Shown here: positions 1-64,000 of the stretch, piece by piece
Layout: every line of letters begins with the position of its first letter
Numbering within the stretch: the first letter of the stretch is position 1
Origin: Anadara kagoshimensis
Taxonomy: Eukaryota > Mollusca > Bivalvia > Arcoida > Arcidae
Assembly: GCA_021292105.1 (NCBI GenBank)
Contig: CM037861.1
Coordinates: 52,230,920-52,294,919 of the forward strand
DNA length: 64,000 bases
Direction: 5' to 3'
Program-made: the position numbers and the translations under genes
The notes under the pieces: model-generated
Seen by the model: the letters and a program-made list of their open reading frames with translations, nothing else
Databases searched by the model: none
What the model was told of the DNA's origin: nothing

Positions 1-59
1 TCTTGTTCCGTTTGTGATTTCCTGTTCGTGGTTATACGTCCGGATGCGCTTAGTGTTTA

Positions 60-190
60 CCCTTCTGGAAAACACGATCCCATTCCCTTCATGGTGGATG
101 TTGGCCTTTTCAACTTAATTTGCTAGTTTTCAAAGTTTTTATTTGCATTTGGGATTGTGATTTAAACGTAGACTGTTTGTTTGTGTTTTA
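60..190 (+). repeat. dispersed repeat R1 (TAGCTAGC family) copy
   Basis: Family R1 reads, in one orientation, TAGCTAGCT, a GTGCTTACCCTTCCGGAGC-like segment, CTCACTTCCCT, then AATTTGCCAGTTTTCAAAG and TTTTTACTTTGG. This copy has TAATTTGCTAGTTTTCAAAG and TTTATTTGCATTTGGG. Further copies are listed separately. It resembles a SINE-like tail, but I could not define its ends. Confidence 0.5.
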
Positions 191-289
191 TTAGATTTGT
201 ATACAAAATTTCCAACTACAAATCATTTCAATAAAATCAGTGTGTTAATGTTGAGTTTATTCTGTTGCAAGACAAATTAAATCTGCAAA

Positions 290-473
290 TTAGAACTCAA
301 ACTTATCTATACAGGCGCCATAGGGAACCAGTAAAGTGGTCTTTATTGGCACGTGGCTCTTATATACAGGTTCAAATAACAAGAATAAACAGAAATTGGG
401 CTAAACTTTTACTGGCCTTAAAAAGCAGGTGGTCCTTTTATAGAGGTGGCCTTTAAAGCAGGTTTGACTGTAT
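290..473. mobile_element. MITE family M2 copy (CAGTCAAACCTG ends)
   Basis: Ends in GCAGGTTTGACTGTA and contains the family phrases GGGAACCAGTAAAGTGG, TTACTGGCC and TATAGAGGTGGCC. The left end is diverged. It lies just before the PDZ exon at 581. Confidence 0.6.
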
Positions 474-580
474 ACACTAATAAAACGTCATTAGTATATA
501 GATTTATTACTTCGATATAAACTACACGAATTACGATAAATAATAATGTTCTGATGTATGCTTGTATGGTTCTGTTTCAG

Positions 581-732
581 ATAACCAACAGAAGCATAGC
601 ACATAAGTGTGGCCTTAGAGTCGGAGATGGAATAATACAAATATGCAACACACCTGCTCAATTTCTAAACCACGAACAAGCCAAGATGGAAATTATTAGG
701 AGTGGAAATGAACTAGACTTTCTAGTCCAGAG
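581..732 (+). CDS. PDZ-LIM (Alp/Enigma/Zasp-like) gene 1, exon coding second half of PDZ domain
   Basis: The exon follows a tctgtttcag acceptor in phase 0 and ends in phase 2 before a GTATGT donor. Its 50 full codons contain SIAHKCGLRVGDGIIQI, then HEQAKMEIIRSGN and LDFLVQR. This is the second half of a PDZ domain: the CGLRVGD turn, the alpha-2 helix HEQAKMEIIR and the last beta strand. Its closest known pattern is the N-terminal PDZ of Zasp/PDLIM proteins, which bind alpha-actinin at Z-discs and stress fibres. The GLGF-like half must lie in an exon left of the window. An exon of that kind at 60,698-60,796 also ends in phase 0, so the two parts are compatible. Recognition is from remembered family consensus. 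Confidence 0.88.
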
Positions 733-774
733 GTATGTTTTCTTGAGCGAAACACAGATGATATAAAAAACAAA

Positions 775-905
775 CACAAATTCACGTCCAAATCGCAATC
801 CTAACGCAAAGTTGACAAATTAGCTTAAACACTATTGGTTCCATTAGGGAAGTGAGGCTGGGTGCTCCGGAAGGGTAGGCAACTCCTATTTAGCTAGCTT
901 CACCT
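775..905 (-). repeat. dispersed repeat R1 copy
   Basis: GGGAAGTGAGGCTGGGTGCT, CCGGAAGGGTAGGCA and TAGCTAGCTTCACC, the inverse of the copies at 1,545 and 2,795. It lies just after the PDZ exon. Confidence 0.6.
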
Positions 906-1132
906 GTCATGTTAATAAAACATATTCAAAACGGTCAAAATGAAAACAGCAAAAACAATCGACATTCTGTCGATGCGGTGAATGTTCCTTTCATTCTCAA
1001 TTTTGATTTCCAACTGTCGGATGTAGATGGACAAGAGTTGATTAACCTTCCGAAACACCCGGCCTTTTTTCTTTGTTGAAAGTTTTAGCCAATTTTCAAA
1101 ATATTTTCTTTGTTTTTTTTTTGTTTTTTTTT

Positions 1133-1158
1133 GGGGGGGGGGGGGGGGGGGGGGGGGG
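1133..1158. repeat. poly-G run of 26
   Basis: 26 consecutive G, followed by a G/T-rich stretch to about 1,193. Homopolymer length is uncertain in most sequencing. Confidence 0.9.
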
Positions 1159-1544
1159 TTGGGTGGGGTGGTTGGTTGGGGTTGGGTGGGTTTGTGATTC
1201 GGACATGAACCAATGTGTTTGTTTTTGATTTATTCTGATAACAGAAAACCATATTGATTGGCATCCTGGGGTTCTACCCACAAATGCTCCTTCTGAGCAG
1301 CATATATATGCGTCATCTGTCATTAAGCTAAACTTTCTAACTAGAGGTATGGGTCTATGTATAAGCATTGCAACAAGACTGAAAGAGCACCAGCATACGA
1401 ACACCAGCACAAAATGTGTTGTCTAGAAAAGAATTATATACCTAGAGCCATTGTGCCGTAAAGTTATGGCTCTATATTTGCAAAATTACCCTGTATATAC
1501 AAGACGCCCAATAGTTCCTTGTTTCTTTCATTCTTATTTTTACT

Positions 1545-1710
1545 GGTGTAGCTAGCTAGACAGGAGCTGCTTATAATCTTCCGGGGTACCCGGTTTCACT
1601 TTCTTGGTTCACGCGTTTAACTTAAATTGTCAGCTTTTAAAGTTTTTACTTTGGCATTGGGGATTTTGATTTGGACATTGACTTGTATGTTGTTTTTGAT
1701 ACATAATTGG
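1545..1710 (+). repeat. dispersed repeat R1 copy
   Basis: GGTGTAGCTAGCTAGACAGG to AAATTGTCAGCTTTTAAAG and TTTTTACTTTGGCATTGGGG. Confidence 0.55.
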
Positions 1711-2314
1711 CTCTGCACAACAACACCCAAAAACACAGAACTAAGGCGGTACCATACAGAGCACCTGTTATAATATCCACTGTTCAATGATCAATGCCAA
1801 ATGTTTATATAGTACGTTAGAGTTAATCTAGTGCCAGTAAATAGATTCTCTCTGAGAACAACCAAACTTGCTATCCTGATTGATATTATAGACCGAATTA
1901 TCTTTCCTAACGATGGTAAGGCATTGTTTGACATTGCTATCATGTACGGTTTTAGCAATATCAAAAATGTCCTGCAATCGTAAGTGCAGATAATTCGGCC
2001 CAGATTGATATGAGTATTTGTACCTGAAAATTCTGTATATCTTCAAGTTCTAAGAGTCTCATATTTACTGCAATTTACGATAATTTAAATTGGCCATGAA
2101 TCAATTAGCCAATAACCCACAAATTAAGTATACACACATATACCAATATAAGTATGGGTCTTCTTCTGAAGAATCCGGATTCAGCAAGTTATTCCTGTAT
2201 CGACACATGGCTTATATCAAACATAATAACAACCTGACATCATACATTTCAACATCAATCTTTCTTTGCCAGCATGATCAGTCATTTTTGTATAAATAAA
2301 CCTGATGTTTTATT

Positions 2315-2392
<78 letters not shown>
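2315..2392. repeat. (TG)n(AG)n microsatellite
   Basis: About 40 bp of TG followed by about 38 bp of AG, in a PDZ-LIM gene 1 intron. Confidence 0.95.
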
Positions 2393-2394
<2 letters not shown>

Positions 2395-2794
2395 TGTAGA
2401 CCAAAATACAAACACAACTATAGTTTAATTAAAACAAAAGGTTCTAGAAAAAAGGTTGAAAAAGACTGGATTCACCAGAACCATGCAAATAAATATACAA
2501 AAACAAAGAATCGTGCTATCCCCTGGTTTATTGGATCTGTTTATATAGTCGGTCATCATGGGAATTTGCAATTTTACAATTAACAACTTAAAGAAGCCTT
2601 GCTTTTCAAGTAAAGCAGACTCCAATTGCAAGGATTGATTACAGAAGTTCGTGAAAAAATCAGACGAATCTTTTGACAGATGGGTCATTTGTGATAGTAT
2701 AAATATAGACAAAATATAGTATACAGTGATTAAAAACCTACGAAATTTGTCCAAACTTTATTTTTTTTATTTGAGCATATTATGTCCTATTATA

Positions 2795-2920
2795 TATAGG
2801 TGCTTATTCTTCTTAGCACTCGGTCTCACTTCCCTTTTTGGCTTAATTTGCCAGCTTTAATGTTTTTACTTTGCTTTTGGGTTTGGGTTTGGACATGGAT
2901 TGGTATGTTTGTCTTTGGAC
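2795..2920 (+). repeat. dispersed repeat R1 copy
   Basis: CGGTCTCACTTCCCTTTTTG, then TTAATTTGCCAGCTTTAATG and TTTTTACTTTGC. It lies about 90 bp before the second PDZ-LIM gene 1 exon. Confidence 0.5.
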
Positions 2921-3007
2921 TATATCATTATTCATTGAAACACCTATATATCTTTCCCCGGTATTTATATTGCCTATACTGTAGTATTGATCATTTTTAT
3001 ATTCCAG

Positions 3008-3168
3008 GAACGCAGTGGACCTGGGTCAGTGTCAGGTAGATGGTCCAACCCCAAAGTCACAAGTGTCAGAGGAACCCTCCATGTACAAAGGTTATACAAA
3101 TCCAAATGTCCAATCCAGATCATTTAAAATTTTACAAGAATCTTTGAATTATTCAGAAGCACCTGCTG
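3008..3168 (+). CDS. PDZ-LIM gene 1, exon with Zasp-motif-like segment
   Basis: The exon starts in phase 2, completing the split Arg left by the PDZ exon, and ends in phase 1 before a GTAAGT donor. It encodes 53 full codons. The stretch MYKGYTNPNVQ followed by SRSFKILQESLNYSE resembles the short internal Zasp-like motif of Alp/Enigma proteins, which usually lies between the PDZ and the LIM domains and helps bind alpha-actinin. The phase match with the exon at 581-732 supports joining them. The intron between the two (733-3,007) contains two TAGCTAGC-family repeat copies and a TG/AG microsatellite. Confidence 0.8.
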
Positions 3169-3365
3169 GTAAGTGAACAACATATATAACAGGTAATGGT
3201 GAACATTCTGGATGTTTTTGTATTTTGTCGAAAACACTTATGTAAACCATTCTGTAAACAATGTAATGTAAAAATTAACACTGATCACATGGCAACACAT
3301 ATGGATAATGCTTCGCCCTTCATTGAATTTGGAACGCGCCACACTATCTTGCATTACCTCTGGAA

Positions 3366-5303
3366 AGAGGCCATGTGAGCTTATGGCATGGCGAGGCGTG
3401 CGTCCGTGCGTGCGTGCGTCCGTCCGTGCGCGCGTCAGTAAACTTTAATCTTCTCCTCCGAAACTGCTGGACCAACTGAAACCAAATTTGCCATGGAAGG
3501 TCCTTGACAGAGTCTAACTATAGTTTGTTCAAATCATGGCGATCAAATATCCAAGATGGCCGCTGTTACTAAAAATAGACAAAACCTAAAAAAATCTTCT
3601 TCTGTTGAACCACTCATTGGAGGCAAAAACTGATGTGACATTTGGATTCTACATAGTCTAAACCTTTAAGTTTGTTCATTTCATGAAATTTGGTTTAAAA
3701 ATAGGTTACGCGTTTTTGCGTTTAATTTTGAAAAAAATCGTAAAATATTTTTATATTGTTATAACTTGACTATATCACCAGATAATGACATGGGGTTTTC
3801 AGTTTTGACATATTCTTGTAATTACCTTCAAAATGGTGTCAAGGTCAATTATGAAGGTCATGACCTAATTTTTTACTTTTCTAATATTATTTATTATCTC
3901 GAAAACTATAAACTTTTTGTATAGGCATGTATATTGGAATATTGTTGGTATTAATGTAACGATCATTTTGATATATAGATTAAGGTCATTGGTTCAAAGG
4001 TCAAGGTCACAGATGCGAAAGAATACTGAAATGGTTCATTATCTTATAAACTATGAACTTTTTGTATAGGCATGTATATTAGAATGTTGTAGGTATTGAT
4101 ACAACGATCATTTTGATGTATAGAAAAAGGTCATGGGTCCAAAGGTCAAGGTCACAGTAGCAAAACAATACCAAAATCATTAATTATCTCGAAAACTAAA
4201 CTTTTTGTATAGGCATGTATATTGGAATGTTGTTGGTTTGGATGTAACGATCATTTTGATATATAGATTAAGGTCATTGGTTCAAAGGTCAAGGTCACAG
4301 ATGCGAAAGAAAACTTAAATGGTTCATTATCTTGAAAACTATAAACTTTTTGTATAAGAATATATATGAGAATGTTGTAGGTATCGATACAACGATCATT
4401 TTGATGTATAGAAAAAGGTCATGGGTCAAAAGGTCAAGGTCACGGTTGCAAAACAACACCAAAAAGGTTCATTATCTCGAAAACTATGAACTTTTTGTAT
4501 AGGCATGTATATTGGAATATTGTTAGTATTGATGTAACGATCATTTTGATATATAGATTAAGGTCATTGGTTCAAAGGTCAAGGTCACAGATGCGAAAGA
4601 ATACTGAAAAGGTTCATTATCTTGAAAACTATGAACTTTTTGTATAGGCATGTATATTAGAATATTGTAGGTATTGATACAACGATAACTTTGATGTATA
4701 GAAAAAGATCATGGGTCTAAAGGTCAAGGTCACAGTAGCAAATCAATACCAAAATGGTTCATTATCTTGAAAACTATAAACTTTTTGTATAGGCATGTAT
4801 ATTGGAATATTGTAAGTATTGATGTAACGTTCATTTTGATATATAGATTAAGGTCATTGGTTCAAAGGTCAAGGTCACAGATGCGAAAGAATACTGAAAT
4901 GGTTCATTATCTTGAAAACTATGAACTTTTTGTATAGGCATGTATATTAGAATGTTGTAGGTATTGATACAATGATCATTTTGATGTATAGAAAAAGGTC
5001 ATGGGTCAAAAGGTCAAGGTCACGGTTGCAAAACAATACCAAAAAGGTTCATTATCTCGAAAACTATGAACTTTTTGTATAGGCATGTATATTAGAATAT
5101 TGTTGGTATTGATTCAATGATCATTTTAATATATAGATTATGGTCATTGGTTCGAAGGTCAAGGTCACAGATGCGAGTAGCAAGTTTCATAAATATCTAA
5201 ATATCCACATAAGAGTTATTGCTCCTTAAATGTAGTATTTATTGTGTTTTTGTGCTGTAAACGGCCCAGGTGAGCGGTACAGGCCCTATTGGGCCTCTTG
5301 TTT
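3366..5303 (-). mobile_element. AGGTCA-array element copy 1
   Basis: This non-coding element has palindrome-rich ends (one contains AGGCCCTATTGGGCCT next to CAGGTGAGC) and a core of about nine ~145-bp tandem units. Each unit contains AAAGGTCAAGGTCA. Two unit types alternate: one with gatatatagattaagg, the other with gatgtatagaaaaagg, giving a dimer of about 290 bp. The architecture (unique flanks, palindromic ends, tandem core) resembles the bivalve pearl/HINE class of Helentron-associated elements, which is inference. It lies in an intron of PDZ-LIM gene 1. It is inverted relative to copy 2, which I take as the + reference. Confidence 0.75.
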
Positions 5304-5512
5304 AATTTATTTGACTATATTTTAAGAATTCTACAGGTTCCTTATTCAATAAACCTGCATAAATAAAGATATGTTAAATTATATTTGGATTTCACACTGA
5401 TGGGTGCAGCTAGCTAAACAAGAGATGAACCCTCCCAGAGAACACAACATACAACTAAAACCAGCAAGTCTGCTAAATCAGCTTACAACACAATCCAAGT
5501 AAACACTGAGTC

Positions 5513-5678
5513 AAACCTGTCTTAAAGGTCACCTCTATATAAGGGTCACCTGCAGCTTATAAAGGTCATTAGAATTGTATCCAAATTGTTCTTTGTTCAT
5601 ATTATTTGGACCTGTATATAAAGGCCACCTGTCCATAAAGACCACTTTTACTTTTTTTATAGACAAGTTTGACTGTAC
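5513..5678. mobile_element. MITE family M2 copy
   Basis: Inverted ends AGTCAAACCTGTCTTAAAGG and ACAAGTTTGACTGTAC enclose AGGTCACC and GGACCTGTATATAAAGGCC. It lies in a PDZ-LIM gene 1 intron. Confidence 0.65.
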
Positions 5679-6039
5679 TCTTCTTTTGTCAAATTTTGAT
5701 TTTGACAGGTGTCAAAAAGACTTCAGACAGGAGTCTGGTATAAGATTCTAAGATCCAAGATTCTTTTGAAGTATTATGTGTGATTATTGGATTAGGAATG
5801 TCGTGTCTTTTGTGGTGTTGTAAATCAATCCATAAAGCTTATTTAATTAGGTAAAGATGTATTTAAAAAGCTGTGGAAATTCCTGGTCGATTTGTAATAC
5901 AATTGTTGGCTGGTGATTATATATGGGACATGTCCTAGAATGTACTTAGCTTGACGCTGAGAAGGGTATGGGTGTACTTTAAAATATTGTTATGAGATAG
6001 AGATTGAAAGTCATTTTGATCCCGAAACGCATTTGGAAT

Positions 6040-6180
6040 ATATCAAAAACAAACATACTGGTCCAAACCACAGTACCAAAAGCAAAAATATTGAAAACTG
6101 GTAAATTAAGGTAAACATGTGAACTTCAACCAGGGAAGTGAGGCTGGTGCTCCAAAAGAAGGGTAAGCACCACAACGTTT
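6040..6180 (-). repeat. dispersed repeat R1 copy
   Basis: AATATTGAAAACTGGTAAAT, then GGGAAGTGAGGCTGGTGCTC and AAGGGTAAGCACC. Confidence 0.55.
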
Positions 6181-6435
6181 TCCTGGCGTTATTTGATTCA
6201 CACTGGATAAGCATAATACAGTAAATAAGCATAATTATCTCTAGTTTCATGTACAGTAAAAGTTCTGGAACATTATGAAGTAACTTGGAAATGCAATACA
6301 GTTACGTGGAGATTAAAGCACATCATATTAAAGGTTACCAGTTAAGACAAATAGCTGGGCTTTACAAAGGATATACCGTATAATAGTTATCTGCAAATTT
6401 GTCAATGAAATAGAAATGTGTATTTTTTCTTTCAG

Positions 6436-6557
6436 TTTCTGTGCCTTCATATATATACTACATACATCCAAGACCCTATCAGTATGTGCCAAAAGTTTTT
6501 AAAAAGGATCAAAAAGGTTTCTGTCATACTAGTTTTTACCACCTCAGTTGTCAATAA
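6436..6557 (+). CDS. PDZ-LIM gene 1, probable terminal exon without LIM domain
   Basis: A strong acceptor (tattttttctttcag) is followed by a reading frame that continues the phase-1 end of the preceding exon. It encodes Val then SVPSYIYYIHPRPYQYVPK and a basic stretch, ending at TAA (6,555-6,557). A possible AATAAA signal lies at 6,711-6,716. The reading frame fits, but the peptide matches no domain I know. If real, it makes a short PDZ plus Zasp-motif isoform. Alternatively a GTATGT donor at 6,482 would let the transcript continue to other exons. I found no LIM-type CxxC pattern on this strand up to 13.6 kb. Confidence 0.45.
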
Positions 6558-6710
6558 TAGGCTTGTTTAGTTTTATTTTCCTATTTAAAAATTACATTAT
6601 ATTATGTACATATTTTTTTTATATTTACAGTATATTTATTTTTTTAAAAACAGAAATGGCCAACAGATGATGCTACTTGCATAATATGTACATATTTTTT
6701 ATATTTACAG

Positions 6711-6716
6711 AATAAA
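6711..6716 (+). terminator. candidate polyadenylation signal of PDZ-LIM gene 1
   Basis: AATAAA lies 154 nt after the TAA of the candidate last exon. It is a single hexamer in AT-rich DNA, so the support is only positional. Confidence 0.25.
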
Positions 6717-7360
6717 TATTTTTGAAAACAGAAATGGCCAGCAGACAATGCCAAAAATTTATACAAAGAAACATGTGACATCAAGGTAGAATACGATTTA
6801 ATCGAACTATCTTTTTGGTTGTCCTTCATCCATTCTCATCACAGGCTGAAACTCCAGGGGCAGTTTTTATGGCTGTTGAAAAATAGGAACTCTGCAGTAG
6901 TCAATTTACACGAAAAGGGAGATAATAGTATAACAAAGAATAAAATACAAGTGTGAGTGTATGTGTGAGTGAGTGTGTTAAGATGTTGAATGTTGTATTT
7001 CTTTAACAAAATTACTGGTTTTTGTGAATTATGCTCCTCCTTGGTCTGGTTGATACTATGTTTTCTTTTTCCAGCGGTTTTAATATGTTTTATGTTGAAA
7101 ATTGAAAATTTGTTGAACCTAAAATATTTCTGTATCCAAATCCAAGAGCACTGCCATGAAGTTTCTTATCATGACTCTTGTATATCTATATATATAAAAT
7201 CAGTGATACCAAAGTTTGTTAAGGAAGCTGTGATAAAAAGATGATACATAAAATCAAAAGTCCATAAATGCTGATACAATGGAGTTCTTCTAGAATGTAG
7301 TTATACACTAGTATCTAAACAGAGTGCTACATGGTGAATATTTGAATACTGCAATATACA

Positions 7361-8048
7361 CAATTACAATTAGTGCTTTATAATTTACAATCATGAAGTG
7401 CCTTACAATTTACAATCATGAAGTGCCTTATAAATTACAGTCAGTGCTTTATAATTTACAATCATGAAGTGCCTTACAATTTACAATCATGAAGTGCCTT
7501 ATAAATTACAGTCAGTGCTTTATAATTTACAATCATGAAGTGCCGTATAATTTACAATCATGAAGTGCCTTATAAATTACAGTCAGTGCTTTATAATTTA
7601 CAATCATGAAGTGCCTTATAATTTACAATCATGAAGTGCCTTATAAATTACAGTCAGTGCTTTATAATTTACAATCATGAAGTGCCGTATAATTTACAAT
7701 CATGAAGTGCCTTATAAATTACAATTGGTGCTTTATGATTTACAATCATGAAGTGCCTTATAATTTATAATCATGAAGTGCCTTATAAATTACAATTGGT
7801 GCTTTATGATTTACAATCATGAAGTGCCTTATAATTTATAATCATGAAGTGCCTTATAAATTACAGTCAGTGCTTTATAATTTACAATCATGAAGTGCCT
7901 TATAATTTATAATCATGAAGTGCCTTATAAATTACAATTGGTGCTTTATGATTTACAATCATGAAGTGCCTTATAATTTATAATCATGAAGTGCCTTATA
8001 AATTAGTCAGTGCTTTATAATTTACAATCATGAAGTGCCTTATAAATA
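7361..8048. repeat. ~71-bp composite minisatellite
   Basis: About nine copies of a three-part unit: two near-identical 25-bp parts (TATAATTTACAATCATGAAG plus TGCCT) and a 21-bp part (TATAAATTACAGTCAGTGCTT). The array shows a higher-order pattern with variants such as ATTGGTGC in later copies. Non-coding. It follows the candidate end of PDZ-LIM gene 1. Confidence 0.85.
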
Positions 8049-8099
8049 TGTTTCTTGATACTTGGCTCTGTATTGTTTCACATGTACGCATACCATTTA

Positions 8100-8308
8100 C
8101 AGTGCAGACCTGTCGAAAGTTTAACACTCTATAAACAAATAAGTCCCAAATTGAGTTTATCTCGGCCATTCATTAGCTATATTTCTGCAGCTGCTGTCTA
8201 TTTTGGGCAACTTTCAAATCTCTATCTATCCATATGGTAACCACTCGGTAACAGAATTTTGACTATTTTTCGTTAGCCCAATGCTAAACTTTCGACAGGT
8301 CTGTACTG
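8100..8308. mobile_element. MITE family M1, complete copy with TA duplication
   Basis: The 209-bp element starts CAGTGCAGACCTGTCGAAAG and ends with the near-exact inverse (CTTTCGACAGGTCTGTACTG), flanked by TA on both sides. CAGT ends and a TA target are typical of mariner/Tc1-like non-autonomous elements. No coding capacity. Confidence 0.8.
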
Positions 8309-9212
8309 TATCTTTAGATCAAGTCTGTACTGATATTTTTAAGTTATGATTATAGTTACATCTAGTTAATTCAGTATTGGTTGACTGTGATGTTATTATT
8401 TATGAGATAGTCTTCTTCGTTAATATGCAATATATATGTTTAATTTAAAAGTTATAATATATATAAGGTTTTTGGTGTATTATTTCTTACCTCTGATGTT
8501 ATGATTCCATTTGTGTTGTGTTTATTATTATTATTATATATTTGTAATTGTCAAACATTGGAAAGTTTAAATAGTAATTATGTAGAAATAAATGACTATG
8601 AAAATGTATTTCATGTGTAATTCAGATTTATTTTTGTACAGCGTTTCACGATAGTGAACGCGTACTTTGCTATAGCTTTCTTCCAAGATATCGGGCTTCT
8701 TTGCTATGAAATAATAAGATATGAGTACACATGGAAATAGTGCGCCTGGTAAATGAGCGTAAAAGAAATATATCTGTTTTATCGTGAGATATGTATTCTG
8801 AGACGGGTAATGCATTTGGTTGCATATGCATATTTTGGAATAAATTTTCGGAATACATTTCGGAATCTAGTAAAATATTGCGACGGGATGCATCCAATAA
8901 TTTCTGCAATTTGGCGAACTGATCTCGTGTTTACAATAAAAAGTAGTCCAAGAAGTTTGCGTCCTACGATGTAAAATCATAACTTTTTATGAAATAAACA
9001 GCAATGGCAGGTTGATTTAATTAATTATTCATGAAATCTACGGCAATTTAAACTTATTTTGAAGGGTATGATAACGTATTTTGATGTTGAGGCAATTGTG
9101 TCATATTTTAAAACTGTTTATCGATTAGATTTCACTTTCGTGAAAGGGAGATAATTCGTAGTGTTGTGTGCAAATGACCACATGTGGATTTTAAATACTT
9201 CACCATTAACAT

Positions 9213-9315
9213 TAGCCCGAGATTCCTCTGGCCCGAAATTTTTTTTTTTTTTATCAATTCCGAAATTGATAAAAAAAAAAAAAAAAAAAATTCGGGCCAG
9301 AGGAATCTCGGGCTA
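9213..9315. mobile_element. 103-bp near-perfect palindrome (hairpin MITE)
   Basis: TAGCCCGAGATTCCTCTGGC continues as CCGAA and is exactly mirrored at 9,291-9,315. A T tract and an A tract inside also pair, and a short ATCAATT/AATTGAT centre closes the hairpin. TA at each end may be a target duplication. Confidence 0.75.
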
Positions 9316-9616
9316 CATTAACATGAAACAGGAATATTGTGAGTGATAATCAGCAGTTTATTAAAACCCAGATTTAACAGCAAATGATCAAGTTACATAC
9401 AACCGCTAGAATGTACCCCCTCATAGCGACGGTAGGGTCTGCAAAACTCTACTGTCTTTCTCTCTATCCGAAATGACAAAACGATCGGGTACGACTTTAT
9501 TAAATTTTAATTACTGATTGTCTCTTTCATATATTTATGAAATTATTATTTTCTACCATTTAATTTAGCAATACATGGTTTGGTACATTGTTTCCTTTTC
9601 AAAAAAACATCCGTCG

Positions 9617-9673
<57 letters not shown>
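9617..9673. repeat. poly-C run of 57
   Basis: 57 consecutive C. It creates poly-proline ORFs in three frames that are not genes. A run this long is prone to assembly length error. Confidence 0.9.
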
Positions 9674-9674
<1 letters not shown>

Positions 9675-9864
9675 AATTTTCGGTTATATTCTGTTTTGCC
9701 ACAACACCATTTTCCCAACTACGCCGTACAACAGCACGGCAGTGCTATGTTTGTCTTTTTGACATTGCAGGCATTGTGGTTAGTGGCCGTCATCTGAATT
9801 TGTTCAATATACATGTCGTGTGTAAATTTCTTGTTAAATAATCTCATGCGAATGTAAATTAATC

Positions 9865-10022
9865 AAAACAAACATAACAATCCGTTCAAATTACAATCCC
9901 AAAGCAAGGTAAAAATTTTGAAAATCGTAAATTAAGTTGAACAAATGAACTTTCACAAGGAAAGTGAGGTCAGTTGCTCCGGAAGGATAAGCACCTCAAG
10001 TTTAGCTAGCTACACCCACCAC
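9865..10022 (-). repeat. dispersed repeat R1 copy
   Basis: AAGCAAGGTAAAAATTTTG, then GAAAGTGAGGTCAGTTGCTC, CGGAAGGATAAGCACC and TAGCTAGCTACACCCACC. This is the best preserved copy. Confidence 0.6.
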
Positions 10023-10449
10023 ATGTAAAATCAGAACATGGAACTATGGGACATCAAATATATCCAGGACAATTTTGGATAAAGAAACATCATACTGTCA
10101 ACAATATTGTGATGACAGCCATAAAACTTTCTGAGGACCTTGATAAGCCTCGGTTTGCACCAGATTCAATTAAATGAGATGGCTTTCCATTCAACAGGGC
10201 TATGGAACTCTAGATATTATTGACAGATATATGATGTCCTGCTCATTGAAGGTTTTGCACCAACTGAATGATGTTTATACCTGATCAAGTTTATTTTACT
10301 CGTTTTGCTGCAGTCAGTTTTAGAATGATGGAATAATTGATTTTATTGAATGAGTCCAGTCAAGACTGCCAAAACATAATCTGAAGGACACTGACTTTCA
10401 TTTCTAAATTCTGAGTAAGCAAGAAAAGTCATTAACTTTTTTTTCAAGT

Positions 10450-10535
10450 TTTGGTCAAACCTGACCCGTGTTCAAACCCAAAACCTCCCTTATATGAAGA
10501 GAGTGCTCTTTCAACTGAGCTACTTTGGTAGAATG
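10450..10535 (-). repeat. tRNA-like SINE head
   Basis: On the minus strand AGTAGCTCAGTTGAAAGAGC matches a tRNA A box and GGGTTTGAACACGGG a B box about 40 nt later, as in a tRNA-derived SINE. An acceptor stem is not evident, so it is not called a tRNA gene. Confidence 0.5.
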
Positions 10536-10624
10536 ATGGAGAAATCTGAAGTACCAAAAATAACTACAGAAATTTGACAAACACCCTTACAGTGTAAATC
10601 AAACCTCGACAGTAAGAGACTGAG

Positions 10625-11988
10625 AATTAAACTGGTGCTTCACATGTTGTAAATGTACCATCACACTGATAAATGACAACAAATAAATAAGTTAAACTGG
10701 TGCTTCACATGTTGTAAATGTACCATCACACTGATAAATAACAACAAATAAATAAGTTAAACTGGTGCTTCACATGTTGTAAATGTACCATCACACTGAT
10801 AAATGACAACAAATAAATAAGTTAAACTGGTGCTTCACATGTTGTAAATGTACCTTCACACTGATAAATAACAACAAATAAATAAGTTAAACTGGTGCTT
10901 CACATGTTGTAAATGTACCATCACACTGATAAATGACAACAAATAAATTAGTTAAACTGGTGCTTCACATGTTGTAAATGTACCATCACACTGATAAATA
11001 ACAACAAATAAATAAATTAAACTGGTGCTTCACATGTTGTAAATGTACCTTCACACTGATAAATAACAACAAATAAATAAGTTAAACTGGTGCTCCACAT
11101 GTTGTAAATGTACCATCACACTGATAAATGACAACAAATAAATAAGTTAAACTGGTGCTCCACATGTTGTAAATGTACCATCACACTGATAAATGACAAA
11201 TAAATAAGTTAAACTGGTGCTTCACATGTTGTAAATGTACCATCACACTGATAAATAACAACAAATAAATAAGTTAAACTGGTGCTTCACATGTTGTAAA
11301 TGTACCATCACACTGATAAATGACAACAAATAAATAAGTTAAACTGGTGCTTCACATGTTGTAAATGTACCATCACACTGATAAATGACAACAAATAAAT
11401 AAGTTAAACTGGTGCTTCACATGTTGTAAATGTACCATCACACTGATAAATGACAACAAATAAATAAGTTAAACTGGTGCTTCACATGTTGTAAATGTAC
11501 TATCACACTGATAAAAACAACAAATAAATAAGTTAAACTGGTGCTTCACATGTTGTAAATGTACCATCACACTGATAAATGACAACAAATAAATAAGTTA
11601 AACTGGTGCTTCACATGTTGTAAATGTACCATCACACTGATAAATGACAACAAATAAATAAGTTAAACTGGTGCTTCACATGTTGTAAATGTACCATCAC
11701 ACTGATAAATGACAACAAATAAATAAGTTAAACTGGTGCTTCACATGTTGTAAATGTACCATCACACTGATAAATAACAAATAAATAAGTTAAACTGGTG
11801 CTTCACATGTTGTAAATGTACCATCACACTGATAAATAACAACAAATAAATAAGTTAAACTGGTGCTTCACATGTTGTAAATGTACCATCACACTGATAA
11901 ATAACAACAAATAAATAAGTTAAACTGGTGCTCCACATGTTGTAAATGTACCATCACACTGATAAATAACAACAAATAATTAAGTTAT
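10625..11988. repeat. 65-bp minisatellite, about 21 copies
   Basis: The unit starts AACTGGTGCTTCACATGTTG and continues with TAAATGTACCATCACACTG and a TAAATRACAACAAATAAATA tail. Copies differ at few positions (GTGCTT/GTGCTC, ACCATC/ACCTTC), so the array is young or homogenised. No ORF. Confidence 0.9.
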
Positions 11989-11999
11989 CTTTGTTTGTT

Positions 12000-13411
12000 T
12001 ATTACATATATACAACAGTTTTCAATACTTTATGTACAGAACTTACATTTATAATGTATAAATTAAATTAAAACATCTACAAAATTGATATGTTTCTTCT
12101 GGACGGAAATTTGTATCAATTTATGTAATAACACACCCACACACTCTTTCTCCCTCTCTCTCAGTAACAATCTCTCTCTCTCTCTCTCAATATGTAATTT
12201 TTGTCATTTTTATAAAAAATATATGTAATAAATAACTAGAGCTGTTACAATACAAGATAAATATTCAGCAAAAACTTTCAACGACAAATTACATAATAAA
12301 TGTTCTTATTGCTGCTGGTAGTGAAACAAAAAATTAACTTGGCATAAACATTGTATTCACATACTGCCAAGCTTTACAGTATGAAGAATTAACAACAGTC
12401 TTATCATTATAAATGATACTGGAAATCTTAACTTAATACTAACAATTCTCATTAATAAATCCCAATTAACAAATATTTGAGATTACAAAGATTTTTTGGG
12501 GTTTATAATTATTTTCTGAGAAACATGAGGCTTAACATAATGTCAAAATTTTCTACCGGTAATTTGTAATTTGATGTTAAAATTTAAATATTCCTAAAAA
12601 GCATATACCCTTTACACTTGATCTTTTTTAATTACCTTTATTAAAAAAATAATAGAAAATTTAAAATCCAACTGCAAACTTTTATATAAATTTGAATCTT
12701 TAAGCTAAAACAAACACGAAGAAAATAAAATTCAGGGAAAAATTCTGATATGATGTTATCAGTTTTGAGAAATAAAAACATGCACAGGAATTAATAACGA
12801 AGTTTTTAACTAATATTAAATCAAAAACATGTAACAGTATTTTATTGATTAATTTTTAGAGATTCTTAAAAAAAAAAAAAAAAAATTACATCCATTTTTA
12901 AAAATGCTTTGATAAAAGAAATAAATGTTTTAGATTTTAGAAATGCCGGGAGAAGATTAGAAGGAGATAAAATTTCACCATATTCATATGTGAGCAGTAA
13001 ACACTGAAATATGATTTATGGATGGCCGATGGGCAATATTGTTAGAATATTATATTAGACCATGCAACAAGATTCAACATAAAAAGCACTTACAAGAATT
13101 TTAAATTAAAGCCACTCTTGGAATGATGTATGATAACGGTTGTATTAAAATGATTAAGAATTCAAGACTTCAATGTTACATGTCAAAAACAAATTAATTT
13201 TATACCAATGTCATAGCTTGGTTATTAAACGTCAGAATTAAGTCAAAAACTGCATTCTCAAAATTTAGCCTTGTTCAGTGTTCATTCTAGAAGGTATCCA
13301 TAGACCCACTGATCCCTAAATATTTGCCGAATTGCCTCATTGTTAAGGTCATAGTGATTTATATTTAACATTACATGAATGCAACATATTGATCTTATGG
13401 TGTTTTAGAAT
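12000..13411. other. AT-rich intergenic DNA downstream of IFT56
   Basis: I saw nothing recognisable beyond CT-rich and poly-A runs. IFT56 transcripts ending at exon 17C probably stop just inside its right edge. Confidence 0.5.
12130..12190. repeat. CT-rich microsatellite
   Basis: Short CT runs (CTCTTTCTCCCTCTCTCTC and a later CTCTCTCTCTCTC) in AT-rich DNA downstream of the 65-bp array. Confidence 0.8.
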
Positions 13412-13417
13412 TTTATT
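13412..13417 (-). terminator. candidate polyadenylation signal for IFT56 exon 17C
   Basis: AATAAA on the minus strand, about 220 nt after the stop codon of exon 17C. Position supports it, but the region is AT-rich. Confidence 0.35.
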
Positions 13418-13638
13418 TTTTAATTTTTTTTTTTTTGAAAATAGTCCCATCTGAAAAATCCTAGAATGCACACTGCTTGTTAAACCACATATTATACCCC
13501 CAATTACCACTTCACAAAGTTGTTATTTCATTTTCACAAAACGCTGATGATCATGAAATGTCCAGCAAGTTGCAATTAAGCTTCAATGTTTAACCATGTA
13601 TTATTATCATTATTAGTCACACAAAACGGTCCTCTAAA

Positions 13639-13753
13639 TTATGGTAAAGGAACTAAATTTTCCTTCGCCCATTTCTTCATTGTACGTGTTATGTATTCTA
13701 CTTGAGGGTTAGTTGTGTTGCGAAGCATGTTGATGACATCTCGAAGCGTGTCC
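13639..13753 (-). CDS. IFT56: IFT56 alternative last exon 17C (distal)
   Basis: The exon follows a TTGTAG acceptor and completes the split Arg. It encodes [20 protein letters not shown], then [17 protein letters not shown] and TAA. Its MKKWAKEN ending is the closest of the three to vertebrate IFT56. AATAAA on this strand lies at 13,412-13,417. It lies 8.7 kb from exon 16, and using it requires skipping both 17A and 17B. Confidence 0.92.
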
Positions 13754-16700
13754 CTACAATTATTAAAACAACAAATCAATAATCTCATGCAATAAAAAAC
13801 CCAAAAAACATGCACAAACAAATGTTAAACGAAGCTACAATTAATAATTACATTGCCATACAGTGAAACCACACTAAAACAAGCACCAGATAATAAACAG
13901 ATGATTTTATTTTTAGCTTAGATTTCTTAAGAATATCTTTTATCAATTTTGAAGAAAAAAAGAAAACGAAGTGAAACTGAAACTGATAATATATTTTGTC
14001 TATTTTAGAGAGGTTTCACAGTATAAATAACACATCTTATGTAAGTTGCTTTCAAAATTGCATGAAATAGCTCAATAAATTTTCTCTGCATATCCAAAGA
14101 GAGAGAACACTGCTGCATTCAAAAACACTGAAATTCATGAAAAGCTCATATTGCTTCATGCACACGCAGATGAGCTAAACATTATCTGATTTATAATTAT
14201 TATAGATTTATATAATCAATATTCCCCATCCCAAAAATTGACATTTAACTACCAATTTCAGCCTTTGTTGAAATTGATAATCGTTCCATTTTCATTAATG
14301 ATGTTAATAATACATTATATTTTACTGAAATCAACAATCCATAAAATCTATTAGAGTCAAAGACACAACCACAATAAACCATACAATAACACTAGTTAAA
14401 CTAGAAAAACTGTGAGCCACAAGCTCACAAAAAATACCCCCCCTGCTCCCAAAAATCCATTGGATAAAATTTTTAAATAGGAGGTGCACATCTACATTAT
14501 ATCACAAAGATTGTGTGAAAGTTTCATGAAAATCCATTGAAGGGTTTAGGAGGAGTTGCGGATAAGAGATAGGTACCCTAAGGAGTAATGGAAGGACGGA
14601 AGGACAAATGGACAGACACCCCTATCACTATATACCCCCCACTTTTTAAGCGCAGGGTATAAAAAACATATACATAATAATATACTGGGGTAAATTTCTA
14701 ATTTTTCAACAGTGTGTGTGTGTGTATCTGAACCAAAAATTCTTTTATAATGAAGCAATACCAGCCATCAATTACTGTATAAATTTTTAATTTAGAATAT
14801 TTTTATTTTCTGGATTCACAAGTACATACAGAATATTGTGAGCATGGAGTACTTGCAAAAAAAAAGTGATGTACAGTTAAAACGTGTAAATATGAATACC
14901 CATCCTATATGGTTACCACCTTTATAATATGACCGAGTGTTCAGAGTCTGTATACAGGGTAGTAATTCTACTAGAGGGTAGTGCACTGGGAACATTGTAT
15001 GGTAAAGCTGACCTCATTACAAGGGTATTAATTTCTATAAAACAGCCACTTTAGAACTAAAGGTGGATGAAAGTAGCTAAAAAATTGCAGCATGATCATA
15101 GATTCAAATGGATCCCTGAAATCTTTATGCAAACAGGGAAGTGTGGTGCCACTTTTTTTTAAAATTTTTCATCTATCTACAGGGTATTTTTTTCTCATGG
15201 GGGGGGGGGATGTTACATGTATTTTAAAAATAAAAAAATGTTTGAACTATGTTCAAAGTGTTAAATATCACATACTAGTATACTCATCTATTTCTTTTTT
15301 ATTTTATATTTTACTGATTTCATATTAATGAACATGATAAAATTTAAAACAATAAAATGCATTAATAGATAAATTCAAAATAAAGAATTCAATCAAGACG
15401 ACAAACAATACATTATACTATTTATTTTAACATAATTGTTTCCAAATATACCACATTCAGTCATTAGACTTTAAAACAAATTCATGCATGTCCTGCAAAT
15501 ATGGCAATTAGTAAACCTAATTGGGAAAAAACACCAAAAAGATGATGGTGAGAATGCCAAAGAATGCACTGCAAATAAATGCAATAATTTCTATAAGCTT
15601 TCTCCACAAGTAAACTTCACGATGACAAGGGCATTGAGTTATCCTTTGCCCATTTCTTCATTGAACGAACTACATATTCTACTTGGGCATTGCTTGAATT
15701 ACGAAGCATGTTGATGATATCCCGAAGTGAATCCCTAAAAATATTAAAACAACACTACTTCATGCAAGATATTAAAATTTTAATTCATAAATCTCCACTG
15801 TTAATATGAATATTTACCTGGACTTAAGTAATAATAACTAGAGCCTACTAAAATTTCATGACAATAACCTATAAATAACTAAATTAGTTTTATTTTAATT
15901 ATTTCTACACATAGATGTTGTGTGAGTATCTGGTATACTAACTAACTACATGTAAATAAGGTAGATCTGTCAAGAGGAAAACCATAGCTCACCTTTACAT
16001 GCAGATCACCAAATTACAGTCAAACCTGCCTTTAACCTCACCTTTATGTAACGACCACCTGTTGCAGTCAGTAAACAGCTCATTAGAGCTTATGTTAATT
16101 ATTTATATATGCTCTACTTTAAATAAAGCTTTTTGTGTCTTTGTTTGCTCATAAAGGCCAGTAAAATTTCATCCCAATTCCTCTTTGTTTATGTTATTTA
16201 AACCTGTATGTAAGAGCCACCTGCTCATAAAGGGTACTTTTACTGGTTCCATTGAGTGACCTTTATAGACAGGCTTAACTGTAAATTCCATGAAATGCTT
16301 TTATCAAAAACTTCAGTATTAGTCACCAATTTGACTGACAGACACTTGTGCCAGAGGGATGTCAAAAATTCAGTGCCCTTTTTAAACAACATGAGCATCC
16401 AGACGCCTTTTGAAATCCTGGCTGGAACACTGATAATTTTCTCTCTACTTTGTAAATGTGAGCTAAATGTTAATTACTAAATATTTCTAAAATTTTACAA
16501 GCTCTAATTATTATAATCTAAAAAGCAGGCATGATGATGTTACAAGTTTTGTTAAAATACATTAAATGCAAAACTCTTATCAAGCAGTTTAAAATAATCC
16601 TTACTAGTTTCAATAATGTTTCATAGAAAACCTGAGCAATGCAAGGCATCTTTAGTTATATGATAATATTAAGGTATTAATTATAAATTCATAATTATTT

Positions 16701-19700
16701 GTTTAAAAAATTTCTTAACGGAGAATGAATTTCATAATAATGTGATTTATAAAATAAAGTACAACATTTAAAACATAGGGAATTTAGCACATGTTTAAAT
16801 TAAAGTTTTTGCGTATTTCTGCATGTGCTCCTTTTAAAAAATATAACTAAAAGTTCAAATTGAATCTAATGAGAGTGATTAGATTTTAACTGAAATTTAA
16901 TCAATAAAATGCAGCAATTATTTAAATCATCAAAGAGATTCAAAAATAGCATTGTGTTTATGATGGAACTATGGTCAATACACTGATTGATAATATCAAA
17001 TAGACAGACACTAAGCCTGCAAAAACTGAGCTGGATTTATTATTGTGACTTGACCTACAGTAATAAAGTCAAAGCATAATGTTGAAGGTACCAGGTTTTC
17101 TGTTTAAATTTTAACCAAGTTTCACCATTAGACCCATAACATTTTACACTATGTGTTTTAGTAAAGGTACAATTAAAGCTATTTCTGAATCTTAACACTG
17201 GCCAAAACTAATATCCAATATGTTTATTCAATCTGAGTCAGGATTTTTGTGTGCTTCCACTTTTATTGATTGATTGATTGATTGATTGATGAATGAGTCA
17301 AGAATTATTTAAATGATTTTTTTATCACAAATATTAGTAAAAATTAAAATCACAAAAAATTTCTTAACTTGTATGATTGACTTAACTATTACGATTATGC
17401 TTTTGTAAACCAGAATACAGCTAGCTCCCATTTAACAGATTTTAGAAAGAATAATAAATGTCAAATTAGTAGGGTTATTACTGACAATGGTAATAATGTT
17501 TGATAATGTGTTAGAGACAGATTTAAATAGAGACATACATGGGACCAAAACAGAAACGTCAAATGTGAAAACTGACAGAGAAACATGGTTCTAAACTGAA
17601 ACATCAAAAGTGAGAAGTGACAAAGAAACAAGAGACCAGAACAGAAACATCAGTGGTGATAACTGAAATTGAAACATTGTTCCAAAACAGAAACATCAGG
17701 GGTGAGAACTGACACTGAAACATTGGTCCAAAACAGAATCATCAGGGGTAAGAACTTAAACTGAAACATGGGTCCAAAACAGAAACATCAGGGGTGAGAA
17801 CTGAAACTGAAACATTGGTCCAAAACAGAAATATAAGGGGTGAGAACTGAAACTGAAACATGGGTCCAAAACAGAAACATCAGGGTGAGAACTGAAACTG
17901 AAACATGGGTCAAAACAGAAACATCAGGGTCAGGGATGAGAACTGTAACTGAAACATGGGTCCAAAACAGAAACATCAGGGGTGAGAACTGACACTGAAA
18001 CATGGGTCAAAACAGAAACATCAGGGGCGAGAACTGACACTAAACATGGGTCAAAACAGAAATATCAGGGATGAGAACTGAAACTGAAACATGGGTCAAA
18101 ACAGAAACATCAGGGGCGAGAACTGACACTGAAACATGGGTCAAAACAGAAACATCAGGGGCAAGAACTGACACTGAAACATGGGTCAAAACAGAAACAT
18201 CAGGAATGAGAACTAAAACTGAAACATGGGTCCAAAACAGAAACATCAGGGGTGAGAACTGAAACTGAAACATTGGTCCAAAGTAAAAACATCAGGGGTG
18301 AGAACTGAAACTGAAACATGGGTCAAAACAGAAACATCAGGGGCGAGAACTGACACTGAAACATGGGTCAAAACAGAAACATCAGGGGCAAGAACTGACA
18401 CTGAAACATGGGTCAAAACAGAAACATCAGGGATGAAATCTGAAACTGAAACATGGGTCCAAAACAGAAACATCAGGGGTGAGAACTGAAACTGAAACAT
18501 TGGTCCAAAACAGAAACATCAGTGGTGATAACTGAAATTGAAACATTGGTCCAAAACAGAAACATCAGGGGTGAGAACTGAAACTAAAACATGGGTCCAA
18601 AACAGAAACATCAGGGGCGAGAACTGACACTGAAACATGGGTCAAAACAGAAACATCAGGGATGAGAACTGAAACTGAAACATGGGTCCAAAACAGAAAC
18701 ATCAGGGCGAGAACTGACACTGAAACATGGGTCAAAACAGAAACATCAGGGGCGAGAACTGACACTGAAACATGGGTCAAAACAGAAACATCAGAACTGA
18801 AACATGGGTCCAAAACAGAACCTTCAGGGGTGAGAACTGAAACTGAAACATTGGTCCAAAGTAGAAACATCAGGGGTGAGAACTGAAACTGAAACATTGG
18901 TCAAAACAGAAACATCAGGGGTGAGAACTGACAAGAGAAACATTGGTCCAAAAGTAAAAATTGAGTTAAAAACAGTTGGCGACAATCCTGAAATTCATCA
19001 TAAATATGCCAAGATAAAACATATGAAAGACAATCCCCAAAACCATGAAAAACACTGATTATAAAACTCCAGAGGAAGAAATTACAAAATGGGGTGTAAC
19101 AAGTCTAGTGTATTCATCATCAGCCTTTAACAAGATTTATATCATGTCTTTTTTCCAAACTAGACTGGGTAATAACAATTATTTCTAGTAATGATTAAGG
19201 AAGATAGAACTTGATAAATTTCATGTTTGTTTACAAATGTTACGGTAAATAGCTAAATTATTATAGCTGGTATCCAAAAAAGACGTAAATAAAATAAGAA
19301 ACATCAACGTAAAAAGACACGTCATCCAGTACAGAAAGCAACGATACATCATCTTCTATCAAAGCAAATTGACAGACTTAGAAACAAATGAAGCATTTTT
19401 GTATCTTGTAACATGAAAAGTTGATTCCATGGTTAAATGAAGGCAATTTCTATTTTCAAGAAAAATGTTCCGCAATAGACTCCTCAAATTTTGACTTCAG
19501 ATATATCATCAAAGATGCTTAATATTTAACAAGGTGAATAGATCCAAAGGTATAGATTACAAATTAAAATAATTTGTCTTCTGTAAGGAAACTTATTGAT
19601 GACTTTAAATATAAAATAACTCAGAATGCATCATTATACTTCACATCAACATCTTGTTTTCCATCATTAATACTTCAGAATAACATAACATAGAGATGTC

Positions 19701-22700
19701 AGATGAATGAATTAAAAAGGGGAATAAGGTTTAACAGTCAAGACAAAGATGATGTCACTGAATTGTTAGTAAAGCAATGATGCATTGATCACCTACACAT
19801 CTTGTCCATATAAAAAATATAACATTAACAATGACACTGGTGCCAACAATGAAACTGACATTGATGTCAACACTGAAGTTGACATTGATACAGAAATGAT
19901 GATGATAATGATGATGATGACACTTATGCACTTATGCTGACACTGATACAAGTACCAATGTCAACAATGGTGCTGACACTAGACATTGGTGCTGACATTG
20001 ATGCTGACACTGAAGTCGAGACTTGTACAGGCACTGGTGCTTACAATAGAAGACACTGATACAAAACCTGATGCTGACTCTCATACAGACACTGACATCA
20101 ACAATTATGCTGACACTGATACAAACCTGATGCTGACACTGATGTTAACACTGAGGGTGACACTTATACTGATACTGGTCAACAATAAAACTGACACTGA
20201 TGTTAACACTAATATTAACATTGATGTAGACATAGATTCTAGTATAGATGCCAATACTGATGTCACACTGATAATGACACTGATACTTGCAATGGTGCCG
20301 ACAATGAACACTGAAAATGACATTGATGCAGACAATAATATCAACATTGATGCTGATATGGATGCCAACACTGATAGTGGCACTGATGCTGACACTAATC
20401 TCAAGAGTATGACAAATATAAGCTCTAAATTATTTTGTTAAAGCAAGGCAGATAATAAGCAGTTATCAATACCCTTACACTGAAATGAACATGATATGGT
20501 TGTTAATAAATTTTCCTTTGATCATTAATCATAATTTCTAATTATTCATGGCCACTGAATTGTTTACTGGAAGCAAACACTACAAGCATATCATTATGGC
20601 TATAACGCCTTAATTAGTAAGGCACCAATATCTATGATATAAATGAGATATTATGGAAAAGATGAAATGAAATTTTTTATAGACATTGGACAATAACACA
20701 CTAATTAAAATTGTCTACCAGTTTATCAGTTCAATATAAAAATAAACAGAAATAGTAACAAAGTCTGTGAATCATTACAGAAACTACAGTAGAGCCTGTC
20801 TAGACCAAACTCCTACTGTACAAATTGGACAGGTTTTTTTTGGTTTACTATCACAGGCAAACAAAACTGACCTATCCACTTGACCTTTAATTAAAATATT
20901 TATTTTATAAATTCAACACATAATGAGGTATACAATGAAATTGCATATCGCTGATCACGTGAAGGTCACTGCATATCCTGGTTTTGAAGACGAAGGTCAT
21001 ATTTCATATTGTTTTATAACTTCGTGTTTTTGCATCGTTATAAGGAATTTTTTGTAACCATCTCCAGCATGGTGAATTTATTTACCCTCTCACTCAGCAA
21101 ATGGAAATTATTGGATAGTACATTAATGTACACTGTACAGTCAGTTTGCAATATTTTGGCAGAGTGTTTATAAATATTGAAGTAACGTAAATAGGGATCA
21201 TAAGGGTGTCTTTGTCAATTGAACGTATAAAGGCCTGAATACGTATTTCACAACACTGTATTAATACCTATTTGTGTAGATTGGACTCGCCCATGTTTAT
21301 AAACACTGCAAATTTATCGCAGATGGCCCATACAAGGAACACAAGTGATTATTTTGTCTACATAATGGAGAAAGCACTATTTTATCATGTGTACTGTACA
21401 TGTATTGACTGCAATCCTAACACTACCCATATATAATGGTGGGTCCTTTTATGTGATAATCTTAATAAAAGGTCAAGCGGACAGGTCAATAACATTTTTT
21501 TCTATACCAACAATATTATTGGTATTAAAAAATAAAACAAGATTGATTAAGTTAGAAATGATCCACTATATATGTCAATATAATCAAATAACATATTCTT
21601 AATGCATTGTATACATATATATATTAAAAGTTGTCAGGACATCTGAACTTTAGGATCACGACCAAACTTTTTCATGGTTCGTATTATTGTTTCAACTTGT
21701 GGATTACTTGTATTGCGCATCAACTGCACAACTTCTTTAAGCTTGTCTCTGTTTAAAACAAAACAATTCAATTAGCTTTTTTTTGTTCCAATCTTTTCTC
21801 TAAAATATATATACCTACCTATCCCCAATAATATAGAACAAGTTTTAACTGAATTGGATACCATTTCAATAGTGTCCCCCAAATAAACTCAAACTGGGAT
21901 AACCATATTTTCCCAACCATGTGCACCACCAAAATACTAATAGCCAATGGCACATCTACTCCACCCAAATATTCATCATAATTATATATATCATAAACAT
22001 TTATTCATAAAGACTTTGTAAAAAAATTGAGAACAGTCGCAGAAGAAATGGAGTATACATTATATGTTTTACCAACTTTGCTTACGGACTTAAGAAGTAA
22101 AACAAGTTTTACAAATTTGATTTTAGTTCTTCATTTATTTTAACTTAACTATACAATCACAAAAGTGAACTTAAAATTGTTTTCCTTCTTCACAATCATA
22201 CCAACGGGAAAAACCTAAACTGAAATAAACATTAAAATACCTGCCCTGAGTTGCAAAACAAACCTAGACAATGAGGCTTGTTGCTGTACAACATTTGTGC
22301 AGAACAATTATGGCCATTGTGCATGGTATCATATCAGTTCCAATTATAATCACATTTTCCCCATGTTTCTTTGAATTTAGGGGGTAAATGTCTTCCAAAA
22401 TGTCCAGCAAAAAGGGGTGTCAATCTTCTAAAACATTTGTTTTATGATGTGATACTGAGATTTAAATCTTAAACAATTAAACACATACTAACCTTGGTTC
22501 ATGTCCTGCTATGATCATCTGAAATACACCAACACATGCTCCACGTTTGCCTTCCCAGTACTCTGGATTGGGGTCCAGTCTTTCGAGCACATCAAATGCT
22601 TTAGCAGCATAATAGAATTGACCCATCTGTAACAAGTTCAAAATAACCAGACTTCTCAATAACTAGAAAAAGCTCTTCATGAAAAATGGTAATTTTAAAT

Positions 22701-25700
22701 TATTGACAGGAATTTCTTCTCTGACTTCAAAATACGAAGACACACCTTTTTTACACAAAATTAGATATCAAATGCAATTACTACATGACAGGAGTCACCA
22801 CTTAGGACCAGGCAGTGTTAACATCTGATAATAAATTATACAAACCATGTAGAAACATTTAAACTTCAATTTACCGACTTCTACATAAACTTGAGCTGTA
22901 TCTTGAGAGCCAAATATCCCAACATCTACGAGGGTTTAATATCTTCCCTTAACTGTCGGATATGACCTTGGTTCAAGATCATGACACACCTTTGGACCAT
23001 GAAGATTATTCATGTTTAGTTTTATGACAGTCCAAGCAATTATGAGATATGGCCGGACACGATTTTACTTGGATGGACAGACATGGTGATTCCTATATAC
23101 CCCCATCAAACTAGTTTGCAATTGGTAAAAACAGGTTTTACAAGTACATGAATTAGACTGAAAAGGACATAGATTAAATAGGACAAATGATTATAAAACT
23201 CCTGACTTTAATTTGGCACTGGAGTAGACATCCAACGATATAGTTACAGTTTAAACGAAGGGCCCCAACCATCCCTGAATACTGAGCAAAGTATATCCTA
23301 GTATTTACATACCTTATAACAATCATTAGCAATAAGTTGTAATAAACTAAATGATTCTCCTGAGGTTTCCATTTTCAGGTATAACTCCCAAGCTAATCTG
23401 GCCTTGCGATTCATAATATCTGTAAAACAAAATTAAACACACAAAAATAAAAAAAGACTGATATGCAAATATACACTGTAAATTTTGTGAAGTAATATGT
23501 TAAAAGTTTTTTCTTGAGCTTATACGTTTATCAAGTTCATATAAATACAGGTTTCAGTGAAAAGAAGGAAGTGATAGTACAGGACTAAACCTTGGATTGG
23601 ACATCAAATAGTCCATTCCATGATCAATCCCAGTATATCTACTGTACCATTTCATTTTGCAAGTCTGAAAACTTTAATATCCTGCTGGAGGACATATTAC
23701 ATTTCCTGGCTGGGATTTATTGTACATGTATGTTAAAAACTGAATAAAGTTCTTGGTAATTATAAATGGACTAACCATTTTTAATTACTTTAAATACACT
23801 TAAAACATTTTATGAATGCTACTAATATACTTACAACATCGAGCCAGCCAACTTAAGTATGTGTAATCATTCTTAATTTTGTCACTCTGTATCAGTAAAA
23901 ATACCTAAATATTCAAATAAAATATGTAAAAATTATGACAATGTCAATATTGGTTTAACATTTATCTATACAACATTTTATATTACAGCAAATGATTTTG
24001 TTCTTTTCTGATTCACTGTTAACATGTTTGGTAAGCTTGAATAAATGTAAAACACACACGAAAAAATGTTTGATCAAAAACGCATGTGACATTATTTGAC
24101 TTAACATAGAAAAAAAAACCCAGCATATTAAGGACTTAACCTCTTTACCTGAGTGAAAAAAACTATATGTTACATTATTTTAACAATGCAATATTAATTT
24201 CCTTGATATTTCAACCAAAAAAGTGAGTTTCACCATATTTTCCTGTATCCAAAACACAATTTTATGTAATATTAAACAAGATCAGACATTAGTTATACAT
24301 ACTTCTTCTGCTTCTTTGTAGTTTCCTACTGATGCCTTAGCTTGAGCATAATTAAAGTTGAACACATCATCATTGAAGAAATAACTCTGCAAGAAGATAC
24401 AAATATATAATTATTTGTTACTTTTGATCAGTCTATTTATGTGGCTTGTAAAACAAGGTCTTCTTTGTAGCTTTTGCAAAGGCTTTCTTTGTTTTGATTA
24501 TCCAGATGTTAAGTAGTGTGCACCAAGATGCAGGGTCTTAGTTTTCAGGTTTATCTGAAAAACTATACCAGTCCATTTTTTCAAAGTTTCAGAGGGTATG
24601 ATTTATACCAAAAAATGGTCCATCCGGATTAAAAACACAGCCAAAACTGTGAAATGGTAAGTCAATGCATACTGATGACAACCAAAACAGGAATAACAAA
24701 GCATATCTATTTACACTTTTCAAATTACTGTCAATTTATTTATGAAAAAAATTGTCACAGCAAATAAATTAATGTAGCAAAGTTTTCAAGAATTCAAATG
24801 TTCTTTAAGTATAAACCATCAAAAAACCCTTAAAAAATCTCTATGAGATGGCAATTAATAAAGACTAAAGAAATGGCAGCAGAATACATGTATTTTAAGA
24901 TCAAATGTTGAATGTGAGAAAAGTTATGTTTTATAATTCTTTACCTTAATTGAATTCAGATAAATAAGTACATCTTCAAACTGCTTCAACAAGAAGAAAC
25001 ATGAAGCCATACACTGACGTCCTGGAATTGTGTCTATAAAAATACAACAAAAGTAAATGGTTAAGTTTATCATGTTAAAACAAAACCGATAAACATCTAC
25101 ATGTTCCATCTTGAAGCAGTTTATGATGAACATGTAAGTCAGAAGGTCTGAACACTTTCTCAAACTGAATAAATTCTTGTAACATATTGTCATGGCCAGG
25201 GTAATTTTGTCACACACTCTTCACCTGCCCGAGCTAATAAATGATACTTGTTTTGGTCATCAGACCACCTGGGTGACCTACAGCAAACAGCATATTTCAG
25301 ATCTTCAAATATTTCTTTTTATAAGTGTACCTATATGTCTACCTATATTTGTTGATAGACTCATACGTAAGAAAAATAACTTCACAGAACAAATGTTCCT
25401 GTTTACAGGTTTTTTCCCTATATGTAGAACATAGTTTGACCTTTATAATATAAAACTTATAATAATTGCAGACATGTTATTTGATAACATGTCAATTATA
25501 TGATAGATGTATTGAGATAAGTTATATAAAGACAAGAATATGAGGGTAGTATGAGAATTTGAATTGTGAACAGCGTTGTCGTATGGTTGTCTAGACAACA
25601 ATCAATACACTAGTATAGTAAAATCAAATAAGATCAAATGGCATCTAAGGTCATAAAAACAATAACAAACTTGTCAAAAATCAGTCACCATAATAAACTT

Positions 25701-28700
25701 TTAATATCATAAAAATTTCGTTTTTTTTTTTTTTTGAAGATTTTGGACAAAATATAAAGGCCTTCATCAGTATTAAGTACAACAGAAAGTTACTTAAAAA
25801 AACTTGTAAATTACCATTTATGATAAAATAAAGGAAAATGTGACCCATTTTTACAAGGTGTTATTTGAATCTGAATATAAGGCCAATGTGCCTATAAATT
25901 AAATGTTTAAACATTCCTTTGTGTTGGTTTTATAGGCAATCTGTGACTGAATGCTGGTGTGGATTTAAATAGTCAAATAGATAAACACTTTATAGACCGG
26001 TTTGACTTGCCATGTTTTGTGTAGCTGTTAACTACAAATATACCAAGTAAATAAAATGTACATACCACATTCACTGGCTGATCCTCCTACAAGTTGGAAA
26101 TATTGCTGTGCTATCTTCAAATGTTCTCTCTGAAATATACAAGATTGTTGTACAAGTTTTTGAGTATGTAAATAATTAAACTCTTAAATAAGTAACATAG
26201 GTACCAGTATCAATGTTTATTTAATAATGGTGGACTCAATAAAACTTTTTATAGACAAAATATTCTAAAATCTATGTGACCTATTTAATACAATATGGTT
26301 CGTTTCAGGATGGCTTTTCTATATTTTCTGGTTAAATTGTAAACAAGATCAGTCAGAAGATCATCACACCTGTACATTTACCAATAATACATTATAAAAC
26401 TAATACCAAAATCTTTGTATTTTGACCATCATCTTTTTTTCACCAAACAATTTGGATACATTACTAAATAGGCATCTGTGGGTGGCTGAATAGGGTGAAA
26501 TGCACTTATAACTTTTGATAGATTTATCAGGATGTAAATAACATATAACTAGAAGTAAATCTTAAATCAAAGTTTTAAGATATGGTTTTTATTTCAATTC
26601 ATTCATACAGCTGAATTTCTTTTCATTTTTCTGAACCTGTCATTTCCTACTTACAGAGCCTTGTTCTTGTCCTAATGCAGCATTAACCACGCCCTTCAGT
26701 ATATACTCCTGTGGGGTTGTAGGTTCTAAATCTTTAATTAAGTTATATGCTTCAGAAACATCATCTGTCATTAAAAATAATTGTTGTATTTTATAAAATA
26801 ACAAATTAGGAAATAAATATTTGCAAAATCACAAAATTACTAATATCACAAAAAATTACAGATATCTCACAAAATAACAGATATCTCATAACTCAAAACA
26901 AGACTTGTCATAAAATAATAAGGCTCACTAAGATCGTAATTTGAGAATAACCTAAAGACTCTTTAACTTTGAACATAGGGACAGATTGATGGGGCACAAC
27001 ACTGTAGACACAGACTCAGAGAGCTAATAAATGGAATGAAGTAAGACAAGAATCTTTCACTTATATCAAGGTGTTTAGTTCTGGAATGGTAGAAGAAACA
27101 AGAGTACCTTTAGAAAACCACTGACCTTTGGCAAGCAAACTAACAAAATTTTATCATACTAGGATCTGCTTGAGTGGGATTTGAAGCTAGGCGATCTGTA
27201 AGCATGCACATTAGACCACATGGACACAGAAGCCTTTAATAAACAAACTTAAGACTAAATATAGTTACAAAATATTTCAACAGGAATATGTACCATGTTA
27301 GCAATGATGGACAGTAAACTTTTATGTATGTTATTACAGACAGAAAATTTCCTACCTTGTCTTAAATAATATATGACTAGATTAAGTCTAGCTTCAGGTA
27401 TAACATCTATCAGAGGGGGTAACACCTGTAGAGATCCTTCTCCTCCACGGAACACAACCTAAAATGGTAAAAATATATGGATTTTACATAAATATCCCTT
27501 TTTATTTAGGTTTTTTATCATTGTTTCATGCATTATGGAATAATGAAATGCTTAATAACATGTACTTGTACTTGGTAATAGCCGGACAAACCAATAATCT
27601 ACTACACATCAGTACATACAAGAGAGCAGATTGATGCTGGTAAATAAATGCCTACATGTGGCCTGTTGGCCAATTATGCAGATCCCCATACAACGAAACA
27701 CTAAAAATAAGACATACTAAAACACACAATGATACCACTGATTACAAAACTTCTGATTTTAAACAGGCACTAAATATAATGACAAAATGATGTTTATTGG
27801 TCAATTAATACATTTACTGGTAACTAAATTTTAAAATTGAATAAATTTAAAACATTAGTTTGCATGATCAAGTAAAGTTGAGTAACGGTATTTTTCACAC
27901 CAATCAAAATTTTTTTACATATACTGGGGTGGTCAGTTCTGAAATTGTGGAGGAAACCAAAGTGTGCAGAGAAAACCATCAACCTTTGGCAAGTGAATTG
28001 ACAAACCATCTCAAACTGACATTAGCTTGTAAAATGACTTCATAAACATTGCAGTTAAAACTGCTTATTAGTGATAATTAAGTTCAACAAAAATGTTTGG
28101 TTTTATTTAATCAAAATCTCAACAATTTTCATTATACAATATTTCATAAAAAATTCATACTAACCAAATTGTGTTTAATCAGATCATTAGCAAACACAAA
28201 TGATGGAGATGACATTTCCTGTAAACTCTTCATCTCAGCCTGTAAAACAACATAAAAAGACCATTAATTGTAAATAAACAGAAAATATTAGTATCAATTT
28301 TCCACAAATTTAAAATTATTAGTAGCAATTGCAGCCACAGTTGCTGACATTAAGTGTTACTTTAAAATTCCAACCAAAACCCTGACATACCGGTATATTT
28401 TATCATATTTGACTGCATAGGACTTAGAAATAATCTTGATAGTTGAAGGAGGTCAGTAAAGGAGGATTGGAATTAAGTGAAGCAATGGTGTTTTGAGCTT
28501 CAGTCCAAATTATTTTAATTATATTGAGGTGGTCAATACTAAAAAAAACCAGAGTACTCAGAGAAAATGATACTGAGATCATCAATGGAGGTTCTTGTGC
28601 TATCTCCTGCCCATTTTAGAATCGAGTCAGAAGACTTAGAGTCCATAATGCTAGTGCTTTAAACTGTTCAGCTGCCAGGCTGTTCAGGCTCCAAAAATGG

Positions 28701-31700
28701 AAGATATCTCTGGTACTGATATACTGTAGTGTTGATAAAAGCCCTTACCTCTGCTGCCTTCCCATTGTATAATCTGAAGTGATTACATGCTTTTAAATTC
28801 AGAGCAATAGCACTATCTGGATACTGTTGTAAATAGACAGCTAATACTTCCTGAAATTAAATAAGATCATAAAATGATGTCAATGTCAAACAGGCTTATA
28901 GAAATAACACTTGTCGGTTGCAAAGAAAAATCACATTTATTCCACCCCCCCCCTAAAAGAAAGAAATAAGACAAAGTATGGCAAAATTACACCACCCTTC
29001 AAAAACAAAAAAAATCTCTAATCAAAAAAGAAAATTAATTCACTAAATTCAATATAAAAAACAAATCAGGGGTCTTCTGTAAAACTCCTGCAGTTTTGTA
29101 ATGGTGGTAGGTTTGGAATGACATAGAATCTTCCTTGAACAATTTCTTCCTTGAACAATTTTATAAGGGCACTATGTAGAGTACAGGCCAGTCGAAAGTT
29201 TAACACTAAGATAACGAATTAGAGCCGAATTGGAAGCTTATTTTGGCACTTCGTAAGCTATATCTTTTCAGCAGATGATATCTATCTCCTGTCAGCTTCA
29301 TTCAATTGGTATCCATATCTCGACCACTAAGAAACTGAGTTCGGCCCCATTTCGTTAGCTCAGTGTTAAACTTTCAACAGGTCTGTACGTTATATTCCTA
29401 TGCTCATAAGCAAAGTTTCTGAAAAGCTAAATGTGCATGCTCAACTTTATAAGGACAGTGTATTTTCCCATGCTCATAAGTAAAATTTCTTCTAACCTAA
29501 ATGTCTCAACACTAAATTAATCAATCAATCTTTTTCTTAAATAGTCATCAATTTAAAAATAAAATACATCGATATAACATGGATGTCATATAGTACTGTA
29601 ATTTATTTTTGTGTATTTTTTGTAAATAAAGATGAATTATAATTAGAGTTAACAGACTTCACACAGGATCTAATTATACTGCGATAGTCATTTATATCAA
29701 TTAATAAAACCAATTACTGTTATGTAGTGACAGGTCGGTATCTATTACCTTAAAATCACAGATAAAAAAAGAGAAAATTACACCATTAAAATTCTGTTAT
29801 ATAAATAAACTGCAACTTGATTCATATATTGCCCACAGAACTATAAAGATAACACTGCTACAAAATTTGAAAAATTACCATTCAAACTTTAAGAAAATTC
29901 TTAGCAAAATAATGTTATAAATGTGTTATAAGCCTAATCTAAATTACAAGTTATAAATTTTTGACAAGTTCTTTTTCACTAGTTATCTTTTATGTTATAA
30001 AGAATGTCTCTAGCTCAAACCCTGGTTGTTTATTGTGGTTTCAATTACATGGAAGTAAATAAATTCTATTGCAAGGTAATGCCAGCATGTCAACCAGCTT
30101 ATTATTCAGCAGATTGATTGAATAGGGTTTTACATTCCATTCAAGAATATTTCATTTATATCAAGATGTCACCAACTTTAGGAGAAGTACCTTAAACCTT
30201 TTCCTTTAAAGTGCGCTCATGACAATATGATGGAGAGAGCACTCTACCAACTGATGTACTCTAGTGGTCATTTTTTAACAGTTGGGTTGACAAAAACCAT
30301 GTAAAAGTATGTCAAATTCAACCATTTTCACTCATTTTAAGAGACTTCAAGCAGAAAATATGCCCGTAAAATGTCATTGCAATTACCATTCACTGACACT
30401 GGAGACAACAAAAGTCTTAGCATGACAAATCTAGGGAAAGTACGCATGATATGGGTTCAAGAAGACTGAAAATATAAAAGAACTGTACCTGTGATACATC
30501 ATAGTAGTCCAGTTTGTAGTAACAAAGGGCCACATACACATTCAATGCCAAATACTCTCTGAAACAGAATACAGTAACATGTATAGGAAATATACATATT
30601 ATAATATAAACATTGTAATAGAGTACAGTTCTATATCCTTTTTGGGATTTGAACTCATGACCAGTAGTTACTAATTATTTTCAAAAATAAATAGCCTGAT
30701 GACCTGGCTAAAGATGCTACCTGATGATTCAACAAAAAATGATTATATATGTTTTATAACAAAAAAAAAAAAATAAATAAAAAAAATAAAAATAAAAAAT
30801 AAAAAATAATAAATAAATAAAATAAAAAATAGCTGTCATCAGAACACAGGGCTTAAACCTGAACATGAAAACCATGAAAACCTATGACCAAAAACTTTAA
30901 ACTATCTAAGTTTGACACAAAAAGTAGGTGGAAGATTAGTGACATGGTATTTTATACCAGTCATGTCTATTTTATTCTTATAGAGGTGATTAGTTCTGAA
31001 ATGGTTGAGAAAACCAAAGTACCTGAATGAAACCATCAACTTTCTGCAAGTGAACCAGAAAAAAATTGTCATTTTGGGATCTGTTCAAAGTAGAAATCAA
31101 ACATACTTGGTGATAGAAACTGTGATTTGTATGTTGGTCTTTCAGAACATTTCAAGGCCACAGAGACCCTGCTCACGACAGGGGTTTGACACAAGTCTCC
31201 AATACTTTAACAAGCTAACAATACATGTGTATTGATTGCAGACTGATTGATGACTTTCCGTGATTTTTTCACATCAATATTTATCACAAACAAACTGATA
31301 ATTTTTCATTTCTGCACTATATCAATAATTTAGCTAAGTAAAATTGATAACACAGTCTGTAATTGATTTAGAGTTACTTAACACCCTTTAATGATTTTTT
31401 TCTGTGTAAACTGATTAATAATGCACAAAGTGACTTCTTCTCATGCTCCTTAATCACTGTTTGATGATGGTGAAGAACAAAGTGATGCAGATATACTGCT
31501 AAAGAATAATGGTCTGTGAGTCTGTAATCTGTGTACCGTAATTTGTACCCAGACACAATAAAGAATCCCCTTCCATGATGCCAGGGAATAAAAATTTGCC
31601 ATCAGTAACTGAATCAATGAAGTTTTCCCTTCATCATTGCAGTTGTACCCAGAAGTCACCTTGCCATCAGAAACTGAATCATTAAAATTTAAATTCTCTG

Positions 31701-34700
31701 CATCACAGAAGTCCCCCCCCCCCCATCATGCCCATGATTTCTGAGAGTTAAAATTTGTCATTGGTAACTGAATCATTGAAATTTTCACTGCATCATTGAA
31801 TTTGTACCCAGAAGTCACTCCATGATGTCTAAGAGTTGAAATTTGCTGTCGTGACAGAATCATTGAAATTATCCCAGAAAATACAATAAAGCCCCCCCCC
31901 CTCCACAAAAAATTATTTCAAAAAGCAAACAAATTGTCATCAGTACCACATCAAATACCGTTAACCAGGTGTTTAGTGCAGTCATTTAACAAGCTATTGT
32001 TCTCATACTCAGAAATTACAATTCATGCTGGTAAAATCTATAAGACACACTTTGACACAATAAAATAAATAATTTGAATATAATTTGGTCTTTGTGAAAA
32101 CATTACTTTAATGTTTATACAGTATAATCATAACTTTATTTTATTTACTTCTTTATTTCTATTTATTATCAAAAACACAATAATGTAATAAAATAATGGC
32201 CATATTTAAAATGACGCTTTATTGATATAAACATAAAAATCTGAATCCCATTTTTTTTCTTCATGACAGTGGTACATTATTTTTTAAGATATCATTTTAA
32301 ATATTTCATTTTCTCCAACACTTACGGAAATGAAAAATAAAACGAATTTGAAATCTCAAAAAATAAATTGAATAACACTTAAAAGATATTAAATGGGCAA
32401 AATGAAAAGGAAATTCTTTCATTAAGCCTGTCTATATGGTATATATAATTATCATGTTGATATGAATAATAATTTCATACCACACACACAAGGTCACTGT
32501 CTCAAACACGTTTTACTTCCTTGTTATATAGCCTTAGTGCATTTGTAAAGTTGGACAGACACAGCTGTACATAAACATGGAATATTTTTGGTACTATTTA
32601 TACCCCCCCCCCTGCAAACTAGTTTGAGGGGGTATATAGGAATCACCATGTCTGTCCATCTGTCTGTCTGTCTGTGTAAAATTGTGTCTATACCATATCT
32701 CATAATTGCTTTGGATGGCTGTCATAAAACTTCACATGGATAATCTTAATGGTTCAAAGGTGTGTCAAGACCTTGAACCAAAGTCATATCGTAAAGGTCA
32801 AGGTCCTGGGAAAACATTAAATATTGGGGCTCTCAAGAGACAGTTCTAGGTTTTTTTATTTTACCAGCTTTTTGTAGGAATATATGTGAAGCACATGTTA
32901 TACCATTAGTGAATAAGCTTTATAATGTTAATTAGTACCAAGCTTTTTTTTCATGCCATGCATTGTTAGAATCATATCTTTATTGTCTTTATTTTAAATT
33001 GCAGGACTGGTTATTGGCATTGTTAATTTCATATAGATTGTAATGAACAATGGTTAAAATTTAATTTTTTAAGAGGCTTTATAGACACAAAATGCTTATA
33101 ATGTTTATTATTGAAACAAAATAATGGCTTGAAGAATGACATGGAATACTAATATCATTTTTGTGTCCAGCTTACAAATAAGCGCTAAGCATGGGATTTC
33201 AAAGTGGTATATTTACATAACCATAGCAACAGATGCCAACCATTAGTTTCTGATCAGCCGGACAAGTCTAAATTTGACCCTGATCAAGAGGTATAAAGAA
33301 TAATATGTACACTGGCCCCAAGACAGCTAGCCTTTGCTGTTTTCCATGATTTCCTGATCAGCCAGGTCAGGCTAAGCTTGACCCTGATCAAGAGGTCTGA
33401 AGTACACTGACAGAAAAAGACTTGACCTTTGCTATCTTGTCTCCTAGTCAAAATGGTACCAAATTAAAAAATAAAGAGCTATGGACATATAACAAAACAT
33501 TAAAGGAGTTATCAACAAATGACACCAACAGGTTAATAGAACCACATATATATCTACATACAAACAGCTACGGTATATATAAGTCACAACACACTGATCT
33601 AGTCATTTACACAAACATGAAAGGGACATCATATCCATCAAATGATGAAATTAACCATAAATGTGAAATTATTACCATGGTGAAATTTGTAAATTAGTTT
33701 TATGAAGCAATGAAAGGCCTCAGACAAAAGAGAATTTTAATTAATACATTGTCATTGTTTCCCAATAATTAGATATATTCATGACATCAACAATGGTCTA
33801 TCATTATGGTACCGGTATATATGCACTTTTGAGAATGAATATGACAGATCAAATTGTTATAGAGAAAAATCTGATGGTCTCAGACCAGAGACCTGTAAAA
33901 GTAATAAACTGTTACAGCTGAAAGGCAAAGTTTGTCCATAAGACAGATGATCTTAGATCTGAGACTGGTACAGTTATTTTACTGTTGTTTAATTCAAAGT
34001 AAAATACTATTAGTTTTTCTATGGTTCGCTTATGTATTATTTTTATGATACTGCAGTGAACTTTTATTTTCATTTCAGCAATGTTAGCATCTAAATTAAT
34101 TCAATAAAAACACTGAGAGGCTCACATTATAAATAAACTATCACTATATACCCCCCACTTTTTAGGGGGGGGGTGTATCTATTATGGTATCTATACCTGT
34201 GAATATCATTAATACTATCAATACATGTACATGTACAGAAATCACAAATCTTTGAACATGTACCAATATCAATCATATACTTAACATGGTCTAGCAATAC
34301 GAAACAACATGCAACATTAAAGTAACAACACTGATCAATGTTAACATACACAAGTAGGTATATAATATATATGTGACATATTGTTTATATATGTACAGCA
34401 GAAGGATATTAATGCTATGGCTAATCTACTGACCAAGGCCCCAGCTTGTTTAGCAATGGTTCACAATCAACTACTATATCGTGTTGCCAGCTTGCAGTAA
34501 GTTTTGTTACCTATTGTCTAGCAGTATACGTTTATAAATATCTATAGCTTCTTGGTAGTGACTCCGGAGGTAGTGTATGGAAGCCAATGAGAGTTGGTCT
34601 TCTATTATATCTTGAAGACTTTGATGGTAATTCATCAACCGCTTCTCATCAGTAAACTTGTGAGATAAGTGAAATAATAACCGATTCTGAAGTCTACTCT

Positions 34701-37700
34701 TGGGACCTGAAATAGAAGCAAAAAACCCAACATATGAAGTTTGATTGATGTAATTATGATATATATTTAAATTTACCTATTATCTAGAAGTAAACGTTTG
34801 TATATATCTATAGCTTCCTGGTAGTGACTCCGTAAGTAGTGTATCGAAGCCAACGAGAGCTGATCCTCTGTGACATCCTGGAGACTCTGATGATAGTTCA
34901 ACAATCTCTTCTCATCAGCAAACTTGTGGGATAAGTGAAAAAACAACCTGTTTTGTAGATGACTTTTAGGACCTACAAAACACCATAAAAGTTAACACTT
35001 GTTGACCACGCAATGATACTGGATTAATTGTCCAGCTAGGTCACAGTCCAAATGTCAACATTCATCATCATTATAACCAGTACACACACAAACCAACCCA
35101 ATGTATCTTAATTAATATAACAGAAAATGATGAAGTTAAAATGAACATATGTCCATCTAATAAAAATATACTGAAGCTTTAATATATTACTGAAATATTA
35201 AAATTAATTTGCAATATAGAAAAAAGGCTAACAAATTGTCTTGACACAAATGAGAATCTATAAGATAAAAGATCTACAAATTAATGATGATTTCATATGT
35301 GTAACAAAATTACTAAAATTCCACAAGATTGTGGTGAAAGAAAGTTGTGTCACTAAATTGAGTCTTTTTAATGAAACAGGTAGGTGAAGAACTTGAGGAG
35401 TTTAACAATGCTCTTTCTCAGCAACAAATAAAAACCATCTTTAAAAACTTTTTTACATCCTAGCAATATAACTTCCTAATGTTTCCAAGTCCCACTTGCT
35501 ATTCAATGACAATAACACATAATTTTTCTAAGGGACAAATAAATTCAGTGAATTAGGTTCTTTTGTTTTTAGTGATTTGCATTCATGTTCAAAGGGCAAT
35601 TGCTCCCAAAAAATGAGCAAACCAACTTGGGTTTACGATATGTGCATGTTGATGCTCTACACAAAGTTTTATGAAACAGTTCTTCATAGTTTTGGAGAAT
35701 TTGCGCAAACAATAATTTCAGACAGACAGATGGACAGATGAAAAAAGGACGGTTTGGAAACTCAAAATTAATATCCTGCTCTTTCTTCGAAATACCGGGG
35801 ATAAAAACAATTCTTAACCTGTAAATGTGGCTCAATAAAAAATGCATTGTGAAATACTAGGATACCAATGCAAATATATATCTTATATTCAGATGACAAT
35901 AAAATATTATCACAGTGACTATATAAACTGGTATATGATATACATTGTTTATGCATATGGTGTGCAGCAATACAAAATAAAATATGCACAAACAAATCAC
36001 TCTGCATCAATCAAAATTGAAATAATAAAAACAAACAATAAAATATTTTAAAACCAATTTTCAAACAAAAATCTACAAAACACATGTTTACACTTTGATA
36101 AACTCACCATGTGACAAGTCTGATTAATCAAAAGTTTTAACCATGTGCTATTTCTAATTAATGACTCCAAATTTTGTTGTCATTAATGTATTTAAAGAAC
36201 TATTTATGGAACATTGTGTACATTATAATCTAATTTTGCTCAATTCTAAAAATAACTACAACCAATGTGCAACTAAGAATTAACCTTCAATTTTTTTTAG
36301 TGCTGTCAAATTGAAAACCTGATTCTAGATTTTGCAGATCTATTGAACTAATATTACAGCTAGTTCATGTTAGATACACATTTTCTAAAGTCGGGTGTAC
36401 TACTTGAAGGCACCAAAATAATTTAAAGTCAATTCTTTTTATTTACAATATCTATAAAACTTAACGAAAATAATATATAAGTGATTCCATATTCTGGCAA
36501 AATATATATAAGTGATTCAAACATAATATATAATGTTTTTTTTTTTTTGTACTGAAATCATTTTACTCATGAACAAGGAACATCTGATCTAATAGACAAA
36601 CAAACTTTCAACATGTGTATTCATTCATTTCACAAGAAATTGTATGATTTCGATGAAAAATTTAAGTACATATTATACTAGTGTTAATTTTACAACACTT
36701 GACATCCGATTCGAAAAGATACAAAATTCCTTAGATAGGAATGATTATAGTAGCCATACAACCATGAAAATCAATTTCAATCAAATGTCCAATATTATTT
36801 ACTTTTACCTTTTTGTCATCAAGAAAAAGGCTTACATGTGTTTAATTCTTTTTTGTACTGTGGTATAAAAAGACTGGAAGGGGCTATACATGATATAACA
36901 AGAAATTTGGTTCATTGATGAATAAACCAAATTGTCTTTACACTGTTCAACAGTAAGCATTGTAAATAGATTAAAATAAACAAAAGATGTAAAAATAAAA
37001 TGTAACAAAGTTCTTAAACAGTAAACACTTTACCAGAGTCTGTTTCCAATAATCCAGTCTTTCCTATTTTAATTTGTATAACATTTTCTGTATACATATA
37101 TTTATTAAAATTCAACATACATTTTTTTTCAAAAATAATCATTAGACAATAATTAAGCAATATTCAAAATACCATAGTAAATACAGAATGAAAAATTGAC
37201 AGATTGTCGGCCACACCTACATGCTTGTTTTACACGCAAAAAAAAAAAATGAAAACTGGACCTGAATTGTGCCATTTTATGACGTCGCTGACACTAGTAC
37301 TGTACATCATTAGTTGCTGTGGTACTGCTTTGATAGTGATGGCGACCAGTGTTGGAATATAAAAGGTATGGCTGACGATAAGTCAATAAACAAGAGGCCC
37401 AATAGGGCCTGTACCGCTCACCTGGGCCGTTAACAGCACAAAAACACAATAAATACTACATTTAAGGAGCAATAACTCTGATGTGGATATTTAGATATTG
37501 ATGAAACTTGCTACTCGCATCTGTGACCTTGACCTTTGAACCAATGACCATAATCTATATATCAAAATGATGATTGCATCAATACCAACAATATTCTAAT
37601 ATACATGCCTATACAAAAAGTTCATAGTTTTCGAGATAATGAATCTTTTTGGTATTGTTTTGCAACCGTGGCCTTGACCTTTGGACCCAGGACCTTTTTC

Positions 37701-40700
37701 TATACATCAAAAAGATCATTGTATTAATACCTACAATATTCTAATATAAATGGATATATAAAAAGTTTATAGTTTTCAAGATAATTAATGATTTTGGTAT
37801 TGTTTTGCTAATGTGACCTTGACCTTTGGACCCATGACCTTTTTCTATACATCAAAATGATCGTTGTATCAATACCTACAACATTCTAATATACATGCCT
37901 ATACAAAAAGTTCATAGTTTTCAAGATAATGAACCATTTCAGTATTCTTTCGCATCTGTGACCTTGACCTTTAAACCAATGACCTAAATCTATATATCAA
38001 AATGATTGTTACATCAAAACCAAGAACATTCCAATATACATGCCTATATAAAAAGTTTATAGTTTTCGAGATAATGAACCATTTCGGTATTGTTTTGCTT
38101 CTGTGACCTTGACCTTTGGACCCATGACCTTTTTCTATACATCAAAATGATCGTTGTATCTATACCTACAACATTCTAATATACATGCCTATACAAAAAG
38201 TTAATAGTTTTCAAGATAATGAACCATTTCAGTTTTCTTTCGCATCTGTGACCTTGACCTTTGCACCAATGACCTTAATCTATATATCAAAATAATCATT
38301 ACATTGGTCCAAGCACTACTGATGAGGAATTGTATTCCGAAACGGCCGTCTAGTGCTGTAAAATTAAAACTGGTATAATATGTAATTTAAACCCCTGAGC
38401 CGATATCTCTGCTGGTGGCTGGTGCCCCGAGGATATCACCAACTCAGTAGGCAATAATTTCGTATTATTGTCAGAAATATACTATAATTGTCTAAATTTC
38501 CTGCAAGTTAAAATATGAAATTTCTCAAAAACTAAGGTATACTCCCTCATGCAAAGTATTTCCTTAGCTTAATTTGGTAAAATATATTTTGGTCCTTTGG
38601 GTAGCTTTTCAACATCTTCAAAATAATTTTGGTTTCATAACTTTGGTCCAAGCACTACTGATGAGGAATTGTATTCCGAAACGGCCGTCTAGTGCTGTAA
38701 AATTAAAACTGGTATAATATGTAATTTAAACCCCTGAGCCGATATCTCTGCTGGTGGCTGGTGCCCCGAGGATATCACCAACTCAGTAGGCAATAATTTC
38801 GTATTATTGTCAGAAATATACTATAATTGTCTAAATTTCCTGCAAGTTAAAATATGAAATTTCTCAAAAACTAAGGTATACTCCCTCATGCAAAGTATTT
38901 CCTTAGCTTAATTTGGTAAAATATATTTTGGTCCTTTGGGTAGCTTTTCAACATCTTCAAAATAATTTTGGTTTCATAACTTTGGTCCAAGCACTACTGA
39001 TGAGGAATTGTATTCCGAAACGGCCGTCTAGTGCTGTAAAATTAAAACTGGTATAATATGTAATTACATCAATACCAACAATATTCTAATATACATGCCT
39101 ATATAAAAAGTTTATAGTTTTCGAGATAATAAACAATATTAGAAAGGTAAAAAATTAGGTCATGACCTTCATAATTGACCTTGACACCATTTTGAAGGTA
39201 ATACAAGAATATGTCAAAACTAAAAACCCCATGTCATTATCTGGTCATATAGTCAAGTTATAACAATTTAAAAATATTTTACGATTTTTGCAAATTTAAA
39301 CGCAAAAACGCGTAACCTATTTTTTAACCAAATTTCATGAAATGAACAAACTTAAAGGTTAAGACTATGTAGAATCCAAATATCACATCAGTTTTTGCCT
39401 CCAATGAGTGGTTCAAGAGAAGAAGATTTTTTGAGGTTTTGTCTATTTTTAGTAACAGTGGCCATCTTGGATATTCGATCGTCATGATTTGAACAAACTA
39501 TAGTTAGACTCTGTCAAGGACCTTCCATGGCAAATTTGGTTTCATTTGGCCCAGTAGTTTCGGAGGAGAAGATTAAAGTTTACTGACGCACGCACGCACG
39601 CACGCCTCGCCATGCCATAAGCTCACATGGCCATTGGCCAGGTGAGCTAAAAATCCACCCAGTAATCATGAGTAAAATAATAAACAGTAATTTTTTTCAG
39701 AGTTCGAAATTAAGCATTGACCTAAATTTTGTAAATTGTGACCTAGAAATTGACTGATCATTTTTGGAACAGTCTTCATATTGCTACCCTGACTGAATAA
39801 AGACAATAAAACTCTAATAAACAAAAAAACTATATAGACAACAATAAAAAGACTAAGTCCAAAAGCCTTTTATATAGCTAATTACAGTGATTAATGCATG
39901 ACAAATAAGTGAAGTAATATTCAATGTTTTAGACCCCAGTCAAGAGTAGTTCCCTTATACTGAGGCAGTATGGGATAGCATTGGAAGCTGGAGTTAACGT
40001 GGAAAACCACCAACTTTTGGCAAGTGAACAGAATAACTTCCCTACCGTGGATTCTACAACAGTGGGATTTGAACCTATACAGTGAGAGGCATTGAGATTT
40101 ATAAGTGAGTACTTTAGACCACACAGCTATGTACCAAGCCACCCTGCAGAGTAAATGAACAAAAATGTCATTTCCACAGTTAGAGACATAGCAATCAAAG
40201 GATCAGCTCTCTGTGGTTTTTGGTTCTGTTTACTCCACTTTTGCATGGTTTTTGATTATTACAATTTATGCCCTATTCTTTCCTTCTTTTAAAGCATAGA
40301 GTTATCAGTAAAGCTTTTCTTCAAAGCAAGTCAATCTAAAATCTTTAAGAAAAACTTAAATTTGCCCATCAAAAACAAACTTTTTGCTTGGACTCAAGAA
40401 CTAACAACACAAGATCCTTTGTACATCAAGCAAGTTGCCTAAAACTTACTCAGTAAAATCTTTTGCTTGAATTTATTTGCTGAGGTTGGACATTTAAGGA
40501 GCCCAGTGTTAAATAAATAAAAATCAAAAAAGCAATTATGACAAAAATTTCAAATCACTATAGAAAAATTGCAAGCACAATGTGTACATGTATTTATATA
40601 TAACATATAAACTTACCTCTCTGAGAGGCTTCATCTGCTTCTGGATACATTCCTAAGAAGAAATAACAACAAGCTAAATTTGTCCACACATCTGGATGAC

Positions 40701-43700
40701 AACTGTCTTTCTTTGTTAATCTTTCATATTCCTAAAACATAAAATATATACAAAAATCATATGGAAATTTCTCTTCTTATTAAGCAAGTAACTCATCAAG
40801 TGTCACACAATCCATAGAAGCAAAACACTACACTTAGTTTACCACCTTGTCATAATCTTTTTATAATTTGCACATCTACACATTTTACAGATGCACATGA
40901 AAATCTTCAATCAAAACTTGATGCCAACACTGGGACAAGCTTAAGCTTAAGGCTTATAACAAGCATTGATAACATTTACATTTTGGTGAAAATCGTACAT
41001 CTAGATAACATGAAAGTAACTTATAAAACAACATACATTCATATTATTTACCTATAAATGTCCGAAAAAAATCAATCAATTTTCATATTTTATTATCTAA
41101 ATTCTAATGAATTCTTGTTAAAATTCATCATATGAATATTTATTTTATAAACTTGTATCACTGTGAAACATTCAAGGGGATGTTATAAACCATCATATAC
41201 AATACAATCAAGCATCTCTCTATACTGCTAAGGTAGCTCATTTGGTATAGTGCTCTGTTTTTATGTGAGAAGTCAGAGTTTGACAAGACCTGAAGATTGA
41301 CAGTGACCAAGCATTCAGTATTTAGAAATAAACATCACATGGTATTTTGAAAGACACAGACATGGCATGTTAAAGAACCCTCACCCCACCCCACACATTG
41401 CCCTTAGCGCTCTGCAAAGCTCAAAATTTCTGCCACTTCACTAATAGCTGGTAATGTCTTGACATAAGTGAATTATTCTTGACTGGGATGTAAAAATCCA
41501 TTCAAACAGTCAATCAATCCACTACTCTTATATACTTTATATTCTCAGTTAAAACAGGCATTAAAATAGTATTAATTACCGGTATTATATATAAATTGTA
41601 TTTGATAAATCTTGTTAAAATGCAGAATATATGAAAATTTACCTCCATTGATCTTTTATAATCTCCCAAGTGAAAGGCACAATAAGCTATCCATAAATCA
41701 GTCTCATCATTCCCTTTACCACTGTTTCTGTTAAACTAAAAAAAAAACAAGAGGCCCATGGGCCTTAACGCTCACCTGAGGAAGAGTACATATCTTATGC
41801 AGAGGTTCAATGGTCAATGACATTAATAAAGAGAAAATCAAAATTTTCAGCAGTAAGGGCCAATAATATGCAAGTATTTTTGCAAATTAATTATAATAAT
41901 TATTATATAATTATGCTGTATATAACATATTTAAAGTCTAGCTACAATATATTATTTATAAACAGCTAAAACATCTGTATATTAAAATGTACATTAGGCC
42001 AATACCTACAATATTCCAATATACATGCCTATACAAAGAGTTTATAGTTTTTGAGATAATTAACCATTTAAGTATTCGTTTGCATCTTTGACCTTGACCT
42101 TTGAACCTATGACCTTCATTCATATATCAAAATGATTGTTGTGCAAATGCCTACAATATTCCAATATACATGCCTATACAAAAAGTTTATAGTTTTTGAG
42201 ATAATTAACCATTTAAGTATTCGTTCGCGTCTATGACCTTGACCTTTGAACCTATGACCTTCATTCATATATCAAAATGATTGTTAGGCCAATACGTACC
42301 TTATTCCAATATACATGCTTATACAAAAAGTTTATAGTTTTTAAGATAATTAACCATTTAAGTATTCATTTGCATCTATGACCTTGACCTTTGAACCTAT
42401 GACCTTCATTCATATATCAAAATGATCGATAGGCCAATACCTACAATATTCCAATATACATGCCTATACAAAGAGTTTATAGTTTCTGAGATAATTAACC
42501 ATTTAAGTATTAGTTTGCATCTATGACCTTGACCTTTGAACCTATGAACTTCATTCATATATCAAAATGATCGTTGTGCAAATGCCTACAATATTCTAAT
42601 ATACATGCCTATACAAAAAGTTTATAGTTTTTGAGATAATTAACCATTTAAATATTTGTTCGCAGCTATGACCTTGACCTTTGAACCTATGACCTTCATT
42701 CATATATCAAAATGATTGTTAGGCCAATACCTACAATATTCCAATATACATGCCTATACAAAAAGTTGATAGTTATTGAGATAATTAACCATTTAAGTAT
42801 TCGTTCAATTCTATGACCTTGACCTTTGAACCTATGACCTTCATTCATATATCAAAATGATCATTAGGCCAATACCTACGATATTCCAATATACATGCCT
42901 ATACAAAAAGTTTATAGTTTTTGAGATAATTTACCATTTAAGTATTCATTCGCATCTATGATCTTGACCTTTGAACCTATGACCTTCATTCATATATCAA
43001 AATGATCTTTAGGCCAATACCTACAATATTCTAATATACATGCCTATACAAAAAGTTTATAGTTTTTGAGATAATTAACCATTTCATTACTTGTTTACAT
43101 CTGTGACCTTGACCTTTGAACCCATGACCTTTATTTATATATCAAAATGACCATTGTGCCATTACCTACAATATTCAGATATACATGCCTATACAAAAAA
43201 TTCATAGTTTTGCAGATAATTAACTATTTTGGTATTCTTGGACATCTGTGACCTTGACCTTTGAACCCATGACCCTGATCTATGTATCAAAATGATCGTC
43301 ATGTCAATACCTACAAATAACTGAAAATCCTACGCCATTATCACAAGAAATGTTTAAAAAAATAGCATTTTTTATCAAAGGTCAAAAACTAGGACATGAC
43401 CTTGACCTTCGACCTTGACATCAATTGGAAGAAAATTGCAAGACAAGATCAACAGTGAAAACTCCATACAATTATCTTCAGCCATTATGAAGTTATAACA
43501 ATAAATGTCTCATTTTCAAAATTACATAATTTTACGCAAAAAACGCGTAACCTATTTTTCGTCTAATTTTCATGAAAAACACAATTTTAATGTTCCTAGG
43601 TATGCTGAATCCAAATATCCAATCAAAATTTGCCTGCACCTTTTGGTTTCAGAGAAGAAGATTTTTTTGTCTTTTTGCTATTTTTAGTAACAGCGGCCAT

Positions 43701-46700
43701 CTTGTTGGGCGTGGCCAAACCCCGAACACAATTTTGAAAGGCTGTTACCCAGGCATGATAATCAATAAGTTTCATCAAATATGGCCCAGTAGTTTTGGAG
43801 GAGAAGATTAAAATGTAAAGTTTACACACGACACACGACGCACGACGCACGACGGACGACGGACGGTGATAGATTGCAATAGCTCATCTGAGCCTTTGGC
43901 TCAGGTGAGCTAAAAAAAAAACAAATATCACTCTTTAATCTGTACATGAAGTTATTAAACAAGAATTATATGTCTTGTCAGTGTTCTAAACAACAGCCAG
44001 TCTCACAGTCCGAGACTGGTAACTTTTGGGGAAGTACTGGTTACCTATTCAATAGTTTCCTATATATAACAATAGAAAATGTTCAAAGGACTGGTTGAAA
44101 ATTTTGACTTATTTCAAACACTGTTCTTGTCTGTTTTAAGCATAGATTTATACATTGATTTACCATGGTCCATGGCATCAAACTAATTCTATAGAACAGC
44201 TGCTGAAAAAAATAATTCACACTTAAAACTTTTTACTTGTATTCATCAAAATTCCTGATCTAACAACTACTATTACAATAAAACAGTTAACACTCACCTC
44301 CAATAGAGTTATGGCACCAGTATAATCTCTCATAGCTAAAAAATCTTCTACTTTTGGTAATGCCTTTTTCTTTTTATTTTCTTTGGCTGGTGTAGTTGAG
44401 CCAGGCCCAATGGCCGGCTTAGCTCTTGAGAGCATCTGAAATTATAAACAAAATAGGCTTATGATTCGTCAGTTATAAGTATGGACAGGTCAAATGACTG
44501 GCTATGTGATGTAGAACATTTGAAATTGTAAACAACTCAAGCCATTATGTAAATATATACATAGCCACTGTCAGAGTCACTGAGTTTGTGACAGTAAATT
44601 TTAGAATTGTAGTAATTCCAATAAAGTTTGGTAATGTTTGGTGTATTAGTAAAGTTTGGGATTTTTCAATTATTTGAGCATAGTTATCAGGTTATCATAC
44701 ACACCCCTGATTACTATAGCAGTTACTGACTACTGAGCTTAACATTTCTGGGACAGCAGGGCCTTAAACCTTTAAATTGGAAATTTGATAAAAATAAGTT
44801 TAATCACAAATATGAACAGAACTACCAATATTAGCAGGTTCACTATACTCAACATGTAAACACAGAAATAATAAATTTTACGGATAAGCATGTGTTCAAA
44901 ATTATATTTTGCAATGGAAGGTCCAGGACCTTTTGCCTTTATTTTGGGCTACATCCCACATAAAGTTTTGAAAGTCCAACATCAATGTTTAATTATGTTA
45001 TCATATTGAACAATTAGTATAATGACTATTATCCTGGTAAAAAATGGCAGATCCATCAGACTTTTACAGTTTAAATATCAAAGGTCCCATGAGGAAATCA
45101 AAAGGTTCCTGACCTCGGATCCATGTAATTTTCAATCCTTTGCTAGGTAAACAATTTCCAATCACTTGTAATGATGTTTTTTTGGACAACTTGTACCCAG
45201 GACAAGGTGTATTCATGCCAAGACATTTTGTACCCAACCCGAGACAACTTGTACTCAAGAAAGCAATTTCAAGAAAATTAACATTGGCTTGTTTTTTTGA
45301 GATTTTTAACATCTAATAACACATGAAATGTTATCAATCTGAAACTTGTACAGCCAACTGTGAATAGTTTTATTGCTGTGAAATTTGACACAAGCACTCA
45401 TCAAGCAGCATACATACATATGTATGGGCTCGTAAGGCATTTTCGATCACCAGGTGTTTCCGATCACTTATGTAAATTCCGAATGGCAAGGATGCGCAGT
45501 CGAATTTTTTAGGCGGTATTGTCTATTTATAACGTCAGAAGCACGTTTTTTCTACTAGTGTAAACAAATAGTCAAAAGTACTTTCTAGGAAGGTAAAATA
45601 ACTCACATTCTGTCCATGTTGATAAAAACCGCCATTTTTTTATTCCCGATTTTCTTGTATCACAATATGTCCAATTTCTTTTGATCTAATCATTTTAATA
45701 CAATCTATTGTCATCTGTTTACTCTCCGAGCGTTTTGACAAATATCAGTTCATGTGACGTCATCAGTTATAGTCTGTTTCAAGAAAACCGAGGCTGCAAA
45801 GTGGCACCACGTGTTATAGCATAATTGTTATATATGGGGAGCAAGATTATACAACACTTGGTTCTATAAATGCAATTCAACACCATAAAGTGATAACCGC
45901 TACCTGCTCCATCGTTCACAACACATTCTCAACAGATTTTTACAGTTAAAACTATTGATGTTGCATCGGTATATATATTTATATAATATATATAGACATA
46001 TGTCAATATAAGGTTTCTAATTGTTATGAAATCGATGGATGACACACAAATGGGTGAATGGTTGCTGGAATATTACTTACCTTAGGATTTACATGAGGTA
46101 AGATATAATGTTCATGTTTCATGTTAACACCAGGGATTTTTCTGACCTTTTTGGGAAACGGACCTTGGGATGAAATTGGGAAAATGCTCAACAAAAATGT
46201 AATTTTGGGAAAAATCACAACAACATATTAGAAATTCTAGACCACTAGAATACTGGTAATTGAACAAATTATATCGGTGTTCACAGCAAAATAGCAGTCT
46301 TTTTTGTCTCTATATAAATCATCCAGCAAAATGTGGGTTAATATAGATTGAAATCGTTATCAGAACGAGATATCCTCCAAATATGATGATCTTGTGAATT
46401 TTTTTTTCTCAAAAATTGATAAACATAGCTAATTGGGAATTTTTTACTACAGAATTGGGAAAAATGTATGTTTTTTTGCATTGGGAATGGGTCCCTTTAC
46501 CGGACCCTGTGGATACCCAGAAAAATCCCTGAACACTGGCCCGTTTTGAGCCTCAAACACTTTTATTTTCTTGTGTAATACGTCACTACATCACGTGATC
46601 GGATTCACCATTCCGCCATTTTTGTTTACATAGAAATGGGGACTGGTAGGGATTTAGATAAAACATGCTGTGTAATGCTTTGATTGAGCTTTTGTCAGTA

Positions 46701-47313
46701 TAAAAGCATCCATATTAATTAATATTTACTACGCTGATGTACATTTGATTCAGTTTTATTTAGCAAGCTAAAAAATTATTCCAAAATCCACTAAGTGATC
46801 GAAATCCCCTAAGTCCTCCATATTTTTGAACCTGCCCCCCCCCCTTCCGTATAAGCCCTCAAACACTTTGAAAGATACTACAATTAATAAGTGAACAATA
46901 TCAAACATACACATTTCATTTTTTTATTTTGTAATTGTACTTATTCTCACAATCAAAACCAGACCTCTTCTGTGCTTGCATAAAATAAATATTTAATTTC
47001 TGTGATTTTAGTCCTGTTCATATTTCTTGCTTCAGAATAAATATGACTCGTTTTCGAATGTGGAAATATGTTCACAGTAGAGTAATAAAAGAGTTTAGCA
47101 TATCATACATACTTAATTTATGTTGTGTCCACTATTCAACATTGTGTAAAAAGTACTCTAAATAACGGTTTAATGCCTCATTTTTAAGTCATGGAAATTA
47201 TACCCCCCCCCCCTCTCAAAAACACACTAGGATATGGTGTTGTTCTAATGACTAGCATGAAATTTATTGTTAAATTGTTTTGAAAAACAATAAATCTAAT
47301 GTTTACTAACCAT
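13639..47313 (-). CDS. IFT56: IFT56 (TTC26/DYF-13), complete gene model
   Basis: This is the intraflagellar transport protein 56, a tetratricopeptide-repeat subunit of the IFT-B complex needed for ciliary assembly and for loading of motility proteins in several organisms. Seventeen exon positions, all with GT-AG borders and matching phases, give 555-556 residues; I recall vertebrate IFT56 as about 554. Recognisable blocks in order are MLSRAKPA near the N-terminus, [87 protein letters not shown] and MKKWAKEN at the C-terminus. Exon 5 exists as two tandem versions and the last exon as three. I know of no other family with these blocks, so the identity is close to certain. Exon entries are listed separately. 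Confidence 0.96.
14400..14660 (+). repeat. dispersed repeat R5
   Basis: GTGAGCCACAAGCTCACAAA (a small palindrome), GAAAGTTTCATGAAAATCC, GGACAGACACCCCTATCAC and TATATACCCCCCACTTTT. The last phrase recurs at 34,139-34,165. Class unknown. Confidence 0.55.
15421..15426 (-). terminator. candidate polyadenylation signal for IFT56 exon 17B
   Basis: AATAAA on the minus strand, about 190 nt after the stop codon of exon 17B. Support is positional only. Confidence 0.35.
15617..15734 (-). CDS. IFT56: IFT56 alternative last exon 17B (middle)
   Basis: The exon follows an atatttttag acceptor and completes the split Arg. It encodes [20 protein letters not shown], then [18 protein letters not shown] and TGA. 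It retains the family MKKWAK ending. AATAAA on this strand lies at 15,421-15,426, about 190 nt after the stop. It is most similar to exon 17C, which suggests a later duplication of those two. Confidence 0.9.
16018..16282. mobile_element. MITE family M2 copy
   Basis: TACAGTCAAACCTGCCTTTA at the left and GACAGGCTTAACTGTAA at the right, with the family phrases ATTTAAACCTGTATGTAAG and ACTTTTACTGGTTCC inside. The TA at both ends suggests a TA target. Confidence 0.7.
17530..18960. repeat. 45/46-bp minisatellite, about 30 copies
   Basis: The unit is GAACTGAAACTGAAACATGG, then GTCCAAAACAGAAACATCAG and GGGTGA, with 45- and 46-bp variants. Where 45-bp units run together the array stays open on both strands and produces repeat-peptide ORFs, which I treat as artefacts. 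It lies in the 3' part of IFT56 between last exons 17A and 17B. Confidence 0.9.
19840..20410. repeat. degenerate hexamer-based repeat (GACACT/GATGCT)
   Basis: A long imperfect run of GACACTGAT, GCTGAC, ACTGATACA and related words with a 6-bp rhythm and a GAT/GAC codon-like texture. Frames shift repeatedly, so it is not one coding sequence. It lies between IFT56 last exons 17A and 17B. Confidence 0.7.
20450..21600. other. IFT56 interval between last exons 17A and 17B, no features seen
   Basis: No exon, known repeat or RNA gene recognised. It would hold the 3' UTR of the 17A isoform. Confidence 0.4.
21634..21748 (-). CDS. IFT56: IFT56 alternative last exon 17A (proximal)
   Basis: The exon follows a TTTAAACAG acceptor and completes the split Arg. 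It encodes [20 protein letters not shown], then [17 protein letters not shown] and TGA. The core RNTSNPQVE and RTMKK match the family C-terminus, but the tail ([10 protein letters not shown]) differs from the usual WAKEN ending. It is an intact terminal exon nearest to exon 16. I saw no strong poly(A) hexamer close to it; the nearest AATAAA on this strand is at 21,077-21,082. Confidence 0.88.
22493..22626 (-). CDS. IFT56: IFT56 exon 16, last constitutive exon
   Basis: The 44 full codons encode [18 protein letters not shown], then [18 protein letters not shown] and MIIAGHEP. It ends in phase 2 (split Arg) before GTTAGT. Three downstream exons can each accept this phase and each ends the protein. 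Confidence 0.96.
22890..23115 (-). repeat. dispersed repeat R4 copy
   Basis: Contains CTTGAGAGCCAAATA, ATATGACCTTGGTTCAAG, TATGAGATATGGCC and a final GGACAGACATGGTGATTCC with TATATACCCCC. Related copies lie at 32,600-32,860, 61,965-62,195 and 62,470-62,660. No coding frame; class unknown. Confidence 0.6.
23313..23419 (-). CDS. IFT56: IFT56 exon 15
   Basis: The exon completes a split Tyr, then encodes [20 protein letters not shown] and [15 protein letters not shown]. It ends in phase 0 before GTATGT. Confidence 0.96.
23835..23904 (-). CDS. IFT56: IFT56 exon 14
   Basis: The 23 full codons encode [18 protein letters not shown], then WLARC, with a phase-1 end before GTAAGT. It matches the vertebrate [22 protein letters not shown] region closely. 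Confidence 0.95.
24303..24386 (-). CDS. IFT56: IFT56 exon 13
   Basis: The 28 codons are in phase 0 at both ends. They encode [18 protein letters not shown], then [10 protein letters not shown]. The donor is GTATGT. Confidence 0.95.
24945..25033 (-). CDS. IFT56: IFT56 exon 12
   Basis: The exon completes a split Asp and encodes [18 protein letters not shown], then [11 protein letters not shown]. It ends in phase 0 before GTAAAG. This is a highly conserved block of the family. Confidence 0.96.
26066..26129 (-). CDS. IFT56: IFT56 exon 11
   Basis: The 21 full codons encode [16 protein letters not shown], then SASEC. It runs from phase 0 to phase 1 and the donor is GTATGT. Confidence 0.95.
26655..26764 (-). 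CDS. IFT56: IFT56 exon 10
   Basis: The exon completes a split Asp and encodes 36 codons, [20 protein letters not shown] then [16 protein letters not shown]. It ends in phase 0 before GTAAGT. Confidence 0.95.
27060..27235 (-). repeat. SINE S copy
   Basis: Minus strand: ATGTGGTCTAATGTGCATGC head, CTTCAAATCCCACTC B box, body TTGCCAAAGGTCAGTGG. In the IFT56 intron between exons 9 and 10. Confidence 0.6.
27356..27458 (-). CDS. IFT56: IFT56 exon 9
   Basis: The exon runs from phase 0 to phase 1. It encodes [16 protein letters not shown], then [18 protein letters not shown], which is nearly identical to the vertebrate protein and among the strongest identifiers of the gene. Confidence 0.96.
27885..28025 (-). 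repeat. SINE S copy, head missing
   Basis: The body phrase GTTCTGAAATTGTGGAGGAA with CCATCAACCTTTGGCAAGTG matches the other copies. The tRNA-like head is absent. Confidence 0.55.
28165..28239 (-). CDS. IFT56: IFT56 exon 8
   Basis: The 25 codons are in phase 0 at both ends and encode [20 protein letters not shown], then IKHNL. The donor is GTTAGT. This is one of the less conserved parts of the protein. Confidence 0.92.
28440..28690 (-). repeat. SINE S copy, diverged
   Basis: Contains GAGGTGGTCAATACTAAAAA, CCAGAGTACTCAGAGAAAATG and a decayed head (GCTAGTGCTTTAAACTGTTCA). In the IFT56 intron between exons 7 and 8. Confidence 0.45.
28749..28850 (-). CDS. IFT56: IFT56 exon 7
   Basis: The 34 codons are in phase 0 at both ends. 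They encode [20 protein letters not shown], then [14 protein letters not shown], matching the vertebrate segment closely. Confidence 0.95.
29177..29390. mobile_element. MITE family M1, second copy
   Basis: Shares GTCGAAAGTTTAACACTAAG at the left and TTAAACTTTCAACAGGTCTG at the right with the copy at 8,100, as well as internal matches (CGTTAGCTCAGTGTTAAA). It lies in the IFT56 intron between exons 6 and 7. Confidence 0.7.
30489..30558 (-). CDS. IFT56: IFT56 exon 6
   Basis: The exon completes the split Arg from exon 5 and encodes 23 codons, [20 protein letters not shown] then VSQ. It ends in phase 0 before GTACAG. Confidence 0.95.
30975..31200 (-). repeat. SINE S copy
   Basis: Contains TTAGTTCTGAAATGGTTGAG, CCAAAGTACCTGAATGAAACC and CAACTTTCTGCAAGTGAACC. 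The head is decayed. Confidence 0.5.
31240..32590. other. IFT56 intron with local short duplications
   Basis: Phrases such as AACTGAATCATTGAAATTTT and GTACCCAGAAGTCAC recur several times between 31,600 and 31,900, an imperfect tandem repeat, with short poly-C runs. No coding exon seen. Confidence 0.4.
32600..32860 (+). repeat. dispersed repeat R4 copy
   Basis: The same family as at 22,890 in inverse orientation: GGGGGTATATAGGAATCACC, a GTCTGTCTGTCTG run, CCATATCTCATAATTGC, then TCTCAAGAGACAG. It lies in an IFT56 intron. Confidence 0.6.
32861..34500. other. IFT56 intron, mostly unrecognised
   Basis: A short local duplication is visible (TTCTGATCAGCCGGACAAGT and TTCCTGATCAGCCAGGTCAG, both followed by GACCCTGATCAAGAGGT, about 120 bp apart). 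An R5-like TATACCCCCCACTTTTT lies at 34,147. Nothing else supported. Confidence 0.4.
34511..34706 (-). CDS. IFT56: IFT56 exon 5b (downstream copy of a duplicated exon)
   Basis: The exon has the same length and phases as exon 5a, with its own acceptor (gcttctatttcag) and a GTAAC donor. Seven of 64 full codons change the amino acid relative to 5a (H/R, F/L, A/T, L/M, V/I, T/I, L/I), while many third positions differ silently. This suggests that both copies are under protein-level constraint. 5b keeps the KSRLQNRLL and YKRILLDN spellings I remember from vertebrates, so it may be nearer the ancestral form. Confidence 0.93.
34777..34972 (-). CDS. IFT56: IFT56 exon 5a (upstream copy of a duplicated exon)
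   Basis: This 196-nt exon enters at phase 1 and leaves at phase 2. It encodes [20 protein letters not shown], then [16 protein letters not shown] and [18 protein letters not shown] second intact version (34,511-34,706) follows after only 70 nt. As 196 is not divisible by 3, using both or neither would shift the frame, so the copies are expected to be mutually exclusive. Confidence 0.93.
34980..37390. other. IFT56 intron, no features seen
   Basis: AT-rich sequence between exon 5a and AGGTCA-array copy 2. The ORFs here look like chance frames. Confidence 0.4.
38312..38357 (+). ncRNA. type I hammerhead ribozyme 1
   Basis: Stem I is AGCACTA (38,312-38,318) with TAGTGCT (38,351-38,357), seven pairs. 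CTGATGA (38,319-38,325) is the invariant core. Stem II is GGAAT/ATTCC with a TGT loop. GAAA (38,339-38,342) follows, then a two-pair stem III capped by GGCC, and GTC with predicted cleavage after C38,350. Every invariant core base is present. The very short stem III with a self-complementary GGCC loop is typical of metazoan ribozymes thought to act as dimers. Confidence 0.9.
38651..38696 (+). ncRNA. type I hammerhead ribozyme 2
   Basis: An identical motif exactly 339 bp after the first, with predicted cleavage after C38,689. Cleavage here and at ribozyme 1 would release a 339-nt RNA. Confidence 0.9.
38990..39035 (+). ncRNA. type I hammerhead ribozyme 3
   Basis: An identical motif 339 bp after the second, with predicted cleavage after C39,028. 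It closes the second monomer. Confidence 0.9.
39930..40145 (-). repeat. tRNA-derived SINE S, best copy with A and B boxes
   Basis: On the minus strand the A-box region (40,118-40,135) reads ATAGCTGTGTGGTCTAAAG and the B box (40,062-40,075) reads GGTTCAAATCCCAC. The body contains CACTTGCCAAAAGTTGGTGG and CTTGACTGGGGTCTAAAAC. Related copies lie in other IFT56 introns and in the fold-back element. Confidence 0.7.
40617..40731 (-). CDS. IFT56: IFT56 exon 4
   Basis: The exon runs from phase 0 to phase 1 and has 38 full codons. It encodes [16 protein letters not shown], then [17 protein letters not shown]. This is a TPR pair that aligns with the vertebrate EVWVNLACTYFFLGMY segment. The donor is GTAAGT. 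Confidence 0.95.
41226..41525 (+). repeat. tRNA-derived SINE
   Basis: TAGCTCATTTGGTATAG (41,234-41,250) is an A box and CAGAGTTTGACAAGACC a weak B box. The body has GGCATGTTAAAGAACCC and the tail is GACTGGGATGTAAAAATCC. Sense to +, antisense to IFT56. Confidence 0.6.
41643..41735 (-). CDS. IFT56: IFT56 exon 3, first TPR helices
   Basis: The 31 codons contain [19 protein letters not shown] and are in phase 0 at both ends. The acceptor is a short T tract and TAG; an AGGTCA-array transposon begins about 15 bp upstream of it (at about 41,751), so the branch point must be inside the transposon. Confidence 0.95.
41751..43912 (+). mobile_element. AGGTCA-array element copy 3 (monomeric subfamily)
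   Basis: Runs from CAAGAGGCCCATGGGCC to TTTGGCTCAGGTGAGCTAAAA. Its core has about nine units near 145 bp with the same palindromic ends, but the units do not alternate between two types as in copies 1 and 2, so it is another subfamily. Its left end lies about 15 bp upstream of the IFT56 exon 3 acceptor. Confidence 0.75.
44298..44435 (-). CDS. IFT56: IFT56 exon 2, basic N-terminus
   Basis: The 46 codons begin directly after a tttcag acceptor with ATG and end in phase 0 before GTGAGT. It reads [10 protein letters not shown], a lysine-rich stretch ([11 protein letters not shown]), then [10 protein letters not shown], which opens the first TPR-like helix. It aligns throughout with the vertebrate N-terminus. 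Confidence 0.95.
45420..46880. other. unclassified repeat-like intron region upstream of IFT56 exon 2
   Basis: TTTTCGATCACCAGG and TTCCGATCACTTATG near 45,440 and AAGTGATCGAAATCCCC near 46,800 are roughly inverted, suggesting a decayed transposon of about 1.4 kb. A GGGAAAAT/TTGGGAATTTTT-rich repeat (46,130-46,520) sits within it. No coding exon is visible. Confidence 0.35.
47311..47313 (-). CDS. IFT56: IFT56 exon 1, initiator ATG next to the splice donor
   Basis: On the minus strand the sequence reads TTTCAAAATG then GTTAGT. The ATG is thus the last codon before a donor, in phase 0. The next exon also begins with ATG, so the protein would start Met-Met-Leu-Ser-Arg-Ala-Lys-Pro, as I remember for vertebrate IFT56. 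A of the CAAA context sits at -3. If this exon is not used, the ATG at 44,435 can serve as start. The transcription start was not located; the upstream limit of the exon is unknown but lies before the fold-back element at 47,695. Confidence 0.6.
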
Positions 47314-47694
47314 TTTGAAAGATTTTCTGTGTGTATCTTCTTCTTATTTATAATGTCTGAGTGTGGAAAACTTGTACACTAATGAAAGCGTTGTGAAGCA
47401 AAACAATTTTTAACTGGAATGTCACCTATGCGCATGTGCGTGTTGTTGTTATTTCGTAGTTTCCTAAATTTTGGCGTACCGTATAGTATAGATTCTACTT
47501 TATTTATTTATTTATTCTCATTGGTACGCTCAAGAGAAAAGTTGAAAAATAAGGAATATTAAAACTGGCCACTGCACTTGCTACTGCTGTTGTTGTTGTT
47601 GTTGTTCACGGTTGTTGGTGTTGCTTAACGTCGTATCAGCAGTTATTCAGCTATTCGCGACGGGAAATACTTAAGTTTAATAATCTCTATGTAT
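47314..47694 (-). promoter_or_regulatory. IFT56 5' UTR and probable promoter interval
   Basis: This 380-bp interval lies between the first ATG and the fold-back element, so core promoter and 5' UTR probably fall here. It contains TGCGCATGTGCGTG at 47,429-47,442, close to the NRF-1 palindrome, and a short TTG-type trinucleotide run near 47,580. I looked for an RFX X-box, expected for many ciliary genes, and found only a GTTGCT half-site. The assignment is by position. Confidence 0.4.
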
Positions 47695-48412
47695 CACGGG
47701 GGTAATCCTGATACACCGTATTTCATTTACGTCGGAGTATTCCGTCGGTTTTAATTTTACGTCCGAGTAAAATGGTCGTTACGCTTTACGTTAAAGAGAA
47801 CAGATGACTATTTTTAATATAACTTCATAAAAACGAAACTTTAACAGAAAGCAAAAAGTTGGTCACATAACTGCCTCATATAAAAACTTGCAAGAAATAT
47901 TCATATTTTTCACGTACCTTTCACATTTGCATTTTTGGCAGGTGCTTTTGTTTAGCAGCTGATTTTAATAAAACGGACTTGGATTCAAATGATGTTTCTA
48001 CTCAAAATTCTCAAGAAATGTCTTTACTTTTATAAACTCGCGAAAACAGAAGCTTTACTCGGTTTTTAAGTGAAATTTTATGTTTCGTTTAAGCGGAGTG
48101 GTATAAATGTTACGCTTTCCGACCAGCTGTGTTACGCTTTCCGTGAAGACATGTTACGCTTTCCGTTTAATATGATTCGCAATTAACAGAACTCAAACTT
48201 CATTATCAGTTTTTCTCGATTCAGAAAGCATTGCAGGATAGAAATCAATTTTTGAAAGAGAGCAGAACCATACACAGTTCGTAACTTGAACCAATAAAAA
48301 GCAAAAACAACATACTGTCATACATGCTTATATAGCAATACATTACTTCCAAAAGCAAACACTTACGAAAGACTAAACCGACTTATAGATAGTTATACCA
48401 ATTGCACAATTG

Positions 48413-48520
48413 TACAGTCAAACTTGCTTATAAAAGCCACTCAAGGGAACTAGTAATAGTGGCCTTTATTGGCAAGCGGTCCTTATAATAGAGGTGGTCT
48501 TCAAGGCAGGTTCGATTGTA
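48413..48520. mobile_element. MITE family M2 copy inside the fold-back left arm
   Basis: A 108-bp short version, TACAGTCAAACTTGCTTATA to GGCAGGTTCGATTGTAC. It is not mirrored in the right arm at the matching place (near 50,440), so it arrived after the arms formed. Confidence 0.6.
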
Positions 48521-48562
48521 CGTGTTAAATACCATTTTGAAAAGGATCAAATGTAGTTTATA

Positions 48563-49566
48563 TATAGGTTTTTAGGCTCAGTTGAGCTATTGTCATTTAT
48601 CATCGTCAGTCGTTTGGCGTATGTCGTTCGTAAACTTTACATTTTAATCATCTTCTCCAAAACTGCTAAGGCAAATGTGATGAAACTTGGTGATTATAAG
48701 GCCTGGGTAACAGGCTTTCAGAATTGTGTCGGCGGGGTTTGGTCACGCCTAACAAGATGGCTGCCGTTATTAAAATAGCAAAAAAAGGCAAAAAATATTT
48801 TTCTCTGAAACCAAAACGTGCAAAACTTCGATTGGATACCGTATTTCGATTCAGGATACCCGGGAATATGAAAATTGGACGAAAAACTGGTTACGCGTGT
48901 TTTTCGTAAAATTCGTAATTTGTAAAACGAAACATTTATTGTTATAACTCAACAAAGATTGAAGATATAATATATCTAGTATTTACTGTTGTTCTTATCT
49001 CGCTATTTTCCTCGAATTGATGTAAAGATCACAGCTCAAGGTCATGTCCCAGTTTTTGAACTTTCATAAAGAAAGCTAATTTTTCATGTGATAATGGCAT
49101 TTTCAGTTTATTGTAGGTACTGACATGACGATCATTTTGATACAAAGAACAAGGTCATGGGTTCAAAAGTCAAGGTCATAGATACACAAGGACACCAAAA
49201 TGGCTAATTATTTGCGAAACTATTAAATAGCCATGTATATACGAATAGTGTAGGCATTGACATGGTGATCATTTTTATATTCAAAAGTCGAGGTCATAGA
49301 TTAACAAGTAAACCAAAATGGTTAATTATTTAAAAGAATATTAACTTTTTTTTATAGAAATGTGAGTTAGAGTGTTGTAGGTATTGACATAGTGGTCATA
49401 TAGATCAAGGTCATGCGTTAAGAGTCAAGGTTACAGATTATGACATGAGTTTTCACATTTTTATCTCACCAAACCTTAAGATCACACGTGTTATTGTGTT
49501 GGGACGACCATTGATTCATTGTTTATACTAAGGTGAGCGTTGAGGCCCATCAACCTCTTCTGTTAA
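48563..49566 (-). mobile_element. AGGTCA-array element copy 4, short, nested in the fold-back element
   Basis: Starts with TTAGGCTCAGTTGAGC and ends with GTGAGCGTTGAGGCCCATCAACCTCTT, so it is inverted relative to copy 3. Its core has only about three decayed units. It splits the left arm of the fold-back element, whose matching sequence continues on both sides. Confidence 0.7.
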
Positions 49567-49589
49567 TTTTTAACTTTTTAATCTAAGAA

Positions 49590-49825
49590 TATACTAGTAG
49601 AGTTGGGTAATGGTGTTTTACGCCCAAGTCAAGTGTAATGTTGTTTACGCCGTAGTCAAGATTCTTCCACATATATCGAGGCGGTCAATTCATAGGTGAA
49701 TGGAACCAGTGTACCCAGAGAAGCCGCCGACTTTCGCTAAGTGGGACTCGTTCCAAGGTGATGAGAGGCACCTTAATCCATAAGCCCGTTCTTTCGACCA
49801 CTCGGCCACAGATGGCCTCTTTTCA
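49590..49825 (-). repeat. SINE S copy in the fold-back element
   Basis: Minus-strand head GGCCATCTGTGGCCGAGTGG and B-box-like GGAACGAGTCCC. The body GAGGCGGTCAATTCATAGG pairs with an inverted copy at 50,213-50,365, so at least part belongs to the fold-back arms. Confidence 0.6.
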
Positions 49826-51204
49826 CTTATGAAACCAACTAGTAAATTACAATCATACAGTCATGAATTCATAATGTCTGACACATCAAGGGCCACGTAC
49901 AGATGTCAATACTGGTCTGAAATAAATAGTGCCTACTAATGAATCATTGAACATTTATTTAAGGCACATGAAAATTATGTGTGGCGTTACAAGTCCTCAC
50001 GTTAAACGTAGAAACAGGGCGATAAGGTTACATAAAAAAAATTACGAATCGCTTGTTGCTTATAATCTGAAAAAAAAGAAAAGGAGTGGTGATAATGGTG
50101 AGATTTCACAGTCAAAATACGACATATAACAAGAAGATAATGAAAGCTGAGTCTTTGGTATGTCACAAGAATGGCCTAATGCAGAAGGTGACAGGAAGAG
50201 TGATAAACGTACCCGGAGCCGTTGTCAGTTCGCTGCCAAAGGTGGCGGATTCTCTGAGTACACTGATTTCATTCACCATCTATGAATTCACCGCCTCGAT
50301 ATATGTGGATGAATCTTCATAGGCGTGTGAAACACTATTACCCAACTCAACTACATTCTTAGAAGAAAACGGTAAAAAATATGATCTACATTCGATCCTT
50401 TTCAAAATGGTATTTCACACGTGTTTAATTTATTTGCGCAATGGGTATAACTATCTTTAAGTCGGTTTAGTCTTTCGTAAGTGTTTACTTTTGGAAGTAA
50501 TGTATTGCTTTATAAGCATGTATGACAGTATGTTGTTTTTGCTTTTTATTGGTTCAAGTTACGAACTGTGTATGGTTCTGCTCTCCTTCAAAAATTGAAT
50601 CCTATCCTGCATTGCTTTCTGAATCACTTCTGGAACAACTTGTGAAGATATAATCGAGAAAAACACCCGATCTAAAGTTATAATGAAGTTTGAGTTCTGT
50701 TAATTGCGAATCATATTAAACGGAAAGCGTAACACAGCTGGTCGGAAAGCGTAACATTTATACCACTCCGCTTAAACGAAACATACAATTTCACTTAAAA
50801 ACCGAGTAAAGCTTCTGTTTTCGCAAGTTTATAAAAGTAAAGACAATTCTTGAGAATTTTGAGTAGAAACATCATTTGAATCCAAGTCCGTTTTATTAAA
50901 ATCAGCTGCTAAACAAAAGCACCTGCCAAAAATGGAAATGTGAAATGTACGTGAAAAATATGAATATTTCTTGCAAGTTTTTATATGAGGCAGTTAAATA
51001 CCATCAAATATAATGTGACCAACTTTTTGCTTTCTGTTAAAGTTTCGATTTTATGAAGTTATATTAAAATAGTCATCTGTTCTCTTTAACGTAAAGCGTA
51101 ACGACCAAAAATGTATCATTTTACTCGGACGTAAATTAAAACCGACGGAATACTCCGACGTAAATGAAATACGGTGTATCAGGATTACCCCCGTGTGTAT
51201 TAAT

Positions 51205-51485
51205 CTATGAAAAAGTTCGTGTGCAAGTGTGCTTTATGGTCAGCCTTGTACCAGCACGCACTCAGGGCGACTTTAAGGTGCTAGCTCACTGAGTCAGTAC
51301 GCCGTAGACAAGCGTACCGCTCCGGCACCAGTCACAATATACTGACACCGGGTGAACCAGTAAAGACCAACGACAAGAAAATTCACTTTACCACATGTGG
51401 TCTGAGGGGGGACTCAAAATCACAGCGGTGAGACTGAGACCCTGGATTTGCAGACAAACGTCTTAATCATTAGGCCACCGCGGCC
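51205..51485 (-). repeat. tRNA-derived SINE, a different family
   Basis: On the minus strand GTGGCCTAATGATTAAGACG (51,459-51,478) is a tRNA-type A box and GGGTCTCAGTCTCACC a weak B box. The body continues into CGGTGTCAGTATATTGTGAC. It abuts the right end of the fold-back element. Confidence 0.6.
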
Positions 51486-53354
51486 TCACACTGCATATGA
51501 CACAAACTGCAATGGTTTGAGGTGACGCGTTGTAAGCTGTACGGCATGGGTTCAAGTCCCATCTAGTTATCTTTTTAATAATTCTTTATTCTTTTTTTTA
51601 AAAAAATATTTATCTATATACAATACTATTTATGAATTTTGCCTTTTTTAAATATATGCTAAATATATGATAATTTACTTCTTCTTACTAGCAGATCAAG
51701 CCAGGTAATATTTTGTACTTAAAATATAAACATATCACCCGTGAATTCGTGAAGCGTGATGCTAGGTTATACTCTAATATTCTAGTTTTCAATTTATTGA
51801 ATATTGATGATAAATGCAGGCCGACCGATTCTATTAATTTATTTGTCGAGATCAGTTCATTTTTAGGTACTTTTTTTATCTTTAAGTGTTTAATTTTGGT
51901 ACAATTTCAATACAAAGAGTCCAATTTTTTAGTACTTTTAATTTAAAAAAACCCGTCAAAATCGGAAAAATCCGTTGAATTTGACCTTTTCATTTTATCC
52001 GTCCGTTTATCCGTTTATATGATACAAATCTGTCAAAAACGGATAAATCCGTCGAATTGGTCAGCCTGAAAATGTTAATGTCTGTTCAACATCCTCTGTT
52101 CTTCAAGGAAAAGGATATTTACGAAAATGAAGCACTTGTTGTTTATATATAGAACGCGAAATCCTCAGGTGTTTAAAATACATCGTTAAGTCATTCATCC
52201 GTTTAAGCAGGGCGCAATGTAAAAAGCGCCTATTAAACTCGACATACCTTTGTTCTTGGTATCAACCAAAAGCAATAAGCAGACGTGGCAAAAAACGAAC
52301 AAAACAAAACCCATCTTCTGTTGTATTCATGTTAAATCATTCACGTATGCGACAACGTCTATCCAAACTTAATTTATACCTACCAGTTTCTTTGCACCAA
52401 TAAGCAACAATGGCTTTGAATTGTTAATCTCCATGTTAAAAACCTGTTTTGACATACATGTTTGTGCAAACTTTACTGATATGCTATTCATGACTGAATA
52501 GATTGTTGGTACTGCTTGTACACATTAGACAATAAAATGAAGAGACCTTGTTGAAGCTCCCTGTTATAAAACTTTATATGGATGTAGCTCAATTATTTCT
52601 ACGATATAAGGAAGTGGCGATCAAAAATTTTCGTCCACTCTTTGACAACTCTTTACACAATGTGCGGTTGTCGTCATTGCCGTTACATATGCGTTCTCTG
52701 GTTTGTACAATTGCTGCTTTCTGCTTTTTCAATATCCCACATACATATAGAGTATTACAAAAAAGTCACGTACACAAAAGAGGTCATTGTGTCAATGGGT
52801 ACTAAATACTTTGTGGTATCTACGATTACAATGCCACAATAAGTGTTAAATGTGTTATAATACGGGGGCGGATTTCGTAAAGGTCACAAAGTCATCACGG
52901 TATTTCAGTGAATAGATTGCTTGCTTCGTAAGTGATAGGTCTTGCACTCGATGCATTGCAATTTGGTGATATTATTTGAGCATTATAATATGGCTAACTT
53001 CGCCAAACATTCTTCGCCGTTACATTTTCAATAATACTGCTGTTAATTTATAAGCATTCCCTGGTGTTCGTCTCTGTAAGCTTTGACATAATACCTTGAC
53101 AACATTCAAATTAAATGCCATTTATTTGTGTTCAAGACACAGTAACGTGTTACAAACACATATGACCTCAATTTACACGTTGTCTACTTGTCATGTGGAG
53201 TAAGCTAATGACTGACCGTAAAGTTGCAACTTGGTCTTTGGGTTCATTTCATATGCAGATGAAAATGTTTTTTTGCAATAGAAACTGTAACTAAAAACAC
53301 GACAAAACAAACGAAAGAAACAAACAAATGAAGCAAGAACGCAAACCAGGTTAA

Positions 53355-53475
53355 ACATAGAAGGGCCTCAGTGGACGAGTGGACTAAATCGGCGGCATAC
53401 AGATCACAGTGCCTATCATCGTCTATGTTCAAATACCAGCCTGCAGATATAACGCGAGAAAGTGTGTCTGTTCGC
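53355..53475 (+). repeat. tRNA-derived SINE fragment
   Basis: GGCCTCAGTGGACGAGTGGA resembles an A box and TATGTTCAAATACCAGCC a B box. Intergenic. Confidence 0.5.
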
Positions 53476-54537
53476 AAATTTTACGGTTACGAGTACCTCA
53501 AGACAGTAAATTCAGGTCATTTCGACTCTCCTTAAATTTCTCAGTTTAGCTGCTCCACTGTTAATTCAAATTCATATATTTAGAGAACGGGTTTCACTAA
53601 GTCCACTCTATCAAGAGTACTCGGCGTTTGAAATTAGGCCTTTGCAATAACGTCCACCAGAGTACTGTGATTAGTGTTCTGTAATACACGTAATGAACAA
53701 ATGAGTCGGAGATAGTCATCCATTAGACGTTTTAAAATTAAGTTTTGGGATTGAATAATCGAAAAGCAAGCCTTTCATAATAATTTTTATCAGACATTTT
53801 TATCAAACATCTAATGAAACACGTTTCTATACACGAAATAAAAAGATCATTATGACTAATGAAAATTTTAATTCATAAATAAATGTTTAAGAATGAATGT
53901 AATTAATATGGAGGTTTAAGATTCTCACGATGTAGTAGACACACTTATTCACTTCCTAACTGCACTATGTGGGACAAAAAAGAAGTATTGTTAAAGAAGT
54001 TACAACTGATTAATCATTAATAATAACACACGTGTTGTAAAAATAAAAAAAATCAACAAATTATATTTAGCGCTATGGGGTGTTTTATAAATAAATATAG
54101 CTTTATTAGGTTTTGATCTATAGGCCAAAGTAGAATGTGCATGGCCAATGTAATACATGTAGTGGGTCAAAAGTAAGAAAACTCAATCAATTAACAGAGA
54201 TATATGTTACATAAAACAGAGTAGTTAATGAACTGGTTTGAGAGAAGGTATGTACATTTGTTTTATATCTATCATCAATACTAGTATGTCATATCCGATT
54301 TTTGATTCTCATTTATAATGTCATACATTTCTAGACAGACAGAGCATCGTTTTTAAAGTGCAGTACGTACGAGTAACAATTTAAAAATAACAAAAAAGGT
54401 TTATAATGAATATAAAAAACGAACAGCGAACGTGTGTTGAAGGAAATGAAACCGCTTGAAAAGTTAAATATATATTCAAGACAATAAAGAATAAATTGAT
54501 TATGGCCCTAACACGCTCCCGTAAAATATCGAAACTA

Positions 54538-54625
54538 ATCACCACCACCACCAACAACAACAACAGCAACAACAAAAAGTTGAACAAAAACAACAACACC
54601 AACAACAGCAGCAGCAACGACAACC
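54538..54625. repeat. CAA/CAC/CAG trinucleotide-rich stretch
   Basis: Imperfect runs of CAC, CAA and CAGCAG words. Low-complexity intergenic DNA; the minus-strand leucine-rich ORF here is an artefact. Confidence 0.8.
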
Positions 54626-55351
54626 CATGTTCACACTAGTGCGATTTTTCAAAAAATAATAATAATAAAAAAGTTCGCCACATTTATTTAAACACACTCA
54701 AATAAACCTGTAATGGACTAAAACACAGAAGAGATAATACGCTTGATATCGCCAATCATTAGCTTGATCAACTTCTAAACCCAGACTTTAAGCTAATATA
54801 GCATGAAAACACCACTTACATAAAGAACAGTTTGCTATACCAACAGAGTCTATAGAATACGTTAGAAATTTAATCATAGAGAAATCAGTTGTTGGGTTGG
54901 ATTTGGTTTTTAATGGCTGTTTATTTTGAATCTTTACATCTTTTTCAGATAACAACATTAAACAGTAAATTATACTACAAAGTTGGTAAGTTCAAGTTTG
55001 GTTGCCTTTCCACATGTTTAGAAAGCTTTGATTAGGAATTTGGGTCCTACAAAAGCACACCAGCCATATCATTGGGCACCAATTTGTATCACATGATCCA
55101 AAGTCCACCAAGGTCTGGAGTTGAACCAGTTTATCATTAAACCAGAACATCCAACAGTATTTTGAATAAGACTGCCATACGATCTTTGGCATTCGAAAGT
55201 TAAATTGACAATCTTAAAAATTTTAAAAACGCAGAAGTAACATGTGACATAACGGCTTCTTTGCCATTTTAACTCCAAAACACGGTCCTTATGCGTTAAT
55301 TGGTAGCCCTGTAATAATCTATATATGTCACACTTTCAGAAAATGGCTTTA

Positions 55352-55537
55352 TACAGTCAAACTTGTCATAAAGGCTATTTCTATATAAGGGTCACTTGCT
55401 TTTAAAGGCCAGTAAGATTTTATCGCAATTGCTCTTTATTCATGTTATTTGAACATGTATACAAGGACTACCTGCCCATACAGACCACTTTTATTGGTTC
55501 CCTTAGATTGCCTTATGGATAGGTTTGACTTTATTGT
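55352..55537. mobile_element. MITE family M2 copy
   Basis: TACAGTCAAACTTGTCATAA at the left and GGATAGGTTTGACTTTA at the right, with ACCACTTTTATTGGTTCCC inside. Confidence 0.65.
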
Positions 55538-58019
55538 AAAGAGAGTGGTTTGTGTTCCTTCACTAAGTGAAAACTGCTTTCTGTAAAACAAATCAGTCTC
55601 ACTATGTTGCCTCCAATCCAGACCGCTATTCAAAAATGCACTAAATAAATAAACAATCTCTCCCTTTAATTATACATGTATTTTATCCATCGATAAGAGA
55701 ACTATTTTATAAGTAACTACTTATTATACTGCAGTAATCCTGATCAGTATCTTGTCAGATAAAACACTACTTCTGAGGACCAGATAAAGTACTTTTACTC
55801 TAGGAAGGTTTAATGTATCCATCTAAAACCTCTAATACTACCTTCCACTGTCATACACTCAGAAAACACTACTTTATACTCGCATATACACAGGATTTAT
55901 GTCTATTTATCGGAAAATTGTCAGAGTTGATTTCAATTTAAGTTTTAAATTAAATTTAAATATAACATACTGATATGATTTATGACAGTTAATGTGTATG
56001 ATTATAAAACAAAATTTTGAAAAATTTAGATAAATTTAGTTGCATTAGTATTTAATGTCTAAAATAATTAATATTTCATAGTTTAATATTTTATATTTAT
56101 TATAGTTATTTAGTGTGTCATACACCATTTTTTAAATTTAATCACATACCATTTTTTGAATGTATTTTATGATTAAATTAAAAAAATGGTATATGACAAG
56201 TGCAACAATGGCAGTCGATATTTTTCAAAGATGTGATATAAGCGTATTTGATAAAATTTTATTTTTTATTTTCCTGTTAAAATAACAATAATTATTTGAT
56301 AACAAAGCTGCTTCATTTTTTGTGAAATACATGTATTGCTTATTAATTATGTCATGTGCTGTACTACTTTTGAATTATATTATTTCATAAAAAATCAAAA
56401 GTAGCATATGACAATTGTTTTGCATATTTACAAACCATTGGTTCTTGAACTTGTGAGATGGTTTGTGACCTTTAATAACCACACTACTGGATATTAACTC
56501 CAATGTCAGTCCAAAGTATGCTGCTTTATAATCATTTGATCTGATACATGTTTGCCTTTTCTTGTTTCTTTCATTAACTGTTATTGTTTCGTGTGGTTTT
56601 TTGGTTTTTTGTTTTTGTTTTTTGATTCTTTTTTGTTTTTGTTTTTTTTTGTATTGGTTATCACGATTTATATATCACGCTGATATAAATAATATCATTA
56701 ACTTCAGCTATGTCAGCCACATCATTGGCAATGTTAATGATGGAGATGTATTGTTACTAATTGTCATTATCGGGTATCCACTATGTTCAGTATTTAAAAG
56801 ATGCAATTTAAAAGTATCACATGTTGAAAATGTGTTATAAATGCAAAAGTTAATAGAAAACATGTACAATTCATGATCAGCTGTCTCATTATCACATGAA
56901 TTAGAGCTCTATGACTCTTATATGCCAGCAAACATAGTGATGTTAATAAACTGTACTATATTGTTTCCCGGTACAGTTCAAATAGACTAAATATGCGAGT
57001 GGTCAGCTTAGTTTTTGATACATGTTCTCATTGCTAGGTAACACGTACTATACAGTCATAAAGCAAAAATGTATAGTATGACTAGCCACAAATAGTAAAA
57101 TACTGATTTCTTTATAAAATAAATTGATGACAAATGTGACCCTTATAATGAGAATTAACAGACCCCTTAGTGTTAAACCATTCAACCTCCCCCATAAATA
57201 CTAACGGTCCACCTACTAACTCAGATTATCATCATAATTGGTCCACCCTTGAATGTACCTCACAGCATGCCTAAGGACGATAACAAAAACCTGTTATTTA
57301 CTTCAAATTTGATAAATGGACATCGATATTATTAATTTTTTCCTGTTATTTAAAGTTTTGTTTATAACAAAAACATTTAAGTATTCTAAACGGGTACCGC
57401 CGATAACATTTATAATGAAAACAAGCGTTCGTTCAATAAGTGAGGGAAATTTTTGTCGTGTTAATATAATCTGTGCTTACTTAAATGAGGATTTGTGAAA
57501 CACCTTCTTTAAGAGATAATCCAGTTAAAGAACTAAAGTGAGAAACTTTTGACCCACCGGAAACAACTTTTATTAATATTGAGGTAAATTGTAAATAGAT
57601 ATGTTTATATTTTGCTTTAGAAGTCCTAAACGTGATAGAGGGATACAGGAAGCTTTGTTTGCTGTTATTGTTTAGTTAAGGTAAGTTAAAATACATTGCA
57701 CGTGATAAATTATATTGCACATGCGTTAAGAGGTCAAATTTAATCTTGTGATACTTAATATCATTGTATGTGTATACACATAGATTATAAAAGATAGATT
57801 GAATCAGGTATCACAAGTAGGGGATGTTGAGAAAGTCATCACCTCAGAATAATGAAGAAAGTATTCCCGTTGAACTTTCCCGTCCCAAAACTTTAATTTT
57901 GACAAAGAAGTGCTATGAACCACTGGATAAAGTAGGAGTGAAAAATGATTTTTTAGAATTAAATAATCCGACTTTGGGGTTACAAAAGGAACTCTCGTCA
58001 AATGATTTGTCGCTTATGA

Positions 58020-58145
58020 TGCTTATTCTTCGGCAACAACCGGCCTCACTTCCCTGGTGGAAATTCACGTGTTTAACTTGAATTGCCAGTTTTCAAAGTT
58101 TTTATTTTGGTTTTGTGATTGTGATTGTGATTAATGTGATTGATT
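58020..58145 (+). repeat. dispersed repeat R1 copy
   Basis: CCGGCCTCACTTCCCTGGTG, then TTGAATTGCCAGTTTTCAAAG in two parts and TTTTATTTTGG. The 85-codon ORF overlapping it (57,824-58,081) ends in this repeat and is probably not a gene. Confidence 0.5.
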
Positions 58146-58279
58146 TGATATATCTTTTATAAATTAAAAAAGAATTATAATTTATAAACTTCAGTCCGTT
58201 ACTGGGGTTTGAACCCATTAATAGATCTTTTCTCTATCGCTTATAGCTCAGAAATACTGACAATCATCCTGAATGTACT

Positions 58280-58462
58280 ATCAAAAATTTAACAAATTAG
58301 TGCTGGAGTGGCAGCTCATCTCGACCCGTTATCAGCTATATCCCGGGATCTATTTCTCGGTAGTTTTTTGGCCGTTAGCTTTCCAAACCTCAGCCACTCG
58401 GCAGCCAAACTTTGACTCTTTTGTTACCTTCAGTTTTAAACTTTTGACAGGTCTGCACTGTA
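58280..58462. mobile_element. MITE family M1, third copy, left end decayed
   Basis: The right end AACTTTTGACAGGTCTGCACTG followed by TA matches family M1, and the interior keeps CAGCTATATC and CGGTA segments. The left inverted repeat is degenerate. A further left-end fragment occurs near 59,846-59,880. Confidence 0.55.
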
Positions 58463-58765
58463 TAAACGTAACTGAACTTTCAAATTTATTTTAATGTTAG
58501 TTTGCATACTTTATCAGTAAAATTGTTGCAGTGAACTATGTATAAGATTATGACGTAATTTTGTTTGTCTTTGATAAAAATAAATATTAAATCTGCACTA
58601 TACTGATAACAAATATTAAGTAACATACACAAGTATACTCATAATTCAATCATTGTCGGTGTATGTTCTTGAACTGCACTTTAATCGTAAAGAGTTTAGT
58701 AAGTGAGTGAGTTATTGCCGCTTTGCAAACAAATCTGCAAATAAATATACCTCTAGGCAATTGTA

Positions 58766-59690
58766 ATGAGATCGGATTGATTGATACAGGATTATGTTCC
58801 AAACACATGGAGTTGTATTTGGCATTAGTTTATCGGGTAATAAATTCAATTTTAATGATAAGACAAGTTCCAGACAGAGCTGATTTTAATAATCTGGATG
58901 TCTATTATGGTGTATTATGTCGAAAATAATGAAATATGTAAATTCTTCGATACAAAAACTGGCTCTAAACTGCATTTAGATTTATCGAGAAAAAAAGCGA
59001 TATAATAATTAAACACTTAACATTAAACTGTCTAGAAATGAAGTTTATAATGCTGTCAACATTATATTTCATAAAAATTCAAAAATAACACATGACAGTG
59101 CTGAAACTTCCCTTGCCATTTAAAGCAAACTGACTATTGTGAACTAGCGCGTTATGATTAGTCTGTATTGCACGGCAATGGCTGTTATAACACCATATAA
59201 GCACTTATTCTAGACAGTTCAATAGCTATTTTTATCTTTCACAATTTTTAAAATAGTAATTTGGTCTTTTTCAAACCCTGTTTACAACATGCATGCCCAG
59301 TCGCTGGAACAGCCAAATGACGCCGTGCGTATAGCAAGAAATGAGTGACGTCACATTATCACCAATGAAATATAACATGGCAACAAACCTCTATGAGATT
59401 GTATTGGAACAAAAAAATGTTCCAAGTTACATTTGGCAGTAGCTCATCGAGAAATTTAATTTTAATGATAAGACAATTTCCAGACGGAAATCATTTAAAG
59501 AATCCCGAGTGGATTTCTTTCATGGTGTATAATGTCGAAACTAATGAAATTTTTAAATTCTTTATTGTAAAAACTGTTTCTAAAACGCATTTAGATTTAT
59601 CGAGATAAATATTGAAATGTTCTACCTTTGAATGCATTATTTCATAACATTCACAAGTAGCAAATGTTGCACATGACAGACCTATAGGTA
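58766..59690 (+). repeat. diverged duplicated segment (two copies)
   Basis: 58,766-58,995 and 59,390-59,606 align, sharing TTTTAATGATAAGACAA, TTCCAGAC, TATGTCGAAA/AATGTCGAAA and GCATTTAGATTTATCGAGA. Matches continue downstream (ATTTCATAA and CACATGACAG). In the + frame copy 2 stays open (ILMIRQFPDGNHLK, then NVETNEIFKFF and THLDLSR); copy 1 has ILMIRQVPDRADF and, after a shift, VENNEICKFF and LHLDLSR. The peptide matches nothing I know. It could be an old exon pair, a pseudogene or a repeat. Confidence 0.45.
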
Positions 59691-60697
59691 TTTTGGCAAC
59701 GGTTTTAGTATTAAACGCGCGCGGCATTCCATAACATGAAATATAAAAATAAAAAGATACTAGACAAAATGATTTAGGCGAATTGCTTTGTAAAAAATGT
59801 AACATTATCTTTTTGTTGAAATGTTTTACTCGAAATGAAATACAGTCAGACCTCTCGAAAGTTTAACAACGAGGTACCGGATAGGAGTGGAAGCCCGGAT
59901 GTTGAGTGGACGAGGTTTGGGTACTTTAAGTGATCTAAAAATGAGCAAAGTAACTGTAAAAGGGATAAAAATTAGCATTTCTCCACATTTCTCCATGTAT
60001 TAAAAACTTTCATCTAGGGAGTCGTTGCACAGTCTTCAATGAGTCACGTGTGACGTGTGTGCAATTACTCAAACGTAACTTTGGCAATGTGCGTAATTAA
60101 TATCTGGGTTCTTCAGTTTAATATTATATTGTTTAACTGTTAACATTACTTGAATCGTATATAGTATTTCAAATTAATTACGTTTCTCTCAATTTGACTT
60201 CTTTTCAGTCACTGTTCCGAGATAATATGCAGATGAGGACCTGAAATGTGTTAGGTAAGGTATTCTCTGTTACATAAAAAATACCAAATTGCATATTGTT
60301 ATGTCAAACATGCTTGTAAGTTGTTTTCAATGAATTTACATGTCTGAAATATTGAAAACTTTTTAAATTTCTGATTTTGATTCTGGTATAACATGCATAT
60401 TTTATTTATTAATGAGTTAATCCAGATAATAGTATCAATCACGTTAGATAAACAGTAGATACACATTGTAATACGTTGCATAACACAAAATTAACTTAGC
60501 ACGTTCTCATCCCACTATCTCTGAAACAGTAGTTAGCTATAGGCTGCTGTGAGTGATAGGATGCGTTACCATGGTAACGTACTTATCTAATTTTAGCCAC
60601 ACACCGGGTTCATCCAAAAGTTTTCATTCTTGTCGGATAAGTTTGTTACCTTCCGTGTTTTCAGAAATCGGGCCTGTTTTAGTGGACATATGATAAA

Positions 60698-60796
60698 ATG
60701 GAAACAATCTGGTTACAGAGACCCGGCCCAGACGTACCCTGGGGGTTCCGTCTTCAAGGTGGGCGTGAATTTGGGCAGCCGCTTTCTGTACAGAGG
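60698..60796 (+). CDS. PDZ-LIM (Zasp/PDLIM-like) gene 2, first coding exon
   Basis: The exon encodes 33 codons from ATG to a phase-0 end before GTAAGT. It reads METIWLQRPGP, then DVPWGFRLQGGREFGQPLSV and QR. The PWGFRLQGG loop is the carboxylate-binding (GLGF-type) signature of the N-terminal PDZ in Zasp, ALP, CLP36 and Enigma proteins, and FGQPL is the usual next strand. The ATG has A at -3 and G at +4, and an in-frame TAG (60,680-60,682) lies just upstream, so this start is well supported. The window ends in tctcgtttccag, which probably opens exon 2. It is a neighbour paralogue of gene 1, in the same orientation, with IFT56 between them on the other strand. Confidence 0.9.
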
Positions 60797-61357
60797 GTAA
60801 GTAGGAAAACATATTTTTATACATTTAAAAATAACTGAAGTATATATAGTTAGAAGATGTATTACCTTTGCACTGCAAGATATAAAGTGTTACTGCAAGG
60901 GGCGTTTACCTTTGTTCATGATAATGGGATAATCAAAATTGGCACTTATGTTTATTTTTTAACTCATTAATTAACAATTTAGTTATTGTTCAAATTAAGT
61001 CTTGTAAATGAAGTACACATTGATGCGTTTATAGATAATTTTCTGGGAAGTTTTAGATGAACCATGACATGATGGAACGAATGGTGTTCATGGTTTTCCT
61101 CTTCCCTTTTATCATTCAAGGTCATCAATGTCGGAAATGGCAGTATTGAATCATCATGTCAAAATTAATTATATATTTGAAGAAATCTGTCACATGATAA
61201 AGAAATAGTCTGTTTTGTGATTTCCAGACTTTCAAGACGTATGGTGTGTTTTTTACTCCATGACGTAAAAGAAACTACTTATAATGTACAGACGTTTTCA
61301 AAATGTCTAGACTCTTGAGCTAAAGTGAAGATGGAACGTTATGTACAGCACACATAC

Positions 61358-61392
61358 ACAGACATACACACACACACACACACACACACACG

Positions 61393-61431
<39 letters not shown>

Positions 61432-61510
61432 ATGTACATACATCTCTTTTGCATTTTTGTATTTTCCAGTCGAGAACATCCGTAACAATATTTTTGTGCC
61501 TTCAAACAAT

Positions 61511-61571
<61 letters not shown>

Positions 61572-61572
61572 G
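61358..61572. repeat. (CA)n(CT)n and (CT)n microsatellites
   Basis: A CA run then a CT run (61,360-61,426) and a second CT run of about 58 bp (61,512-61,570). They lie in the probable first intron of PDZ-LIM gene 2 and produce spurious Ser-Leu and Arg-Glu ORFs. Confidence 0.9.
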
Positions 61573-61964
61573 GTGTTCTCGGTATATATACATGCCACGG
61601 TGTCATATGATTACAGACAGTTACAACATATTATGCCCTATACTCAAGTCGATACTGGATACTGTTATCACAGGGCTATATATACCAATCATGACTTATC
61701 CTTTCTTTATCGCCTTTAAACATCTTGATATTGCCTGCACTGGTGGTAAACAGTTAATGGGTATATATATGAGTGATAATTATATTACGTCACTGTCTGC
61801 AAGTTGCCAACACTCTTATCAAACGTTGGTTCTCATTAGTAGATAATTATAATGCCTAATTAAAACATCTCATTAATTAAAGTTTTACTATCAAACGTTA
61901 CAGAAAACTCTGAACCTACTTAAGGAGGCGATAAAGTACCAGTTATGTATTAATAACTAGAACT

Positions 61965-62195
61965 CTCTCTTGAGAGCCAAATACCCCCCCCCCCCCCCCC
62001 ACATTTAATGTTTTCGTGTGACCTCGGCATTTACGATATGACCTTTGTTCAAGGTCATGCCACACCTTTGGACCATGAAGAGTATTCATGTGAAGTTTAT
62101 GACACTCGTCAAAAGCATCTATGAGATATGGCCCGAACACGATTTTACACAGACAGACATGTTTATTCCTATATAACCCCTCAAGTTCCCTAAAA
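61965..62195 (-). repeat. dispersed repeat R4 copy
   Basis: CTCTTGAGAGCCAAATACCC to ACAGACAGACATGTTTATTC. It lies in the probable first intron of PDZ-LIM gene 2 and is inverted relative to the copy at 62,470. Confidence 0.55.
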
Positions 62196-62469
62196 CTAAA
62201 AAATGATTTACGATGATTAATATTTTCGGTAGAACATCAGAACTTAACAGTTGGTGCCTGTAATGTACCATAAAGGATATCATACCAAAAGCGGCGTTTA
62301 CAACGTATTTTGGAGGTTAATACCTAACGGTGATTGGCTTTGCCTTCACGGACCCTACTTAGCATTTCAATTGACTGCAGTTTAGCCAAGCAAGTCATTT
62401 TAAGTTATATATAAAATAAAGCCCATTTTGCTATAGTGTTCAGCTTTTGTAGATAATAATTATTTCATT

Positions 62470-62660
62470 TAGGCTTTTTGGAAACTAAAATAATGTCACT
62501 GCTCGTGCAAATTGCTGTCTGTCCGTGTAAATCGTTTCCGGGCCATATGGACGACTGTCATAACACTTCACATGAATATTGGTGTGTCATGACCTCCAAC
62601 AACGATCATATCGGAAAGGTCAATGGAATTTGGCTCTCAAAGACTGTTCTAGTTTTTGAT
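62470..62660 (+). repeat. dispersed repeat R4 copy
   Basis: Shares CTGTCTGTCCGTGTAAATCG, CACTTCACATGAATATT and TTGGCTCTCAAAGAC with R4, in + orientation. Confidence 0.5.
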
Positions 62661-62699
62661 TGTGTAATAACATTTTAGGTCCAGTTTAGACCCAAATTC

Positions 62700-64000
62700 A
62701 CAACAAATGAGGAATTAATATTATTGCTAAAATACGTGTTATAAACTTATTTGTATTTGAGTCGAATCAAGCTATATGAAAAGGTACGTGTACGTACAAT
62801 GTAGCACTTAGCTACATATAGTTCCATGAAATGGATCATGGCCTATTTACAAAATTCGGATGGTTTGAGAACTATTGCTTGTTATAACAACAGTTATATT
62901 GAACAGACGAAAATATACCTAATGAAAAAATGTTCACAGATTTGGGGCTTTTTGGTATACTTCCTACTAAAGGAAAGATATTGCTAATTGAAAATATACC
63001 GAATGTATCATATTCTATCTGTGACTTCCTTTAATGACAAAAAACTTTGAAGTTATGCTTATCATGAATTCGAACTTTAACAAATATTAAATTTGGAATG
63101 ATTTTTTTAAGATGGCGATACAGAAAAAAATCCAACCTTTGATAACAATGAATAAAATACCAAAATAACCTGTATGTTTTATAAATAGAGGCATCAACGA
63201 TTTTATCAGTAATTTGAGTCGGTTATAAATCATTCTTTCGATAAATTTTGAAATATTTAGACAGACAGGTGATTAAAGCCGTATCTACCTGGTAATTACG
63301 GTTCTGTTTGGTGTACGGTATGATAGCCGGTTACTAACCAGTTGTCGAAGTCACGGCTAATGTCTATATAATATGTATCAAAATACTGAATTACAAAAGT
63401 ATGGAGAAGGGTTAGTGTTATACTGGTATTGTATCACAAAGATTAAGATTAACAGGGCCCAGTAACCAATGGTTCCTAAAATAAAAATAAGGATGTGTCC
63501 CTAAATTTTATAAAGTTTAGCTATCCGTTACTGTTATGTATATATTCTTTTCTGAAGTGACCTGGGTCCAAACTGAAAAAAGTTAGGCGTTATACTTGCG
63601 TAACGCTTTGGTTGCAGGCTAACTCTCAACTAACGCGTTTTAACACATAGGTGGATTTGACTTTAGTTAAAATGTTCCAGTTTGAGACAAGCTGTTTTAC
63701 ATGCATATAGTCAGCTTAACACCATTTTCTTAATATTGCATAATTTGTATTATAAGTTTGATAGGGATTTTGCTTTAAACAACTACCTTGAATGCGATAT
63801 TGTGATGTCATGATGATGTCATGTGCAGAATATTATCTTTTTTGTTAGAATTTTCATATCACACCCAGCAGCTTTGAGCATTGTAAAAATACGCCATTTT
63901 TAAAAAATCCCAGTAACAAAAAGTTGAAATATTAATTAATCTTTGCTTTATGAATTAGCACATAATTTGATAACTGTTTGCAACTAGATCTCGTTTCCAG
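62700..64000. other. probable intron 1 of PDZ-LIM gene 2, ends in an acceptor
   Basis: Unrecognised AT-rich DNA. The last bases read ctagatctcgtttccag, a good 3' splice site exactly at the window edge. The phase-0 end of the exon at 60,698-60,796 predicts that the next exon begins with the second half of the PDZ domain. Confidence 0.5.

Follow-up and report, generated by a model that had tools for sequence, protein, structure and literature searches.

Introduction

Non-LTR retrozymes are known in animals, including the mussel, whose repeats measure about 350-390 bp in the main text of Cervera and de la Pena 2020 (PMC7229834). Metazoan elements of this kind consist of tandem repeats, about 150-450 bp long, that contain a type I hammerhead. 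They have a GC content below 50% and no protein-coding region, lack LTRs, a primer-binding site, and a polypurine tract, and lie dispersed in the genome, with target-site duplications of more than 4 bp when these are present. Highly self-paired RNA has been described for members. In the same main text (PMC7229834), most invertebrate ribozymes cut as monomers, the satellite hammerheads of newt and axolotl sit in 330-350 bp repeats with a weak stem III and dimeric cleavage, and the axolotl HHR_Amex1 has a palindromic stem III loop. Plant LTR retrozymes are ribozyme-bearing non-autonomous retroelements that spread via RNA circles (PMC4918200), and the main text of PMC7229834 gives them type III hammerheads, LTRs, a primer-binding site, a polypurine tract, and 4-bp duplications.

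Type I hammerheads are also found in Penelope-like elements, together with tandem or partial-tandem copies, an internal start of reverse transcription that leaves a tail past the ribozyme, and ATT or AT-rich targets. In the Anolis element PAc, cleavage prefers 5'-ATT-3', the reverse transcriptase (RT) starts near a stem loop inside the RNA, and the genomic copies end there (PMC11167929). In Terminons, the hammerhead is the 3'-terminal fold beside a priming stretch, in the section of PMC6431247 on these elements. In the relevant section of a review by the discoverers of animal retrozymes, no conserved motif points to the machinery used (PMC7761336).

Here we describe a retrozyme of the bivalve Anadara kagoshimensis, found in a window of 64,000 nucleotides (the whole stretch of DNA analysed; assembly GCA_021292105.1, contig CM037861.1, positions 52,230,920 to 52,294,919). 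Judged by its sequence features, the element is a metazoan non-LTR retrozyme of the published kind, non-autonomous and recently inserted. It is a member of that known kind with an unusually clear copying record, and it was probably inserted through a cycle of double-hammerhead cutting, formation of an RNA circle, and target-primed reverse transcription that starts at one AUU and runs several laps.

Results and Discussion

The Insertion and Its Surroundings

The features of the locus are collected in Table 1. The first-pass annotation of this DNA had proposed a retrozyme with two identical monomers and no ORF, bounded by TTACAT on both sides. The retrozyme identity is supported as the right kind, and comparison of the two full monomers gave 0 differences. 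A tandem-repeat scan of the window (TRF) placed an array of period 339 at 38296-39065. The unit has a GC content of 34.8%, and the longest stop-to-stop run around it is 49 aa; neither an ORF of more than 25 aa from an ATG nor an RNA polymerase III A or B box was found in the unit. The whole 339-bp unit repeats, with nothing between LTR-like ends. The hammerhead is of type I with an open stem I, so the element differs from plant LTR retrozymes with their type III hammerhead in LTRs. The flanking repeat is TTACAT, or ATTACAT when the ambiguous base is included. When the flanks were joined with one TTACAT copy, they aligned gap-free to other copies of the 145-bp satellite, best at 94.9% over 176 bp at 4038-3863. 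This gapless empty site means a simple insertion with a 6-7 bp duplication; it backs the boundaries and bears out the reading of TTACAT as a target duplication.

Table 1: Features of the retrozyme locus, in window coordinates
Feature	Position	Strand	Basis or remark
Decayed piece of another retrozyme copy	36661..36716	-	82% over 56 bp; ends 3' at almost the same site
145-bp satellite array, left of insertion	37517..38304		TRF, flank alignment
Target-site duplication, left copy ATTACAT (TTACAT without the first A)	38298..38304		flank comparison
Retrozyme insertion	38305..39062	+	758 bp, 2.24 units of 339 bp; unit comparison, flanking repeat, gapless empty site
Hammerhead ribozyme 1	38312..38357	+	core 38319-38350; cut between 38350 and 38351
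Monomer 1, 339-nt RNA expected between two cuts	38351..38689	+	unit position 1 is 38351
Predicted hairpin, unit positions 22-43	38372..38393	+	pair probabilities; loop 29-36 holds the insertion 3' end
Hammerhead ribozyme 2	38651..38696	+	core 38658-38689; cut between 38689 and 38690
Monomer 2, no differences from monomer 1	38690..39028	+	unit alignment
Predicted hairpin, monomer 2 counterpart	38711..38732	+	same sequence
Hammerhead ribozyme 3	38990..39035	+	core 38997-39028; cut between 39028 and 39029
3' tail from last ribozyme cut to fixed 3' end	39029..39062	+	34 nt; end common to 39/40 fetched loci
Target-site duplication, right copy ATTACAT	39063..39069		its ATT is what the next unit would also read
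145-bp satellite array, right of insertion	39063..39137		flank alignment

An internal fragment of a Penelope-like element, named beforehand as the case that would speak against a retrozyme, was rejected: both flanks are 145-bp satellite, and no RT or GIY-YIG lies adjacent (Pfam, 36720-37520 on the minus strand and 39064-41980 on both strands). The decayed copy in the window scored 57.2 bits, and none of 200 shuffled units scored above 36.5; nhmmer gave this copy E 1.8e-4.

The 145-bp satellite array is part of a repeated element with other copies in the window. Three copies of an element with a central array of this satellite were seen at 3369-5304, 37387-39632, and 41978-43704; one is inverted, and their flanks are common. 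The two copies whose ends were examined share their outer sequence, and short inverted GCTCACCTGG stretches lie near the ends of one tested copy. Other tandem arrays of the window lie at 7362-8045 (71-bp units), 10627-11987 (65-bp units), and 17537-18953 (46-bp units).

On the minus strand, an exon match at 34510-34716 covers residues 114-182 of IFT56 (intraflagellar transport protein 56) with E 1.8e-20. Another at 40636-40728, also minus, matches residues 80-117 of IFT56 with E 0.79 only, and other TPR proteins score better. Since the satellite array lies between these two collinear IFT56-like exons, the retrozyme is probably intronic and antisense to an IFT56-like gene, as judged from the exon matches. 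The stretches 34510-34716 and 34773-34974 (minus) are tandem copies of one IFT56-like exon, with 82% DNA identity and about 60 bp apart; both are open with AG/GT borders and look like mutually exclusive exons.

Hammerhead Ribozymes

Three complete type I hammerheads with exactly 339-bp spacing had been claimed, and both a hammerhead descriptor and the unit alignment confirmed them, with identical cores. The anatomy is also as claimed: a stem I of 7 pairs, CTGATGA, a stem II of 5 pairs, GAAA, a stem III of 2 pairs with a GGCC loop, and GTC. Since stem I is the open stem, the ribozymes are of type I. The descriptor matched 3 places in the window, none of them on the minus strand, and matched nothing on either strand of 200 dinucleotide-shuffled versions of it. 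A covariance model had been suggested as a check. Rfam Hammerhead_1 does align all three ribozymes; their 17.9 bits (E 0.35, 1 kb searched) fall under its gathering score of 34, and the Rfam scan of the window at that score listed nothing. A genome search with RF00163 gave no match at E 0.001 among 73 scored of 112716 candidates, and 14 control genomes were equally silent, so this search says nothing either way. The exact ribozyme or tail patterns had 0 matches in viral contigs and in prokaryote genome contigs, as expected.

Because stem III is two pairs closed by GGCC, it forms the palindrome ACGGCCGU; the stem III loop is thus palindromic here, as in HHR_Amex1. With this stem III, folding predicts that one ribozyme on its own misfolds and that the paired double form is preferred. 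The best fold of a single ribozyme is not the hammerhead (-13.4 versus -8.9 kcal/mol, the native form being 4.5 kcal/mol worse). For two separate ribozyme strands, the double hammerhead is the unconstrained minimum, at -36.7 kcal/mol, and it is also the minimum for the two-ribozyme transcript 38305-38700, at -89.5 versus -77.9 kcal/mol with two single ones. If cutting needs neighbouring ribozymes, as the folding implies, a one-unit circle should be fairly safe from self-cleavage. The predicted dimeric pairing sets this element apart from most invertebrate ribozymes; by description it resembles the newt and axolotl satellite hammerheads, though the host group is another and the cleavage here is a prediction.

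The 339-nt RNA is no more stable than shuffles, either linear (z -0.52) or as a circle (58% paired, z -0.42). In this it differs from the reported circles, which are highly self-paired. On the other features of metazoan non-LTR retrozymes (339-bp units with three type I hammerheads, low GC content, no protein-coding region, dispersed loci with the 6-7 bp duplication of the window), the likeness lies in features and description. The hairpin of Table 1 is predicted with pair probabilities of 0.73-0.77 in the linear and 0.68-0.72 in the circular RNA.

A Family with One 3' End

The genome (1.115 Gb, 36 contigs) was searched with the retrozyme unit for other tandem copies. The best 40 of 1490 first-look candidate loci were scored (167 matches), and all 40 were fetched; as these are the best matches to the whole unit, short and old copies are under-sampled. 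An independent set of 32 loci was kept after the duplicates L017, L018, L027, L029, L031, and L042 and the loci L010 and L045 were dropped. In the alignment, 38 of the 40 fetched loci have their 3' end at unit positions 36-44. The same end is shared by L045, which is broken inside its last unit, so that 39/40 end about 34-44 nt past the cut. The 3' end of L010 falls exactly at the ribozyme cut (unit position 339), the sole such locus of the 40, which would fit copying that began at the 3' terminus of a cut RNA. Right after TATGTA, the 32 independent loci read ATT in 24 cases, ATA in 4, and CTA, ATG, GTT, and AAT once each. Three copies outside the 40-locus list (L053, L067, which is 76% identical, and the decayed copy of the window) also end at TGTA, followed by ATT in L053 and L067 and by CTT in the decayed copy.

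ATTAAA occurs just once in the unit, at positions 13-18, which places it 17-22 nt ahead of the 3' end. With this hexamer at the usual distance, the family could be thought to derive from a linear transcript that ends at a poly(A)-type site and serves a LINE as template. LINE machinery commonly leaves 5' ends truncated at variable points. We regard this origin as very unlikely: no A-run of at least 6 occurs in the 15 nt after the 3' end in any of the 32 loci, the signal is present in every unit and yet insertions reach 11.5 units, and variants are fixed in all units of a locus, as described below.

Around the unit the 5' ends are scattered, with R 0.27 and p about 0.10 for n=32, whereas R is 0.999 for the 3' ends. 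The aligner that placed the 5' ends can extend into AT-rich flank, which gives their positions an error of some bases; in the window it gave 285, the true value being 294. An apparent hotspot of 5' ends at unit position 292 (pieces 292-339) was rejected as a local-alignment effect near the variable position 291, since direct alignment extends most of these loci. The lengths of the 32 insertions range from 1.08 to 11.48 units. The target-site duplication, clear in the window, is weak across loci: the longest flank match is at least 6 in 9/32 against 8.7% of mispaired flanks, and its mean is 4.44 against 3.67; repeats starting at ATT have a p of about 0.02.

Four of 33 counted loci (L016, L026, L045, and L047; L010 was left out) have their 5' end at the ribozyme cut (P 0.0014). 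This suggests that the ribozyme cuts in the animal and that some templates are cut linear RNAs. Such ends are what run-off on a cut linear RNA gives, and the Anolis element used unprocessed RNA in vitro (PMC11167929). One could thus propose that an older array is transcribed into a linear multimer, and that this RNA, left uncut, is the usual template and not a circle. In that case, variants specific to single units of a parent array would be expected again in its daughter loci, but only 19 of 97 within-locus variants are found in another locus at all. As the general route we consider the linear multimer unlikely; that it serves as template for a share of the insertions is possible.

Variants Fixed per Locus

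The variants were compared in the 17 independent loci that hold two or more nearly complete units, 69 units in all. All 17 carry at least one variant fixed in every unit of the locus, 45 in total. When units were shuffled among loci (500 shuffles), the mean number of fixed variants was 5.2 (maximum 28) and that of loci with such variants 2.6 (maximum 8). Three fixed variants are kept through the 11 units of L034. The window locus has two, with none differing between its units. The variants that differ among units of a locus number 97. Of these, 59 occur in one unit and in no other locus, as later mutations would. A further 19 recur in other loci, and 19 are shared by several units within a single locus; a contribution of conversion, recombination, or a mixed template is therefore possible. 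Overall, a unit array looks like successive laps of one template with some later change. That the near-identity of the window monomers could come from one rolling template had been suggested for this locus; the per-locus variants, the single 3' end, and the scattered 5' ends extend the suggestion beyond it.

The arrays could also be an ordinary satellite, spread from a once-inserted unit by unequal crossing-over and gene conversion, with the ribozyme incidental. Such an origin has in its favour L041 and L046, with variants in several units of their own locus only, as later duplication of units gives. It does not predict a fixed 3' end, and it is at odds with the many dispersed short arrays that have different flanks and one common end, with the target-site duplication of the window, and with the ribozyme cores, which are exact in 87 of 93 pattern matches in the 32 loci. 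The empty sites and common ends already oppose it as the main process, and we hold it to be very unlikely.

A Proposed Copying Cycle

Copying from an RNA circle, which we consider probable, rests on features read directly in the genome: the boundaries, the identity of the units, the one 3' end, the scattered 5' ends, and the per-locus variants. Cleavage, circles, priming, and the enzyme are what we infer from them. Read-through transcription of a tandem copy would come first. In the transcript, neighbouring hammerheads with their weak stem III would pair through the palindrome ACGGCCGU into the predicted double hammerhead and cut after GUC, and the freed 339-nt RNAs would be ligated by the cell into circles. 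A circle with a single ribozyme should cut poorly and persist. A borrowed reverse transcriptase/endonuclease would then nick DNA in AT-rich sequence, in many cases at ATT, and the end so released would prime at one AUU in the loop of the predicted hairpin, 35-37 nt past the cut; a DNA end produced by cutting at ATT could base-pair with an AUU in this loop. Finally, the enzyme would lap the circle a variable number of times and stop at a variable point. With a fixed start and variable laps and stop, the cycle would produce insertions whose units are almost identical and whose 3' ends coincide while the 5' ends scatter. With the plant LTR retrozymes, the element would share that it is non-autonomous, bears a ribozyme, and spreads by RNA circles. 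Neither the fixed 3' end nor the fixation of variants within single insertions was found reported in the literature searched, which left most subscription papers and supplements outside; the words 'junction' and 'truncat' are absent from the main text of PMC7229834.

Search for a Penelope-Like Partner

Quite possibly, though we hold this tentatively, the borrowed machinery is that of a Penelope-like element, with the GIY-YIG endonuclease cutting at ATT and the RT starting internally on the retrozyme RNA. Such a source would sharpen the circle model and does not oppose it. The Anolis element has just these properties (ATT preference, an internal RT start, and copies ending at start sites; PMC11167929), and Terminons keep the hammerhead as a 3'-terminal fold by the priming stretch, in the part of PMC6431247 that describes them. 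By analogy, the retrozyme would have a fixed internal start past the hammerhead and an ATT target: its one 3' end lies just past the ribozyme, in a predicted loop, mostly at ATT. It differs from Penelope-like elements in that it has no RT or endonuclease gene and its whole unit is 339 bp. ORFs with both RT and GIY-YIG are present in the genome (L067 and L056).

On the other side, we examined 24 GIY-YIG loci, of 50 matches listed and 248 candidates, several of them near-duplicates. A hammerhead belonging to a Penelope-like element was seen in none of the 24, within the roughly 1.5-3 kb covered downstream of each, and none of them was shown to have a tail in common with the retrozyme. An Rfam scan of 18 GIY-YIG loci gave no hammerhead; it also missed the known retrozyme hammerheads in L053 and L067 and so does not serve as a control. 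Three of the GIY-YIG families have (TA)n-rich 3' ends, unlike the retrozyme. A Penelope-like element is a candidate partner.

Retrozyme copies in L053 (133-346) and L067 (2819-3186) lie within about 1.2 kb of a GIY-YIG, in 2/20 loci; this exceeds what the first-look copy number suggests, which is a first-look count and not the full copy number. L064 (2198-2224) has a 28-bp stretch, about 440 bp past a GIY-YIG ORF, that is almost identical to stem III, the cut, and stem I of the retrozyme and lacks its other parts. In L054 and L056 (about 1770-2100), a GIY-YIG/RT element appears by eye to read on into C2H2-zinc-finger-like sequence (RT/GIY-YIG shown for L056).

Conclusions

By analogy with SINEs and LINEs, it is conceivable, although we lean somewhat against it, that animal retrozymes are satellites of a Penelope-like retrotransposon, with the hammerhead and the hairpin just behind it as the recognition and start signal. 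The fixed 3' end, the ATT junction, the scattered 5' ends, and the per-locus variants are a signal of the machinery of the kind said to be absent in the section of the review cited above (PMC7761336). With them, the model of a circle as template becomes testable on genome sequence by itself, wherever an animal has retrozymes. If retrozymes are such satellites, the ATT end left by the endonuclease would prime on an AUU in the hairpin loop, the enzyme would lap the circle, and the genome would keep records of single RNA circles. From each insertion of several units one could then recover the sequence of a single past germ-line circle.
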